From Hahella chejuensis KCTC 2396 (GTDB taxonomy: Bacteria > Pseudomonadota > Gammaproteobacteria > Pseudomonadales > Oleiphilaceae): 64,000 nucleotides of DNA. The position numbers and the translations under genes are program-made. The number at the start of each line of letters is the position of its first letter. Position 1 is the first letter of the stretch. The DNA is taken from NCBI RefSeq assembly GCF_000012985.1, contig NC_007645.1, positions 6,102,001-6,166,000 on the forward strand, in the 5' to 3' direction. This document shows, piece by piece, positions 1 to 64,000 of the stretch. The notes under the pieces were generated by a model that was not told the origin of the DNA, made no database searches, and was given only the letters and a program-made list of their open reading frames with translations.

Positions 1-627
1 AGAAGTATCGCTAAGGTCCAGCGGCGGAACGCCGACATACTGCACGGAAGTCCCCCGCGCGCCGCAGGCGCGGGCAAGCTGCTGAGTGATCTGTAGCTGC
101 CCCACCAACAATAAGCCGAAGGCTCCGGATTGTTCGGGGTTGAAGCGTGTGACAAGCAGCTCAAGAGATTCATCTGACAGCTCATGAGCGTCGTCAATAA
201 TAAAAAGGGTGCGCAGGCCTGACGCAAAGCTTCTCTCGCAGCTCTGCATTATTTCCGCCAGTAAAACCTTAGTGGAGAGGTTACTTTCAGCCGTTGGCAG
301 TTCAAGGCCCGTCGCCAACTGTATAACAAGCGCCTCGGCGCCTTCCAACAGACCCGGCTTCAACAGCACAATTCTAAGCGCTTCGCCTTCCAGCTCAATC
401 AGGCGTTTTAGCAGTAAAGACTTACCACCTCCTTTCGGGGCGGTCAGGGCGACAATGCGTTCCGCAAAATGAATCAGATGGCGCAGGTTTTCAATAACCT
501 CGCCATAACGCCCCACTTGCAGCAGATCAGCGCGACGGCCGTCAAAAGGGTCGCCGTCTACGCCATAGACCTCACGCCATACGTCTAACGCAAACGCTGG
601 CTCCTGCTGTACGCCTGTTTCTTGCAT
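1..627 (-). CDS. AAA-type ATPase, N-terminal part (DamX/ExeA-like), cut by left edge
   Basis: The reading frame starts at ATG 627 and stays open to base 1, so only the first 209 residues are seen. A P-loop (APKGGGKS, about residues 63-70) and a Walker B stretch (TLFIIDDAHE, about 141-150) mark an ATPase of the ExeA/GspA/DamX N-terminal type. The start lies 14 bases downstream of the aroB stop. The order aroK-aroB-damX is standard in gammaproteobacteria, where DamX-type proteins carry a C-terminal SPOR domain that binds septal peptidoglycan. That end lies outside the window, so the DamX assignment rests on position plus the ATPase motifs. Confidence 0.8.
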   Translation of the reverse strand, partial: MQETGVQQEPAFALDVWREVYGVDGDPFDGRRADLLQVGRYGEVIENLRHLIHFAERIVALTAPKGGGKSLLLKRLIELEGEALRIVLLKPGLLEGAEALVIQLATGLELPTAESNLSTKVLLAEIMQSCERSFASGLRTLFIIDDAHELSDESLELLVTRFNPEQSGAFGLLLVGQLQITQQLARACGARGTSVQYVGVPPLDLSDTS

Positions 628-641
628 CAAAGTTCGAACAA

Positions 642-1739
642 CTAATGAGTGGTGAAAAGCGCCAAGGTTTCCTGCAGCATGTCCGCAGGGAAGTCAGCAG
701 TCACATCAGCCCGTCCCAGCGACTCCAACAGCACCAGGCGCAACTGCCCATCCAGCACTTTTTTATCGATAGCCATATAACGGATAAAATCGCCTTTCGT
801 CATACTCACTGGGGGACGGACAGGCAAATCCGCACGACTGATCAATTTTGTAATTCGCTCGCAATCCTGCTCATTCAGTCTTCCCATACGACGCGATAAA
901 TCCGCCGCCATCAACATTCCTACGGCTACCGCTTCGCCATGCAACCACTCTTTGTAGTGGGTGTAAGCTTCAATAGCATGTCCGAAGGTATGGCCGAGGT
1001 TCAATATGGCGCGTAGCCCCTGCTCTGTCTCATCTGCAGCGACCACTTCCGCTTTAATTTCACAGGAACGCTTAATGGCGTGGGTAATGGCGGCAGCGTC
1101 GAGCTCCTTAATCAGGTCAATATTCTCTTCCAGCCAGCTAAAAAACGCCTGATCGTAAATAAGACCATACTTAATAACTTCCGCCAGGCCCGCTGACACT
1201 TCCGCCGCCGGGAGGGTTTTGAGCGTGTCTGTGTCAATAACCACTGCTCTCGGCTGGTAGAAGGCGCCTATCATATTTTTACCCTGCGGATGATTCACGC
1301 CGGTTTTGCCGCCAACCGAAGAATCCACCTGCGATAATAAAGTGGTAGGGACCTGAATAAAGTCCACCCCTCGCTGATAGCAAGCGGCGGCGAAGCCGGT
1401 CATATCGCCGATCACGCCACCGCCAAGGGCGATAAGCGTTGTAGTACGGTTATGTTTCTGGGTTAGCAGATGGTCAAAGATGTTATTCAGTGAGTCCAGA
1501 TTCTTGAACTGCTCACCATCTTCCAAGATCGTCTTGTCAACTTGAAAGCCTTCAAGACTGGCCTCAAGCTGCGCCAAATAAAGAGGAGCGATCGTTTCAT
1601 TGGTGACGATCATCACCTGCTTGCGCCTAATGGCGTCCGTAAAATAGCTCGATACCTTCAGCAAGCCTGCTCCGATGTAGATTGGGTAGCTACGGTCGCC
1701 TAGCTCGACCTGAAGGGTTTCCATAGTCATCTGTTTCAT
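642..1739 (-). CDS. aroB: 3-dehydroquinate synthase AroB
   Basis: Catalyses the second step of the shikimate pathway, DAHP to 3-dehydroquinate, with NAD and a divalent metal, in the cytoplasm. Family features are clear: [13 protein letters not shown] (NAD and phosphate binding), [20 protein letters not shown] (active site), and the metal-site histidines in [11 protein letters not shown] and [10 protein letters not shown]. At 365 residues it has normal length. The start at 1739 overlaps the aroK stop in an ATGA arrangement, implying translational coupling. Methionines at residues 4 and 6 are alternative starts, and the E. coli protein begins near the sixth residue here. Confidence 0.97.
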
Positions 1740-2275
1740 CGCTCGACAGTTTCCTCACGTGATGCCCGAAGTGTTTTCACAATATCCCGCACGACTCCTT
1801 TGGGACGCTTACTATCGGTACTGATAATCAGGTCAGCTATGGATCTGTATATTGGCTCGCGTACTGACATTAGTTTCTTCAGCACACTGAGAGGGTCTTC
1901 ACTACGCAACAAAGGTCTTTTGCGGTCTTTCCGAGTGCGCTGATATTGCTGCTCTACGGAGGTATGGAGATAAACGATGAAGCCGTTTTCTTTCAATGCG
2001 ATCTGATTGTCAGGATCTACAACAGCGCCGCCTCCCGTCGCAATGACGACCGCATCTCGCTGCGAAAGGTCAGCAATAACGCTCTTTTCACGCCCACGAA
2101 AGCCAACCTCGCCTTCCACATCGAATATCCAGGGGATATCAGCGCCGCAGCGGGCCTCGATTTCACGATCAGAGTCTACAAACTCAAACTGAAGCTCTTT
2201 CGCGAGCAACTTGCCGATTGTAGTTTTACCGGTCCCCATAGGGCCCACCAGAACGACATTCTTCTTCGCTTTCAC
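1736..2275 (-). CDS. aroK: Shikimate kinase AroK
   Basis: Phosphorylates shikimate to shikimate 3-phosphate with ATP. The P-loop [11 protein letters not shown] follows the start closely; DSDREIE (substrate Asp), VGFRGRE (shikimate-binding Arg) and ATGGGAV (substrate loop) follow in the usual order. I chose the GTG at 2275, giving [14 protein letters not shown] and 179 residues, the family length. The frame is open upstream to 2362, but those extra residues are unlike the family, and the longest version would start inside the pilQ terminator. A GGA about 10 bases upstream could be the ribosome site. It overlaps aroB by four bases. Confidence 0.92.
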
Positions 2276-2361
2276 CCGAACAGTCCATATTGATACGCCA
2301 CGGTAGCGGAGCATATCACGCCAATCCCGTCCCCCTCCACTTTTGCTGGCGAACAGGCACA

Positions 2362-2387
2362 AAAAAGCCGCCCTGCGGCGGCTTTTT
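2362..2387 (-). terminator. Intrinsic terminator after pilQ
   Basis: On the minus strand an 11-base-pair stem (AAAAAGCCGCC against GGCGGCTTTTT) with a 4-base loop is followed by a T-run, 17 bases after the pilQ stop. It closes the pilMNOPQ transcript and separates it from aroKB, which therefore need their own promoter or read-through. Confidence 0.9.
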
Positions 2388-2403
2388 ATCTCGTCACTTA
2401 ACC

Positions 2404-4566
2404 TTAATTTTCGATCAGGCCGTTAGTGATTAGTTTGGGGGTGATGAACACCAGCAACTCAGAGCGTTCATTTACATTTTCAGTCTTTCTGAACAACCTA
2501 CCAAGATAGGGAATATCGCCCAGGAACGGAGTCTTTGTCACAGTAGAAGACTGCTCAGATGTAAAAATTCCACCCAAGACTATTGTTTCGCCGTTACCAA
2601 CCAAAACTTGAGTCTCGATCTCGTTGGTGTCAATACTAGGAATATTAGCGGTTACAACGCCACGAGAATCTTGGTTAATAACCAGATCCATAATAATTTT
2701 ATCGTCCGGCGTAATCTGCGGAGTTACTTCTAACGACAGCACAGCCTTCTTAAAGGAGACTGATGTGGCTCCACTGGACGACGCTTCTTGATATGGGATC
2801 TCTTCTCCAGACTCAATTCTAGCAGTCTGCCTATCCGCAGTTACGATTTTAGGTTGAGCGACAATTTCCCCTTTACCATCTGACTCAAATGCTGAAAGCT
2901 CCATCTGTAACAATGTTGACCCTTTACTAAAACCGATCGCCAGTCCGCTAGTATTAGCTCTAGTAACCCCTAGATCAACAGCCAATGCACTAGGAAATGT
3001 AGCCAAAGTAGGGCCATCAGGGATAGTGGTGTCTCCACTATTGCGGTTGTTGAGTAGCTCAGTGTTAAATCGAGCAATCTCATTACTGGCTTCAATATTT
3101 GATTCCATTCCACCACCAATGAGAATCTGGCCAGAGTCATCATTACCTGCAACACGGGTCCCCCCCCACTGAACACCTAGCTCTTCAACAGCGTCGGACC
3201 TAGCTCGAACAATTCGAGCCTCAATGAGCACCTGACTTACAGGTATATCCCAAGTCTGAATGAGTCTCCGAACCTGGCCAATTTTATCAGCAGTTTCTCG
3301 AATACTGATTGTATTTGTTCTTTCATCTGAAGATATAAACCCTCTAGTAGAGATTAAGTCCTTATCTTCTTTCAATAAGTTAACAATATCTTTCGCCTTA
3401 GCGTAATTAATCTGCACAACCTCTAAACGAACTGGAGCAAGCTCCTTCACTTGCTTACTTGCTTCAAGCTCCAGCTTTTCCCGCGCTGCAATTTCTTCTG
3501 CTGGAGCAACTAACAGGACATTACCGACCTTACGCTGGTCAAGACCTTTAGTTTTAAGGATCAACTCTAAAGCCTGATCCCAAGGAACATTCTGCAATCT
3601 AAGCGTAATACGACCTCCAACAGTGTCACTGGCAACCAAGTTAAGGCCAGTAAAATCAGCAATCAACTGCAGAACAGAACGCACTTCAATGTCTTGGAAG
3701 TTAAGTGACAACTTCTCCCCTGTATAAGGGAATTTCTCTTTTCTACGTTGCTCTGACTCATCTTCAGTTAATGGCTCTACAGCTAAAGTGAACTGATTAT
3801 CAGCCTGATAAGCCAAGTAATCGTAGTCACCTGTCGGCTTAACAACCAAAACTGTATCCCCCCCTTCCATGTAGGAGTCAACTATTCTCACTGGGGTAGC
3901 AAAATCTGTAACGTCCAGCCTTCTTTGCAAGTTCGCTGGCAACGTTACTCCGGCAAATTGCAGCCTGATATTTCCTGCCTCTTCAGACATATCCACGCTT
4001 ACTTTCGAGTTGGTAAGAGTGATCAGAATACGCCCATCGCCCTTCTCGCCTCTCAGGAAGTCAATTTCCGATATTGAAGGCTTGCCAGAGTAGCTATTAT
4101 TGACTTGGGCCGTTGCAGAGCTTGACGTAGATGTAAGTGTAGACGCTGAGGAATCTTGAGAACTCGAACTGGTAACACCAGGGCCAGAATTTACCCCCAA
4201 TTGAAGAACAAGGGTATTACCGTTTATTCCAGTCGTGTAGGGAACTAGTTCGAGCAGATTTACAATAATACGTGTTCGCCCAGTAGCTTCTAATACAGTC
4301 ACACTTTGAGTATTGCCTTTTGAAAGCTGATGATTTCTTTCTGAAAGGCCATTAGTAATGCCTTCAAAATCTAACGCGATTCGTGCTGGCTGCTCAATTG
4401 TGTACCCTTTAGGTTCTGGAGGAACAGAGTCAAAATGCAATTTGACCTCAGTCCGATCCCCAGGAAGGGCGGCGAATTCAATTCCAGTCAAACTGGCTGC
4501 TCCGGTCAAACCGCTTATGCCTAGCGCTAGTAACGACAACCAGACTCTAAAAATGCGCGCTGTCAT
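2404..4566 (-). CDS. pilQ: Type IV pilus secretin PilQ
   Basis: Outer-membrane secretin channel through which the type IV pilus is extruded. The start at 4566 is preceded by TTGGAG and gives a clean signal peptide (MTARIFRVWLSLLALG..., cleavage near GAA). An in-frame ATG at 4611 overlapping the pilP stop would add 15 residues ahead of the signal peptide and is less likely. Visible in order: two AMIN-type peptidoglycan-binding domains (about 25-110 and 165-265), the STN/N0 domain (FQDIEVRSVLQLIADFTGLNLV), an N1 domain, and the C-terminal secretin core with VPYLGRLFR and a final LLVFITPKLI strand. Last gene of pilMNOPQ. Confidence 0.97.
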   Translation of the reverse strand: MTARIFRVWLSLLALGISGLTGAASLTGIEFAALPGDRTEVKLHFDSVPPEPKGYTIEQPARIALDFEGITNGLSERNHQLSKGNTQSVTVLEATGRTRIIVNLLELVPYTTGINGNTLVLQLGVNSGPGVTSSSSQDSSASTLTSTSSSATAQVNNSYSGKPSISEIDFLRGEKGDGRILITLTNSKVSVDMSEEAGNIRLQFAGVTLPANLQRRLDVTDFATPVRIVDSYMEGGDTVLVVKPTGDYDYLAYQADNQFTLAVEPLTEDESEQRRKEKFPYTGEKLSLNFQDIEVRSVLQLIADFTGLNLVASDTVGGRITLRLQNVPWDQALELILKTKGLDQRKVGNVLLVAPAEEIAAREKLELEASKQVKELAPVRLEVVQINYAKAKDIVNLLKEDKDLISTRGFISSDERTNTISIRETADKIGQVRRLIQTWDIPVSQVLIEARIVRARSDAVEELGVQWGGTRVAGNDDSGQILIGGGMESNIEASNEIARFNTELLNNRNSGDTTIPDGPTLATFPSALAVDLGVTRANTSGLAIGFSKGSTLLQMELSAFESDGKGEIVAQPKIVTADRQTARIESGEEIPYQEASSSGATSVSFKKAVLSLEVTPQITPDDKIIMDLVINQDSRGVVTANIPSIDTNEIETQVLVGNGETIVLGGIFTSEQSSTVTKTPFLGDIPYLGRLFRKTENVNERSELLVFITPKLITNGLIEN

Positions 4567-4610
4567 TGTTTTCTCCAAAAGATTCTCAAATGGCCTAAGG
4601 TATACCTTCA

Positions 4611-5153
4611 TTAATTCACTTCCTTCAACCCGAGGGTCCTCGGCCGTTCAAACCAACCGCCCTGCCCATCAGAAACTATTTCTACAATATCAATACCAAC
4701 GTCAGATATCGCAACGACCCTTCCATGATTTTTACCCATATACTGCCCCTTTCTTACCCGGTGAATTCCCCCTTGCCCATCATTCACTAGAGCATAAAGA
4801 GTATTCTCACCGTCTTTATTTATCGTTCCCACCATACTCATAGAGCCAATGGCAAAGCTCTCAAGCAACTCTGGGGGACGATTTAAGTCGGGCTTCACAC
4901 TACTTTTAGGCTTATCTTCAATTTGGGCCAACTTTAGCTCCTGGGGCGGGGCAAAAGGCGAGCGCCGGTTAGCTGTACTATAAGAAAATGCTTGATATGC
5001 CTTAGGCTCAGGTAGCGGCTCAATACGTTTTTTAGGTCTCGCTTTAACCTCTTGAACAAAGGCTTGTAAATCATCAAAGCCTCCGCTTGAAGAGCACCCG
5101 CTCAGCCCTCCAAAAAACACAATTAAAGCGGATATCAATATCAACCTCTTCAT
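4611..5153 (-). CDS. pilP: Type IV pilus lipoprotein PilP
   Basis: Inner-membrane lipoprotein that links the PilMNO platform to the PilQ secretin. The lipobox LSGC puts the acylated cysteine at residue 20. A proline-rich, unstructured stretch follows, then a beta domain with the family pattern MVGTINKDGENTLYALV...GGIHRVRKGQYMG. At 180 residues it has usual length. Start and stop overlap neighbours by one base (TAATG at both junctions), as expected for a tightly coupled operon. Confidence 0.95.
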   Translation of the reverse strand: MKRLILISALIVFFGGLSGCSSSGGFDDLQAFVQEVKARPKKRIEPLPEPKAYQAFSYSTANRRSPFAPPQELKLAQIEDKPKSSVKPDLNRPPELLESFAIGSMSMVGTINKDGENTLYALVNDGQGGIHRVRKGQYMGKNHGRVVAISDVGIDIVEIVSDGQGGWFERPRTLGLKEVN

Positions 5154-5767
5154 TACTTCGCTCCGCCAGCATTATAGCGATAAGTTTTAGCCTGAATATC
5201 CATAGACAAGGCCTCCCCCTCCTTACCACTCTTAATAGTGAAATCATGAAGAGTAACAATTCTAGAAAGCCCTGCTACGCCACTGACAAAAGAGGCTAAG
5301 TCGTGATACCCCCCTTGCACTTTGATATCAATCGGGAGTTCCACATAAAACTCTTTAGAGACTTCAGACCTTAGATCAATTGATGACAACTCAAGCCCAC
5401 TTAGCGAACCAATGGAGGATATATCTTCCAACAAACCAGGCACCTCCGTATCACTCGGAAGCTGCTTTAGCAAATCACCAAACGTTTTCTCCATTTCCAC
5501 CATTTGCGCTTTATATTCTTCCAAGTTAGAAACTTGAGCAGCCTTACCCTCAAACTGCTTTCTTAAGTCAATTTCTTCTGTTTGTTTAGTTTCCAACTCT
5601 AGATCCAAGTCCTTTATATCGAACCAATATACTGCGCCCATTACTATGGAGATTAAGATAATACAGCATATGATTTTAATCGGAGCAGGCCATGACCCTG
5701 CATTATTAAAGTCTAAATCACTTAAGTCGAAGCCTTTCACACTCTCAAGGGAGTCAGCAAAGCTCAT
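5153..5767 (-). CDS. pilO: Type IV pilus inner-membrane protein PilO
   Basis: Bitopic inner-membrane protein that dimerises with PilN and contacts PilP. One membrane segment (about residues 29-47, IKIICCIILISIVMGAVYW) is followed by a coiled coil (about 50-90) and a ferredoxin-like periplasmic domain with the family motif DIKVQGGYHDLASFVSGVAGLSRIVTLHDF. 204 residues, normal for the family. It begins one base after the pilN stop, with a GGAGG-like ribosome site inside the end of pilN. Confidence 0.95.
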   Translation of the reverse strand: MSFADSLESVKGFDLSDLDFNNAGSWPAPIKIICCIILISIVMGAVYWFDIKDLDLELETKQTEEIDLRKQFEGKAAQVSNLEEYKAQMVEMEKTFGDLLKQLPSDTEVPGLLEDISSIGSLSGLELSSIDLRSEVSKEFYVELPIDIKVQGGYHDLASFVSGVAGLSRIVTLHDFTIKSGKEGEALSMDIQAKTYRYNAGGAK

Positions 5768-5768
5768 A

Positions 5769-6334
5769 TCAGGCCCCTCCTTTTCTACTTTCTTCTTTCG
5801 GCGCCTCTTGCTTCACTGTCATATTAAAGGTGCTTTTCGATTCACCATCTCTAAGCGCCTTAACTGAAGTCAAATTAGGCTCTTTAAACCAATCAGACTC
5901 ATCAAGTCTCCGCATCAAGCTAGATATCCTGCTGTTCGATTCGCCAACACCTTTAATCTCTAGTGTCTCACCTTTCTTAACCAAGTTTGTAAAGTAAACC
6001 CCATCTGGATTGGTTTTTACCAGCTCATCGAAAACACGTACAATAATCGGGCGCTTACCTTGGAGATCTTGAATAACCTTCATGCGCTCGATCAACGCAT
6101 CGCGCTTTTTCTTAAGCTCACGTATTTCCTTTATCTGTTTCTCTAGCTGGGCAATTTCATTTCGAACATAATTGTTACGCTGAACTTGGTACTCGATTGC
6201 CCCCTCTACGTAACGATGCCAAAGAAAGCCTGCGCCTGCGCTAATGATTAGCATGCCTAGCAGCACTGTAATAAACTGCTTCTGTCGCTCAGCCCGAAGT
6301 TCTTCCCGCCAGGGGCGGAGGTTAATACGCGCCA

Positions 6335-6335
<1 letters not shown>
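5769..6335 (-). CDS. pilN: Type IV pilus inner-membrane protein PilN
   Basis: Inner-membrane pilus platform protein. The N-terminal INLRPWREE sequence is the conserved tail that docks on the cytoplasmic PilM. A membrane helix follows (about 22-42), then a coiled coil (about 50-95) and a small periplasmic domain (VYFTNLVKKGETLEIKGVGES). 188 residues. It overlaps the pilM stop by one base. Confidence 0.95.
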
Positions 6336-7576
<1,241 letters not shown>

Positions 7577-9988
7577 ATGCGAAATTTTGTGAGGCTCTTA
7601 CGATTTTTAAGTTGGATGTTCGCGGCGGGCCTCGCCGCCGGTATCGTTATTGCATCCAGCTTCTATCTTTTCTTATCGCCCAACTTGCCGGATGTGGAGC
7701 AACTAAGGTCCGTCCAACTCCAGACCCCACTGCGAATATATACCCGCGACCAGCAACTGTTAGGCGAATTTGGCGAAAAGCGAAGAACGCCCGTTTCCTA
7801 CAACCAAATCCCTACAAACCTTGTCAACGCCTTCCTTGCCGCGGAAGACTCCGCTTTCTTCGAGCACCAAGGCGTAAATGTAAAGAGCTTGGCGCGCGCA
7901 TCTTTGCAGCTTGCCAGTACTGGCCGCATTCAGTCCGGCGGCAGCACGATTACAATGCAAGTCGCAAAAAACTTCTTCCTCAGTCAGGAACGCACTTTCG
8001 ACCGAAAATTCAATGAGATACTTTTGGCTTTAAAGATTGAGCGCGAACTTGAAAAACCGGAAATCCTTGAACTTTACCTAAACAAAATCTATCTAGGGAA
8101 TAGGGCATATGGCATAGAAGCCGCAGCAAATGCTTATTATGGGAAGAGCATCAAAGAACTGACGCTTGCTCAGGCGGCAATGATCGCCGGCCTTCCTAAA
8201 GCCCCGTCAAAATACAACCCTATCGCATCACCAGATCGGGCGCTGATTCGCAGAAACTGGATACTAGGCCGTATGCAGGAGCTTGGTATGATTACTCCAG
8301 AACAGCAGGCCGAAGCCCGCAAGGCGCCAGTCACTGCCAGCTATCATGGCGCACAACCCGAGGCGAACGCGCCTTACGTAGCGGAAATGGCTCGTCAGGA
8401 AATCGTCAATCGCTTTGGCGTAGACGCCTATACCGACGGCTACAATGTCATTCTGACAATCGACAGCAAATTACAGAAGGAAGCGGATGCCGCCTTAAAG
8501 CGGGGACTCGTCGAATACAGCGAACGCCATGGCTACAAAGGTCCCGCCGGACACATAGATGCGCCAGAGGGTGATGAAGCGCTTAATATTGTCGTAGAGC
8601 GCTTAAAAGAGTTCCCCTCTGTTGGAGCTCTCAAGCCTGCATGGGTCGTCGCCGTCACAGAGAAGAAAGCGACTCTCTTAATGTCCTCCGGCGACACCGC
8701 CACACTACTCTGGGAAGGTATGGCCTGGGCGCGCAAGTACGTCCATGTTAACGAACGCGGCGGTTCTCCCAAGAAAGCGGAGGATATATTCAAGCAGGGC
8801 GACGTCATTTATGTGAAACAGCATGATGACAAACTGTTCCTCAGCCAGATTCCCAAGGTTCAAGGCGCCGTAGTGTCACTTGCGCCAGGAGATGGCGCCA
8901 TTTTGGCGCTGACTGGCGGCTTTGACTTCTTCTTGAGCAAATTCAACCGCGCCACTCAGGCATTGAGACAACCCGGCTCCAACTTCAAACCTTTTGTTTA
9001 TCTGGCGGCCCTGGAGAATGGAGCCACCGCCTCGACAACAATAAATGACGCTCCCGTTGTTTTTGAAGACGCCAATCTTGAGGACTCATGGCGACCGCAA
9101 AACTCATCCCTGAACTTTAACGGCCCAATGAGGCTAAGAAAGGCGCTTTATCAGTCCCGCAACCTTGTTTCTATACGCTTGCTGCAAAAAGTCGGTATCG
9201 ACACAACCGTCAAATTCCTCTCGCAAGTCGGATTTGAGGAAAGCCGAATCCCTCGCAACCTCTCACTTGCTTTAGGCTCGGTTGAATACACGCCAATGAA
9301 TGTAGTGTCGGGCTACGCGGCCATCGCCAACGGCGGATACAAAGTAAGCCCCTACCTTATAGACAAAGTCATCGACTATAACGGCAAAGTTGTTTATCAA
9401 AGTAATCCTGCTGTGGCGTGCAGCCAATGTGACAGCAATCGCAGGAATTCTGACAGCAAGGACCAACCTCAGAGCAATATTGCCCCCCCAATTGCTGACC
9501 CGAGGTCGGTCTATATTTTAAATAGCATCTTGCAAGACGTTATCAAGCGAGGCACTGCAACTAAAGCCTTGTCTCTTGGCAGAAGCGACCTTGCAGGAAA
9601 AACTGGCACAACCAATGATCAGGTTGACGCCTGGTTCTCTGGCTACAACGCTAATATTGCGACGACTGTTTGGGTAGGCTTTGATCAGCCGTCAACGCTA
9701 GGTCGTCGAGAATACGGCAGCCGCGCCGCACTCCCCATATGGATCGACTTTATGGAAGACGCCCTCAAAGATACACCAGAAGCACAGCTCAAGCAGCCGC
9801 CCGGCATAGTCACGGTCAAGATTGACCCGAACACCGGCGAGCGCGCTGCGCCCGGACAGGATGACGCGATTTTTGAAATGTTTAAGGCAGAGACTGTGCC
9901 ACAAGTGGTGCGTCAAGACTCCCCTACCTATGACGGAGGGAGCAGCGGCTCCAGCGATACGCCGCTAATGGAGATGATTTTTAATTAG
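7577..9988 (+). CDS. ponA: Penicillin-binding protein 1A
   Basis: Class A PBP that polymerises and cross-links peptidoglycan. One N-terminal membrane anchor (about residues 9-32) precedes the glycosyltransferase domain with its catalytic Glu in AAEDSAFFEHQGVN (E90) and the GGSTITMQVAKN motif. A PBP1A-type insertion (about 290-420) follows, then the transpeptidase with RQPGSNFKP (nucleophile S468, K471), the SRN of YQSRNLVS, and KTGTTNDQVDAW. 803 residues, slightly shorter than E. coli PBP1A. Divergent from pilM as in Pseudomonas; ends at a strong terminator. Confidence 0.97.
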   Translation: MRNFVRLLRFLSWMFAAGLAAGIVIASSFYLFLSPNLPDVEQLRSVQLQTPLRIYTRDQQLLGEFGEKRRTPVSYNQIPTNLVNAFLAAEDSAFFEHQGVNVKSLARASLQLASTGRIQSGGSTITMQVAKNFFLSQERTFDRKFNEILLALKIERELEKPEILELYLNKIYLGNRAYGIEAAANAYYGKSIKELTLAQAAMIAGLPKAPSKYNPIASPDRALIRRNWILGRMQELGMITPEQQAEARKAPVTASYHGAQPEANAPYVAEMARQEIVNRFGVDAYTDGYNVILTIDSKLQKEADAALKRGLVEYSERHGYKGPAGHIDAPEGDEALNIVVERLKEFPSVGALKPAWVVAVTEKKATLLMSSGDTATLLWEGMAWARKYVHVNERGGSPKKAEDIFKQGDVIYVKQHDDKLFLSQIPKVQGAVVSLAPGDGAILALTGGFDFFLSKFNRATQALRQPGSNFKPFVYLAALENGATASTTINDAPVVFEDANLEDSWRPQNSSLNFNGPMRLRKALYQSRNLVSIRLLQKVGIDTTVKFLSQVGFEESRIPRNLSLALGSVEYTPMNVVSGYAAIANGGYKVSPYLIDKVIDYNGKVVYQSNPAVACSQCDSNRRNSDSKDQPQSNIAPPIADPRSVYILNSILQDVIKRGTATKALSLGRSDLAGKTGTTNDQVDAWFSGYNANIATTVWVGFDQPSTLGRREYGSRAALPIWIDFMEDALKDTPEAQLKQPPGIVTVKIDPNTGERAAPGQDDAIFEMFKAETVPQVVRQDSPTYDGGSSGSSDTPLMEMIFN

Positions 9989-10001
9989 CCCTCCTTCATC
10001 C

Positions 10002-10037
10002 CAAAAAAAGCCGCGCAATTGCGCGGCTTTTTTTGGC
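10002..10037. terminator. Bidirectional terminator between ponA and the malic enzyme gene
   Basis: A perfect 36-base palindrome: arms of CC, seven A and GCCGCGCAA on the left, mirrored on the right with a seven-T run. It sits between two convergent genes (stops at 9988 and 10046) and works as a terminator in both directions. Confidence 0.93.
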
Positions 10038-10045
10038 AGCTCAAA

Positions 10046-11317
10046 TCACACGATTTTAATATCGTCGATTGAGTTCAATGGATAGTGCTCTGGATAAGGC
10101 AAACGAGCCACACCTGAGTCAACCGCGGCTCTGGCGACAGCCGCACACACTTCGGTCAACAGACGAACGTCCATCGGCTTGGGGATAATATAGTTCTTAC
10201 CAAACTCAAACTTTTCGCCGCCATATGCGTCCACCACATCCTGCGGCACTGGCTGTTTAGCCAGTTCACGAATAGCGTTCACTGCCGCGACTTTCATCTC
10301 TTCATTAATGGCGGTTGCACGCACATCAAGGGCGCCGCGAAATATGAAAGGGAAACCCAGAACGTTGTTAACTTGGTTCGGGTAATCAGAACGCCCGGTA
10401 GCCATGATCAAATCGTCACGAGCCGCCAACGCCAGCTCAGGCTTGATTTCCGGATCAGGGTTGGAGCACGCGAAAATCACCGGATTCGGCGCCATGCTCT
10501 TCAACATATCCACCGAAAGCAGATCTGGGCCAGAGAGACCCACAAATACATCGGCCCCCTCACACGCGTCAGCCAGAGTACGCTTGTCAGTCTCCAACGC
10601 GAACATAGCCTTATATTGGTTGAGGTCATCACGACCGCTATGAATGACGCCTTTACGGTCAATCATATAAATGTTTTCCGATTTCGCGCCGCAGCTAATC
10701 AACAGCTTCATACAGGCCACCGCCGCAGCGCCCGCGCCCAGACACACAATTTTGGCTTCGCCAATTTGTTTGCCTTGCAGCTCCAACGCATTCAGCATGC
10801 CTGCCGCTGTAACAATGGCCGTGCCATGTTGATCATCGTGAAATACGGGGATAGAGCACTGCTCAATAAGCACTCTTTCAATTTCGAAACACTCTGGCGC
10901 TTTGATATCTTCAAGGTTAATTCCCCCGAAGGTATCCGCGATACGAGCGACCGTGTCAATAAACGCCTGTGGACTCTCCGCTTTGACTTCGATATCAAAT
11001 ACGTCGATTCCAGCGAAGCGCTTGAACAACACCCCTTTGCCTTCCATGACCGGCTTGCTGGCCAAGGGTCCTAAGTTACCCAGCCCAAGAATGGCCGTCC
11101 CATCAGATATCACCGCTACCAAATTCCCCTTATTGGTGTAGCGATATGCATTCTCCGCATCTTTGGCGATTTCGCGAACAGGCTCAGCTACGCCCGGGCT
11201 ATAAGCCAGGGACAGATCACGAGAAGTCGCCGTAGGTTTGGTAATCTCAACACTCAACTTACCCGGGCGCGGTTGTGCATGATACTCCAGCGCCGCTTTT
11301 TTCAACTCGTCTGACAT
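10046..11317 (-). CDS. maeB: Malic enzyme (short, NADP-type)
   Basis: Oxidative decarboxylation of malate to pyruvate, linking the TCA cycle to pyruvate and NAD(P)H. Family motifs: [15 protein letters not shown] near the N-terminus, [28 protein letters not shown] (metal/substrate), and a Rossmann site [16 protein letters not shown]. The chosen start at 11317 ([13 protein letters not shown]) has AGGA eight bases upstream and gives 423 residues, the size of the short form. The C-terminal phosphotransacetylase-like domain of E. coli MaeB (759 residues) is absent. An upstream ATG at 11380 would add 21 unconserved residues. Coenzyme preference cannot be read with certainty. Confidence 0.92.
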
Positions 11318-11510
11318 TGCTTTTATCCTACTCTCTAATGATGGGATTACCGTCGCCCAAAAGGCTAAACGAACCTCCACTTTTTTATATATTTTATATT
11401 GCCCGAAAGAACCGGAGGCACATTATTACTTGTTTAATTTCTGCGCTCAAGGGAAACCACGGCGGTTTCAGCGACTTAAGCAAAACCTGGGGCGATACAG
11501 GTCCAGAAAA
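11318..11510. promoter_or_regulatory. Upstream region of the malic enzyme gene
   Basis: About 190 bases without a gene, between the malic enzyme start and the rpmE terminator. It is AT-rich around 11380-11400 (a TTTTTTATATATTTTATATT run) and should hold the malic enzyme promoter. No clear pair of promoter boxes or operator was recognised. Confidence 0.35.
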
Positions 11511-11540
11511 TAAAAAAGGCGCCAATGGGCGCCTTTTTTA
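11511..11540 (-). terminator. Intrinsic terminator after rpmE
   Basis: Stem of GGCGCC against GGCGCC, extended by six A-T pairs, with a short loop and a T-run on the minus strand. It lies 18 bases after the rpmE stop. Because it is symmetrical it could also act in the other direction. Confidence 0.9.
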
Positions 11541-11558
11541 TTATTGGGTGTTCTGCGA

Positions 11559-11777
11559 TTAGCTGGAACGACCCATGCGACCGCCGAAACGCTTTTTAAA
11601 GCGATCAATACGTCCGCCAGTATCCAGAACCTTCTGCTTACCAGTATAGAAAGGGTGGCAGCTGGAGCATACGTCGATGTGAATATTTTCACACAGAGTA
11701 GACTTGGTCTTGATAATATTACCGCAACTGCAGGTTGCAGTAATTTCTTTATATTCCGGGTGAATACCTTGCTTCAT
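11559..11777 (-). CDS. rpmE: 50S ribosomal protein L31, zinc-binding type
   Basis: Component of the large ribosomal subunit. Starting at 11777 gives [20 protein letters not shown] and 72 residues, the family length; GCGAGGT about ten bases upstream serves as ribosome site. The frame is open further upstream to 11918, but those residues are not L31-like. Cysteines 16, 18, 37 and 40 form the zinc site, so this is the zinc-containing (C+) form, not the zinc-free paralogue made under zinc starvation. Divergent from priA, as in Pseudomonas. Confidence 0.96.
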
Positions 11778-11937
11778 AACCTTACCTCGCTTAAAACCTG
11801 CCGCTACCCGAACCCTGAACTTGTCGGGCACCGCAATGTTAGGCAAACTAGCGCACAACCAATTTGGCCTGTGGAAAAGACGCGTGATCATACCAGATTG
11901 TGAACAATTCACAAGCATTAGATTCCTTTAATCTGAA

Positions 11938-14178
11938 ATGTCAACCTCTTTCGTAGTAACCGTAGCGCTGCCAGTCCCTCTCCGCCGGCAATTTGACTAT
12001 CTTCCATCACATCCCACAGATCTCCGGGAAAACTACCCGCCAGGTTCGCGAGTGCAGGTTCCTTTTGGACGCAGGAGTCTGACCGGGGTCATCCTCGCTA
12101 TATCCGACGAGTCAGAGCTGCCAATATCCCGGCTCAAGCCCGTCGCAAAAGTACTTGATCGCGCACCGTTGATTCCGTCTGTCATTCTCCAGTTATGCCA
12201 GTGGGTCGCCGATTACTATCATGCTCCAATCGGGGAGGTGGTATTCGCCGCTCTCCCCCCGCCGCTGCGCACAGCAAACGCCGATACAGATATCATCAGT
12301 TCTCTACAGGAGACTTATTGGGGGGCTACCTCGTTGGGCCTCTCCGCCGGCAATGCAGAACACCTGATAAAAGGAGCCAAACAAAAGCAGTTGTGGGGCT
12401 TACTATTAAAAAGAAAGTCCATGCTGCAAGGCGATATTACAGGCCTGGGATACTCTCTAACCCAATTGCGCGCCCTTAGCGCAAAAGGGCTGATTCAGCC
12501 GCATTCTCATATCCCTGGTGGAGGAGGCGCCGCCCCCCAAATTATTGAGCCGCCGCAGCTCAACCAGGAACAACAGGAAGCCCTCAACAGGATCTCCTCT
12601 GAGCCAGATAGCTTCCGTACTATATTGTTGAACGGTGTCACCGGCAGCGGAAAAACGGAAGTCTATTTAGCCTGGATCGCACTCGCTCTCTCCCAGCGCC
12701 CTGATAGCCAGTTTCTTGCTCTTGCACCGGAAATATCCCTCACTCCCCAGTTGCGACAACGCTTCGCCTTACGCTTTGGCGACAAAGTGGCCGCCTACCA
12801 CAGCGCTCTCACTGACAAAGAACGCATGCGCGTGTGGATAAATATTCTTGAGGGGCGGACGCAGATAGTCATTGGGACTCGCTCTGCGGTGTTTCTACCG
12901 TTCAATGATCTGGCAGGGATTATTGTGGACGAGGAGCACGACAGCTCATTCAAACAGCAGGATGGCGCCCGTTATAACGCGAGAGACCTTGCCATACTGC
13001 GCGCCAAAGAGCACAGCTGCCCTATCGTACTGGGCTCCGCCACCCCTTCACTGGAGTCACTCATGAACGCCCGCGGGGGACGCTATGAATCTGTTCTATT
13101 GCGACAACGAGCTGTCAACGCCGACACGCCCAGCATTAGACTGCTGGATATCAAAAGCCGTCCTCTGCATGGCGGCATATCCCCTCCTTTATTAGAGGAG
13201 ATAAAACAGCACTTGACGGAGCAACGCCAGGTCATGCTTTTCATCAATCGCAGAGGATTCTCCCCTACATTGATGTGTGTCGAGTGTGGGTGGCTGGCCG
13301 AATGCCAGCATTGCGACGCCCGTTTGACTTATCACATGAAAGCGGCCCTACTCCGCTGTCATCATTGCGATAGCACATACTCACTCCCAACATGCTGCCC
13401 AAAGTGCAAACAAGACTCTCTCAAAGCAGTCGGCGCCGGCACGGAGCGCACCGAGGAGTTCTTGGAAACGACATTTCCTGACACCCCCGTCATTCGCATC
13501 GACCGGGATACAACCCAAACCAAAGGCAGCCTTCAGGATAAGCTCCTTCAAATTCGCAGCAATGAACCCTGTATTATTGTCGGCACTCAAATGTTGGCGA
13601 AAGGGCACGACTTTCCCAACCTGGCGTTAGTCGGAATTATTAACGCCGACAGTGGATTATTCAGCAGCGACTTCAGAGCGGCGGAAAAAACGGCGCAGTT
13701 ATTACTGCAGGTGGCGGGTAGAGCGGGACGCTCCGCCGTGGAAGGCAAAGTCATCATTCAAACCCTATTCCCGAGCCACCCTTTACTCCAAGCCATCGCC
13801 GCCCAGGATTACAACGCTATTTGCGAGGAAGAGCTGCACATTCGCGAAGCAGGCAGGCTACCGCCCTTTACAAGTATGGCGCTGATTCGGGCGGAGGCCC
13901 CCCTGCTGGAGGCTGCGTTGGGCGGACTCTGGTCGCTAAAAGAATCTCTTCTGGAACTTCTGAAGTTTAATGACGGTTTGCAAATAGAGGTTCACGGCCC
14001 CTTCCCTAGCGTGATGCAGCGAAAACAGAACCGTTTCCACGCAATCCTGTGGCTATTCGCTCCTCAAAAAGCAGAGTTGCGACAGTTTCTGAAGCATTGG
14101 CTACGATATAGTGAAGGGATAGCGACGCCATCCGGTTTTAGATGGCTGATTGACGTCGATCCGTTGGAAACGCTATAG
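11938..14178 (+). CDS. priA: Primosomal replication restart helicase PriA
   Basis: 3'-5' DNA helicase that reloads the replisome at stalled forks. In order: N-terminal 3'-DNA-end binding domain (ALPVPLRRQFDYLP), helicase domain with Walker A GVTGSGKTEVY and DEEH box, a zinc region with eight cysteines (CVECGWLAECQHC ... CHHC ... CCPKC, about residues 442-490), then GAGTERTEEFLETTFP and the second helicase lobe with QVAGRAGR. 746 residues, family length. No strong ribosome site precedes the ATG at 11938, but the first residues match the family. Confidence 0.96.
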   Translation: MSTSFVVTVALPVPLRRQFDYLPSHPTDLRENYPPGSRVQVPFGRRSLTGVILAISDESELPISRLKPVAKVLDRAPLIPSVILQLCQWVADYYHAPIGEVVFAALPPPLRTANADTDIISSLQETYWGATSLGLSAGNAEHLIKGAKQKQLWGLLLKRKSMLQGDITGLGYSLTQLRALSAKGLIQPHSHIPGGGGAAPQIIEPPQLNQEQQEALNRISSEPDSFRTILLNGVTGSGKTEVYLAWIALALSQRPDSQFLALAPEISLTPQLRQRFALRFGDKVAAYHSALTDKERMRVWINILEGRTQIVIGTRSAVFLPFNDLAGIIVDEEHDSSFKQQDGARYNARDLAILRAKEHSCPIVLGSATPSLESLMNARGGRYESVLLRQRAVNADTPSIRLLDIKSRPLHGGISPPLLEEIKQHLTEQRQVMLFINRRGFSPTLMCVECGWLAECQHCDARLTYHMKAALLRCHHCDSTYSLPTCCPKCKQDSLKAVGAGTERTEEFLETTFPDTPVIRIDRDTTQTKGSLQDKLLQIRSNEPCIIVGTQMLAKGHDFPNLALVGIINADSGLFSSDFRAAEKTAQLLLQVAGRAGRSAVEGKVIIQTLFPSHPLLQAIAAQDYNAICEEELHIREAGRLPPFTSMALIRAEAPLLEAALGGLWSLKESLLELLKFNDGLQIEVHGPFPSVMQRKQNRFHAILWLFAPQKAELRQFLKHWLRYSEGIATPSGFRWLIDVDPLETL

Positions 14179-14333
14179 CGTGCGGTTGCGAGTTGATTCT
14201 GCGACATGGATAATGGCGGGCTTGACGAAGGTTGCGCCGAGAGAGCGGCTATCTCAGGATTATGCGCCGGAAAGCAAAACCTGCCTTCGTCGGACCTGCC
14301 ACTGTAATAACAGACTGACTGATCTTTAGGTAA
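14179..14333. other. priA-SPOR intergenic space where argS lies in pseudomonads
   Basis: 155 bases with no reading frame worth calling. In Pseudomonas argS commonly sits here between priA and the SPOR gene; nothing in this gap looks like a remnant of it. A loose inverted repeat (GACGAAGG near 14225 and CCTTCGTC near 14283) is present. Part of the gap must carry the promoter or leader of the next gene. Confidence 0.4.
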
Positions 14334-14891
14334 ATGAGTAAAAAAGCCGCTACAAAGCAACCTGAAAAGAAAATTTCACCTTGGGTCTGGTTTATCAACC
14401 TGGGTTTGGCCGCCGCCTTTCTCTATTTTCTGTTTTACTTGAACTCTGTGCCTGCAACCAAGTTAAACACAGGAATTCCTTCCTCCGCGACAGCGCAGAC
14501 ATCCAAACCCAACTCTTCCGCCAATGTCGCCAAGACAGCAACCAAAGAGTCGGACGAACCACGTTTCAAGTTCTACGACATGCTTCCGGAGACGGAAGTC
14601 GTGGCCCCCAAAGTGGAAGCCTATACGCCCAAAAAATCCAACGAGGCAATTATCTATATGCTGCAAACAGGCTCTTTCAGAGAGTTTGACGATGCGGAAA
14701 AACAGCGCGCCACCATTGGGTTTCAGGGCTTAAAAGCCCAAGTGGAAGAAGTTAAGCTTTCCAGTGAAAATGTTTGGTATAGAGTACAAGTCGGCCCATT
14801 TTCGTCACGATCAAAAATGAACAGCGCCATGGACCGCTTGGTCGCCATCAACATTCAACCCCTGGTGAAGAAACAAAAGCGGGAGAATTAA
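14334..14891 (+). CDS. SPOR-domain membrane protein (FtsN-like)
   Basis: A bitopic inner-membrane protein: short basic cytoplasmic tail, one membrane helix (about 16-35), a low-complexity Ser/Thr/Ala-rich periplasmic linker, and a C-terminal SPOR domain (about 102-180: YMLQTGSFREFDDAEKQRA ... VWYRVQVGPFSSRSKMNSA). SPOR domains bind denuded glycan strands at division septa, so a division-related role like FtsN is likely. 185 residues is shorter than E. coli FtsN. Its place upstream of hslVU matches pseudomonads. Confidence 0.85.
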   Translation: MSKKAATKQPEKKISPWVWFINLGLAAAFLYFLFYLNSVPATKLNTGIPSSATAQTSKPNSSANVAKTATKESDEPRFKFYDMLPETEVVAPKVEAYTPKKSNEAIIYMLQTGSFREFDDAEKQRATIGFQGLKAQVEEVKLSSENVWYRVQVGPFSSRSKMNSAMDRLVAINIQPLVKKQKREN

Positions 14892-14975
14892 TCCCGCGTC
14901 CCGCCATACTGCGCCGGGCCGTTCCGGCAATAGATATTCCATCTTGGCTACGACTATTTTCTACCCGCCCGCTTC

Positions 14976-15003
14976 CTTGAAATAGCCGCCATCGGCTCCA
15001 TAT
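14976..15003 (+). promoter_or_regulatory. Candidate sigma-32 (heat-shock) promoter for hslVU
   Basis: CTTGAAA at 14976-14982, a 13-base spacer, then CTCCATAT at 14996-15003. This fits the sigma-32 consensus (CTTGAAA, 11-15 bases, CCCCATnT) with one mismatch. It lies 43 bases before the hslV ATG, and hslVU is a heat-shock operon in E. coli. The call is a motif match plus context. Confidence 0.6.
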
Positions 15004-15045
15004 ACCTTTCCTTACGGTTATTCATTCAATCGCCTGGAGAAAGGC

Positions 15046-15591
15046 ATGACCACCATTGTTTCAGTCCGTAGAGACGGTAAGGTCGCCATGGGCGGCGACG
15101 GCCAGGTATCCCTGGGCAATACAGTTATGAAGGGGAACGCCCGCAAAGTGCGCCGCCTCTACCACAATAAAGTAATCGCCGGTTTCGCTGGCGGCACAGC
15201 TGACGCATTTACATTGTTTGAGCGTTTTGAAGCCCAGTTGGAAAAACATCAGGGCAATCTCGTCAGAGCCGCCGTTGAACTCGCCAAAGACTGGCGAACC
15301 GATCGCGCCTTGCGCCGCCTGGAAGCCCTATTGGCGGTCGCCGACAATAAAGCTTCATTGATCATCACCGGCAACGGCGACGTCATAGAACCAGAGAATA
15401 GCTTGATAGCCATTGGTTCCGGCGGCCCCTATGCTCAAGCTGCGGCGCGCGCGCTACTTGAAAATACAGAGCTTGAAGCGTCCGATATCGTTAAGAAGAG
15501 CCTGGTAATAGCGGGGGACATCTGCGTTTTCACCAACCAGAACCTGACGCTGGAAGAAATTGACGGGACTCAGACTCCCTCCACTGTGTAA
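15046..15591 (+). CDS. hslV: ATP-dependent protease peptidase subunit HslV
   Basis: Proteasome-beta-like peptidase that forms a double hexamer and degrades proteins unfolded by HslU. After removal of Met1, Thr2 of [20 protein letters not shown] is the catalytic N-terminal threonine; [15 protein letters not shown] and [17 protein letters not shown] are family signatures. 181 residues, normal. It is 15 bases upstream of hslU, with an AGGAG-like site before its ATG (GGAGAAAGGC). Confidence 0.97.
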
Positions 15592-15606
15592 GAGAAGGTT
15601 TAAACA

Positions 15607-16935
15607 ATGTCGTCCATGACTCCCCGTGAAATAGTTCAGGAGCTAGACAAGCACATCATAGGGCAAGACTCCGCCAAGCGCGCGGTCGCAATCGCACTGC
15701 GCAATCGCTGGCGTCGCATGCAGATCGATGAAGGTCTGCGTGAAGAAGTCACTCCCAAAAATATTCTGATGATCGGCCCTACCGGTGTAGGGAAGACTGA
15801 AATCGCCCGGCGTCTGGCCAAACTGGCTGATGCGCCATTTATAAAAGTAGAAGCTACCAAGTTTACAGAAGTGGGCTATGTCGGCCGCGACGTAGAGTCC
15901 ATCATTCGCGATTTGGCGGATATGGCCATCAAGCTTCTACGCGAGAAAGAAATGACGAAAGTGGAGAACCGCGCACTGGACGCCGCCGAAGAGCGTATTC
16001 TGGACGCCCTGCTTCCTCCTGCACGCTCATTCAACAGCGATGCGCCAGTAGAGAAAGAGTCCGCCGCCCGCCAGGTGTTTCGCAAGAAACTGCGCGAAGG
16101 CACGCTGGATGACAAGGAAATAGACATTGAGATCAAGGCCACCCCAGTCGGCGTAGAAATCATGGCGCCTCCTGGTATGGAGGAAATGACCAGCCAGCTG
16201 CAAAGCATGTTCTCCAATATGAGCGGCGACCGTAAGCGCACCAAGCGTATGAAAGTGGCGGAAGCCATGAAAAAGGTCAAGGATGAAGAAGCCGCCAAGC
16301 TGGTCAACGAGGAGGAAATCAAGCAACGCGCCCTGCGTGCAGTGGAAGAGAACGGGATTGTATTCATTGATGAAATCGATAAAGTCGCCAAGCGTTCGGA
16401 AACCAGCTCCGCAGACGTATCTCGAGAAGGCGTACAGAGAGACCTGTTGCCGCTGATCGAAGGCTGCACCGTCAGCACTAAATTCGGCATGCTGAAAACG
16501 GACCACATCCTTTTCATCGCCTCAGGCGCATTCCATCTCGCCAAACCTTCCGATCTGATTCCAGAGCTTCAGGGACGCCTGCCAATTCGGGTGGAACTGG
16601 ATGCACTGTCGCCCAGCGACTTCCAGCGCATTTTGACCGAGCCGAATGCCTCACTGACTGAACAGTACGTCGCCCTGATGAAAACCGAAGGCGTAGATAT
16701 CAGCTTCAGTGAAGGAGCCATTCAGCGCATTGCTGAAATCGCATGGAAAGTTAATGAGAAGACTGAGAATATCGGCGCCAGAAGGCTGCATACCGTCATG
16801 GAAAAGCTGCTTGAAGAAGTTTCCTTCGCGGCGGGCGATAAGATCAGAGATAGCTTTGAGGTCACTGCTGAATATGTCGACAAATGCCTGGGCGAGCTAT
16901 CGGAAGACGAAGACCTCAGTCGCTATATTCTCTAG
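15607..16935 (+). CDS. hslU: HslU ATPase/unfoldase
   Basis: AAA+ hexameric unfoldase that feeds substrates to HslV. It begins [20 protein letters not shown]; Walker A is [14 protein letters not shown], the pore loop GYVGRDVES, Walker [14 protein letters not shown], and the C-terminal tail (EDLSRYIL) is the peptide that docks into HslV. The inserted I domain (about 110-245) is present. 442 residues. Two-gene operon with hslV. Confidence 0.97.
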
Positions 16936-16958
16936 TATCTCCATAGGAAACATCATTT

Positions 16959-17324
16959 ATGTCTGCACCCCAGGCCCCTATTCCACGACAAATTCAACTC
17001 CACCAACAATCGGCGACGCTTGAGTTAAGCTATACCGAAACAGAGACTTATGTGTTGGAAGCGGAGTTTTTGCGTGTGCTCTCGCCTTCTGCGGAAGTGC
17101 GAGGGCATGGGGGCAAGGGGGCTGTGCTACAAACGGGCAAGCGCCTAGTACGCATAGACGGCGTAGAGGCCGCAGGTAATTACGCGTTAAAGCTGACATT
17201 TAGCGACGGCCATGACAGCGGCATTTACTCTTGGTCGTATCTATACGATCTGTGTCAAAACAAGGAGCGCTACTGGTCGGATTATCTTGCGCAACTAGAA
17301 GCCGCCGGCGACTCCAGGGACTAA
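16959..17324 (+). CDS. DUF971 / gamma-butyrobetaine hydroxylase-like N-terminal domain protein
   Basis: A 121-residue stand-alone DUF971 domain (LELSYTETETYVLEAEFLRVLSPSAEVRGHG and DGHDSGIYSWSYLYDLCQNK). The fold is the N-terminal zinc-binding-type domain of gamma-butyrobetaine hydroxylases, also found in ApbC/Mrp-like iron-sulfur proteins; the function of free copies is not settled. It follows hslU by 23 bases, the same position as in pseudomonads, and is probably co-transcribed. Confidence 0.85.
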   Translation: MSAPQAPIPRQIQLHQQSATLELSYTETETYVLEAEFLRVLSPSAEVRGHGGKGAVLQTGKRLVRIDGVEAAGNYALKLTFSDGHDSGIYSWSYLYDLCQNKERYWSDYLAQLEAAGDSRD

Positions 17325-17354
17325 CGCCGGCGCCGCCCTTTCGAAAAGAAAAAA

Positions 17355-17402
17355 CCCTTCGTCCAAATGGGGTTTGATAGGAGGGGGAAATCGGACGAAG
17401 GG
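17355..17402. repeat. Inverted repeat between convergent genes (terminator-like)
   Basis: Perfect 10-base arms CCCTTCGTCC (17355-17364) and GGACGAAGGG (17393-17402) are separated by 28 bases and flanked by A-runs on both sides. It sits between two convergent stops (17324 and 17410). The long loop is unusual for an intrinsic terminator. It may be a weak bidirectional terminator or a protein-binding site. Confidence 0.55.
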
Positions 17403-17409
17403 TAAAACC

Positions 17410-18666
17410 TCAAATTATGTTCTTAGCGCTCTGCAATAAATCCGCCACACCTTCCAGGCTATTGCCGATCCGGCTTAAATAGCTGACATTACTGCGCTTT
17501 TCATTCGCCACATAGACCGGCAGCATTTCACCATAAAGACTCGTACTGATAGTCCTCTGTTCGTCTTCAAGAATATCTCTGCGGATGGTGACGCCGTATG
17601 GCGCAAACTGCTCTGACAATGCGTCATATCTGTGCAACAAGTCCTGCCTGGTCATCTGGTATGCGTGCTCGCAGACGATACGGCGCGACTGGAAACTGAA
17701 AACGTTGGAGAAAAACAGTTTAGCGTCATAACGGGCCGGCTCAAACAGCACAATATCCGCATCAGGGTATTCGCTTTCATACATGGCCATTCCTGCGCGC
17801 ATACGGGAATAAACCATGGTTCTGTATGTCTGTGACCAGATATTCGGCATCCCTTTGTTGAGTAATGCGCCCTGCGCCATGGTTCCCGCTTCCACCGCCT
17901 GTTGCACATCTATTGGCACGACCGGGTTTATCGCCACTACCAGGTCTGCGCCGTCTTCCAATGCCACTGAAGCATGCATCCCTTTCCGCAATATACCGTC
18001 GACATAGTGACGACCGTCAATTTCCACAGGCGTATAAATGCCAGGGGCGGCGACACTGGCTTGCACCGCCTTGGAGATAGGAACGTGATCATAGCCAGGC
18101 GAGCCAAAGCGAACAGCGTCGCTGCTTTCAAGGTCCGCTGCGATCAAATACAAGCGACGACTGAGTTTTCTAAAGTCATTGGTTCGTCCCAACAGGCTGT
18201 AGGAACGTTCTAGATATTCATGCAAGCCTTCGTTTTCAAACAAACCGGAGGGGGCCGCCTGCGCGAGAATCGTCATGGCTTCCAGTAGGCTTTGATCGCG
18301 CGGATTTTCGATAAATTTGGCGCATGCCTCCATCACCAGCCCAGGAATGGAAACGGCCCGACGGAGATATTCGCGTAAGGCGGGTCGGTAAAATACGCCC
18401 GGGTGAAAAGGGTGTACGTCCGCTTCGTTTTTGACAAATATCCGGCACATCTGCGCCGTGGTCATCTGATTGGCCAAATTCGCCGCGACGAATGCCCCCG
18501 CGCTAACGCCGACGTAGACGTACAGGTCGTTGAAGTCCAGTCCATCTAATGCCTCGTCCAGAGCCCGCAAAGCGCCAATTTCATAGATGCCGCCCAGCGC
18601 GCCCCCGCCTCCCAATACCAGCCCGATTTTTGGGCCGGCCTTATTTTTCTCAGGGATTGCCGCCAT
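17410..18666 (-). CDS. Patatin-like phospholipase
   Basis: A patatin/RssA-type serine hydrolase. The oxyanion loop GGGGALGG (residues 19-26) is followed by the nucleophile elbow GVSAG (S55), and the catalytic Asp of the dyad lies in YVDGILRKGMHAS. After the patatin core (to about 300) a C-terminal region of about 115 residues contains a helical stretch (ARYDAKLFFSNVFSFQSRR). No signal peptide, so it is probably cytoplasmic or peripheral. It stands alone, convergent with the DUF971 gene. Substrate cannot be deduced. Confidence 0.88.
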   Translation of the reverse strand: MAAIPEKNKAGPKIGLVLGGGGALGGIYEIGALRALDEALDGLDFNDLYVYVGVSAGAFVAANLANQMTTAQMCRIFVKNEADVHPFHPGVFYRPALREYLRRAVSIPGLVMEACAKFIENPRDQSLLEAMTILAQAAPSGLFENEGLHEYLERSYSLLGRTNDFRKLSRRLYLIAADLESSDAVRFGSPGYDHVPISKAVQASVAAPGIYTPVEIDGRHYVDGILRKGMHASVALEDGADLVVAINPVVPIDVQQAVEAGTMAQGALLNKGMPNIWSQTYRTMVYSRMRAGMAMYESEYPDADIVLFEPARYDAKLFFSNVFSFQSRRIVCEHAYQMTRQDLLHRYDALSEQFAPYGVTIRRDILEDEQRTISTSLYGEMLPVYVANEKRSNVSYLSRIGNSLEGVADLLQSAKNII

Positions 18667-18932
18667 TAGTTCTCCAACCTTTTAATTTCAGCTCGTGCTT
18701 GATAGTGCGCGTGATCACTGCGCAGATGGCTTTTCTTGTTATGTGATTTAATTCAAACGCTAGCAGACGGAATTAGAATATTCATACTAAATAAACGCCG
18801 TCTCGAAAAGCCCCACATGGCGATATAACGACGCATTTTCCTTTATTCTATCGACATTTTGACGCGTTTAACGCTCAAGCTCATTAAAGCGCCTTTCAGG
18901 GTGATGCGTCACTGAGACTTTGGTTTAGCTGA
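18667..18932. other. Intergenic region upstream of the patatin gene
   Basis: 266 bases between two leftward genes (ptsP ends at 18933). No reading frame or convincing terminator was seen. The AT-rich stretch at about 18720-18800 is the likely promoter area for the patatin gene. Confidence 0.3.
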
Positions 18933-21209
18933 TTAGTTTTGCCGCACCGGTCGCGTGAGATGCTCAAACCCGACTTCTTTCAAGGCAAACTCCAGCGTGC
19001 TCTTAATGACCTGAGGGCTATCCATAATTAATAATCTACGTAACAAGTCCTCCGCCCAGCGCAATGAGATCGAGCGCAGTACGGATTTTACTTTTGGTAG
19101 ATTCACCGCATTCATGGACAGCACGTCATATCCCATCGCCGTTAGCAAAATGGCGCCGCCGGGATCTCCCGCCAGCTCTCCGCATATGCTCGCCTGCTTC
19201 CCGACGGCATGAGCGTCGCAGGCAATCTTATAGAGCGCCTGCAATACAGAAGGATGGAAAGAGTGATATAACGATGCGACTCGGGGATTGTTGCGATCCA
19301 CCGCCAACATATACTGAGTCAGGTCATTGCTGCCTACGGAAATAAAGTCCACCCGTTCAGCAATTTCTTTGACCTGAAAAATTGCGCTGGGCACTTCAAT
19401 CATTACGCCCACTGGCGGCATCCGCACGTTGGCGCCTTCTTCTCGGACCTCGTGATAGACACGATAGATCAGATGCAACGCCTCTTCTATTTCCGAGATA
19501 TTGGAAATCATGGGAAGCATGATACGCAGATTATCCAGGCCTTCGCTGGCTTTCAGCATCGCCCGCACCTGCACCAGGAATATTTCCGGGTGATCCAGCG
19601 TCACGCGAATGCCGCGCCAGCCCAGAAAAGGATTCTCCTCGCTGATCGGGAAGTAACTCAACGCCTTATCTCCCCCAACATCCAGCGTGCGCATGGTGAC
19701 CATGCTGGGCGCAAAGGCTTCTAATTGCTCGCGATAGCAATCCCGCTGCTCCTGTTCGCTGGGAAAACGGTCGTTGATCATGAAGGGTACTTCCGTGCGA
19801 TACAGCCCAACCCCTTCTGCGCCGTGATTCAAGGAGCGCACGACATCCGTCATCAAGCCTGTATTGACCCACAATGTCATGTGATGGCCGTCTTTAGTGA
19901 CGCAAGGAAGATCGCGCAACTCTTCCAGGCCTTTCGATATTTGCTGCTCTTCCTCAACGATTGAGTTGTAGTAACTCAAGAGCTCAGGAGATGGATGGCT
20001 GTATATTTCGCCGTTGTAGCCATCAATGATGATATCTCTGTCATCCAGCTTATTGATGGGCATATCTATAACGCCCATCACACACGGCAAGCCCATTGCT
20101 CTGGCGAGAATCGCTACATGGGAATTGCCCGAACCTTGTACCGACACCAGACCGACCAGTTTCTCGCGCGGAGCCTCTCCCAGCATGGATGGCGTCAGTT
20201 CCTCACTCACCAGAATCGTGTTTTCCGGATACTCACGCTGTTCATCAATATGCTGCTTCTGCAGATAGGCCAGAACCCTTTGCCCCAGGTCTTTGATATC
20301 GACAGCCCGCTCCCGCAGGTAGGCGTCATTGATCGCCTCGAAGTGACGCACATATTCCTGCACGACGACCTTAAGACTGCCCTGAGCCCAGTTGCCTTCG
20401 CGGATGAAGTTTTTCACTTCGCCGCTCAGCGCATTGTCATCCAGCATTCCCAAATAAACGTCGAATAAGGCCTGCTCTTCCGGCCGCAACTGCGTCGACA
20501 GGCGTTCGCCCACCTCTTTAATATCCTGCCGCACCGCCGCAACTGCAGCGTCAAACAGCGCCATCTCCGCTTCTATATCCGTGCAGGGCTTTTCCGGCAC
20601 GGCTTTCAAGTCAGCATGAGGAAACTTGACGACGCATTTACCGATTGCGACGCCTGACGCGCCTGCAACGCCTTTAAAACAAATGTCCCGGGCTTTCTGT
20701 CCAGTAAAATTTAGCCCGGAGATAATTCCAGTCGCTTCCCCATGCGCGATAACCGCGGCGAGCTGGGCGGATATGGTAACCAGGAAGGCTTCTTCACTTT
20801 CATCAAACAGACGAGTGGCCTGCTGCTGAACAACCAACACGCCAAGTACTTTACGGTGATGAATAATAGGAACGCCGAGGAAGGATTTATACTTTTCTTC
20901 GCCGGTTTCAGGGAAATAACGATAACGGGGGTGGGCTGGCGCATTATGCAGGTTAAGAGGCTCTTCACGCACTCCTACTAACCCAACCAACCCCTCGGAG
21001 TGCCCCAGCTTAACCTTACCGATGGACTCAGGATTCAGCCCTTGAGTGGCCATCAAAATATAGTGATTGGTCTCTGGATCCAGTAAGTAGATGGAGCACA
21101 CCTCGGTATCCATAGACTCATGTACGCGTTTGACAATAAGCTCCAGCGCCTCCCCCAGATTCGGAGCGGCGTTGACTTCTTGTACAATACTACGCAATAC
21201 ACTCAGCAT
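18933..21209 (-). CDS. ptsP: PTS-Ntr enzyme I, phosphoenolpyruvate-protein phosphotransferase PtsP
   Basis: Enzyme I of the nitrogen-related phosphotransferase system; it passes phosphate from PEP to NPr (PtsO). The N-terminal GAF domain (about 1-165) senses small molecules (glutamine in E. coli). The phospho-histidine domain has GSGNSHVAILARAMGLPCVMG, and the PEP-binding barrel shows YRTEVPFM, LRTLDVGGDK, ENPFLGWRGIR and ISVGSNDLTQYM with the catalytic CGELAGDP. 758 residues, normal. It lies 12 bases after rppH, as in most gammaproteobacteria. Confidence 0.96.
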   Translation of the reverse strand: MLSVLRSIVQEVNAAPNLGEALELIVKRVHESMDTEVCSIYLLDPETNHYILMATQGLNPESIGKVKLGHSEGLVGLVGVREEPLNLHNAPAHPRYRYFPETGEEKYKSFLGVPIIHHRKVLGVLVVQQQATRLFDESEEAFLVTISAQLAAVIAHGEATGIISGLNFTGQKARDICFKGVAGASGVAIGKCVVKFPHADLKAVPEKPCTDIEAEMALFDAAVAAVRQDIKEVGERLSTQLRPEEQALFDVYLGMLDDNALSGEVKNFIREGNWAQGSLKVVVQEYVRHFEAINDAYLRERAVDIKDLGQRVLAYLQKQHIDEQREYPENTILVSEELTPSMLGEAPREKLVGLVSVQGSGNSHVAILARAMGLPCVMGVIDMPINKLDDRDIIIDGYNGEIYSHPSPELLSYYNSIVEEEQQISKGLEELRDLPCVTKDGHHMTLWVNTGLMTDVVRSLNHGAEGVGLYRTEVPFMINDRFPSEQEQRDCYREQLEAFAPSMVTMRTLDVGGDKALSYFPISEENPFLGWRGIRVTLDHPEIFLVQVRAMLKASEGLDNLRIMLPMISNISEIEEALHLIYRVYHEVREEGANVRMPPVGVMIEVPSAIFQVKEIAERVDFISVGSNDLTQYMLAVDRNNPRVASLYHSFHPSVLQALYKIACDAHAVGKQASICGELAGDPGGAILLTAMGYDVLSMNAVNLPKVKSVLRSISLRWAEDLLRRLLIMDSPQVIKSTLEFALKEVGFEHLTRPVRQN

Positions 21210-21221
21210 AGGCGGAACGCT

Positions 21222-21707
21222 TTAACTTTCCTCACGCTTGAACAAGACCGGAGCGAACTCCCTCATCGCCCGCCGATACACCTCTCGTTTGAAGGATACT
21301 ACCTGCCCGAGGGGATACCAATAGCTGACCCAGCGCCAGCCGTCAAATTCAGGCTTGTCCGTGTAATTAGTGCAGATTTCCGATTCATCCGCCAATAATT
21401 GCAGCATGAACCACTTTTGCTTTTGCCCCACACACACGGGATGAGAGTCATAGCGAATCATTTTCTTCGGCAGGCGGTAACGCAGCCAGCCGCGGGTGCC
21501 AGCGACAATCTCTACAGCCTCAGGCGGCAGCCCCACTTCTTCTTTTAGCTCTCTGAACAGAGCCTCTTCAGGCGATTCATCTTTCTTAATTCCGCCTTGG
21601 GGAAACTGCCAGGAGTCTTGTCCAATACGTCTGGCCCAGAACACTTCACCCTGAGGGTTGCACAGTATGATGCCGACGTTGGGACGGTAACCTTCAGCGT
21701 CTATCAC
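21222..21707 (-). CDS. rppH: RNA pyrophosphohydrolase RppH
   Basis: Nudix hydrolase that removes pyrophosphate from mRNA 5' ends and so triggers decay. It starts at a GTG (21707) with AAGGATGG eight bases upstream, and reads [27 protein letters not shown], nearly the E. coli N-terminus. Nudix box: [23 protein letters not shown]-type spacing at about residues 39-60. 161 residues. Likely operon rppH-ptsP. Confidence 0.96.
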
Positions 21708-21947
21708 AAACTGCCATCCTTATAATTTTTTTCAACATTGTTCCACAATTGAACAGCTGTACACAAATTAGCTTTACTTTAAGGGCTTTTAGCTAACTCT
21801 TCTAATAATAAATTAGGATTTAGTCAATAAATAACAGAATGTCACCCTGAACGCCCGTCACGCCTCGTTTCCGCTACAGTTGGCCGCTACGGATCGATTT
21901 CCTTTATAGTGTACAATTCCCACGCCCATCACAGAGGAGTTTAAGCA
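21708..21947. promoter_or_regulatory. Divergent promoter region rppH / HAD gene
   Basis: 240 AT-rich bases between divergent genes. Possible -10 elements on the plus strand are TATAGT (21905-21910) and TACAAT (21912-21917), without good -35 boxes at the proper spacing. No operator recognised. Confidence 0.35.
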
Positions 21948-22604
21948 TTGGCTCTAGCTATTTTTGATCTGGACAATACTCTCATCGCCGGCGATAGCGA
22001 TCACGCCTGGGGCGATTTTCTGGTTCACAGAGGAATTGTCGATCAGGAAGACTTCAAACGCGTTAATGACGAGTTCTATCAGGATTACCTTCAAGGTCAG
22101 TTGGATATCTTCAAGTACCTGGGATTCGCCCTCAGCCCACTGACCCAGCATCCTCTGGAGCGATTGCACCAGTGGCGAAAAGAGTTTGTCGAGGAGTCAA
22201 TTCGTCCTCTCCTGCTTCCCAAAGCGCTTGAGCTGTTACGCAGGCACCGCGATAGCGGCGATTATCTACTCATCATCACCGCCACCAATCGCTTCGTCAC
22301 CCAGCCGATCGCCGACCTGCTGGAAGTCGATGAGCTCATCGCAACCGAACCTGAGTTCATCAATAACCGTTATACAGGCAAAGTCAGCGGCGTCCCAAGC
22401 TATCAGGCAGGAAAAGTGACGCGTCTGCGTGAGTGGCTGCAGCACAACCCTTATGATCTGTCAGACGCCTATTTCTATAGTGACTCCCACAACGATATTC
22501 CCCTCCTGGAGCATGTGGGCCGCCCAGTCGTCGTGGATGGCGACGAACGACTATTGCAAACTGCACGCGAGCGCGGCTGGGAAATCATGAGTCTGCGCCC
22601 ATGA
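21948..22604 (+). CDS. HAD-superfamily phosphatase, SerB-like subclass IB
   Basis: HAD hydrolase with motif I FDLDNTLIAGDSDHAW (nucleophile Asp and general acid Asp), motif II LLIITATN, and motif III/IV DAYFYSDSHNDIPLLEHVG. The start is a rare TTG at 21948, supported by a strong GAGGAG eight bases upstream and by motif I starting at residue 5. 218 residues. Homologues are annotated as phosphoserine-phosphatase-like or histidinol-phosphatase-like; substrate not certain. Its stop overlaps the start of the imelysin lipoprotein gene (ATGA), so the two are co-translated. Confidence 0.88.
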   Translation: MALAIFDLDNTLIAGDSDHAWGDFLVHRGIVDQEDFKRVNDEFYQDYLQGQLDIFKYLGFALSPLTQHPLERLHQWRKEFVEESIRPLLLPKALELLRRHRDSGDYLLIITATNRFVTQPIADLLEVDELIATEPEFINNRYTGKVSGVPSYQAGKVTRLREWLQHNPYDLSDAYFYSDSHNDIPLLEHVGRPVVVDGDERLLQTARERGWEIMSLRP

Positions 22605-23758
22605 GAATGGGCGGACGTCATATTGCGATTCAGCTACTCTTGCTGTGCGTCGGATTAACTGCCTGCGATAAAAGCGCTGAGCGGAATTCTCCCACTGAAT
22701 CTCCAGCGCCACAGCAGACCGCCACGCCACTCCCCGCACAGGAACAGAGCGACGCCAAAGCTACGGAAGAGGCGCTTGTGTCGCCACTTTGGAGCGCGGC
22801 TACGGAGAGACATGACGCCGCCCTGCACGCGATTGAAAAGCTGAATCGGGGTCTGCAGCAATTTATCAGCGCCCCAACGCCAGAATCTCTCAGCGAAGCC
22901 AGAGAGGACTGGCTACAGGCGCATACGGCGTTACAAGAGCTCAAAGTATGGGGCCAACTGCCGGCGGCGAAAAGCTACCTCAATCACAAGATGTCTGGAG
23001 CGCCTTACACTCGCGCATCGCTATTGGACGCTGCGCCGCTGCTGGGCGGTTACCTTGACGAAGTGCCCGGTTATCCGAAAAGTGGGCTGACCTACGCGGA
23101 AGACCTTGAGTTAGACAACGCAACGTTAAGTGAGCAGCATCAGTTTGCGGACGAGTACTATCTGGTTTACGGAATGCATCCGATTGAGTTCATGCTCTGG
23201 TCGCATAACGATCCTGCGCAACAGTCCACTCGTTTTATCGTGAATGCCGCCCCCCCTGACACAGAACGTCGACGCGAACTTCTGCGCTTGCAAGGTGAGC
23301 GTCTGCTACAGGATATGACGGAGCTCGCCGCCGCTTGGCGACCGCCTTCAGGGAGTATATTCCTGAAAGGAAAAAGCATGAGCCAGATGGAAGCAGTGCG
23401 GGAAGCCAACCCCTGGCTTATCGCTTTAATCGACTTTATTGATCGTGAAGTAGTCGGCGCCTTGAAACCTAAAGACGGCGAACCCGGCTGGCGATTTCAG
23501 GAACACTTGGAATTCAGTCAGGACGCCGCCCATTTTTGGCGCGGGCGAATGAAAGCCATGCAGCCTTTTCTGACAGAACCTGCATTGTTTACTGACGCCC
23601 AGACCCGCAACAGTCTGAAGGAACTCCGTCTTAAACTGGAAGGCTGCCTGACTGCATTGAGCCCCACTGCCGAGGATAACGAAGAACAGATCGCCATTTG
23701 CGAGAATCAGGCGCTGCAACTTCGGGAACAAATCATCATCCGATTCGCCGGAAACTAA
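22601..23758 (+). CDS. Imelysin-family lipoprotein
   Basis: A predicted lipoprotein (lipobox LTAC, acylated Cys22) with a Ser/Pro/Ala-rich linker and an imelysin/IrpA domain (about 65-380). The family GxHPIE motif is present as GMHPIEFMLWSHN. Imelysins are periplasmic or surface helical proteins tied to iron uptake; they are no longer thought to be peptidases. 385 residues. Translational coupling to a cytoplasmic HAD phosphatase is unexpected, and no iron transporter is next to it. No Fur box was recognised upstream. Confidence 0.85.
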   Translation: MRMGGRHIAIQLLLLCVGLTACDKSAERNSPTESPAPQQTATPLPAQEQSDAKATEEALVSPLWSAATERHDAALHAIEKLNRGLQQFISAPTPESLSEAREDWLQAHTALQELKVWGQLPAAKSYLNHKMSGAPYTRASLLDAAPLLGGYLDEVPGYPKSGLTYAEDLELDNATLSEQHQFADEYYLVYGMHPIEFMLWSHNDPAQQSTRFIVNAAPPDTERRRELLRLQGERLLQDMTELAAAWRPPSGSIFLKGKSMSQMEAVREANPWLIALIDFIDREVVGALKPKDGEPGWRFQEHLEFSQDAAHFWRGRMKAMQPFLTEPALFTDAQTRNSLKELRLKLEGCLTALSPTAEDNEEQIAICENQALQLREQIIIRFAGN

Positions 23759-23810
23759 GTCTTCTTTCTCATGGCCGGATAACTCCGGCCATCATGCCCC
23801 CAACGAACCA

Positions 23811-25004
23811 TCACAAGGTAGGCGTAATGCGCAGCAGCATGGCTTTGATATAGTCCGTTTCAGGTATCGCGGGGAGAATCGGATGATCAGCGCCCTGCCC
23901 GCCCTGGAATATCAATTGCGCCGTACGGTCGACCTCTCGCGCCGATGCTCGCAGGATATCTCTCAGACGCTCTGCCGAAAGGTGCATGGAGCAAGAGGCT
24001 GACATCAGCATGCCGCCAGGAGCCGTCAATCGCAGCGCCAGCTGATTCAAGCGTTGATAGGCGCGCTCACCCTGCTTTTGATCTTTACGACGAGGTATCA
24101 AGGCAGGCGGATCGACAATGACCACATCAAACTTTTCTTTTTCCTGGCATAGATTTTCCAACGCATTGAACGCATCCTCACGGATAAAGCGACACGGTGG
24201 ATTATCCATCTGCTGGCGACAGTTGCGTTGCGCCCATTCCAGTGCGCTTTCAGATGAATCGACGAATGTGACCGATTCCGCCCCATTGGCCAAGGCTTGC
24301 ACACCCCAGCCGCCAACGTAACTGAACAAGTCCAGCACACGCTTGCCTTTCACCCAGGGAAACAAAGCCGCGCGGTTGGGGCGATGATCATAGAACCATC
24401 CTGTTTTTTGGCCGCCCTGCGCAGGCGCGGACATGGACACGCCGTTTTCAACCACCTCCAGCGCTTCGATCTCATCCCCAAAACACCGGGTATAGCGCTC
24501 CAACCCTTCCACTTCACGCATCTTGCCGTCATTCTTCATGATCACAGTGCGAGCGGAGAAATTATTCTTCAGGATATCGACGACATCATCCTTGAATTGC
24601 TCCATTCCCGCCGTGGAGATTTGCGCCACGAAATCAGCGCCAAAACGGTCAATCACTAAACCAGGCAGTCCGTCGCTATCGCCAAACACCATTCGATAGT
24701 GCGGGGAGCCGAACAACTGACTACGCCATTCGTCCGCCGCCTGCATCCGTTTTTTCAGCAAGGAGCGGGAGAGAAACAGTTTGGGGCTGCGGCTGACAAT
24801 ACGCGCGCAGATCAAGGCGTGGGGGTTGGCAAAGGCCGCCGCCAGCGGTTTTCCCTTAGCGTTTTCAATAACGACCGGCTGCCCCGCCGCCAATTCAGTC
24901 AGTGGCGTTTTCTGAATATCGATTTCGTTGCTGTATACCCACAAGTGTCCGCTACGAAGCCGTTTGTCGGCATTTTCCCGTAAACGCAATACGCCCGCGT
25001 CCAT
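23811..25004 (-). CDS. rlmI: 23S rRNA (cytosine-1962-C5)-methyltransferase RlmI
   Basis: SAM-dependent methyltransferase. An N-terminal PUA domain (VLRLRENADKRLRSGHLWVYSNEID) is followed by an EEHEE domain and a Rossmann methyltransferase with VLDLFSYVGGWGVQALANGAE (SAM site), VIVDPPALIPRRKDQ, and the catalytic cysteine in MSASCSMHLS. 397 residues, family length. Single gene facing the imelysin gene. Confidence 0.93.
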   Translation of the reverse strand: MDAGVLRLRENADKRLRSGHLWVYSNEIDIQKTPLTELAAGQPVVIENAKGKPLAAAFANPHALICARIVSRSPKLFLSRSLLKKRMQAADEWRSQLFGSPHYRMVFGDSDGLPGLVIDRFGADFVAQISTAGMEQFKDDVVDILKNNFSARTVIMKNDGKMREVEGLERYTRCFGDEIEALEVVENGVSMSAPAQGGQKTGWFYDHRPNRAALFPWVKGKRVLDLFSYVGGWGVQALANGAESVTFVDSSESALEWAQRNCRQQMDNPPCRFIREDAFNALENLCQEKEKFDVVIVDPPALIPRRKDQKQGERAYQRLNQLALRLTAPGGMLMSASCSMHLSAERLRDILRASAREVDRTAQLIFQGGQGADHPILPAIPETDYIKAMLLRITPTL

Positions 25005-25197
25005 ATTCGCCCCTTAATTAGTTGCCGCGCCGCTGGCGCTAGTGATTCGATGAAACGGCGCGGATTATAACTGATAAAGCCCTCTCAAAGCCGCTTAATA
25101 TCAGTCAGGCTCGATATCTTCAACACCCCAGACTTTTTCAGTTGGGCTAAACTTATTTTTGCGGCGCCGCATCCGCTGCATTCACATAGGAGTCCTC

Positions 25198-26073
25198 ATG
25201 AGCACCGAACTCAACGAAGAGCAGATTCAGCATATTCTGCAGGGAATAAAAATACCGCCGCAGCCGCAAATCCTGGTGGATATTCAAATGGAGCAGGTCA
25301 TGCCCGATCCGGATATCAGCCGTATCGCCCAGCTGATCAGTCAGGACGTGGGACTCGCCGGCACCGTCTTGAAGTTCGTAAACTCCCCCATGTTCGGCCT
25401 CTCAAACAAGATTGCGTCCATCGCCCAGGCGGTTTCTCTATTGGGCCTGAAAAGCGTGGTCAATATCATCAACGGCATTTCCATCAAGGGGGAGATGTCT
25501 GATGAGCATATCGTGGAACTCACCCGCTTCTGGGATACCGCTAACGATATTTCCAGCATCTCCGCCAATATCGCCAAGAAAATTGGTTATCAGTCCCCGG
25601 ACGAGGCTTATATGCTGGGATTGTTCCACAACTGCGGCATTCCGTTAATGATTCAGCGTTTCCCTAACTATCTGCAAGTAGTTGAGGAGGCGTACAGCCA
25701 AGTCGAAAAGCGCATCACGGAGACCGAGAACGAACGTCTTAACACCAATCACGCGGTAGTCGGCTATTACACTGCAAAATCCTGGAACCTGCCCAAACAT
25801 ATCTGCGAAGCCATTGCTGAACACCACAGCGCGGAAAGAATCTTTGGTGAGCGGGAAAGCCGCAATCCAGAGAAAAAAACCTTATTGGCGGTGCTCAAAA
25901 TATCCGAACACATCTGTGGTAATTTCCATGTGTTGGGCAGGCAGTCGGAAGACCATGAGTGGAACCGTATTCAAAAAGATGTACTGGAGTTCGTTGGATT
26001 AACCAACTATGACGTGGATGAGATGAAAGAGTCGTTTTCAGAAATGGGCGTCAGCGTCAGCAACTACCGCTAA
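25198..26073 (+). CDS. HDOD-domain signalling protein
   Basis: An HDOD domain (about 15-215) fills most of the 291-residue protein. The HD-type helix pattern is visible (YMLGLFHNCGIPLM, AVVGYYTAKSWNLP, ICEAIAEHHS), but the HD dyad is HN, as is usual for HDOD proteins, so no phosphohydrolase activity is expected. The start at 25198 is chosen because AGGAG lies six bases before it; an in-frame start at 25159 is less likely. Such proteins take part in signalling, often alongside c-di-GMP networks, but this one has no obvious partner. Confidence 0.87.
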   Translation: MSTELNEEQIQHILQGIKIPPQPQILVDIQMEQVMPDPDISRIAQLISQDVGLAGTVLKFVNSPMFGLSNKIASIAQAVSLLGLKSVVNIINGISIKGEMSDEHIVELTRFWDTANDISSISANIAKKIGYQSPDEAYMLGLFHNCGIPLMIQRFPNYLQVVEEAYSQVEKRITETENERLNTNHAVVGYYTAKSWNLPKHICEAIAEHHSAERIFGERESRNPEKKTLLAVLKISEHICGNFHVLGRQSEDHEWNRIQKDVLEFVGLTNYDVDEMKESFSEMGVSVSNYR

Positions 26074-26139
26074 GCTTTTGCGAGTCTAACAGCGCCCGGG
26101 GCCATCCCGGACGCATGAGCCAATTATCGAGTCGACGAA

Positions 26140-26535
26140 TCAGCCTTCTTCCGCTTCACACTGCTCGGTGTAAGCCTCGGCATCCATCATGCCTTCCAGC
26201 TCTTCAACGTCGGCAATCTTGATTTTAAAGAACCAGCCATCGTTGTAAGGGTCACTGTTGACCAGCTCTGGAGACTCTTGCAGCGCCTCATTGACTTCCA
26301 CCACTTGTCCGGTCACCGGCGAGTAGATGTCAGATGCAGCCTTGACAGACTCAACCACGCCGGCGTTCTCGCCTGCGCCCAATTCCGCACCGACCTCAGG
26401 CAGCTCGACAAACACGATGTCACCCAATAAATCCTGAGCGTGATCGGTAATGCCTACAGTCACCACGCCGTTGTCTTCCAACAACACCCATTCGTGAGTG
26501 GGGCTGTATTTCAGTTCGCTTGGAACGCTGCTCAT
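26140..26535 (-). CDS. gcvH: Glycine cleavage system H protein
   Basis: Lipoyl carrier protein of the glycine cleavage system. The lipoylated lysine is K65 in [16 protein letters not shown]. Start at 26535 ([17 protein letters not shown], 131 residues) has AAGG ten bases upstream; a start seven residues earlier is unsupported. gcvT and gcvP are not in the window, so this is an orphan or a second copy. Confidence 0.95.
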
Positions 26536-26625
26536 CTTTTGACCCTTCTTTGTCAATTCATTAGTTAATATTCGGGTATTTTATACGGACATACATAGGT
26601 TTGCGTTATTAAAATCCTTTTATCG

Positions 26626-27219
26626 TCATTTCTGGATTGTAGACGATAGGAAAAAATTTACGATACTCGGCAACACCCGCTCAAAGTCTTCAAATTCGTG
26701 CGACCCGCCTGATTGCACCCAGAGCGCGCAGTGGGCGAACTTCAGCGCCGCCTCACGATAGTTCAGGGTGGCGTCGCCGGTCTGCACCAAAGTATAAATG
26801 CGCTCGCCTATAGTCGGAGATGGAGAGTCCAACGCCAACAGCTCGTCCATATGACGAGGCTCCAGCACATACTCTTCGCCCGTATAAAGATTCTTATTTA
26901 TTCCCAGATAGTCTTCCAACAAATCATAGGGCCTGACTGCGGGATTAATCAATGCTGAAGAAACGCCGTATCGATGGTGCAGATAAGCTGCATAGTAACC
27001 GCCTAATGAGCTGCCGATCACCCCCAGCGGTCTGTCGCCTCCTGCGAAATATTCACGCTCCAACCGCTCCATAGCTACTGCAGGTGAATAATGCAGCGCA
27101 GGAATAGCGAGATCCATGTTCGGATAATATTTGGCTAGCCATTGTTGGCTGCATTGCGCTTTAAAAGACTGCGGAGAGCTATTAAAGCCATGTAGGTAAA
27201 GAATATAGGAGTGACTCAT
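26626..27219 (-). CDS. yqiA: YqiA-family alpha/beta-hydrolase (esterase)
   Basis: Small esterase of the UPF0227/YqiA family. LYLHGFNSSPQS holds the oxyanion region, the nucleophile lies in GSSLGGYYAAY, and the catalytic His in GGSHEFEDFERVL near the C-terminus. Start at 27219 (MSHSYILYLHGF) matches the family; four more residues are possible. 197 residues. Follows cpdA by 54 bases, as in E. coli; the usual next gene parE is replaced here by gcvH. Confidence 0.9.
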   Translation of the reverse strand: MSHSYILYLHGFNSSPQSFKAQCSQQWLAKYYPNMDLAIPALHYSPAVAMERLEREYFAGGDRPLGVIGSSLGGYYAAYLHHRYGVSSALINPAVRPYDLLEDYLGINKNLYTGEEYVLEPRHMDELLALDSPSPTIGERIYTLVQTGDATLNYREAALKFAHCALWVQSGGSHEFEDFERVLPSIVNFFLSSTIQK

Positions 27220-27273
27220 CAAAACTCGCAAACAAGCGGGAGGTCATCATGACTCTGCGGCAAAAGCCCGTGC

Positions 27274-28077
27274 TCAATAGCCTTTGCTGGAAAGGTCCAC
27301 CTCGAACTCTATATGACTGGCGCGCACCACGGATGTGTCCACACGACCATCCGGATACAGCTTCAACCAACGATATCCCGGCGCCAGATTATCCACCGCG
27401 AAGTCCTCGCTGTAAGGCTTGAATTGTACGCAGGTAGATGGCGTCGCCAATAGCCGTACGCCGTTGCGCACTTGGTCATATTCCTGGTGAATGTGTCCCC
27501 AAAGTACCAGTCGAACGTGATCATATGCGTCGATGACGGCAAAAAATTCGTCTCGGTTATGCAGACCTATGGTGTCCAGCCACGCGCAGTCCACATCGAC
27601 AGGATGATGATGGAAGCAGATGATCACGTGTTTGCCCTGATCTTTCTCCAGCTCCGCTTTCAACAGCTGTAATTCTTTTTTGGCCAACTTGCCGTATACC
27701 TTGCGTCGAACAGAGGAGTCGAGAAAGATTAATTTCCAGGGACCAAAAATTTTCACCTTGGCCAGACACTCAGGATCCTGCACCGCTTTGGCCATGACGC
27801 CAGGGTCATCATGATTACCGGAAAACCAGTAGACCGGGCATTGAAACGGCAGCATTTTCTCATGGAAGCACTCATACGCCTCCGTTGACCCATCCTGCGC
27901 AATATCGCCGGTGGCGAGCACCAAATCAGGGTTCTCATGGTTCGCGCGCACGAGCGATAAAACCGCATCCAGGCTACGTCGGGTATTCATACCCAATAGA
28001 GTGCCGTCCGGTTCCCGCCGCAGATGGGAATCCGTTACCTGAATCACGGTTAACGCTTGGTTGTTGTCTGACGCCAC
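27274..28077 (-). CDS. cpdA: 3',5'-cyclic-AMP phosphodiesterase CpdA
   Basis: Metallophosphoesterase that hydrolyses cAMP to AMP. All metal-binding motifs are visible: VTDSHL, ATGDIAQDGS, SGNHDDPG, CFHHHPVDV and LWGHIHQEYD. 267 residues, family size. The start is a GTG at 28077; the N-terminus reads MASDNNQALTVIQVTDSHL. Part of the conserved block nudF-yqiB-cpdA-yqiA, though a 211-base gap separates it from yqiB. Confidence 0.94.
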   Translation of the reverse strand: MASDNNQALTVIQVTDSHLRREPDGTLLGMNTRRSLDAVLSLVRANHENPDLVLATGDIAQDGSTEAYECFHEKMLPFQCPVYWFSGNHDDPGVMAKAVQDPECLAKVKIFGPWKLIFLDSSVRRKVYGKLAKKELQLLKAELEKDQGKHVIICFHHHPVDVDCAWLDTIGLHNRDEFFAVIDAYDHVRLVLWGHIHQEYDQVRNGVRLLATPSTCVQFKPYSEDFAVDNLAPGYRWLKLYPDGRVDTSVVRASHIEFEVDLSSKGY

Positions 28078-28288
28078 CTCATCATCCGCCGCAGTCTGTG
28101 TGTGTTGTTACGGGAAAATCCTTTTGCTTACTTATAAAAAATATATGCCGGATATGGACATTTTCCAGTTAGTCAGTCACATAATCATTGAAATTTGTGT
28201 TATTTCACAACAATCAGACACTTTCAGGCTCGTCACCGGCGCTATCTACTCGTCCCTGAATCAGCCGGCTGACATGGAACCGGAGGGA

Positions 28289-28732
28289 TTATAAGTCTCT
28301 TAGCTCTTCCGTCGAATGGCCATGGTGCAGACAATAATTCAGCCATTCGGAAAGAAACTGGTTTAATTGCAGTTTTTCATCAGGCAAATGCATTTTGCCG
28401 TTAGGATAATCGTTCACCGCCTCGACCCGGGCGTGGTTCACTGCGCTGATGACTTCCGCCATACGCGCGTCGTGATATATCCGCACGGTTAACTGAGGGT
28501 TATTCACCCATCGACCAATTGCGTGAACCTGTTCCAAAAACAAGAGGTTAGTATAACGACTGGATTCCAGCACCTTTATACGGATTAACCCCAGATAGGC
28601 GGTATGATTATGCAGCGAGTAGGTGACCTCCGAGCCGGCTTCCCTATCGGCGACGAGCTTGCTCAGGCGAAAGTAATTCGCCTCGCAGATAGCTCCGAAT
28701 TGGGCGATGTCTGGCACGTACCGTTGTTTCAC
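28289..28732 (-). CDS. DUF1249 protein, YqiB family
   Basis: A 147-residue cytoplasmic protein matching YqiB by sequence style and position (DIAQFGAICEANYFRLSKL, ARMAEVISAVNHARV). Starts at a GTG (28732) with a GGAG ribosome site. The function is not known; the constant link to nudF and cpdA suggests a housekeeping role. Confidence 0.88.
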   Translation of the reverse strand: MKQRYVPDIAQFGAICEANYFRLSKLVADREAGSEVTYSLHNHTAYLGLIRIKVLESSRYTNLLFLEQVHAIGRWVNNPQLTVRIYHDARMAEVISAVNHARVEAVNDYPNGKMHLPDEKLQLNQFLSEWLNYCLHHGHSTEELRDL

Positions 28733-28765
28733 GCATTCTCCTTCGTAATTGAAGTATTCATCATC

Positions 28766-29413
28766 TCATAAAAACTCGCGCCACTCCGCGAGCAATTGCT
28801 CGCGGTTCAATTGCAGCCACTGTAAAGCAATGATTCCCGCCGCATCCCTGATGCGCCCGCTTTCCACCCATGTATAGGCCAGCTCGCGACTCACTACCCG
28901 CACGCGAATATCCTCTCCTTCATGGGGCAATCCATACAGCCCTTCAACCCCTTCCGCATTCACCAGGCCACAAAACAGGTCAATGGCTTCCGAGCTTCCG
29001 CCAGGAGAAGGCAGATAGTGGTGAATTTTGCGCAAGGCCTTTACTTCCAGCCCCGCCTCCTCCTGAGCTTCGCGACAGGCAACGCTTTCAGGTGTTTCGC
29101 CTTCTTCGTTAATTCCCGCCACCAACTCCATCAACCAGGGCGAAGAACCTTCATATAAAGCGCCGATACGAAACTGCTCACAAAGTACAACCAGATCGCG
29201 CACCGGGTCGTAAGGAAGCATGCAGGTAGCGCCGCCGCGCACAAACAGCTCCCGGCGAATCGGCTCAGACCAGCCCCCGGCGAACAACTTATGTCTGAGT
29301 TCGAGTTTCTGGATCGAGAAGAATCCCTGATAGCCAGTCTGCCTGGAAATCACTTCCACATCGTCTTTACCAAATTGACTGTCCGTCGGCGGATTCTGGG
29401 TATCCTGCTTCAC
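28766..29413 (-). CDS. nudF: ADP-ribose pyrophosphatase NudF
   Basis: Nudix hydrolase that cleaves ADP-ribose to AMP and ribose 5-phosphate. The Nudix box is intact (G-INEEGETPESVACREAQEEAGLEV, about 105-130), preceded by the family motif RGGATCMLPYDP and followed by SPGGSSEAIDLFCG. 215 residues. Divergent from tolC, as in E. coli. Confidence 0.94.
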   Translation of the reverse strand: MKQDTQNPPTDSQFGKDDVEVISRQTGYQGFFSIQKLELRHKLFAGGWSEPIRRELFVRGGATCMLPYDPVRDLVVLCEQFRIGALYEGSSPWLMELVAGINEEGETPESVACREAQEEAGLEVKALRKIHHYLPSPGGSSEAIDLFCGLVNAEGVEGLYGLPHEGEDIRVRVVSRELAYTWVESGRIRDAAGIIALQWLQLNREQLLAEWREFL

Positions 29414-29811
29414 CGTTCACCTCTTTCTCATTGTATCCAGATTTCATATCGCCCTTTCTGGCGCGGCTTTCCGCGCAGACAAGCGCAATCATTTCATGTT
29501 AAACCATTTTCGATTGCAATGGCTTTACGGCTACTTTCCCGGAATTAAGGCCGCCACGTTTTGAGTTCAAAGCGAGTTAGCAGTGTAGACCATGCATGGC
29601 CGCCGCACCCGGGCGCTATTGCGCGGAGCCTATAAATAACCGAAGATACCGCCCTATGTAATCACCGTATACATACGTAATGATTTATTTCCACACTTCG
29701 TGATCTAATGAGACGCATTCTGCGTTAAACTGTGCGGCATTTTTAATTCATACGAATTTTCAAGTGTTTACTCCACACAACCCGGACTGTTAAAGAGGGG
29801 TGCCCGACGTT
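29414..29811. promoter_or_regulatory. Divergent intergenic region nudF / tolC
   Basis: About 400 bases without a gene. The half next to tolC (29640-29790) is AT-rich and should hold the tolC promoter; a GTATAC palindrome lies near 29670. I could not recognise a sigma-70 pair, a mar-type box or a terminator in it. Confidence 0.35.
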
Positions 29812-31140
29812 ATGTTCCGACCAAGCAAATTGCTTATCTCAATCGGGGCGCTATGCCTTAGCGCCTCCACTCAAGCCATGGATCTCGCCACCGCCTACAA
29901 TAAAGCCCTGCAATACGACTCTGAGCTGGCGGCCGCTTTAGCGGGAAGGAATGCGGAAGCAGAAAGTGTCATCCAAACCCGTGCAGGTCTGATGCCCAGC
30001 GTCGGCGCCGGCGCCAGCGTCTCCCACCATGATGTGGACACTCGTCTCAATCCAGATGACAGCTATGTCAGCCAGGGCGGGGAAGTTACCCTGACTCAGC
30101 CGCTGTTGAAACTCGACACCTACTACAGCTACCAAGCCAGCAAATACTCCCGTAACCGCGCCGATGAAGACTTACGCAGCGCTGAGCAGGATTTACTGTT
30201 TCGCACCGCCGACGCTTACTTTGGCGTCCTCCGCGCCTGGGACAACCTGACCACGGCCAAGCGCGCGGAAGAAGCTTTCAAACGTCAGTGGGAACAAGCG
30301 AAAGAGCGCTTTGAAGTTGGACTGATCGCGATTACGGAAGTGCATGAGTCAAAAGCGACCTATGATTCCGGCAAAGTCTCCCGCATCAACGCACAAGGGC
30401 AACTGGACGTCGCCCTGGAAAGCCTGCAACGCATCACGGGCGACTATACCGATACCGTACAGGTGCTCAGCGAGGGCTTCCCTGTTGTGCAGGTATCCCC
30501 CGACTCCACCGTGAAGTGGGAAGAAATCGCCTTCGCCAACAACCCTCAAGTCTTGGGGGCCAGCTGGAGCGTGCAAAGCGCTCAGAGCAGCGTTTCCGCA
30601 CAAAAAGCCGGTCATTACCCGACCCTCGACGCTAAAGCGAGTTATGGCTTCAGTGAGTCCGACGGCCGTGGCGCGGCGGATGAACGCAGCAATGATTTGT
30701 CGGTGTCTCTAAACCTTTCCGTCCCGATCTATACCGGTGGAGCGACCCAGTCCGGCGTACGTCAGGCAAATTACCGTCTGGAGCAGGCAGAACAGTCGTT
30801 GAATACCGCTCAGCGTAATATTCGTCTGCAACTACGCAGTCTTTATCGGACGCTGCAGACCAACATTGAATCGATCCAGGCTCGCAAGCAGGAAATCATT
30901 TCCTCCGAGAGCGCGCTCCAGGCGACCCGCGCCGGCTATGATGTCGGTACGCGCAATATCGTTGAAGTTCTGGATTCAGAGCGTCGCTATTACGGTTCGC
31001 TCAGCAACTACGCCAACGCACGCTACGACTTCGTGCTGAACACGCTGTCGTTCAAGCAAACCGCTGGCGTCTTGTCGGTCAACGACATCAATGAGCTGAA
31101 CAAGTGGTTGGCCGAGCCAGTCAACGTGTTGACCCGTTAA
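29812..31140 (+). CDS. tolC: Outer-membrane efflux channel TolC
   Basis: Outer-membrane exit duct for tripartite efflux pumps and type I secretion. The ATG at 29812 gives a clean signal peptide (MFRPSKLLISIGALCLSASTQA, cleavage before MDLATAY); a GTG at 29800 would add four residues. Two outer-membrane-efflux-protein repeats follow (from DLATAYNKALQYDSELA and from EIAFANNPQVLGASWSVQSA), with the strand pattern LSVSLNLSVPIYTGGATQSGV and the late motif VGTRNIVEVLDSERRYY typical of TolC. 442 residues. Confidence 0.93.
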   Translation: MFRPSKLLISIGALCLSASTQAMDLATAYNKALQYDSELAAALAGRNAEAESVIQTRAGLMPSVGAGASVSHHDVDTRLNPDDSYVSQGGEVTLTQPLLKLDTYYSYQASKYSRNRADEDLRSAEQDLLFRTADAYFGVLRAWDNLTTAKRAEEAFKRQWEQAKERFEVGLIAITEVHESKATYDSGKVSRINAQGQLDVALESLQRITGDYTDTVQVLSEGFPVVQVSPDSTVKWEEIAFANNPQVLGASWSVQSAQSSVSAQKAGHYPTLDAKASYGFSESDGRGAADERSNDLSVSLNLSVPIYTGGATQSGVRQANYRLEQAEQSLNTAQRNIRLQLRSLYRTLQTNIESIQARKQEIISSESALQATRAGYDVGTRNIVEVLDSERRYYGSLSNYANARYDFVLNTLSFKQTAGVLSVNDINELNKWLAEPVNVLTR

Positions 31141-31155
31141 TCCTCCGCAAGCATC

Positions 31156-31185
31156 AAAAAAGCCGCACTGAGTTGCGGCTTTTTT
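31156..31185. terminator. Bidirectional terminator tolC / waaA
   Basis: AAAAAAGCCGCA paired with TGCGGCTTTTTT over a 6-base loop, between convergent stops at 31140 and 31201. Confidence 0.92.
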
Positions 31186-31200
31186 ATCTATCCTGACGAA

Positions 31201-32475
31201 TCAACGTCCAGGCGCATGCCGTAAAACGCCATCCAGCAGTCGATCCAGGGCGCCCCGATTTTCATTGACGACTTTAGAGGCCGCCTCGCCCATACGGAGC
31301 CGAGCAACTTCATCGTCACACAACTCCAATAAAGCGTCTCCCAGCGTCCTCCGCTCCACAAAACGCAGACCTTGCGCCTGTTCCAGTTGCGAGCAGATAT
31401 CTGCAAAATTGAACACGGCCGGCCCCATCAATACAGGTTTACCCACTGCCGCAGGCTCCAACGGGTTATGCCCTCCCGTATCGACCAGGCTTCCGCCGAC
31501 AAAAGCCAAGTCGGCGGCGGCGTATAAGCGCAGCAGTTCCCCCATGGTGTCGCCGAGCAAAACCTGCGTCCCCGGAACCACTGCGTCATTCCTGCTGCGT
31601 CTGGCCATACGTAAGCCAGCCTGCAGAATATCCTCGCCCACTTTATCGAAACGTTCAGGATGCCTGGGAACGATCACTAGAAGAGCCTCAGGACGATGCG
31701 CCAGCAGTTGTTGATGCGCAGCCAGAATCACAGAGTCTTCGCCCTCATGGGTGCTTCCCGCCACCCATATGAAGCGTTTGGGTCCACCCCAGGCCTCTCG
31801 AAGCGCCGCGCTTTCTGCGCGTAACTCTTCACTGACGCTAATATCGAATTTAATGCTGCCGGTAACGCTGAGGTTTTTCTGGGGTAAGCCTAGGGCCGCA
31901 AAACGGCCGCCATCCGCAGCATTTTGCGCCGCCACCCAGGACAGCTTCTGCAGCATTGGCCGCGTTATGGCGGAGACTTTGCCATACCCTCTGGCGGAAC
32001 GCTCAGAAAGACGCGCATTGGCCACCATTGTCGGAATGCCTTGCGCCGCGCACATAGCAATCCAGTTGGGCCATAGCTCCGTTTCCATAATGACCAGGGC
32101 GCACGGATTGAGGCGGCGCAAAAAACGCATAACAGGCCCAGGGAGATCGTAAGGCGCATAGACATGAAATACGCGATCGCCAAATAGCGCTTTCACCCGC
32201 TCCGACCCGGTAGGCGTCATGGTGGTGACGACAATAGGGCGCTCTGGATGTTCCTTCAGAAGGCGATTCACCAACAACGCCGCAGCGACAGTTTCGCCAA
32301 CGGAGACACTATGAATCCATAGCGGCCGCTGCGCGAACGCCGGCGCCTTGAACCATCCCAAACGTTCCCGCCAACGTAATCGATAGGCGGGCGCCGCGCG
32401 CCCCCGCCAGTAGAGACGGACTAGAATTAGAGGAAGAATCAAGTAGTAAATGAGTGTGTAAAGGAATCTCGCCAT
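31201..32475 (-). CDS. waaA: 3-deoxy-D-manno-octulosonic acid transferase WaaA (KdtA)
   Basis: Membrane-anchored glycosyltransferase that adds Kdo to lipid IVA in LPS synthesis. N-terminal membrane anchor (LYTLIYYLILPLILVRLYW), the catalytic Glu region IHSVSVGETVAAALL, ETELWPNWI, and the GT-B C-terminal half with FVGGSLVDTGGHNPLEPAAVGKPVL. 424 residues, family length. Confidence 0.95.
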   Translation of the reverse strand: MARFLYTLIYYLILPLILVRLYWRGRAAPAYRLRWRERLGWFKAPAFAQRPLWIHSVSVGETVAAALLVNRLLKEHPERPIVVTTMTPTGSERVKALFGDRVFHVYAPYDLPGPVMRFLRRLNPCALVIMETELWPNWIAMCAAQGIPTMVANARLSERSARGYGKVSAITRPMLQKLSWVAAQNAADGGRFAALGLPQKNLSVTGSIKFDISVSEELRAESAALREAWGGPKRFIWVAGSTHEGEDSVILAAHQQLLAHRPEALLVIVPRHPERFDKVGEDILQAGLRMARRSRNDAVVPGTQVLLGDTMGELLRLYAAADLAFVGGSLVDTGGHNPLEPAAVGKPVLMGPAVFNFADICSQLEQAQGLRFVERRTLGDALLELCDDEVARLRMGEAASKVVNENRGALDRLLDGVLRHAPGR

Positions 32476-32625
32476 GTCGCCGCTCTTTCAAACCGGAGGC
32501 GAGTTTAGCACAGCGCCGCAGGAGCAATCAGGGTTTTAAATCTTGTTCATGATGCTCGCGGCGGGTTTGGGTTCGGTCTGACGAACGGCTATAATGGCGC
32601 GCATTTTTCGTAATGGAGCCACCGA

Positions 32626-33828
32626 ATGGCAGAAACTCTAGAGACAGATGTCGTCATTATCGGCGGGGGAATCGCTGGGCTATGGCTGAACTATCGGCTT
32701 CGCAAAGCGGGCTATAGCACGCTGCTGTTGGAGAAGAAAACCCTGGGCGGCGGACAAAGCGTTCGTTCACAGGGCATTATTCATGGCGGCGCCAAATACA
32801 CCCTCAACGGCGCGCTAACCACCGCCGCTAACGCCATTTCGGAAATGCCAGATCGCTGGCGCGCCTGCCTCAAAGGCGAGGGAGACGTGGATCTCAGCTC
32901 TGCGCGCGTGCTCTCCGAATATCACTATATGTGGTCTCGCGATCGCCTGGTTTCCAAGCTGACAGCGTTCTTCGCCAGCAAGGCCGTACGCGGCAAAGTT
33001 TCCGGCGACGCCTCTATAGAACGTCCCGCCGCATTCAATACGCCAGACTTCCATGGCAACTTCTATGCACTGAACGAGTTAGTGCTGGATGTCCCCACAG
33101 TAATCAATGCGCTGATCGCACCATTCAGCGACGGCATTCTTCAATATGATTGCACCCTGCCCGGCGCCTTGGTGCAGGAGCAAGGGGAAATCGTGGAGAT
33201 GCATCTGGTGGGTAAAAACAAACGTGTGCGCGTCAAGGCCAAGCGCTTTATCCTCGCAGCGGGAGAAGGCAATGAAAGCGTCCTGCACGGCGCTCAATTA
33301 CATCGCCCCGCCATGCAGCGCAGACCCCTGCACATGGTGATCGTGCGCCATCAGTATCCACACCCGGTTTACGCGCATTGCATCGGCGCCGGCTCAAAGC
33401 CGTTACTGACGATCACCACCCACTATATGCAGGACGGCCAACCAGTCTGGTATCTGGGCGGCAATCTGGCGGAAACCGGGGTTGAGCTTGATCGCGAAAC
33501 GCAGATTAATTCCGCCAAGACCCTGGTGAAAGATCTTCTTCCCTGGATTGACCTCGGCGAGTCCCGCTGGTCCAGCTTCCTTATCCACCGCGCGGAGCCT
33601 CAGCAAAAAGGCATGTTGCGTCCGGATACGGCGTTTGTTCACAGTGAAAAGAACATTCTGACCTGTTGGCCAACCAAACTGGCGCTGACGCCTAATCTGG
33701 TCGACACAGTGATGGCGCAACTGCAGGCGGACGGCGTCGAACCTGAAACGGCATGCGACCTGGGAACCTTAAGCTTCCTACCCCGCCCTGGCGTCAGCGC
33801 GCCAGTGTGGCAGGAGATGCTTTCATGA
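32626..33828 (+). CDS. FAD-dependent oxidoreductase (DadA/glycine-oxidase-like)
   Basis: A 400-residue DAO-family flavoprotein: the dinucleotide site VVIIGGGIAGLWLNYRLRKAGYS begins at residue 9, with the ribose-binding Glu in LLLEKK. RSQGIIHGGAKYTL resembles the second FAD-contact region of this family. No membrane segment. GGAG seven bases before the ATG. It overlaps the following aldo-keto reductase by four bases, so the pair is made together and may act on one substrate, which I cannot name. Confidence 0.82.
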   Translation: MAETLETDVVIIGGGIAGLWLNYRLRKAGYSTLLLEKKTLGGGQSVRSQGIIHGGAKYTLNGALTTAANAISEMPDRWRACLKGEGDVDLSSARVLSEYHYMWSRDRLVSKLTAFFASKAVRGKVSGDASIERPAAFNTPDFHGNFYALNELVLDVPTVINALIAPFSDGILQYDCTLPGALVQEQGEIVEMHLVGKNKRVRVKAKRFILAAGEGNESVLHGAQLHRPAMQRRPLHMVIVRHQYPHPVYAHCIGAGSKPLLTITTHYMQDGQPVWYLGGNLAETGVELDRETQINSAKTLVKDLLPWIDLGESRWSSFLIHRAEPQQKGMLRPDTAFVHSEKNILTCWPTKLALTPNLVDTVMAQLQADGVEPETACDLGTLSFLPRPGVSAPVWQEMLS

Positions 33829-34601
33829 AATACCGTCAGCTCGGCGACACTGGCATCGAAGTAAGCTTGCTCGGTTTAGGCACGGTGAAACTGGGCCGCG
33901 ACCAAGGAGTCAAGTATCCGACCGCCTTCAAAATCCCTGATGACCAGCAAGCCCTGGAGTTAATAGCCCTGGCGGAAGACCTGGGGGTAAACCTTATTGA
34001 TACGGCGCCTGCCTACGGCTCCAGTGAAAGCCGACTGGGAGGGCTGTTGCAAGGCCGCCGCCAACGCTGGGTGATTTGCAGCAAAGTGGGTGAAGAGTTT
34101 GTTGACGGACAGTCCTATTTCAACTTCACGCCGGAACATACTCGAATGAGCGTCGAGCGCAGTCTGCAACGGCTGCGCACCGACTATATCGACATCGTGC
34201 TCATTCATTCCGATGGCGACGACATGGCGATTCTGCAAAAAGAAGGCACGCTGCAAGCCCTCGCTGAACTAAAGGCCAAAGGAATGATTCGCGCGATCGG
34301 CCTGTCCGGCAAGACCGTGGAGGGTGCAATCGCCGCCCTGCAACAAGGGGATGTCGCTATGGTGACTTACAACCTGGAGCATCAGGAAGAAAAACCCGTA
34401 CTGGACTATGCGCAAGCGCATCGAAAAGGCGTTTTGATCAAAAAGGCGCTGGCCAGCGGCCACATCTGCGTCGGCCCCCATGAAGATCCATTGCGGAAAA
34501 GCATGGAGTTCGTCTTCGCCCACCCCGGCGTATCCAGCGCCATTATCGGCACCATCAATCCCGAGCACTTCAAAGAGAACGTCTGCGCGCTACCTGCGTA
34601 A
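33825..34601 (+). CDS. Aldo/keto reductase
   Basis: A 258-residue TIM-barrel aldo/keto reductase starting at the ATG inside the upstream stop (ATGA). The tetrad is visible: Asp and Tyr in NLIDTAPAYGSSE, Lys in WVICSKVGEE, and His in DIVLIHSDGDD. The cofactor end has SAIIGTINPEHFKENV. It is shorter than most members (about 300-330), lacking some of the C-terminal loop that shapes the substrate pocket. Forms a two-gene operon with the flavoprotein. Confidence 0.88.
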   Translation: MKYRQLGDTGIEVSLLGLGTVKLGRDQGVKYPTAFKIPDDQQALELIALAEDLGVNLIDTAPAYGSSESRLGGLLQGRRQRWVICSKVGEEFVDGQSYFNFTPEHTRMSVERSLQRLRTDYIDIVLIHSDGDDMAILQKEGTLQALAELKAKGMIRAIGLSGKTVEGAIAALQQGDVAMVTYNLEHQEEKPVLDYAQAHRKGVLIKKALASGHICVGPHEDPLRKSMEFVFAHPGVSSAIIGTINPEHFKENVCALPA

Positions 34602-34633
34602 CGGTAGCGCGCGTCGTCGCATATCGAATTTCC

Positions 34634-35683
34634 TTATCCTTGCGCCAACAGGCTGCGCAAATCGATAATCGCCGCATTAGCCCGTGAAATAAACGACGCC
34701 ATGGTCAGCGAATGATTAGCTAGTACGCCAAATCCGCTGCCGTTCAAAATAACCGGACTCCAGACCGACTCCTGAGTCGCCTCCAGCTCTACGATAATCT
34801 GACGCAGACTGACCACGGCGTTCTTGTCCCGCAGCACGTCGCCGAAGTCCACCTCGATAGCTTTAAGTATATGGATAAGCGCCCAGGCGGTGCCGCGCGC
34901 TTCGTAGAATACGTCGTCGATCTCCAGCCAGGAGGTTTTCAGCTCTACCTCCCCCTGCCCCGGCGTGGACTGTTTCGCCGCCTTATCTCCGGCAAGCGCC
35001 ATATCCAACTGCCGTTTGCCGACGCTCTCACTCAACCGTTGCGACAAACTGCCGAGACGCGTTTCCACGTCAGACAGCCAGTTGCGCAGATTGTCAGCAC
35101 GGGCGTAAAACTGAGCGTCTGGCCTGTTTGGATCGGACAACCGGTTCAGATAACTGCGTAGCGCTTTAAGTCCACGACGGTATTCGTCCTCAGTGGAGGG
35201 AATCACCCAGGAGCGACTGTCAAAGTTAAACTGAGGCTCCGCAACCGTCAGATCACGGTCTTCCGTCGACTGGCTTTGAGAGCGGCTGATGTCTTTACGC
35301 AGGGCCCGGCTCAGATCTCTTACTTGCACCAGCACGCCATATTCCCAATGGGAAATGTTGTCCAACCACAACCCGGGAGGGAAAACATCGTTGGAAATAT
35401 ACCCCCCCGGTTTTTCCAATAAGGTGTCAACCAGGGTAATCAGCGTCGCCGTAGTCGTACTGCCGACCACCAACGGACGGTTCTGGTCCGTCACGACGCT
35501 TCTGGCGTTGGGTCCCACCTCAAACAGCTCCGGCTCGTCGCTCCAGTACCAGCCCACAAACAACGCGACGACCAAATATACGCCCAGAGCGCCGCCAATC
35601 AACTTAGCCAAGAAACCACCTCCCACGTAATCGCCGAGTTCTTCTCCGCGTTCATTAAAAAAATCTTTAATCGCCTGCCACAT
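34634..35683 (-). CDS. DUF2333 membrane protein
   Basis: A 349-residue protein starting MWQAIKDFFNERGEE at 35683 (GGAG about ten bases upstream). One N-terminal membrane helix (about 25-47, LIGGALGVYLVVALFVGWYW) is followed by a large, mostly helical, probably periplasmic part. DUF2333 has no known function. It is 38 bases downstream of the LapD-like gene and on the same strand, so it is likely in the same transcript. Confidence 0.8.
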   Translation of the reverse strand: MWQAIKDFFNERGEELGDYVGGGFLAKLIGGALGVYLVVALFVGWYWSDEPELFEVGPNARSVVTDQNRPLVVGSTTTATLITLVDTLLEKPGGYISNDVFPPGLWLDNISHWEYGVLVQVRDLSRALRKDISRSQSQSTEDRDLTVAEPQFNFDSRSWVIPSTEDEYRRGLKALRSYLNRLSDPNRPDAQFYARADNLRNWLSDVETRLGSLSQRLSESVGKRQLDMALAGDKAAKQSTPGQGEVELKTSWLEIDDVFYEARGTAWALIHILKAIEVDFGDVLRDKNAVVSLRQIIVELEATQESVWSPVILNGSGFGVLANHSLTMASFISRANAAIIDLRSLLAQG

Positions 35684-35721
35684 AGATATTGCCGCTCCTC
35701 GCAATCTTCAAGCTCCGCCGC

Positions 35722-37722
35722 TCACGGCGCCGCCATATGTGGCGGGCTTTCCTGAGGCCGAAAGAGATAATATCCCATTGCGCCGTCCACCCCGAGCTGC
35801 ACCAGACTGTCCCAATCGTCCTGAGACTCGACGCCCACACCGATGACTTTAATAGCCTGTGAGTGCGCAATCTGCACGATGGAGCGCAAATAAAACTGAT
35901 GTCCCTGGTCTTTGTGAATATTTTTCACCAGACCCGGGTCGATTTTGATCATGTCCACCGGACAACTTTTCAGGTATCCAAAAGGCATACCAGTGGAGCC
36001 GAATCGGCTGATGACGATACGGAAAGCCAGTTCATTACGCAACTGTAACAAGCGATCAAACCCCGCCCATGCCGCCTGTAAAGCGTGTTCGGAAACCTCC
36101 AGCAGCAAGCGCGGACATTGCGCGGAAAAACGGCGCAGTATCACGCTTACTGAATCAGCGAACTCAGCCGACTGCAAGCTGGATACCGCCAGGCTGACGC
36201 AGAACGCAGCATCCTCATGATGCTCCGCCAACCTTGTCAACGCATCCTCCAGCACTTGCGCATCGACTTTCAGCGCCAGGTTAAAGCGATCCGCCATCGG
36301 GAGAAACTCCGCCGCCGCCAGTACTCTTCCGTTCATATTCATGCGCACCAGCGCCTGATGGAACAGGAAGTTACGAGAGTCGTCGCTTAAGACGGGCTGA
36401 AAGTGCAAATAAAACCCTTTGTCCGCCAGCGTCGACAGCAGCAAGGATTGCCACTCCGTCGCCGTAAGCGGCTTCTGTCCACCCTCACGCCCGCTGCTGC
36501 GCCCTTTGCGCCATGCGTTTGTGCACGATTTTTGCGCCACCCGCATCGCGAAATCCGCCACCGACAGCACCTGCGCCAAGGGAGTTCGTCCCTCTGTATT
36601 GACCACCCCTATATGCAGACGGTTGGAGCCGCCCCAGTTCTTGATTAACGGCAGCGATGTCAGCCTCTCAAGCAAACGCTCCGCCACAGCTTCCGCACGA
36701 CTGTCCGTCAAGCCGCTGAGGAAAACGGTGAAGCAACCGCCGCCGCGACGGCCCACATAACTACCGATATGCGACAGGCACTCGTCATGGATAACTTCCG
36801 CCATTTGCTTGAGCAGCGCATCCCCCTGCTCTCTTCCAAACTGATCGTTGTACTCAGACAGGCCTGACAGTTGCGCCAACAGCAACGCGCCGACGCTGTC
36901 CCCATCGTCTCCCGCCAAAGCCGCCTGCAAGCGATTATCAAACGACTGCCGGTTCAGCACGCCCGTGACCGAATCCAGCAGCGCCAGTTTGCGTAGCGAC
37001 TCAATGGTCGCCACCTGCTCTTCGAATGAGCGCCGCAAATGGTCCGCCATGCTGTTGACAGCCAGCGTGACTTTCGCCAGTTCACGGGTGCCAGGAATAG
37101 GCAGGGAGACATCAAAGTGCTTGTCTTCAATCCGATGCGCCGCTTGCTCCAGACGCAGTAAAGGCCGCAACAAACTGCTCAACAGCAAATGGAAAGCCGC
37201 AAACGCAAATGCAGTGACGACCGCAAACCAGGCTAATTGATTACGCAGCGTCGACCAGAGTTCTCGATAGGCGATGCCGGTATCGCTTTGCACCATCAAA
37301 CGACCGACCGGACGCCACCCAGCGATAATTTCGGCCTCTCCCACCGGAGCCTGCAGATCAAGCCAGCGCACAAACCACTTAGGCACGCCTTCCAGATCCT
37401 TGGAGCTTGTTCTCGCCACCACCGAGCGTCCTTCCTGGTCCAGAATGCGAATACCTTGATAAGCGCCCGAGTCAAAGATGGCGTCCACCATGGAAGACGC
37501 AACCACCCAGTCCTGTGGGTCCGCCACATGAGAAACGGATAAGCCTAACGATGTGGCGGAGTCTCTGGCGTGAGACTGTAGCTGATCCTGCAGGTACACC
37601 TTCTTCTGCCACAAATTAAGGCCGAATACGCCCCCTAACAAAATCAACAACATCGTGGAGATCAGGCCCAGCATCAGCACTTTGATCGATCGTTTGTCAC
37701 GCAATGCTTTATTATCAGTCAT
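35722..37722 (-). CDS. LapD-like c-di-GMP receptor: periplasmic domain, HAMP, degenerate GGDEF and EAL
   Basis: Two membrane helices (about 15-37 and 160-182) flank a periplasmic LapD/MoxY-type sensor ending AGWRPVGRLMVQSDTGIAYRELW. HAMP, GGDEF and EAL domains follow. The GGDEF signature reads RRGGGCF, so the catalytic acidic residue is gone. In the EAL domain, EALVR is replaced by QALVR, the metal-binding Asn by Leu (CVSLAVSSLQ) and the Asp pair of DDFG by SRFG. It is therefore predicted to bind c-di-GMP without making or breaking it, like LapD. LapG protease and a large adhesin are not in the window. The ATG at 37722 has GGAG six bases upstream. Divergent from a diguanylate cyclase. Confidence 0.85.
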   Translation of the reverse strand: MTDNKALRDKRSIKVLMLGLISTMLLILLGGVFGLNLWQKKVYLQDQLQSHARDSATSLGLSVSHVADPQDWVVASSMVDAIFDSGAYQGIRILDQEGRSVVARTSSKDLEGVPKWFVRWLDLQAPVGEAEIIAGWRPVGRLMVQSDTGIAYRELWSTLRNQLAWFAVVTAFAFAAFHLLLSSLLRPLLRLEQAAHRIEDKHFDVSLPIPGTRELAKVTLAVNSMADHLRRSFEEQVATIESLRKLALLDSVTGVLNRQSFDNRLQAALAGDDGDSVGALLLAQLSGLSEYNDQFGREQGDALLKQMAEVIHDECLSHIGSYVGRRGGGCFTVFLSGLTDSRAEAVAERLLERLTSLPLIKNWGGSNRLHIGVVNTEGRTPLAQVLSVADFAMRVAQKSCTNAWRKGRSSGREGGQKPLTATEWQSLLLSTLADKGFYLHFQPVLSDDSRNFLFHQALVRMNMNGRVLAAAEFLPMADRFNLALKVDAQVLEDALTRLAEHHEDAAFCVSLAVSSLQSAEFADSVSVILRRFSAQCPRLLLEVSEHALQAAWAGFDRLLQLRNELAFRIVISRFGSTGMPFGYLKSCPVDMIKIDPGLVKNIHKDQGHQFYLRSIVQIAHSQAIKVIGVGVESQDDWDSLVQLGVDGAMGYYLFRPQESPPHMAAP

Positions 37723-37984
37723 GGCGACTCCGTCGGAGTTGATCACAGATTCAGCGCTTCCCGCTCAAACCACCCGCAGTTAACGCTTAAAGGTTTGCTC
37801 TACTACACAAATGCACAAGAATTTACATACACATACAGTTTACGACTATATTTAAATAAAATTGCCAAACTATACTGAAACTTATATCAATACGTCCTGG
37901 CTTGAATTTTGTACTTGTAAATCAGGCGCATAGAAGAAAGACAAACTGGTTGCAACCACTAATGGAAGCGGATTTACCCTCTCT
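37723..37984. promoter_or_regulatory. Divergent promoter region between the LapD-like receptor and a diguanylate cyclase
   Basis: About 260 bases, markedly AT-rich from 37800 to 37925, between two divergent c-di-GMP genes. No operator or clear -35/-10 pair was identified. A shared control region is likely from the arrangement. Confidence 0.4.
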
Positions 37985-39601
37985 ATGACCATAGAAAGTC
38001 AACGGGACAAACTCAAGCAGCACTTCGCCGGCCGTGTAACGACGCAGGCGCGCATTGTCCTGGAAGCATGGCAACAGTTGAAGCAAAGGAACTGGCAGGA
38101 CAAACAATGGTTTTCCGATTTCCAGCTTGCAACCGATAAATTGGGCCGTTACGCAGCCCGTTTCGATATGACGGATCATCTGTGCATCGCACAGTCGATC
38201 AACACCAGCCTCAAAAGCATCAGCCTGCGCAAAACACCCGTCACCACCGCGGATATCCTCGCGGTGGAGCAGCAGGTCATGCAGTTGGCGACCGTCACCC
38301 AGCGTAAAACCGATCGCACCGACAGCAGCGCCAACCGGACTTATCTACGCTCTCCAATCTATTTGGCCTTGAATCAAAAAGATCTGGCGCAGCGCATCGC
38401 CCAGCAAATGCAGTTTTTTGGCTTCCGCGGCGAATTGTATTCGTCTCATGACACACTGCTGGCTGCGACTCAGAAGAACAAGCCTGAAACCATGATTGTC
38501 GACGTGGATTTTGGCGGCGATAAAAATGCGGGCGTCGAGTTGATCAAGCGCATTCAGGCCAACCATGAGACGCCTATCCCCGTCATGTTCATCTGCCCTC
38601 GTGAAGGCGATATTCAGACCCGCCTGGAAGCCGCTCGCTGCGGCGGAGAGGAGTTCGTTGAGCGCACCCTGGACGCAGCGCAGCTTATCGAGAAAGTGGA
38701 GACTTACACACGTTCCGGCGCCCACGAGCCCTATCGCATCATGGTGGTGGACGACTCCCGGGCGCAGGCCGCATTTATGGAGAGCACCCTGCGCAAGGCG
38801 GGCATGACCTCCAAGATCATTACCGACCCGATGCAGGTTCTGATTGCACTGGATGAATTCTCCCCCGAAATTATCATCATGGACATGTATATGCCGGGCT
38901 GCACCGGCACCGAGCTGGCCAAAGTGATCCGCCAGCAGGACAAGTTCGTCAGCGTCCCCATTATCTATCTGTCCGCCGAGGACGACATCAACAAACAGTT
39001 GCACGCAATGAGCCTCGGCGGCGACGACTTCCTGGTGAAGCCGATCAATCCCCGCCACCTGATCGCCACTATTCACAACCGTGGGCGGCGTGCGCGCACA
39101 TTGCACGCCATGATGATCCGCGACAGCCTGACCGGACTCTACAACCATACTCATACGTTGAATCTGCTCAGCATGGAGATCAACAAGGCCAATCAGACCG
39201 GCGAGCCGCTCTGCTTCGCCATGATGGACATCGACTACTTCAAGCGCATCAACGACACCCATGGCCACCCCGTTGGCGACAGAGTGTTGAAGAGTATGTC
39301 GCTGTTCCTCAAACAGCGGCTGCGCAAGACCGACCATATCGGCCGCTACGGCGGAGAAGAGTTCGCCGTCGTGCTTCCCAATACAGATGAGTGCGACGCT
39401 AAGAATATGATGAACGACATTCGCGAACGTTTCGGAGAACTGATGCACCCCACCGAGAGCGACACGTTCAAAGTCACGTTCAGCTGCGGTATCGCCGCTT
39501 ATCAGGCTGGCAACACCCAGCAGGTGCTGGCGCAAAAGGCGGACAAGGCGCTTTATGAAGCCAAACATGCCGGCCGTAATTGCGTGAAGGTATTCAGGTA
39601 A
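37985..39601 (+). CDS. Two-receiver response regulator diguanylate cyclase
   Basis: 538 residues: an N-terminal helical, Hpt-like segment (about 1-100), a first receiver (about 118-240, Asp173 or Asp175 in VDVDFGG), a second receiver (about 248-370, phospho-Asp300 in IIMDMYMPG and Lys in FLVKPINP), and a GGDEF domain. The active-site motif is GGEEF (456-460), and an inhibitory I-site RKTD sits five residues before it, so it is predicted to be an active, feedback-inhibited c-di-GMP synthase. No histidine kinase is adjacent. Divergent from the LapD-like gene. Confidence 0.9.
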   Translation: MTIESQRDKLKQHFAGRVTTQARIVLEAWQQLKQRNWQDKQWFSDFQLATDKLGRYAARFDMTDHLCIAQSINTSLKSISLRKTPVTTADILAVEQQVMQLATVTQRKTDRTDSSANRTYLRSPIYLALNQKDLAQRIAQQMQFFGFRGELYSSHDTLLAATQKNKPETMIVDVDFGGDKNAGVELIKRIQANHETPIPVMFICPREGDIQTRLEAARCGGEEFVERTLDAAQLIEKVETYTRSGAHEPYRIMVVDDSRAQAAFMESTLRKAGMTSKIITDPMQVLIALDEFSPEIIIMDMYMPGCTGTELAKVIRQQDKFVSVPIIYLSAEDDINKQLHAMSLGGDDFLVKPINPRHLIATIHNRGRRARTLHAMMIRDSLTGLYNHTHTLNLLSMEINKANQTGEPLCFAMMDIDYFKRINDTHGHPVGDRVLKSMSLFLKQRLRKTDHIGRYGGEEFAVVLPNTDECDAKNMMNDIRERFGELMHPTESDTFKVTFSCGIAAYQAGNTQQVLAQKADKALYEAKHAGRNCVKVFR

Positions 39602-39943
39602 GCTCAAAGGCTCTGAATTCGCAGGTTTTCAGCCATCGTGGAAACCGCGTACAACAATGCGCTTATTGTGTTTTAAACCGAAGTATCAAGAATAGTTCAC
39701 GGGATTGGGTTAAATTGCCATTGTCGCCGCCATCATGGCGGCGACGTAAAAAGTTCCCGCCAAGTATGCGAACGCCCTGTTTTTACTGGGAAAAACGCGT
39801 CAACTCTCTCCCGCACAGCGCTACTACCAAAGTATGACCGCAAAGTGCGGCAATCTGCTTGAATATAGTAGACAAAAGAGTCAAACTTCCGAAATCTTGC
39901 TTTTATTACACCTTAAATATCCGACATATAAGGACAAGACGCC
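39602..39943. other. Intergenic region upstream of aroQ
   Basis: 342 bases without a credible gene. A perfect hairpin (GTCGCCGCCA / TGGCGGCGAC, three-base loop) lies at 39723-39745 and has no T-run after it. The aroQ promoter should lie in the more AT-rich last 100 bases (39840-39930). Confidence 0.4.
39723..39745. repeat. Perfect 10-bp hairpin without T-run
   Basis: Arms GTCGCCGCCA and TGGCGGCGAC around TCA. On the plus strand it is followed by GTAAAAAG, so it is not a typical terminator; it may be an RNA-stabilising or weak termination structure downstream of the GGDEF gene. Confidence 0.5.
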
Positions 39944-40387
39944 ATGGCAAGCATTCTAGTGTTGCACGGCCCTAATTTGAACTTATTGGGAACGCGCGAA
40001 CCGGAAATTTATGGCGCAGAAACTTTGGACGATATTAATTTCCGCCTGACGGAAACCGCCAGGCAGGCAGGCCACCATCTGCTGACGCTACAAAGCAATG
40101 CGGAATACGAATTGATTGATCGCATCCATGAAGCCAAAAAAGAAGGCGTGGACTTCATCATTATCAATCCGGCGGCCTTTACCCATACCAGCGTGGCGCT
40201 ACGCGACGCCCTTCTCGGAGTCGGCATTCCTTTTATTGAGACGCACTTGTCCAATGTGCATGCCCGTGAGGCGTTCCGCCACCACTCTTATTTCTCCGAT
40301 GTCGCCGTTGGTGTGATATGCGGATTCGGCAGCCAGAGTTACGAACTCGCTTTACAGGCCGCCTTTTCAAAGATTACCGGAAAATAA
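39944..40387 (+). CDS. aroQ: 3-dehydroquinate dehydratase, type II
   Basis: Third step of the shikimate pathway, complementing AroB and AroK at the left of the window. Signature [16 protein letters not shown] (catalytic Tyr), catalytic Asn and His region [17 protein letters not shown], and [17 protein letters not shown]. 147 residues, family size; AAGGAC upstream of the ATG. Followed within 14 bases by accB, the usual aroQ-accB-accC arrangement. Confidence 0.97.
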
Positions 40388-40400
40388 ATTACGAGAGCCT

Positions 40401-40859
40401 ATGATGGATATCAGAAAAGTAAAAAAACTTATTGAACTGATTGAAGAGTCAGACATCGCCGAAATCGAAATTAAAGAAGGCGATGATTCCGTACGCATCA
40501 GCCGCCGTCTGGCTGGCGCCGAGCCGGTATACGTCACTTCTGCGGCAATAGAAACGCGCCCTGCGGCGGCCCCCGTGGCGGCGTCCGCTCCTGCGGTGGA
40601 AGCAGACGCCGGACCACAATATAACGGGCATCTGGTCAAATCGCCCATGGTTGGCACCTTCTACCGTGCGCCATCGCCCTCCGCGCCAGTGTTTGCAGAA
40701 GTTGGCCAGACCGTCAAAGCAGGCGACGTACTGTGTATCGTCGAGGCGATGAAGATGATGAACCAGATTGAAGCGGACAAGTCCGGCACAGTTGAAGCCA
40801 TTCTGGTGGAAAACGGACAACCGGTGGAGTTCGACCAGCCGCTGTTCTCGATTGTCTAA
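40401..40859 (+). CDS. accB: Biotin carboxyl carrier protein AccB
   Basis: Carries biotin in acetyl-CoA carboxylase. N-terminal [16 protein letters not shown] segment, an Ala/Pro-rich linker, and the biotinyl domain with K118 in [13 protein letters not shown] as the biotinylated lysine. 152 residues. First of accB-accC. Confidence 0.97.
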
Positions 40860-40936
40860 GAGCCCCACCCGGGCTCTTCCCGTTCAGCGGGACATCCTGA
40901 TCATTCCGGCGCAAGCCGGACGGCATTGTTTTTTTA
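40858..40936 (+). promoter_or_regulatory. Two hairpins between accB and accC
   Basis: Hairpin 1: AAGAGCCC / GGGCTCTT with a 5-base loop (40858-40878), starting at the accB stop. Hairpin 2: TCCGGC-GCAA-GCCGGA (40905-40920), a GNRA-type tetraloop, followed ten bases later by seven T (40930-40936). Together they could form a partial terminator or an mRNA processing/stability element that sets the AccB:AccC ratio. Inferred from structure only. Confidence 0.45.
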
Positions 40937-40949
40937 GGGTACTCCTACC

Positions 40950-42290
40950 ATGTTGGAAAAAGTGCTTATCGCCAATCGAGGCGAAATTGCGTTACGCATC
41001 CTGCGCGCCTGCAAAGAGTTGGGCATTAACACCGTAGCGGTGCACTCAAGCGTGGACCGCGACCTGATGCACGTGCGGCTGGCGGACGAATCCGTCTGTA
41101 TCGGCCCGAACAGCCCCACGGACAGCTACCTGAATATTCCCGCCATTATCAGCGCGGCGGAAGTGACCGACAGCGTCGGCATTCATCCAGGCTACGGCTT
41201 TCTGGCGGAAAACGCCGATTTCGCCGAGCAGGTGGAGAAAAGCGGCTTCGTCTTTATCGGCCCCAAGCCGGACACCATTCGCCTGATGGGCAACAAGGTC
41301 TCCGCGATACAAGCCATGCGCAAAGCGGGCGTGCCGACGGTGCCGGGCTCCGATGGACCCATCACTGAAGATAAAGAACGTACGCTGGAAGTCGCTCGTA
41401 AAATCGGCTATCCGGTCATCATCAAGGCCGCTTCCGGCGGCGGCGGACGCGGCATGCAAGTGGTCAACAGCGAAGCTGCGCTGCTTAACGCCATCCAGTT
41501 GACGCAAAGCGAAGCCAAAGCCGCCTTTGGCGACCCCACGGTTTATCTGGAGAAATTCCTCGATCGTCCCCGCCACATCGAAGTACAGGTGCTGGCCGAC
41601 GGACAAGGCAATGTTATCCACCTGGGCGACCGCGATTGCTCCCTGCAGCGCCGCCACCAGAAAGTTCTGGAAGAAGCCCCCGCTCCGGATGTCGACCCCG
41701 AAGCCCGCGCCGCCACACTGAACTCCTGTGTGCAGGCCTGTCTGGATATCGGCTACCGTGGCGCTGGAACTTTTGAGTTCCTGTACCAGGACGGACGTTT
41801 CTACTTCATTGAGATGAACACCCGCGTTCAGGTCGAGCATCCCGTGTCAGAGATGATCACTGGCGTCGATATTGTGAAAGAACAGTTGCGCATCGCCTCT
41901 GGAATGCCTCTTTCCATCAAGCAGGAAGACATCCAGTTCCGCGGTCACGCCATTGAATGCCGCATCAACGCGGAAGATCCGCGCACCTTCACACCCAGCC
42001 CCGGGACCGTGACGCATTACCACGCGCCAGGCGGCAACGGCGTGCGTGTTGACTCCCATTTATATAGCGGATATAAGGTTCCACCTTATTATGACTCACT
42101 GATCGGCAAGGTGATTTGCTGGGGCTCCAACCGCAACAACGCGCTGGATCGCATGAATAATGCTCTGGACGAAATGCTGGTGGAAGGCATCAAAACCAAT
42201 ATTCCTCTGCACCGCCGGTTAGTGACCGACGCAGGCGTACGCCGTATGGAGTACACCATTCACTATCTGGAAAAGCTGTTAAAAGCTTGA
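40950..42290 (+). CDS. accC: Acetyl-CoA carboxylase biotin carboxylase subunit AccC
   Basis: ATP-grasp enzyme that carboxylates AccB-bound biotin. N-terminal [19 protein letters not shown], the glycine-rich ATP loop [14 protein letters not shown], the active-site region [19 protein letters not shown] and [20 protein letters not shown]. 446 residues, normal. Operon with accB; prmA follows 14 bases later. Confidence 0.97.
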
Positions 42291-42304
42291 TTTGAGGAAC
42301 GCAG

Positions 42305-43183
42305 GTGTCCTGGTTACAAGTAAAAGTCTTAACTGATGAAGCCGGGGCGGCCGCTCTGGAGCAGATTTTCGAGGGCCTCGGCGCCCTCTCCGTCACTATG
42401 CTCGACGCTGCCGATGATCCCGTCCTTGAGCCTGACCTTGGAACCACTCCCCTGTGGCGCAACACTCAGGTTGTTGCGCTTTTCAGCGCCGACACCAGCG
42501 CGGAAATGGTTCGAGAGCAATTGGAGCGTAATCAAATTGCGGCCGCGGACATTGAGTGCGAGGTCATTGAAGATCGTGACTGGGAAAGAGAGTGGATGAC
42601 CCACTTCCACCCCATGCGTTTTGGCTCCCGACTGTGGATTTGTCCAAGCTGGGGGGAGCCCGAAGATCCAAACGGCGTCAACTTATTGCTCGACCCCGGT
42701 TTGGCTTTTGGCACCGGCACTCATCCCACCACCGCGCTTTGCCTCACATGGCTGGATAGTCAGCAGCTGCAAGGCAAGCAGGTTATCGACTTTGGTTGCG
42801 GCTCCGGCGTGCTAGCCATCGCAGCCTTGTTGCTGGGTGCGGATCACGCCACCGGCACGGATATCGATCCACAGGCTCTGGAAGCAAGTCGCGACAACGC
42901 CGAGCGCAATAGCGTCAGCGAAGGCCTGACCCTGCACTTTCCGGAGCAAATGCCGGAGATGCAGGCGGAAGTCGTTATCGCCAATATCCTGGCCAATCCA
43001 TTGATCAGTCTGGCGCCCAAACTGGCGACTCTTACCCTGCCCGGCGGCTCTATCGCCCTGTCCGGCATACTGAAAGATCAGGAAGAAGCCGTAGCGGAAG
43101 CCTATCGTAATTACTTCGAACTGGACCCCACCGAGTACAAAGAGGACTGGGTCCTGATCAGCGGTAGACGCCTGCCTTATTGA
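42305..43183 (+). CDS. prmA: Ribosomal protein L11 methyltransferase PrmA
   Basis: Trimethylates L11. Starts at GTG 42305 with GAGGAACG upstream. Motifs: [38 protein letters not shown] (SAM), GTDIDPQAL and [15 protein letters not shown]. 292 residues, family length. Conserved accC-prmA neighbourhood. Confidence 0.97.
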
Positions 43184-43415
43184 TCGCCAATCCGGCGTCT
43201 TTTCAAGGCGCCGGTTAGCCATTCCCGCGATAGACAGCCCCCCTTCGCTAGGCGACAATGGAGCGCAAGGTTGCTCTTGCAAATAGGGAACAATTCATTC
43301 ATTTTTAAACAACTTTGCGAATGTGCGACAATCTCGGCGCCCCATTTGCAGTGATACCCCTAACATAGAGTTGGTCTACATTTAACTACTGACGCAGTTT
43401 TTTCCAGGAGGCGTT

Positions 43416-44759
43416 TTGCTCACTCGCTGCCCACATTGCGCTGCAAGTTTCAGGGTTACTGATAAACAGCTGCAAGCCGCCCATGGCAAAGTAAGATGCG
43501 GCGCTTGCATGAAGGTATTCAACGCAGCGGAGCATTTGATGTCTGATAGCGCTCCTGCGCATGTAGGCCCGACTCCCGTTAAAGCGTCGCCTCCCAGACA
43601 AGCGGCGGTTGCTTCCGCCCCTAAAGCAGCGGCGAAACCCAAAGTTGAGCCCAGCGTAAAAGAAAGCGCCGCAAAAGCCACTTCTTCAATTATCACTCCA
43701 TTCACAGCGATGGACCCGGACGACGATCTTGGCGATCTGACTGACGCGCTGGTCGCAGCGGGAGACGATGATGATGAATTCCTGTTTCAGGATAATCCGG
43801 AAGAGGACAAGCACGACGAAGGTTACTCCGGCGGCATGTTCGATCAAAGCGAGTTGAGCGACAGCTTCCGTGAGCTTGATCGAGGCGGCTCCAGCGCCAA
43901 ACGCGAATTTGAAACGCCGGAAGAGCCGGAAGAAGAGGGAGCCACCGACGAAAGCTGGGCCGAACAGATGCTGCGCGAACTGGAGCGGCCAGGACAAACG
44001 CCTCCCCCTCCTCCCGTTCAGGAAGCAAAGCAAGACGTTAAAAAAGCAGCGCCCAAAGAGGCGTTGAAAGTCGAGCCTCCGCCGCCGCCCAAGCCAGAGC
44101 CCGCGCCAGTCCATGCAGCGCCGGAGCCAGAGCCGGAATACGAGAACTTTCCTGAGTTTGAGACGCCCATGCACGCGGAGCCTCCATCCCAATTCCATGG
44201 GTTACGCGCAGAGCCGATCAGTATCGACCACTCATACGAACAAAAAGCGTCACCCGGCGTTTTAAGCAAAATCATGTGGACCTTCGCCAACCTGCTGTTG
44301 GTGGTGTTCCTGGTTTCACAGCTTGCGTGGTTCCATTTCGATAAGCTGGCCCGCTACGATCAGCTGCGTCCCTGGTACGCGAAAGCATGCGAAGTTATTG
44401 GCTGCACTCTCCCTTCTTTATATGATGTCGGCCAGATTCGTAGCCAGAACCTGGTGGTGCGCAGTCATCCCCTGGTTAACAAGGCGCTGATTATTGACGC
44501 CATCATCACCAACCAAGCCAGTTTTGCGCAACCCTTCCCAAACATCTCGCTGAACTTTTCAGACATTAACAACAACGTCATTGCCCATCGCATCTTCACG
44601 CCGCTTGAGTATCTGTCCGGCGAGGCGAAAGACATGACTCAGATGCCGCCGAGCGCGCCCGTGCATATCACTCTGGAAATCCTTGACCCCGGCAAGCAGG
44701 CGGTCAATTACACACTCGACTTCATCTCCGCACTATCCGGTCCGGCGCCCTCCCAATAG
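43416..44759 (+). CDS. Zinc-ribbon, DUF3426 membrane protein
   Basis: Starts at TTG 43416 with a near-perfect AGGAGG five bases upstream. The N-terminal MJ0042-type zinc ribbon has CPHC (5-8) and CGAC (28-31). A long acidic and proline-rich stretch (about 50-260), a membrane helix (about 284-306) and a C-terminal DUF3426 domain (about 320-440) follow. The domain has no assigned function. The gene sits between prmA and dusB-fis, as in Pseudomonas. 447 residues. Confidence 0.87.
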   Translation: MLTRCPHCAASFRVTDKQLQAAHGKVRCGACMKVFNAAEHLMSDSAPAHVGPTPVKASPPRQAAVASAPKAAAKPKVEPSVKESAAKATSSIITPFTAMDPDDDLGDLTDALVAAGDDDDEFLFQDNPEEDKHDEGYSGGMFDQSELSDSFRELDRGGSSAKREFETPEEPEEEGATDESWAEQMLRELERPGQTPPPPPVQEAKQDVKKAAPKEALKVEPPPPPKPEPAPVHAAPEPEPEYENFPEFETPMHAEPPSQFHGLRAEPISIDHSYEQKASPGVLSKIMWTFANLLLVVFLVSQLAWFHFDKLARYDQLRPWYAKACEVIGCTLPSLYDVGQIRSQNLVVRSHPLVNKALIIDAIITNQASFAQPFPNISLNFSDINNNVIAHRIFTPLEYLSGEAKDMTQMPPSAPVHITLEILDPGKQAVNYTLDFISALSGPAPSQ

Positions 44760-44779
44760 AAAGCTCCGGAAGCGGCGCG

Positions 44780-44834
44780 CCACCGAGATAAGGACCGATA
44801 CGAACAAGCGCGATTTGGACTTGACTCGGTGGCC
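44780..44834. repeat. 9-bp inverted repeat downstream of the zinc-ribbon gene
   Basis: GCCACCGAG (44780-44788) and CTCGGTGGC (44826-44834), separated by 37 bases, in the 255-base gap before dusB. There is no T-run, so any role in termination is weak. The rest of the gap is AT-rich (44890-44945) and should hold the dusB-fis promoter. Confidence 0.4.
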
Positions 44835-45014
44835 AAGTTCTATAAATAGGCCATTTAACCTATACGCCTCGTCGTTATGATTAACGAGTGATCAACATAT
44901 TGAGATTTGGGATAAAAAATACTCTATTTTTAAAATTTCAAGTCTTTCCCGCCATTCATCATCTGAGTATCATAGGCACCCCTATCCAGGGCGAACACTT
45001 TTTAGTCATTTCTT

Positions 45015-46025
45015 ATGACCAGAGCGGAAGCGGCCGTGAAAATTGGACCCTATGAGTTGCGTAACAATTTGATACTGGCCCCGATGGCTGGAGTGACCGA
45101 CCGCCCCTTCCGGCTGCTTTGTCGCAGTTTGGGCGCAGGCCTCGCAGTATCGGAAATGATGGCTGCGAATCCGGATCTGCGAGATACCCGAAAATCCAGA
45201 TTACGTATGGATCACGACGGCGAAGGCGAGCCTATTGCGGTGCAAATCGCCGGCGCTGAACCGGAGATGTTGGCCGAAGCGGCGAGATACAACGTCGAAC
45301 ATGGCGCGCAAATCATCGATATCAACATGGGGTGTCCCGCGAAAAAGGTCTGTAACAAAGCGGCGGGCTCAGCTTTGTTAAGAGATGAAGCCCTGGTGAA
45401 AGATATATTGACGGCTGTGGTAAGCGCTGTCTCTGTGCCGGTGACATTGAAAATACGCACCGGATGGAGCCGGCAAAGCCGGAACGGGGTGACTGTTGCC
45501 CGCATTGCGGAAGATTGCGGCATACAATCACTTGCAGTACACGGCAGAACCCGCGAGTGCAAATACGAGGGAACGGCGGAGTACGACACTATAGCTGAAA
45601 TCAAGCAAAGCGTTTCCATTCCGGTGGTGGCCAACGGCGATATTACCTGTGTTGAGCAAGCCAGGCATGTGCTGGATTACACCGGCGTCGACGCATTGAT
45701 GATCGGCAGAGGAGCCCAGGGGCGTCCCTGGATTTTTCGTGAAATCGAACACTTTATCGCTACCGGAGAGCGCTTACCGGAACCGCCAATGGATGAGACT
45801 AAGCAGATACTCATCGGTCATATTAAAGCGTTACACGAGTTTTATGGTGACTACCAAGGCGTCCGCATCGCACGCAAGCATGTGGGCTGGTATCTGCAAA
45901 CCGCAAATATTGGGGCCATTTTCAAGTCACAATTTAATCGTTTAAACGATGCTCAAGCGCAGCTGGATGAACTCCATCACTTTTTTGAGCATCTGAGTAT
46001 TGAAGGAGAGGAAAAAGCCGCATGA
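45015..46025 (+). CDS. dusB: tRNA-dihydrouridine synthase B
   Basis: FMN enzyme that reduces uridine (position 17) in tRNA. Signature [23 protein letters not shown], the active-site cysteine in [19 protein letters not shown], and [11 protein letters not shown]. 336 residues. Its stop overlaps the fis start (ATGA), giving the classic dusB-fis operon. Confidence 0.97.
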
Positions 46026-46330
46026 CTACAGAATCTATCGTTACAACAGAAACCGGTTCTGGAGCTAATAAATTACTGACCGTGGAGCAGTCGGCCACTC
46101 AAACCATGACTTTGCGCGACAGCGTTGATCAGGCGCTGGCGAACTACTTCGCGCAACTGGACGGAGCTCCCGTCAAAGACGTCTATCAAATGGTGCTTTC
46201 CGAAGTTGAAGCTCCCCTGCTTGAGCAGGTGCTGAAATACACCCGCAACAACCAAACCAAGGCTTCTGTCCTGCTGGGCTTGAACCGCGGCACGCTGCGC
46301 AAGAAGCTGAAGCAGTACGACCTGCTGTAA
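46022..46330 (+). CDS. fis: DNA-binding protein Fis
   Basis: Nucleoid-associated factor for inversion stimulation. The C-terminal helix-turn-helix [26 protein letters not shown] is nearly the E. coli sequence; the N-terminal 30 residues are family-variable. 102 residues. Translationally coupled to dusB; expression presumably follows the operon promoter upstream of dusB. Confidence 0.97.
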
Positions 46331-46353
46331 TCGCTGTATCACACATCTTTTAG

Positions 46354-46420
46354 AAGAGGGCTCGCCGACATTTCTCATTCAACTCTGAAATGTCCGGTAC
46401 AAGAGCCCTCTTTTGTTTTT
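46354..46420 (+). terminator. Nested-stem terminator after fis
   Basis: Outer stem AAGAGGGCTC (46354-46363) with GAGCCCTCTT (46403-46412), an inner stem GACATTTC / GAAATGTC, then TTGTTTTTT. It lies 24 bases after the fis stop and separates dusB-fis from purH. The two-tier structure is larger than usual. Confidence 0.88.
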
Positions 46421-46513
46421 TACGCAACAGGCTAAGCTTTTTACGCTAGGGTCTGTTGGCGTTTCGGTAACTGACCCTGATAATTCTGCACTAAGGCAAG
46501 AGATCAACTTATC

Positions 46514-48091
46514 ATGTCCAGCCCAGATAATGTGAAGATCAAACGAGCGCTCATCAGCGTTTCCGATAAGTCCGGCATCGTCGAATTCGCCAAGACCCTG
46601 GCGAATCTCGGCGTGGAAATCCTGTCCACCGGCGGTACGTATAAATTATTGCAGCAGGAATCCGTCCCGGTGCGTGAGGTCTCTGACTACACCGGCTTCC
46701 CGGAAATGATGGACGGACGGGTGAAAACGCTGCATCCAAAAGTACATGGCGGCATTCTGGGTCGTCGCGGTCAGGACGACGCGGTAATGGCGGAACACGA
46801 CATCGCGCAAATCGATCTGGTGGTCGTCAATCTCTATCCTTTCGAAGCCACCATCGCACGCTCCAATTGCTCACTGGAAGATGCGATTGAGAATATCGAC
46901 ATCGGCGGTCCGACAATGGTGCGTTCTGCGGCGAAAAACCATAAAGATGTGGCGATTGTGGTCAATCCTTCCGATTACGACGGCGTCATCGCCGAGTTGC
47001 AGGCCAATAACGGCGCACTGGCTTTTTCTCGCCGTTTTGATCTCGCCGTCAAAGCGTTTGAGCATACGTCCGCCTATGACGGGGCCATCGCCAACTATCT
47101 CGGCCTGAAGGTTCAGAGCGAAGAAAGCGCTTATCCACGCACCCTCAATCAGCAGTTCATTAAAAAGCAGGATCTCCGCTACGGGGAGAACCCTCACCAA
47201 AGCGCCGCCTTTTATGTAGAAGCAAATGCCCGTGAGGCCTCAGTCTCCACCGCCACTCAGTTGCAGGGCAAGGAACTGTCCTATAACAACATTGCGGACA
47301 CCGACGCGGCGCTGGAGTGCGTGAAGCCGTTCGCCGACGCCGCCTGCGTTATCGTCAAGCACGCCAATCCATGCGGCGTCGCCATCGGCGTGGATATCAA
47401 GCAAGCCTACGAACTGGCCTATGCGACAGATCCCACCTCCGCTTTCGGCGGTATTATCGCCTTTAACCGCGAGTTGGACGCCGACACCGCACAGGCGATT
47501 ATCGCCCGCCAGTTCGTAGAAGTGATCATTGCCCCCAAAGTCAGCGAAGGCGCCCGCGCCGCGTTGTCCGCCAAGACCAATGTCCGAGTGCTGGAGTGCG
47601 GAGACTTTCAGGGCGAGCGCCTGAGCGCATTCGACTTCAAGCGCGTCACTGGCGGCTTGCTGGTGCAGGACCGCGATCTGGGTATGGTGAATATGGACGC
47701 GCTGAAAATGGTGACGGATCGTGCGCCGACGGAGCAGGAACTGAACGACCTGCTGTTCGCCTGGGAAGTCGCCAAGTTCGTGAAATCCAATGCCATCGTC
47801 TACGCCAAAAGCGGACGCACCATCGGCATTGGCGCAGGCCAGATGAGCCGTGTATACAGCGCCAAGATCGCAGGTATTAAGGCAGCGGATGAGAACCTGG
47901 AAGTCAAAGGCTCGGTCATGGCCTCAGACGCGTTCTTCCCATTCAGGGACAGCGTTGACGCAGCCGCGGCGGCCGGTATTACTGCGATCATTCAACCCGG
48001 CGGCTCAATGCGCGACCAGGAAGTGATCGACGCAGCCAACGAACATGGCATCGCCATGGTGTTCACCGGCATGCGCCATTTCCGCCATTAA
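46514..48091 (+). CDS. purH: Bifunctional AICAR transformylase / IMP cyclohydrolase PurH
   Basis: Last two steps of IMP synthesis. N-terminal cyclohydrolase domain ([49 protein letters not shown]) and C-terminal AICAR transformylase with [13 protein letters not shown] and [11 protein letters not shown]. 525 residues, normal. Followed by purD 92 bases later. Confidence 0.97.
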
Positions 48092-48183
48092 TTCCGCACC
48101 GGCGGCCACAGGTTTCGATGTGGCCGCGATAACCCAAATTACTGCGGGGCTTAAAGCTCCGCTCGCAAATGTGGAGCAAAGAG

Positions 48184-49482
48184 ATGAATGTTTTGGTCAT
48201 CGGCAGCGGCGGCCGGGAACACGCCCTGGCCTGGAAAGCGGCGCAGGCGGACTATGTAAAAACGGTATTTGTCGCACCCGGCAACGCCGGTACAGCTCTG
48301 GAGCCCAAACTGGAAAACGTAGCGATTGATGTGCTCGATTTTGACGCGCTGATCGCTTTCGCCAAAGACAACCACGTAGAACTCACCATCGTGGGCCCTG
48401 AAGCCCCACTGGTGGAAGGCGTTGTAAACCGCTTCCAGGCGGAAGGTTTGCGGATCTTCGGCCCGACTCAGGGAGCGGCGCAATTGGAAGGCTCAAAGGC
48501 CTTCACCAAAGATTTCCTGGCCCGCCACAACATTCCTACCGCCGCCTACCAGAGCTTCACTGAGATTGAACCCGCCCTCGCCTACCTGCGCGAGCAGGGC
48601 GCCCCGATCGTTGTGAAAGCAGACGGCCTTGCAGCAGGAAAAGGCGTTATCGTCGCGATGACGCTGGGGGAAGCGGAAGACGCAGTGCGTGACATGCTCG
48701 CCGACGCCAAATTCGGCGATGCAGGACACCGCGTGGTGATTGAAGAGTTTTTGGAAGGCGAAGAAGCCAGCTTCATCGTCATGGTGGACGGCAAGCACAT
48801 GTTGCCTATGGCCACCAGCCAGGATCACAAGCGGGTTGGCGACGGCGACACAGGCCCCAATACGGGCGGCATGGGGGCTTATTCTCCTGCGCCGGTCGTG
48901 ACTGACAGCGTCCATGAACGCATCATGCGCGAGGTGATTTACCCCACCGTGCAGGGCATGGCGCAGGAAGGCAACGACTATGTGGGCTTCCTGTATGCAG
49001 GCTTGATGATCAGCGCTGACGGCGCCCCTAAAGTCATTGAGTACAACTGCCGTTTCGGCGACCCCGAAACTCAGCCCATCATGATGCGCATGCAATCCGA
49101 TCTGGTGGATTTATGCATCGCAGCCACTCAAGGCGCATTGGACAGCAAGACCTCGGATTGGGACCCGCGCGCCGCCGTAGGCATCGTGCTGGCCGCCGGC
49201 GGATATCCGGATAGCTACGCCAAAGGCGCGGCGATCTCAGGGCTGGAAAACGCCGACCGGGCTGACGCTAAAGTATTTCACGCAGGTACGCTTATGCGCG
49301 ACGGACAGGTCGTCACCCATGGCGGGCGCGTATTGTGCGCCACCGCATTGGGCGTCGACGTCACGGAAGCGCAACGCAAGGCGTATGAGCAGGTCGCCCG
49401 CATCGATTGGCAAGATATGTATTACCGCAAGGACATTGCTTACCGCGCTATCGCTCGGGAGCAAGCGGGCGAAAACGCCTGA
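48184..49482 (+). CDS. purD: Phosphoribosylamine-glycine ligase PurD
   Basis: ATP-grasp ligase making GAR in purine synthesis. Start at 48184 (MNVLVIGSGGREHALAWK) has GGAG about nine bases upstream; an in-frame ATG at 48169 lies before that site and is unlikely. Family motifs: GPEAPLVEGV, VVKADGLAAGKGVIVA, SQDHKRVGDGDTGPNTGGMGAY and EYNCRFGDPETQ. 432 residues. Operon with purH. Confidence 0.96.
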   Translation: MNVLVIGSGGREHALAWKAAQADYVKTVFVAPGNAGTALEPKLENVAIDVLDFDALIAFAKDNHVELTIVGPEAPLVEGVVNRFQAEGLRIFGPTQGAAQLEGSKAFTKDFLARHNIPTAAYQSFTEIEPALAYLREQGAPIVVKADGLAAGKGVIVAMTLGEAEDAVRDMLADAKFGDAGHRVVIEEFLEGEEASFIVMVDGKHMLPMATSQDHKRVGDGDTGPNTGGMGAYSPAPVVTDSVHERIMREVIYPTVQGMAQEGNDYVGFLYAGLMISADGAPKVIEYNCRFGDPETQPIMMRMQSDLVDLCIAATQGALDSKTSDWDPRAAVGIVLAAGGYPDSYAKGAAISGLENADRADAKVFHAGTLMRDGQVVTHGGRVLCATALGVDVTEAQRKAYEQVARIDWQDMYYRKDIAYRAIAREQAGENA

Positions 49483-49495
49483 TTCCTGTATTTTT

Positions 49496-49524
49496 ACGGC
49501 GGCGAAATCTCGCCGCCGTTTCCT
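49496..49524 (+). terminator. Terminator-like hairpin after purD
   Basis: ACGGCGGCGA and TCGCCGCCGT around the loop AATC, followed by a short pyrimidine run (TTCCTCTC), 14 bases after the purD stop. A strong stem but a weak T-tract. Confidence 0.65.
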
Positions 49525-49700
49525 CTCGTTGATAAATCCGCCGCGATTTCCTGCACTTAACGCTATTCCCCTTTCCACTCCCTTTACGATGCGGCTGACT
49601 CCCCCTTTTTCCCTTCCCGGAACCATGGATATATTGAATAAGCTGGCCTATTCTTTTGAGACCGACTGAGAGATTTCAGGGCTTATAAGGACTAAGATGG

Positions 49701-52700
49701 ATGCCGAAGAATACAAGGAACAGCGGACGTCTGCGCCAACCGCAGGCGCACGCCGGGTCCAGACCTGAAAAAGCCCTTCCCAGCGGGCGGCGCGCCGTAA
49801 AAGGTCCTTTTCTCGCAGTTCCTCATGAAGCCCGTTTTCAGTACATCCTCGACGATATTCCCGAATTGATATGCCGCTGGAAGCCGGACGGAGCCATCAC
49901 CTATGTGAATGCGCAATATTGTCGCTACTTCGGATCTTCCAGAAGCGCTTTGATTGGAAAATCGATCTTCACCTTGTCGCCCCCTGAAGAATGCAGCGTG
50001 ATTCATGAACAAATGCGTCGAATTAGTCAGACCTCCCCTGTCAGCCAGCAAGAACGCAGAGTTATTGACGGACGCGGCGCCCAGCGATGGTTGCTATGGA
50101 CGGACCGAGGGATTTTTGACTCACAAGGGCGAGTGCTGGAGTTCCAATCCATCGGTCGCGACATCACCGACAGCCGGGAAACCAATGAACAGATAGGCTC
50201 CATGGCCAGTCTGGCGACCTTGAGCCCCCACCCGATCATGCGCGCAACCAGCAACGGAGCCATTATCTACGTCAATTACGCTGCGGCGGAATTTCTCAAG
50301 TTGTGGGGAACCGCCATCGGCGAAGCGATTCCCTCATCCTGGTCCCCCACCCTGCAAAAGGTGATTAAATCAGGCGACACGGCGACGCTGGAGCTGGAAC
50401 GCAACAGTCGACACTTTCTTCTGACTCTATCCTGCGACCGCTCGTCCTCCTCCCGGGAGAAAGTCGCCAATATCTATATCACGGATATCAGCCAGCAAAA
50501 ACAAAATGAAGTTGCGCTGCGCCAGAGTGAAAACCGACTTGGCGCCCTCGTTTCAGCTGAAGCGGACAGTATTCTGGTGATCGACGACGCCGGCGTCATT
50601 CGCTTCGCCAACCCTGCGGCTGAGCGTATTTTCGGCAAGCCCAAAGAGATGCTGATTGGCCAGGCATTCGGCGTCCCCTGCCTGACAGGCGACTACGCTG
50701 AAGTCGAATTTCCAAGGGGCGGCAAACGCATCGCAGAGATGCGGGCGCAACCATTGCCCTGGAATGACATCCAGGCGCATCTGATCACTCTGCATGACGT
50801 GACCGATCACCGTAAGCGCGAGCACTTGCTGCAACGACGCAACCGCACCCTGGCGGTGCTCACCGCCTGCGACCATCACTTGGTCAGGGAGAATGACGAA
50901 AGGCATTTGATTGAGTCTTTCTGTCGCCAGTTGGTCGGTGTGGGCCGCCACCAGACCGCTTGGTTTGGATGGGTGAATGACGGACGTCTGGATACTTCAG
51001 GCAATATCATATTGGCCGGAGACGAAACGCCCTTTTTATTGGTGAAAGAGCGTCTGCGCCTGGCGTTGGATGAAAATGATCCTGTTACCCGCGCGCTTCG
51101 CGAAGGCCGTTCCGTGACGCAACATAATCTGTCTGGTCTCTACGGGGCGTCTATCAGCGCCGACGCCCCACCCTTGAGCCAGTCCATGATCGTCCTACCC
51201 GTGGGCAAGTCCCCTGAGACACTGGGGGTCATGGTCATTTATTCGGAATATGCGGAAGCCTTCGATCACGAAGAGATCGAGCTGCTTGAGCAACTTGCGG
51301 ACGACCTCTATTACGGCGTCGTTTCACTGCGCACCCGACACGCCAGAGAAAAGGCGGAAGAATCGCTGCGCTTACGCAACCGCGCCGTGGAGTCCACTCC
51401 CAACGGTATTCTGATCCTCAATGCGCGCCGCCCGGACCTGCCGCTGGTGTACGTCAACCCCGCATTCGAACGCATTACGGGATACAGCAGCGATGAAGTG
51501 TTAGGAAAAGGTCCGTTTTTTCTCCAAAGCGACATTGATGAAGACCGTCGCAGAGAGTCCCTGCACTTTCTGATTCGCAACCGGGAGGAAGGCTGCGTGC
51601 TGTTACGTAATCAACGTAAAGACGGCTCACCCTTCTGGAATGAGCTGCATATCGCTCCAGTCTACGATGATCGCCGCATGCTTACCCATTTTGTCGCCGT
51701 GATCAACGACGTTACGGAGAGCCGACATTATCAGGAGCAACTGGAGTATCAAGCCACCCATGACGATCTGACCGGACTGCCCAATCGCAACATGATGCGC
51801 GACCGCCTGGGCCAGGAGCTATGGCGCGCCGCCCGCAACAAACACAAAGTGGCGATTGTGTTCCTGGATATCGACCAATTCAAATTGATCAACGATAGTC
51901 TCGGACATAACGCCGGCGACGCCATGTTGAAGGTCATCGCCAAGCGTCTCACCGGTATGGCCCGCGCCAGCGACACCGTGGTGCGCTATGGCGGCGACGA
52001 GTTCGTGATTATCCTTCCGGATATCTCGCCGCCGGAGAAAGTCGCCAGTTTCATTTCCCGCCTTATGGAAGTGATCGCGCAATCCATTCAACTGGATCAT
52101 CGCGATATTCATGTTTCCGCCAGCATCGGGGTCAGCATCTATCCTCAGGACGGCGACCACCCCGAAGTTCTGATTAAGAACGCGGATATCGCCATGTATC
52201 TGGCCAAAGAGGAAGGACGCAACCGCTTCCACTTCTTTACTGAAGATCTCAACAAAACCGCCATGGAGCGTCTGGATCTGGAAGTGCGCCTGCGCGCCGC
52301 CTTGGATAAACAGCAGTTTCACCTGGAGTATCAACCGCAAGTGGATTTGCGCAGCGGCGTTATCACCGGCGTCGAAGCGCTGTTGCGCTGGCGTGAGCCG
52401 GAACTGGGAGATATCCCCCCCGGCAAGTTCATCCCCATTGCGGAGGAAACCGGCCTGATCGGCGCCATTGGCGAGTGGGTGCTGCACGCCGCCTGCGTTC
52501 AGGCGAAAGCCTGGTCTGATTTGGTTGCGCACCCGTTGACCATGTCCATCAACCTGTCGGCGAAGCAACTGACTATGGCGCGCTTCGACAGCGCCCTGCA
52601 CAGCATTCTCACCGACACCGCCGTGGACTGCCGATATATTGAGATCGAGTTGACGGAAAGCGCCATCATGCGCAACGTGAACGAAATGCGCGAGCGTTTG

Positions 52701-53492
52701 AACATCTTAAAGGAACAGGGGCTCAAGCTGGCGGTGGACGACTTCGGCGTCGGCTACTCCAGCTTCAGCCATCTGCGCAGTTTCTCCTTTGATCGGCTCA
52801 AATTGGATATCACTTTCGTGCGCGACATCACCACCGACCCGAATACCGCCTCCATCGCCCGCACCGTCATGTCCATGGCCAGAAGCATGCACATGCAAGT
52901 GGTCGCCGAAGGCATCGAAACGGAAGCTCAACTGCGCTATCTGCAACGGCTGGGGTGTGACGTCGGCCAGGGCTTTTTCCTGGGGCGGCCGGCGTGTGCG
53001 CAGAGTATCGAAGCCTTGCTGGCCAGCCCCCGCATTCGCTCTGTGCGTCCTCCCCCCTCCACCGCCGCCCGCAACCTGCTGGTGCTGGATGACGAAATGA
53101 ATGTGGGCAGCGCCATCAAGCGATTGCTGCGTCATCAGTTCAATGTGTTCCACGCCACCACGTCGCGTCAGGCGTTTGACATCATGGCGCGCACTCCCAT
53201 TCAGGTTGTTATCTCCGATCAGCGCATGCCTGACATGTCGGGAACGGAGTTCCTGAATCGGGTGAAAGAGCTGCACCCCAACGCAATCCGCCTGATCCTC
53301 ACCGGCTATGTGGATATGGAGACCATCACCGAAGCAGTGAACAAAGGCTGGATATTCAAGTTTCTGACCAAGCCCTGGCAGGATGACAAGCTACTGCAAG
53401 TTGTGACGGAAGCCTTTGAGCAATACGAAAAAGAACATCAGACACGGCTGTTGGATACAGCCAGCGGAGTCGGCGATGCAGCCCGGGCCTGA
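49701..53492 (+). CDS. Multi-sensor PAS/GAF - GGDEF - EAL - receiver protein
   Basis: 1263 residues, no membrane segment. In order: PAS (about 45-160), PAS (165-270), PAS (275-375), GAF (390-550), PAS/PAC (555-680), GGDEF (690-850), EAL (865-1110) and a C-terminal receiver (1125-1245). GGDEF is intact (GGDEF at 764-768) with an I-site RASD five residues before it. EAL is intact (EALLRW from 892, DDFGVGYSS). The receiver has phospho-Asp1173 in ISDQRMPDMSG and the FLTKPW lysine. Both synthesis and breakdown of c-di-GMP are possible. A receiver at the C-terminus is uncommon. The first 40 residues are basic and unlike a domain; an overlapping ATG at 49697 in another frame is discussed in the findings. 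Overlaps the KaiB-like gene by 17 bases. Confidence 0.9.
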   Translation: MPKNTRNSGRLRQPQAHAGSRPEKALPSGRRAVKGPFLAVPHEARFQYILDDIPELICRWKPDGAITYVNAQYCRYFGSSRSALIGKSIFTLSPPEECSVIHEQMRRISQTSPVSQQERRVIDGRGAQRWLLWTDRGIFDSQGRVLEFQSIGRDITDSRETNEQIGSMASLATLSPHPIMRATSNGAIIYVNYAAAEFLKLWGTAIGEAIPSSWSPTLQKVIKSGDTATLELERNSRHFLLTLSCDRSSSSREKVANIYITDISQQKQNEVALRQSENRLGALVSAEADSILVIDDAGVIRFANPAAERIFGKPKEMLIGQAFGVPCLTGDYAEVEFPRGGKRIAEMRAQPLPWNDIQAHLITLHDVTDHRKREHLLQRRNRTLAVLTACDHHLVRENDERHLIESFCRQLVGVGRHQTAWFGWVNDGRLDTSGNIILAGDETPFLLVKERLRLALDENDPVTRALREGRSVTQHNLSGLYGASISADAPPLSQSMIVLPVGKSPETLGVMVIYSEYAEAFDHEEIELLEQLADDLYYGVVSLRTRHAREKAEESLRLRNRAVESTPNGILILNARRPDLPLVYVNPAFERITGYSSDEVLGKGPFFLQSDIDEDRRRESLHFLIRNREEGCVLLRNQRKDGSPFWNELHIAPVYDDRRMLTHFVAVINDVTESRHYQEQLEYQATHDDLTGLPNRNMMRDRLGQELWRAARNKHKVAIVFLDIDQFKLINDSLGHNAGDAMLKVIAKRLTGMARASDTVVRYGGDEFVIILPDISPPEKVASFISRLMEVIAQSIQLDHRDIHVSASIGVSIYPQDGDHPEVLIKNADIAMYLAKEEGRNRFHFFTEDLNKTAMERLDLEVRLRAALDKQQFHLEYQPQVDLRSGVITGVEALLRWREPELGDIPPGKFIPIAEETGLIGAIGEWVLHAACVQAKAWSDLVAHPLTMSINLSAKQLTMARFDSALHSILTDTAVDCRYIEIELTESAIMRNVNEMRERLNILKEQGLKLAVDDFGVGYSSFSHLRSFSFDRLKLDITFVRDITTDPNTASIARTVMSMARSMHMQVVAEGIETEAQLRYLQRLGCDVGQGFFLGRPACAQSIEALLASPRIRSVRPPPSTAARNLLVLDDEMNVGSAIKRLLRHQFNVFHATTSRQAFDIMARTPIQVVISDQRMPDMSGTEFLNRVKELHPNAIRLILTGYVDMETITEAVNKGWIFKFLTKPWQDDKLLQVVTEAFEQYEKEHQTRLLDTASGVGDAARA

Positions 53493-53757
53493 GCCATTGC
53501 CGGTTGAGCTGACGCTGTATGTGCAATCCGCGTCAAAAGTGTCGATGAACGCGATCCGCGCAGCCCGTCATCTTTGCGAAAGTGTACTGGCGGGCCGCTG
53601 TACTCTCAGCATTATCGACCTGGATCAGAGCCCCCAGACCGCCGAACGTGACGCTGTGCTGGCGACGCCGACGCTGGCCCGGGGAAGCCGGCGCATTATT
53701 GGCGATCTGTCCGACAGCGCCAGGGTGCTGGAGCTGCTGGACCTGACTTCGCTCTGA
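53476..53757 (+). CDS. KaiB-like protein
   Basis: A 93-residue single-domain protein matching the KaiB thioredoxin-like family: VELTLYVQSASKVSMNAIRAA (first strand and helix), TLSIIDLDQSPQTAERD (the VIDVxxxPxxAEx-type element), the cis-proline region LATPTLA (62-68), and RRIIGDLSDSARVLELLDL at the end. In cyanobacteria KaiB binds KaiC and the SasA kinase to run the clock. Here kaiC and kaiA are not visible. The ATG at 53476 has GGAG eight bases upstream and lies inside the 3' end of the c-di-GMP enzyme gene, so the two are co-translated. Functional partnership with that receiver/EAL protein is inference. Confidence 0.85.
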   Translation: MQPGPEPLPVELTLYVQSASKVSMNAIRAARHLCESVLAGRCTLSIIDLDQSPQTAERDAVLATPTLARGSRRIIGDLSDSARVLELLDLTSL

Positions 53758-53771
53758 TCGCCGGTCGGGAC

Positions 53772-54290
53772 TTACGCGTCCTCCAGTGCGTCCATCTGCT
53801 CCTGATAGGCTTTGCGCTCTTTGATTTCCTCCAGCAGATAGGCGATGACGCAGTCATGAGTATCGGGGAATTCTTCCTTAATCGTCAGCAGGTAACCTTT
53901 GGCCAGATCCAGATTGCTCTCCCGTCGGCGCATATAAGCCACGGCGACATGGTACAAAGCGTGGGAGCGTACTTCCTCGGTCTGGGTCTTGTCGTTGTAG
54001 ATCTCCAACAACAGCTTGATGGCCTGATCCAGACCATGAGGCGGCCGACTTTTCACGAACTCAATGATTTCCGGGCTGATGCGGTACTGCTGCCGCGGAC
54101 AATCGACACTTTCGAATTCTTCCTGATATTTGGCGTATCCCTCTTTCACCGCATGGACGAAGTTATGTTTTTGCTCTGTCCGTTTGACGATGGCTACATC
54201 CGTCGCCACCGCTGCAGCGCCGGCCCAGCAGCCCGCCAATCCCATGCACGCCAGAGCGAGCGCCATCCCCGGAAGCAGTTGTTTCAGCAT
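53772..54290 (-). CDS. Lipoprotein of unknown function with TPR-like helices
   Basis: Signal peptide with lipobox LAGC (acylated Cys21), then about 150 residues of mostly helical sequence. EVRSHALYHVAVAYMRRRESNLDLAKGYLLTIKEEFPDT reads like one or two TPR hairpins. I do not recognise a named family. It is convergent with the KaiB-like gene (14 bases apart), so the two are not co-transcribed. Confidence 0.7.
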   Translation of the reverse strand: MLKQLLPGMALALACMGLAGCWAGAAAVATDVAIVKRTEQKHNFVHAVKEGYAKYQEEFESVDCPRQQYRISPEIIEFVKSRPPHGLDQAIKLLLEIYNDKTQTEEVRSHALYHVAVAYMRRRESNLDLAKGYLLTIKEEFPDTHDCVIAYLLEEIKERKAYQEQMDALEDA

Positions 54291-54568
54291 AGTATCCCTC
54301 GCAGTTTTGCAGGCAGTTCTTATAGATTGTTTTTCTAGAAGGCGTTATGGATAGCCATTCCGCTCAAAAAGCCATCGATAGACGTTTTTCGCGATCATAC
54401 TGAAATCCACGGCTATTTCAGTGACATTCCGCTACTTATCTGATTTCGGGCAATTTTCTCCCATGCCGGCGCCTAAGTTCACGTGGCCGCAAACACACTG
54501 GAGCTATGGCCAAGCCGTTGGCGCAACCGCTATGATAGTGAGCGTTTTTATTCAGGGAACGCACAACC

Positions 54569-55078
54569 ATGTATGACAGCCTGCCTTTATTGAGTTCTGA
54601 GGAAGAAAAATCCGCTCATTACCAACATACCCTGCGGGCGATTCGTCACGCTATTGAGGGAGAAACCGACTGGACGGCGATTCTTTCCACCGTTGTCTGC
54701 GAGCTTCATCATCGCTTCGAGTATTTCCACTGGACCGGTTTTTACCGCGTCGTCGCCCATGAATTAATGAAAGTGGGTCCCTATCAGGGCGGGCACGGCT
54801 GCCTCACCATTCCGTTCAGCCGCGGCGTGTGCGGCGCCGCCGCCCGTGAACAGAAAGTACAGCTAGTGTCGGACGTTAATGAGTTCCCCGGCCATATCGC
54901 CTGCTCCAGCACAACGCAAAGTGAAATCGTGCTGCCTTTATTCAACGCCAATGGTGACGTCGCCGCCGTGCTCGACATCGATTCCGACCATATCGACGCT
55001 TTCGACGCCGTCGATGAGCGTTTTTTGGCGGAGCTGCTGACCGATCTGATCCCCCTGGCTCCATCCCCCTTGTTCTGA
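54569..55078 (+). CDS. msrC: Free-methionine-(R)-sulfoxide reductase (GAF type)
   Basis: GAF-fold enzyme that repairs free methionine-R-sulfoxide, using thioredoxin. The cysteines have exactly the family spacing: C78 (GGHGCLTIPF), C88 (GVCGAAARE) and the catalytic C112 (FPGHIACSSTTQSEIVLPL). 169 residues. AGGGAA precedes the ATG by nine bases. Single gene. Confidence 0.93.
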   Translation: MYDSLPLLSSEEEKSAHYQHTLRAIRHAIEGETDWTAILSTVVCELHHRFEYFHWTGFYRVVAHELMKVGPYQGGHGCLTIPFSRGVCGAAAREQKVQLVSDVNEFPGHIACSSTTQSEIVLPLFNANGDVAAVLDIDSDHIDAFDAVDERFLAELLTDLIPLAPSPLF

Positions 55079-55237
55079 GCCCGCGTAACACAAGGCCTTC
55101 GGGGTTAAACCGAGGGCTGCTTAAGGCCCTATCTGTACTCCTCACCGCCGTCATAACAGAATCTAAGCCGCCGATCTGTATCCCTGCAAACGAGGACAAT
55201 CTGTGGCTTATCGGCGATTTAACGCTCCCCGTACAAT

Positions 55238-55309
55238 ATTAATCAGGCAGACAAATAGCTTCCTTCTATTTGTCTGCAACGACAGGGCCTGCACAGGTCA
55301 GGCCCTGTC
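55238..55309. repeat. Dispersed intergenic repeat, copy 1
   Basis: Begins TATTAATCAGGCAGACAAAT. Hairpin 1 is GCAGACAAATAG / CTATTTGTCTGC with a 7-base loop (55247-55277); hairpin 2 is GACAGGGCCTG / CAGGCCCTGTC with a 7-base loop (55281-55309). Copy 2 at 63003-63078 shares TATTAATC, the AGACAAATAG stem with a similar loop, and the GTCAGGCC end. Shared sequence in two unrelated gaps marks a dispersed repeat family of REP/MITE type; no gene is inside. Confidence 0.7.
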
Positions 55310-55312
55310 TCC

Positions 55313-55349
55313 CGCGGCTTGCCGCCGCGCAGGCGCATCCATGCGCCTG
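55313..55349. repeat. Two further hairpins adjoining repeat copy 1
   Basis: Hairpin 3: CGCGGC / GCCGCG around TTGCC (55313-55329). Hairpin 4: CAGGCGCAT / ATGCGCCTG around CC (55330-55349). They abut each other and follow hairpin 2 by only three bases. Confidence 0.65.
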
Positions 55350-55432
55350 ATTATTAACATGCCAATATCATTGCCATATTAATAAAAACCCTCAATTCAA
55401 TAAATTAACGCCGCTTCGGCGATAGAGACAGC

Positions 55433-56323
55433 ATGCAGGCCACCTATATCCCTTATCTCTTTGTTCTGCTGTGGGCGACTGGGTTCGTCAGCGCCAAATG
55501 GGGTCTGCCCTACGCGGAACCCTTCACGTTTCTTAGCCTGCGCATGTTGCTGGTCGTGCCTCTGTTCGCCTTCCTGGCGATTGCAATGAAACGCCCGCGG
55601 CTTAACGCCGTGCAGCGCCGCCAGCAGATGATTACCGGCGTAGGAACCCATGGCCTCTATCTCGGCGGCGTGTTCTACGCCATTGCGGCGGGCATGCCTG
55701 CGGGGATTGTCGCCTTGATCGTCGGAGTGCAGCCCTTGCTGACGGCGCTGGTCAGCTGGCCGCTTGGCATCGGCTCCCCCCTGCGCCCCTTGCAGTGGAT
55801 CGGGGTGTTGCTGGGACTGGCGGGATTGGGTGTAGTGGTGCTGCAAGGAGGAAAACTATCTGGACATATCACCGGCGAAGGCCTGAGCGCCAGCATTATC
55901 GCCCTGCTGGGCATATCCGGATCTACGCTCTGGCAATCGGTAAAGGGCGGCAAGACGGACTTGATAGCCGGCGGCTTGTGGCAATATATCGCCGCACTGA
56001 TCATGTTCCTGATCGCCGCCTTCGCGCTGGAAACTCGTGAGGTGCAATGGAACCCCAATTTTATCGGCGCCTGGATGTGGTCAGTGTTCGTGCTTTCGCT
56101 GGCGGCGGTGCTGTTGTGGCTATACATGCTGAAAATCGGCGAAGCCACCAAAGTGACGCAGTACCTCTACCTGACGCCACCCACCACAGCAGTGATGGCC
56201 TACTTGTTATTTGACGAGCCCTTGACCCTGCAGACCGGCTTGGGCGTCGCGCTGGTGGTGGCGGGACTGTATCTGGCGAGACGCGGCGCCATGGCGGGCA
56301 AGCCGGCATTATCAAAGGCTTGA
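55433..56323 (+). CDS. EamA/DMT-family transporter
   Basis: 296 residues with about ten hydrophobic segments in two EamA repeats (from IPYLFVLLWATGFVSAKWG and from SASIIALLGISGSTLWQSVKGG). Inner-membrane carrier of the drug/metabolite superfamily; members export amino acids, nucleotides or small drugs. Substrate cannot be told. Single gene, convergent with the next one. Confidence 0.9.
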   Translation: MQATYIPYLFVLLWATGFVSAKWGLPYAEPFTFLSLRMLLVVPLFAFLAIAMKRPRLNAVQRRQQMITGVGTHGLYLGGVFYAIAAGMPAGIVALIVGVQPLLTALVSWPLGIGSPLRPLQWIGVLLGLAGLGVVVLQGGKLSGHITGEGLSASIIALLGISGSTLWQSVKGGKTDLIAGGLWQYIAALIMFLIAAFALETREVQWNPNFIGAWMWSVFVLSLAAVLLWLYMLKIGEATKVTQYLYLTPPTTAVMAYLLFDEPLTLQTGLGVALVVAGLYLARRGAMAGKPALSKA

Positions 56324-56338
56324 GAAGTCTCTGCGAGA

Positions 56339-57595
56339 TTAAATATCTTCATCCGTTGTGAGGCGGTTACGACCGTTGTCCTTGGACTCGTACAACAGCA
56401 CGTCCGCCCGCCGGATCAGATTATCCAGGGAGTCCCCCAGAACATCCGTGGCGCCGATGCTGACCGTCAGGCGCAGATGATCTGAAAGAAAGGGAATAGC
56501 GGTCTGTTCCACTTTGTGTCGGAACGATTCCAGCATTGGCGAGATTTTCTCGATACTCACGCCAGGAAATAACACGCAGAATTCCTCGCCGCCGAATCGG
56601 GCCGCCAGATAATCCCCAAAGGTTTCCCCTATCATCTTGGCGAAAGCGCAGATAGCGCGGTCCCCCGCCTCGTGTCCATAGGTGTCGTTGATGCGTTTGA
56701 AGTGGTCCACATCAATCATCGCCGCCGTCAAAGGCTCACCATTCTCCTTGGCGACCCGATACAGCTCCTTGGCCGCGCTGAATAAGTAGCGCCGGTTGTA
56801 CATGCCGGTCAGATAATCACGGTTAGCCGCATCATTCAGAGCCTGAATGTTCTCCATGGCTTCGATGTTATGCATGATGCGACAGTGAAATTCCTCATGA
56901 AAAAACGGCTTCATCAAAAAGTCATTGGCGCCGTTCTTGATGAATTTGGCGGACAGCGTGGCGCTGCCATACCCGGACAGACCAATAATGACCAAGTCCT
57001 TCTTGTCATATTCCCTGCGCAACGCCCGAGTCAACTCGAAGCCATCCATTTCCGGCATGTTGTAATCGGAAATCAGCATTTTGATCTCCGGGTCCGCCTT
57101 GATCATTTCCAACGCTTCACGCCCATGTTTAGCCAGCTGCACCTGATAAAGATGCGTGACCAGCAGTTGCCGCACGTACTGCCGCGAGGTGTCGGAATCG
57201 TCCGCCACCACCACCTTGATGTTGCGATTGCGCAGTAGGCGACGAATCAGACGCGTGACGTATTCATAGGAATAACGGCTTTCTTTAACGACATAATCAA
57301 CGATAGGTTTTTGCAGGATAGTCTCGCGCTTACCTTCGTCGTAGGTGGCGGTGAGCACGATACAGGGCAGCTTTTTCGACAGCACGTAATCCAGCACTTC
57401 GCCATTGGGCGCGTCCGGCAGATGCAGGTCCACCACCGTTACGAAATAGCCGTCGGGATCTTTTTCCAGAAACTCCCGAGTCTCCTGCAGCGTACCTGCG
57501 CTGTCACAGGGCAGGCCCAGCTCGGTCTTGATCAGGTGGCGCAACACTTTCGTGATCATCACACTGTCTTCAATCAGAAGAATTCGTTCATTCAT
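56339..57595 (-). CDS. Two-receiver response regulator diguanylate cyclase (PleD-like)
   Basis: 418 residues: receiver 1 (about 4-120, phospho-Asp56 in VVDLHLPD, Lys104), receiver 2 (about 127-245, Asp177 in ISDYNMPEMDG, Lys in FLMKPF), GGDEF (about 255-415) with GGEEF at 335-339. The I-site RxxD is missing at the expected spot, so product inhibition at that site is not expected. Active synthesis of c-di-GMP is predicted. The two-receiver plan resembles PleD. Stands alone, with no kinase adjacent. Confidence 0.9.
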   Translation of the reverse strand: MNERILLIEDSVMITKVLRHLIKTELGLPCDSAGTLQETREFLEKDPDGYFVTVVDLHLPDAPNGEVLDYVLSKKLPCIVLTATYDEGKRETILQKPIVDYVVKESRYSYEYVTRLIRRLLRNRNIKVVVADDSDTSRQYVRQLLVTHLYQVQLAKHGREALEMIKADPEIKMLISDYNMPEMDGFELTRALRREYDKKDLVIIGLSGYGSATLSAKFIKNGANDFLMKPFFHEEFHCRIMHNIEAMENIQALNDAANRDYLTGMYNRRYLFSAAKELYRVAKENGEPLTAAMIDVDHFKRINDTYGHEAGDRAICAFAKMIGETFGDYLAARFGGEEFCVLFPGVSIEKISPMLESFRHKVEQTAIPFLSDHLRLTVSIGATDVLGDSLDNLIRRADVLLYESKDNGRNRLTTDEDI

Positions 57596-57888
57596 GCCAG
57601 AGTATATCTTTGCGGCAGCTCGCCAAGAGAGTCGGAAAAGTCTAGTCTACATCCTATCTTTTAAGATTAGTTGAAGCGCACCGCGCGGCAAGTAATTATG
57701 ACATCCAGGCTCAATCCGCCTTGCGGGACATAAGTGCGTCCCCACCGGCGATTAGCGTAAGGCTCGCCAGAATCTAATAGAACATCCGGCCAATTGGCGT
57801 TAAAAAATGCTTCTGCTAGCCTGCCCCGACTTACAATAATCCTATTGATCTGCTTGGCTAAAACTCAACATTCCGGCATAGGACGTCC
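57596..57888. promoter_or_regulatory. Divergent intergenic region, diguanylate cyclase / repeat lipoprotein
   Basis: 293 bases between divergent genes. No reading frame, terminator or recognisable operator was seen. It must contain promoters in both directions. Confidence 0.35.
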
Positions 57889-59658
57889 ATGCGAACCAAT
57901 ACAAAAATCATCTGTCTGGCTACCGCCATAATCGGTCTACAAGGATGCGCCGGTCTTTCCGGCCCTGCGACTTCAGGCTCCCACTCGCTGGCCTTTTCCG
58001 CCCCCGCAGAAGGAGAGACCAAAGCCGCCGCCATCCCTGTCATCACCCTTTTCTTTAACGAAGCGCTGGACCCCGCCAGCGTCGACGCCAGCGCTATCAA
58101 GTTAAACCTTGATCCCGCACGAAATATTGATATCGCCGAACGGGAGTATGACGCCCAGGCCAACGTGCTGACATTGCGTCTCTCCACGCCCATGCCACTG
58201 GCTACGCGCGTCGCGCTAAACGTGAGCGGCCTGAAAAATGAAAAAGGACAATCCGTCCGCGCCATCGATCTAACCTTCACCACCGACGACGCCTACCGCT
58301 ATCGCGGCATTGAGTTTCAGGATGGCCGCATCAGCGGCTATTTCGAGGAGTGGCGAGAGTCTCGCGAAGGCGAGGAGGTTAACTACAACGTTAACTATGT
58401 CAACTCAGGTTCGGATCAGGTTTGGTTCACCGGCGATGATGAGATCAGTCGCTATGTTCGCACCCGTTCGACAGCGGAAGAAACCCTGGAGGCGATCTTT
58501 ATCGCGCCTGGCGACGACGAGTCCTGGTTCACCGACGACGACATTCCGGAAAGCTACACCCGTCTTCGTTCTTCAGACACGCTGTATCAGTCTGCGCTAT
58601 ACCAGGGCCCGGGTCCCGACGGCGCATGGTTCACCGACGACGACGCGTCTGACAATTGCGCTCTACAGAGCTCCAAAGGCGACGAGGAACAATCCGTCAC
58701 CGTATACAAGCGCAGTCGCCAGGGCGCAGATCATCAGTGCTTCACCGATGACGACGTCATTCTTGAAGTGAATCGCGACGAGCAGAACTCCCAAGGCGAT
58801 AAGGTGCGCACCGCAAGTTGGGTGTACAGTCACCCCGGCGCCGACGGCCTATGGGAGACGGCGGATGATCAGATCAGCGCTTTCAGCGTATCCGACTATG
58901 ACGACGAAAGCAGCGCCGTCTCCAACTACGCCTCCCCCGGCAAGGACGGCGTATGGCTGACGAAGGACGACCGCCTGACCGATTACAGCGTCACCACCAC
59001 CAAAGACGGACTCACCCGCACCGTCTATTACCGCGACCCCGGTTATGACGGACTTTGGCGCACCGCTGACGATATTCCTTTCGGCTACTCAGAAGAGCGC
59101 AGCGACGCAGACGCTCACAATATCTACAGCAAAGAAGTGAATAACCCCGGACCTGACGGCGTTTGGTTCACCCAGGATGATTTGCTGGCCAGTCACGCCA
59201 AAAGCGAAAATGACGAGAACGGCAATTTCAGCCGCTGGATCAATTACAGCTCTACGGGCCCCGACAGGGAGCCTTTCACCGATGACGACCTGATTAACGA
59301 GTACTATACCTCCACCACCAGCGCCGACCGGGAAAGCATCGAAGAAGCCGGCTTCCGTGCGCCGGGAGCGGATGGTGTCTGGTTTACCGAAGACGATACG
59401 CCAACCACTTTGTCCAGACGTTGGGAGCGGCAGGATGAGGAAACTCAGCGTAGCCTGAGCGCGACCTACAATACACAAACCGCCGCCACCGTGGGGGAAA
59501 TTAACGACGACGCCATTACTTACTACAGCGTCAGCGAATCGCAGGCGGGGTACTACATGGACGCCAGCTACCAGTCCCCTGGCGCGGACGGACAGTGGCT
59601 CACCGCAGATGATACGCCGGCGACCATGACGCTGAACTACGCCGATCCACGCGAGTAA
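57889..59658 (+). CDS. Lipoprotein with Ig-like domain and about twelve Asp-rich GxDGxWxTxDD repeats
   Basis: Lipobox LQGC gives acylated Cys20. Residues 40-134 look like a bacterial Ig-like (Big_5/SbsA-type) domain: IPVITLFFNEALDPASVDAS ... LRLSTPMPLATRVALNVSGL. From about 140 on, units of 34-38 residues repeat, each with a core like GPDGVWFTQDD, at residues 174, 208, 242, 279, 317, 351, 385, 421, 457, 493 and 565. A unit near 530 has lost the core (GEINDDAITYYS), so the period is kept. The clustered Asp residues suggest calcium-binding turns on a beta scaffold. Cell-surface or periplasmic role inferred; no known function. AGGA precedes the ATG. Confidence 0.8.
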   Translation: MRTNTKIICLATAIIGLQGCAGLSGPATSGSHSLAFSAPAEGETKAAAIPVITLFFNEALDPASVDASAIKLNLDPARNIDIAEREYDAQANVLTLRLSTPMPLATRVALNVSGLKNEKGQSVRAIDLTFTTDDAYRYRGIEFQDGRISGYFEEWRESREGEEVNYNVNYVNSGSDQVWFTGDDEISRYVRTRSTAEETLEAIFIAPGDDESWFTDDDIPESYTRLRSSDTLYQSALYQGPGPDGAWFTDDDASDNCALQSSKGDEEQSVTVYKRSRQGADHQCFTDDDVILEVNRDEQNSQGDKVRTASWVYSHPGADGLWETADDQISAFSVSDYDDESSAVSNYASPGKDGVWLTKDDRLTDYSVTTTKDGLTRTVYYRDPGYDGLWRTADDIPFGYSEERSDADAHNIYSKEVNNPGPDGVWFTQDDLLASHAKSENDENGNFSRWINYSSTGPDREPFTDDDLINEYYTSTTSADRESIEEAGFRAPGADGVWFTEDDTPTTLSRRWERQDEETQRSLSATYNTQTAATVGEINDDAITYYSVSESQAGYYMDASYQSPGADGQWLTADDTPATMTLNYADPRE

Positions 59659-59958
59659 TGAGGCTCGCTCCGGCGGCGCTGCGCCGCCGGATAATTTCAG
59701 ATTGATGTCGCCGCGCGACCGCATTAAAGTAGTCCCGTGTTGGATTTATTTAGCGTCTTATTCTCGTGCCGATAGTTTCATTCCTGCTCAAACGAAAGAC
59801 TGGAAAACCGGGGTTCCACCTTGCGGCCGGAATTTGCGCATGCAAATAAAATAATTCCTGGGGAATCCATGAAAAAAAACCGGTCGCGATTGCTTCGCCG
59901 CCGGTTTTTTTTTGCCCATACCCCAGGTACGTCAATTCTATTGCCAAGGAGTTAATTT
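59659..59958. promoter_or_regulatory. Leader-like region before dapA
   Basis: 300 bases between the repeat lipoprotein and dapA. A GC-rich hairpin (GGCGGC / GCCGCC near 59672-59692) follows the lipoprotein stop without T-run. The 59830-59913 part has AT-rich short stems (GGAATT / AATTCC; TTTGC-GCAT-GCAAA) and then the strong terminator. Only 45 bases remain before the dapA start. Confidence 0.5.
59872..59913 (+). terminator. Strong terminator-like hairpin 46 bases before dapA
   Basis: Eight A and CCGG on the left (59872-59883) pair with CCGG and nine T on the right (59901-59913), with an inner partly paired GCG / CGC. It could end the lipoprotein transcript, a small RNA, or act as an attenuator for dapA. 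The near symmetry allows termination in either direction. Confidence 0.85.
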
Positions 59959-60828
59959 ATGTTTCGCGGTTCCTTAATCGCCATGATAACGCCATTCATC
60001 AACGGCCAAGTGGATGAAAAGGCCCTTGCCGGTCTTGTCGACTGGCAAATCAAACATGGCGCTCACGGCCTGGTCCCGGTGGGCACGACAGGCGAATCTC
60101 CCACCTTGACGGAAGAGGAACACAAACGGGTGGTGGCCCTGGTGGCGGAGCAAGCGCAGGGACGAGTCCCGGTCATCGCCGGAGCCGGCTCCAATAATCC
60201 CGTAGAGGCGGTGCGTTACGCCCAGCACGCGCAACAGGCGGGAGCGGACGCGGTGCTCTGCGTCGCAGGCTATTACAATCGTCCCTCTCAGGAAGGGCTG
60301 TACCAGCATTTCAAAATGGTCCACGACGCGATAGATATTCCCATCATTGTCTACAACATCCCTCCCCGCGCGGTGGTGGACATCAAGCCTGAAACCATGG
60401 CGCGGCTGGCGGCGTTGCCGCGCATCGTCGGGGTGAAAGACGCCACTACGGATCTGGCCCGCATCAGTCGCGAACGCATGTTGATCAATAAGCCCTTCAG
60501 CTTTCTCTCCGGCGACGATATGACCGCCATCGCTTATAACGCCAGTGGGGGGCAAGGCTGTATCTCCGTTTCCGCCAATATAGCGCCGGCCCTGTACGGT
60601 CAAATGCAAACCGCCACTCTGCAAGGCGACTTCCGCGAAGCCCTGCGTATTCACGACTTGCTGGCGCCTCTGCACGAAGCGTTATTTCGCGAACCCAGCC
60701 CTGCGGGAGCCAAGTACGCCGCTTCGTTGTTAGGTCTTTGCAACGAAGAATGCCGCTTACCCATCGTTCCGTTAAGTGAGCAAACAAAATCAGATATCAA
60801 GAATATAATCAATGAGTTATACAGATAG
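59959..60828 (+). CDS. dapA: 4-hydroxy-tetrahydrodipicolinate synthase DapA
   Basis: First committed step to lysine and meso-diaminopimelate, condensing pyruvate and aspartate semialdehyde. [13 protein letters not shown] start, [14 protein letters not shown], the Tyr of [15 protein letters not shown], the Schiff-base Lys in [10 protein letters not shown], and [21 protein letters not shown]. 289 residues. AAGGAG precedes the ATG. The usual gammaproteobacterial neighbour bamC is not downstream. Confidence 0.97.
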
Positions 60829-61213
60829 ATCAATAATCGTACAATTAAGCGTCTAATACCAAATGGTAATATCGTCGAGGAAATATTCGCGTTAAGAATA
60901 TCCCTACTGATACGGACAAAAAATACAAGCAGTAAACTCCTACCGTCTCAACATCAGGACTAACGCGCCGTGAGACGACAAAGTTTAAAATGAAATATTT
61001 ATTTCAATGATTGTGTTTTGGAATGGCAGTGGTATTTTAAACTTCTCCTACCGCCTCTCCAGCAGGTCCCGGAAGTACTGACCTGCAGTATTAGTGGGTA
61101 TATCGAGATTAAGGACGCCCATCGTTACGGAGTCGTAACCTGGGCCCGCCGCTTCGGAGTGTTCCGAGGCGGCTTTCAGCGATCTATGGAAATCCTGAAA
61201 GAAGGACTTTGTA
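60829..61213. promoter_or_regulatory. Intergenic region dapA / acyl-CoA dehydrogenase
   Basis: 385 bases. The first 200 are AT-rich. Near the acyl-CoA dehydrogenase are two hairpins: GTTACG-GAGT-CGTAAC (61124-61139) and an 11-pair stem GCCGCTTCGGA / TCCGAGGCGGC with one G-T pair and loop GTGT (61148-61173), followed by TTT. No convincing gene; an open frame at 61018-61233 looks non-coding. Confidence 0.5.
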
Positions 61214-62362
61214 ATGGACTTTCGACTCGATGATGAGCAGCTCGCTCGTGTCTCCCACGTGCGGGAATTCGCTCAACAAGTACTTTCGGAGTCGGCCCGG
61301 CGACGTATTGCAGAATCCGCGTTTGATCGCGAACTCTGGAACCGGGCTGCGGATTTGGGGCTGTCCGGGCTCCCTATCCCCGAGCAATGGAGCGGCTCCG
61401 GTTTCGGCGCCCTGGACACCATGCTGACAGTGGAAGCCCTCGGTTTCGGCTGCACGGACATGGGACTTGTCTTCTCACTCTGCGCGCACATGTTCGCCTG
61501 CGCAGTTCCTATCTGGCGTTACGGCGACGATACGCAACGCCAACGCTACTTACATCGCATATCCAAGGGCGAGCTGATCGCCGCCAACGCCATCACCGAA
61601 CCGGAATCCGGCTCAGACGCTTTCGCCATGCGAGCCAGCGCTGTCCGGGACGGCGACACTTACATCCTGCGCGGAGAAAAGTGCTTCGTCACCAATGCGC
61701 CGGTGGCCGACCTGTTCCTGATATACGCCAAGACTGACCCCAGTCAGAGCTTTTTCGGCGTCAGCGGCTTCCTGGTTCCCCGGGACACCCCAGGGCTTTC
61801 CGTTACCGATGGCGGCTCCAAAACCGGCTTGTGCACCAGTCCATGGGGCTCGTTGTACATGGACGACTGTCGCATCCCTGCTTCCGCCTTACTGGGTGAA
61901 GAAGGCGGTGGCGCGCCGATGTTCCATGACTCTATGATCTGGGAGCGCGGCTGTCTGTTCGCCGCCTATGTCGGCGCCATGGAGCGCGTGTTGCAACAAA
62001 GCATCGACCACGCCCGCAACAGAAAGCAGTTCGGCCAGTCCATCGGCCGCAATCAGTCTATTTCGGACCGGCTGGTGGATATGAAGTTGCGCCTGGAAAC
62101 CTCCCGACTCCTGCTGTATCGGGCTGGCTGGCTATACGACCAGGGCGAACCTTACGAGGAAGCCATCGCCCTCAGCAAACTCTGGATCTCCGAATGTTCC
62201 GTGCTAAGCGGGCTGGACGCCATGCAGGTCTTTGGCGGCACGGGGGTTTCCAGCGCCGCCGGCGTTGACCGGCTGCTTCTGGATTCACTGCCATCGAGAA
62301 TATTCTCGGGGACCTCTGAGATTCAGAAAGAGCTGATAGCCAGACATATGGGATTGCGCTGA
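61214..62362 (+). CDS. Acyl-CoA dehydrogenase family protein
   Basis: FAD enzyme of the acyl-CoA dehydrogenase fold, 382 residues. ITEPESGSDAFAM and KCFVTNAPVADLFLIYA are the family FAD/substrate signatures, RKQFGQSIGRNQSISDRLVDMK lies in the C-terminal helical domain, and FSGTSEIQKELIAR is the conserved end. AAGGA precedes the ATG. The true substrate may be an acyl-carrier or specialised acyl-CoA. Possible operon with the two following genes, though 232 bases separate it from the next. Confidence 0.88.
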   Translation: MDFRLDDEQLARVSHVREFAQQVLSESARRRIAESAFDRELWNRAADLGLSGLPIPEQWSGSGFGALDTMLTVEALGFGCTDMGLVFSLCAHMFACAVPIWRYGDDTQRQRYLHRISKGELIAANAITEPESGSDAFAMRASAVRDGDTYILRGEKCFVTNAPVADLFLIYAKTDPSQSFFGVSGFLVPRDTPGLSVTDGGSKTGLCTSPWGSLYMDDCRIPASALLGEEGGGAPMFHDSMIWERGCLFAAYVGAMERVLQQSIDHARNRKQFGQSIGRNQSISDRLVDMKLRLETSRLLLYRAGWLYDQGEPYEEAIALSKLWISECSVLSGLDAMQVFGGTGVSSAAGVDRLLLDSLPSRIFSGTSEIQKELIARHMGLR

Positions 62363-62594
62363 CGCAACATTTCATACGGTCTTAAAAAGGAAAATACGGG
62401 AAAGGAAGTCTGTAGCAGCCCATTCGGCTGATTTGCCTGCATTACCCCGTCACTTGAGTTTTGAAAGCCCTCACCGGCTTTCAGGGGCTGCTTTTGCCTT
62501 ATGAAAAGCATCATCGCGCCAGCGCCCCTCACAAAACTGAAAACCAAGAGCCCGCACACTGACGGGCCACACTACAGCGAGCAGAGCAGATCCA

Positions 62595-63008
62595 ATGAAA
62601 ATAGTGAAGATTCTCAGATACTTATTCGGCGCCCTCTATGTCATGGCGGGCGTCGCCAAGGCGTTTCCGCAAATTGAAGATGTCGGCGTCACGCTGCAAA
62701 AAGCCGCCGCCGCCAACCAGGGAACCTGGCTGGCCGGTCTCAGCGAGTGGCTGGCGGGTAATGCGCAACTGATGGCTTGGATCAGCGGCATTGCGCTACT
62801 CGCATCCGGTCTCTGTTATTTATTCAATCGCATGCTGATTCCCGCTGTCATCGGCCAATGCGTCATGCTGGCGGGCTTCGTCACCATACTCCACCGGGCG
62901 TTTCCACAGATTGTGTTCGTGGATTTGATCTTTCTGATTGTCGCCCTGCTTGTCCTGTGGGAATCCGTCAATCAGAAGAAATCTCTGTACGCCCTGCCCC
63001 ACTATTAA
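62595..63008 (+). CDS. DoxX-like small membrane protein
   Basis: 137 residues with four hydrophobic helices (about 7-22, 55-75, 80-100, 105-122). The first helix has LRYLFGALYVMAGVAKAF, the pattern of DoxX/DUF-type quinone-associated membrane proteins. Function is not certain. The stop lies inside copy 2 of the dispersed repeat. Confidence 0.7.
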   Translation: MKIVKILRYLFGALYVMAGVAKAFPQIEDVGVTLQKAAAANQGTWLAGLSEWLAGNAQLMAWISGIALLASGLCYLFNRMLIPAVIGQCVMLAGFVTILHRAFPQIVFVDLIFLIVALLVLWESVNQKKSLYALPHY

Positions 63009-63078
63009 TCCGACAGACAAATAGCGTCCCTCTATTTGTCTTTCATCAACAGGATCAGCGTATGTCAGGCCTTGACCG
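63003..63078. repeat. Dispersed intergenic repeat, copy 2
   Basis: TATTAATC, then AGACAAATAG / CTATTTGTCT with a 7-base loop (63015-63041), then a less regular tail ending GTCAGGCCTTGACC. It matches copy 1 at 55238-55309 over most of its length, with the second hairpin decayed. It overlaps the last six bases of the DoxX-like gene. Confidence 0.65.
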
Positions 63079-63116
63079 GACTCATTTCAACTAAAACAAC
63101 GGAAAGGTAGGAACAG

Positions 63117-64000
63117 ATGGAATCACAAGACAACTCACAGTATGCAGGCGAAGCGCCTGTATTCCCCAGCAAAGACTTTGAATGCAATCAAGGCTCCTTT
63201 GACGACACGGACACCTCTCCCCCGCAACACGCCGGCGATTATGACGTTATTGTCGTCGGCGGCGGCATATCCGGACTGTCTTCCGCCTGGAAGCTGCGCG
63301 AGCGCAAGCTATTGGTGCTGGATCAACGGGATCGCTTCGGCGGCGCGGCGCGTCTGGAACAGCGGGATGGCCTGTTATACGCCAGCGGCGCCTCCTGCTT
63401 TCAGTTGCCCACCGGCCACAACGAAGTCTCTCACCTGCTGCAGGATCTGGACCTGTGGAACCAATGGCGCTCCACTGCGGAAGACACTCTGGTCATCTTT
63501 GACACCAAACGTCTGATGAAAGGTTTGGGGGAAGTCACCGCCGCCTTGTTGAAACAACCCAAAGAATTACTGAAGCCTGCAGTCTGGGGACTGACCGCCA
63601 ATCTGCTGTACAGCGCCATGTCCGGCAAACCGTTCATCTCCGCGGAGAAGAAGCTGGGCGATCCCATGTTCGCCGACTTATTCCAATATCTTAATCGATT
63701 CACTCCTGATTCCGGCAAACACCCCGCCATGCCTTGGCGGGAAGGCTGCGACTGGACGCGGGAGGAGATGGAGTTGTTCGATTCCGTTTCTCTGCATGAT
63801 TTGCTGTTCGACCCGGCCACGCGACGCTCCCTGCCGCAGGACCTGATTCCCAGACACCGCTTTGGTTCATTAGTGAAAGACGCCGTGGAAACCACGCTGC
63901 GCGTAGAGTGCCTTGCCATCAAAGATGTCTCCGCCTACGTCGGCCTGCATTTCCTGGTGGGATATCTTTATCGTCCTCTGGTCACCTTTCCCGGCGGCAA
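63117..64000 (+). CDS. FAD-dependent oxidoreductase (amine-oxidase/CrtI-like), cut by right edge
   Basis: Starts at ATG 63117 (GGAAAGGTAGGAA upstream) and stays open to the end of the window: 294 residues seen. After a 40-residue N-terminal extension the dinucleotide site DYDVIVVGGGISGLSSAWKL (about 43-62) is followed by RFGGAARLEQRDG, as in phytoene-desaturase-like flavoproteins. No signal peptide. The C-terminal half, which would decide the subfamily, lies outside. Context: acyl-CoA dehydrogenase and DoxX-like genes upstream on the same strand, possibly a lipid- or metabolite-modifying cluster. Confidence 0.78.
   Translation, partial: MESQDNSQYAGEAPVFPSKDFECNQGSFDDTDTSPPQHAGDYDVIVVGGGISGLSSAWKLRERKLLVLDQRDRFGGAARLEQRDGLLYASGASCFQLPTGHNEVSHLLQDLDLWNQWRSTAEDTLVIFDTKRLMKGLGEVTAALLKQPKELLKPAVWGLTANLLYSAMSGKPFISAEKKLGDPMFADLFQYLNRFTPDSGKHPAMPWREGCDWTREEMELFDSVSLHDLLFDPATRRSLPQDLIPRHRFGSLVKDAVETTLRVECLAIKDVSAYVGLHFLVGYLYRPLVTFPGG

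Follow-up and report, generated by a model that had tools for sequence, protein, structure and literature searches.

Clusters of kaiC and kaiB with a histidine kinase gene or a GGDEF/EAL gene occur outside the cyanobacteria, according to excerpts of a 2011 paper (PMC3164672), and a kaiC-kaiB-histidine kinase-receiver operon is described for Bradyrhizobium in an excerpt of another (PMC3899966). Excerpts of work on the cyanobacterial system report that fold-switched KaiB docks on the pseudo-receiver of CikA via its beta2 strand (PMC6378743, PMC12632262), that this contact is weak without KaiC, and that a KaiB variant with N29 changed to alanine bound without KaiC (PMC6378743). In the excerpted text of a further study, the isomerisation of three prolines limits KaiB fold switching, and replacement of P58 or P65 by alanine in R. 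sphaeroides KaiB abolished the fold-switched state (PMC11185700). The placing of KaiB beside c-di-GMP enzymes is already known; the absence of KaiC is the new part. Titles and abstract starts in the open-licence literature yielded nothing on a KaiC-less KaiB beside a c-di-GMP enzyme or on a KaiB-GGDEF-EAL fusion.

The window, a stretch of 64,000 nucleotides from Hahella chejuensis KCTC 2396 (NC_007645.1), carries a KaiB-family gene that starts within the 3' end of a gene for a multidomain c-di-GMP enzyme (Table 1). The tight coupling claimed in an earlier sequence-only reading of this DNA was borne out, with 17 nt common to both genes (enzyme stop codon counted). A GGAG lies 6 nt upstream of the kaiB ATG and was found in all four genomes of the genus that have the pair; because of it, the ATG at 53476 is preferred over a TTG at 53416 in the mechanical ORF list, which would give a longer protein of 113 aa. 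The inverted repeat just 3' of purD, for which a terminator scan gave no listing, would, if a terminator, possibly separate the pair from purHD. The GC content was 56.8% for the enzyme gene and 62.8% for kaiB, with purH, purD and the transporter gene at 57-60%, and this base composition is not informative on transfer.

Table 1. Features of the kaiB/enzyme locus (window coordinates).
Feature	Coordinates	Strand	Basis
GC-rich inverted repeat just 3' of purD, possible terminator	49497..49518	+	read by eye
Multidomain c-di-GMP enzyme gene, 1263 aa	49701..53492	+	Pfam; PAS / GAF / PAS / GGDEF / EAL / receiver
N-terminal PAS domain, residues 50-160	49848..50180	+	Pfam PAS_4
GAF domain, residues 398-535	50892..51305	+	GAF_2 38.4 bits, cut-off 28.6
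PAS domain ahead of catalytic domains, residues 559-673	51375..51719	+	PAS and PAS_9
GGDEF domain, residues 685-842; GGDEF and RxxD motifs	51753..52226	+	Pfam, motifs in sequence
EAL domain, residues 863-1097; EALLR, DDFGVGYS and EGIE motifs	52287..52991	+	Pfam, motifs in sequence
C-terminal receiver (Response_reg), residues 1127-1235; LDDE, SDQRMP, LTGY and TKPW motifs	53079..53405	+	Pfam, motifs in sequence
GGAG, putative kaiB ribosome-binding site in 3' end of enzyme gene	53466..53469	+	sequence
KaiB-family gene, 93 aa	53476..53757	+	ORF from ATG 53476, Pfam, PDB matches, dN/dS
Shortened hairpin, P65 (cis-proline position) to G76	53668..53703	+	alignment; strands 66-69 and 72-75 in model

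The proposal that the 93-residue protein belongs to the KaiB family was confirmed by Pfam KaiB (PF07689; E 2.4e-13, 50 bits against a cut-off of 27, residues 14-89), and its best 11 PDB sequence matches were all KaiB-family chains (top E 3.6e-12). It fell below the cut-offs of the NCBIfam clock-KaiB models, scoring 54.4 of 145.3 bits for TIGR02654 and 57.4 of 110 for PRK09301, and is therefore a KaiB-family protein and not a clock-KaiB equivalog. Against PRK09303, which we take to be the SasA model, it scored 14 bits, and it stands alone, with no fused histidine kinase. No second KaiB-type domain over the cut-off was found in the genome by profile search. The only cysteines of the protein are Cys34 and Cys42, and since there is no CxxC, a redox role as a thioredoxin oxidoreductase is unsupported.

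The observation that no KaiC was in view holds genome-wide by profile search. Such searches of the whole genome did not find KaiC, the best score being about 14 bits (14.2 to TIGR02655), so that the KaiC partner of a clock KaiB was not detected in Hahella chejuensis. Across the seven genomes of the genus the best scores to the KaiC model were 14.0-17.9 bits, and the positive controls, all five genomes of the order with an over-cut-off KaiB, gave 188-273 bits. Four ORFs of the genome exceeded the cut-off of the KaiC-superfamily model PF06745, one of them only when its frame neighbours were counted; they were identified as RadA, RecA, a 236-aa DnaB-like protein and DnaB.

The enzyme matched EAL with 243 bits, GGDEF with 179 and Response_reg with 66, along with PAS and GAF. 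We take the GGDEF/RxxD and EALLR/DDFGVGYS/EGIE motifs to be the catalytic motifs of its GGDEF and EAL domains; by domains and motifs it classes as a GGDEF-EAL c-di-GMP enzyme, and so is predicted to be a regulated phosphodiesterase or bifunctional. Unlike a pseudo-receiver, its receiver retains the residues for phosphorylation; among solved structures the best sequence match was a receiver domain from an HD-phosphohydrolase protein (2rjn). In a plasmid collection searched at E 1e-40, one of 72,556 records matched the enzyme, a Burkholderia stagnalis plasmid encoding a GGDEF-EAL protein that also gave two receiver matches, where the tblastn alignment covers the EAL domain and the C-terminal receiver. 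That gene is preceded by one annotated 'response regulator', and no KaiB was seen among the six annotated features shown around it.

A survey of genomes for the pair, as the sequence-only reading had called for, covered seven genomes of the genus: four have both KaiB and the enzyme (E 1e-200), and the other three have neither. In two of the latter (G754 and G755) only a short spacer occupies the purD-lipoprotein site, which is thus an empty site. As all seven genomes belong to one genus, few independent events lie behind this shared presence and absence. The dN/dS of kaiB was 0.068-0.141 in all six species pairs, with the frame intact in four species; KaiB is under purifying selection, and its frame is kept beyond chance.

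KaiB domains were aligned across the hairpin that follows the cis-proline position (52 domains; ORFs not reaching E 1e-8, such as the broken or split KaiBs of L097, L101 and L106, were left out). The stretch from the cis-proline to the glycine was 10 residues in all four KaiBs of the genus and 14-15 in all 48 others. Fold-switch prolines two and three are lost with the four missing residues; of P58, P65 and P67 (R. sphaeroides numbering, positions matched by the analyst) only the first is kept. Elsewhere, 12 of the 48 other domains are without one or both prolines with no deletion, at loci mostly with KaiC. The loss of the hairpin with two of three prolines makes a fold-switch timer unlikely and tells against fold switching as the working principle of the pair, as had been proposed. 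Given the alanine results in R. sphaeroides, proline loss could favour the ground fold instead. AlphaFold2 modelled the Hahella KaiB in the thioredoxin-like fold; this was rejected as evidence of a locked fold, because a canonical KaiB that adjoins kaiC (L008), with its prolines retained, came out with an identical topology when modelled on the same eight sequences.

KaiB and c-di-GMP genes are also associated in other genomes. An EAL gene on the same strand and within 150 nt of kaiB or kaiC, or fused to KaiB, was found at 15 of 35 loci, the broken or split KaiBs of L101, L106 and L097 being scored as misses and several loci ending at contig ends. These correspond to 13 of 31 other genomes, and with the clusters already in print (PMC3164672, excerpts) the KaiB/c-di-GMP link cannot be regarded as peculiar to this locus. 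None of ten control loci, a small set, had any EAL gene (G494 at L090; the sub-cut-off L025, L027, L028, L107, L108 and L109; the pair-less genus loci L084-L086; the sub-cut-off class hits G659 and G686 are not part of the set). The KaiB-like match of G494 was rejected as a KaiB, since by eye it reads as a membrane-anchored thioredoxin-like protein. KaiC was present in 13 of the 13 genomes with an adjacent or fused EAL gene, so that KaiB there may serve KaiC. Locus L023 encodes a KaiB-GAF-GGDEF-EAL fusion. In a tree of 96 columns and long branches, the nearest KaiB outside the genus (98/94) came from an Acidimicrobiales cluster of the layout KaiC-KaiB-KaiB-(GGDEF-EAL), as the second of its two KaiBs; the GGDEF-EAL ORF there, in its longest reading, starts 4 nt after this KaiB. 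At five loci kaiB adjoins a histidine kinase (Pfam), the kinases of L136, L120 and L116 ending in a receiver and L008 and L121 being the others.

The reading we prefer, with a probability of roughly 0.45, is that a KaiC-independent KaiB and the c-di-GMP enzyme form a two-gene signalling unit, in which KaiB is a small adaptor or regulatory subunit dedicated to the enzyme. KaiB would remain in the thioredoxin-like, partner-binding fold, and translational coupling would produce it in step with the enzyme. Its binding site on the enzyme would most likely be the C-terminal receiver, contacted via the beta2 strand used for CikA elsewhere, and binding would alter the relay of PAS/GAF or phosphorylation signals to the catalytic domains. 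The receiver had been named as the docking candidate, and the KaiB-CikA pseudo-receiver complex offers a structural precedent by analogy (PMC6378743, PMC12632262, excerpts). The hairpin loss falls in the C-terminal half, which contacts KaiC in cyanobacteria, and beta2 is retained. The pair probably goes back to a widespread type of cluster, kaiC-kaiB plus a GGDEF/EAL or histidine kinase gene, after either loss of KaiC or capture of a KaiB from it. Among the points against this reading, the CikA contact is weak without KaiC in cyanobacteria, and the Hahella receiver is no pseudo-receiver. A more specific version is doubtful. In it KaiB, without KaiC or a proline switch and with its KaiC-binding half trimmed, would sit on the receiver via beta2 and set c-di-GMP turnover by receiver phosphorylation, and KaiB would more generally be a KaiC-to-c-di-GMP coupling factor in Gammaproteobacteria.

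It is possible, though it seems less probable to us than a dedicated subunit, that KaiB is a free-standing thioredoxin-like adaptor for another partner, for instance a histidine kinase or receiver whose gene lies elsewhere, merely co-expressed with the enzyme and acting in the same pathway without attaching to it. The five histidine kinase neighbours of kaiB elsewhere indicate that KaiB partners vary, and L. pneumophila KaiB is reported, in an excerpt, with a stress and not a clock role (PMC10808063); however, the two genes are present or absent together, and the overlap and conserved GGAG suggest matched amounts. A relic of a kaiBC-c-di-GMP cluster, its KaiC lost and its KaiB no longer working, would be consistent with the failure to find KaiC and with the short hairpin, and G745 may be in this condition, its KaiB being split across two frames beside a PAS-GGDEF gene and its top score to the KaiC model being 21 bits. 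This explanation is opposed by the selection data (dN/dS 0.07-0.14 in all six pairs, with frame and GGAG intact in four species), the LATPTLA and RRIIGDLSDSARVLELL stretches are retained, and we consider it unlikely.

Membership of the KaiB family and the analogy with CikA and SasA might suggest instead that the pair is a timer or slow switch, in which KaiB fold switching gates c-di-GMP turnover. With two of the three prolines behind slow switching missing, and no KaiC found to drive a cycle, this is improbable. More improbable still is a partnership of KaiB with another KaiC-superfamily ATPase, such as the 236-aa DnaB-like protein, which has a single domain, or RadA; four ORFs do exceed the PF06745 cut-off, but their identities are those given above, none lies beside kaiB, and the best KaiC-model match of the genome is only 14 bits.

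With KaiB kept beside one c-di-GMP enzyme and no KaiC found, the KaiB-output contact is separated from the clock, and a two-protein binding and activity test could therefore tell whether KaiB communicates directly with a signalling enzyme. For the proline-based model of fold switching in KaiB, the natural four-residue gap is a ready test case. If the more specific version above is true, a fold of the clock family has been recruited as a subunit by an enzyme of second-messenger turnover, and the genus shows the coupling half alone.

Among known systems, the kaiC-kaiB-(GGDEF/EAL) clusters (PMC3164672, excerpts) likewise have KaiB and a PAS/GAF-GGDEF-EAL protein encoded next to each other, closely spaced on one strand, whereas the Hahella locus has no detected KaiC, an enzyme with a C-terminal receiver and a hairpin four residues shorter. 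The non-cyanobacterial Legionella KaiB Lpp1115 (PDB 4kun) is also thioredoxin-like, with a Foldseek TM of 0.81-0.84 to the model and 36% identity to the Hahella KaiB in the fold alignment. PDB 5jyv, presumably the KaiB-CikA pseudo-receiver complex, was among the sequence matches of the Hahella KaiB, in which the residue at the N29 position is Arg31 (PDB-match alignment). As in cyanobacterial KaiB/CikA, KaiB is found alongside a signalling protein of several domains, one of them of receiver type; CikA, however, belongs to a KaiC clock and combines a histidine kinase with a pseudo-receiver, and the Hahella gene pair has a c-di-GMP output and a receiver that keeps its phosphorylation residues. 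SasA-type sensor domains (PDB 1t4y, 6x61) likewise link a thioredoxin-like KaiB-related domain to a signalling enzyme. Unlike SasA, the Hahella KaiB is a separate polypeptide with no kinase, and the L023 fusion is nearer to SasA in layout than the Hahella pair.

The two genes of the pair overlap by 17 nt, stop codon included, and a GGAG sequence lies 6 nt upstream of the kaiB start in all four genus genomes that carry the pair, this one included, in agreement with the sequence-only reading, which had placed this start inside the 3' end of the enzyme gene. The GGDEF, RxxD, EAL, DDFG and receiver motifs are all present in the enzyme. The assignment of the smaller protein to the KaiB family was borne out by a Pfam KaiB score of 50 bits (cut-off 27) and by a PDB sequence match, in which KaiB chains were its best solved relatives; it falls below the NCBIfam cut-offs for clock KaiB. 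Hahella sp. HN01 is the closest named relative for the locus.

Features of the window and of fetched loci (L-prefixed positions lie within the named locus)
Feature	Position	Strand	Remarks
c-di-GMP enzyme gene, 1263 aa	49701-53492	+	PAS, GAF, PAS, GGDEF, EAL, C-terminal receiver
KaiB-family gene, 93 aa	53476-53757	+	starts within 3' end of enzyme gene
Second c-di-GMP gene nearby	56339-57595		receiver(s) + GGDEF; PleD/CbrR-like (NCBIfam, below cut-offs); retained in genus relatives G756, G757, G759
589-aa protein	57889-59658		many GPDGxWFTxDD-like repeats (visual reading; possibly calcium-binding); nothing in NCBIfam at 1e-5
236-aa single-domain DnaB/KaiC-superfamily protein	L005:1381-2091		window's genome, G000:C1 about 3103000; PRK05973, 348 bits
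KaiB in two frames	L097:5522-6755		genome G745; directly upstream of PAS-GGDEF gene; best KaiC-model match 21 bits
kaiB	L114:5531-5848		genome G589; no kaiC within stretch shown, KaiC elsewhere in genome
kaiB	L135:4980-5273		Hymenobacter plasmid; no kaiC within stretch shown
KaiB + GAF + GGDEF + EAL, single chain, 887 aa	L023:5931-8594		genome G171
Tandem kaiB after kaiC	L008:5941-8348		
Tandem kaiB after kaiC	L120:5463-7708		
Tandem kaiB after kaiC	L136:4920-7277		
Tandem kaiB after kaiC	L009:4925-8215		

The pair recurs in related genomes. KaiB was found in four of seven genus genomes, the window's included (locus L006 was not counted separately from G757), the enzyme (E 1e-200) in the same four, and neither gene in the other three. 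Two of these three, G754 and G755, show an empty site, where only 60-71 bases separate purD from the lipoprotein gene that faces it; in the third, G758, the neighbourhood differs. KaiB dN/dS, calculated with the first six codons excluded, was 0.068-0.141 in all six species pairs, and enzyme dN/dS was 0.046-0.053 in three pairs, the 20-residue-shorter G756 copy being excluded. KaiB and the enzyme behave as one unit.

The sequence-only reading had seen no KaiC, and none was found in profile searches of the whole genome (a single contig of 7,215,267 bases), where the best KaiC-model match was 14.2 bits. In a run of 12 genomes, this value was 14.0-17.9 bits in all seven genus genomes versus 188-273 bits in all five order genomes with an over-cut-off KaiB. 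The only place over the KaiB profile cut-off was the window kaiB, the second place scoring 13.8 bits. Four ORFs passed the wider KaiC superfamily cut-off, one only when frame neighbours were counted, and were identified as RadA, RecA, DnaB and the 236-aa DnaB-like protein. In the class sample, the KaiC model matched at 77 bits or more in 25 of 27 other genomes with an over-cut-off KaiB; the remaining two were G745 and G494, whose 'KaiB' looks thioredoxin-like and whose locus was moved from the KaiB survey to the controls. The statement in PMC5520375 that full-length KaiC always accompanies KaiB is no argument against a KaiC-less KaiB, because the survey described there had retained only KaiC-bearing organisms.

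In an alignment of 52 KaiB domains, the segment running from the cis-proline to the conserved glycine has 10 residues in all four genus KaiBs, and 14 (42 domains) or 15 (6 domains) in the other 48; within this set the shorter segment is unique to the genus. Among the missing residues are the last two of the three fold-switch prolines of R. sphaeroides KaiB, positions that we matched by spacing and alignment. PMC11185700 describes proline isomerisation as rate-limiting for fold switching of that protein and the three prolines as conserved in 474 of 487 KaiB variants; all three are present in 36 of our 52 domains. Proline loss is not itself unique, because 12 other domains lacking one or both later prolines keep their length. 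An AlphaFold2 model of the window KaiB (mean pLDDT 86.7) adopts a thioredoxin-like topology, and the PDB entries that match it best are KaiBs with this fold; the model cannot separate a locked from a switching protein, because a canonical KaiB control gave the same topology. According to PMC10808063, default AlphaFold2 favours this state even for a ground-state KaiB.

In cyanobacterial fold-switched KaiB, contact with KaiC is made mainly by the C-terminal half, the part that has changed fold, and contact with the CikA pseudo-receiver by strand beta2 (PMC6378743; PMC12632262). In the window KaiB, the missing hairpin falls in the C-terminal half and strand 42-48 of the model, the counterpart of beta2, is kept, as would be expected if the KaiC contact had been lost and a receiver contact remained. 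The CikA contact is described as weak without KaiC unless KaiB is changed at N29 (PMC6378743), which counts against this reading; alignment to PDB KaiB chains places Arg31 of the window protein at that position. In the simplest model, the window KaiB would stay in the binding fold, be produced in step with its partner enzyme and dock on that enzyme, the receiver being the likeliest site. What has been demonstrated ends with shared presence, selection and sequence, and from these we infer the model. The original observation, a KaiB-like protein coupled to a c-di-GMP enzyme, is confirmed and sharper than reported; its interpretation, a fold-switching or thioredoxin-like link with receiver docking, is partly supported.

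A tree built from the 52 domains (96 columns) leaves many forks open but groups the genus KaiBs, at 98/94 support, with an Acidimicrobiales KaiB, the second of its cluster, encoded downstream of kaiC and a first kaiB and directly upstream of a GGDEF-EAL gene. The genus KaiBs lie apart from that of G060, a genome of the same family that has kept KaiC. This grouping suggests, tentatively because the branches are long, that a 'second KaiB' was captured from a kaiBC cluster, rather than that an ancestral family copy decayed.

KaiB was also surveyed in 35 loci from 31 other genomes (26 from the class sample and 5 from the order sample). In 15 of the loci, representing 13 genomes, all with KaiC, a same-strand EAL gene lay no more than 150 nt from kaiB or kaiC or was fused to KaiB. 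Counting EAL genes at any distance within the fetched sequence gave 17 of the 35 loci and none of 10 control loci, and Pfam confirmed the EAL domain in all ten proteins submitted (eight from the 15 loci, plus L020 and L009). The L023 fusion has a SasA-like layout with a c-di-GMP output; its genome also carries kaiC-kaiB-(PAS-GAF-GGDEF-EAL). Three of five scanned kaiB-adjacent histidine kinases have a C-terminal receiver (L136, L120 and L116; not L008 or L121). In the tandem loci, the second kaiB adjoins a histidine kinase (two with a C-terminal receiver) or a GGDEF-EAL gene, and its product may act as an adaptor for output. The association of kaiBC with GGDEF/EAL genes is already known, and the Hahella pair is a new variant of it: a KaiB without detectable KaiC, with a short hairpin, kept with one c-di-GMP enzyme.
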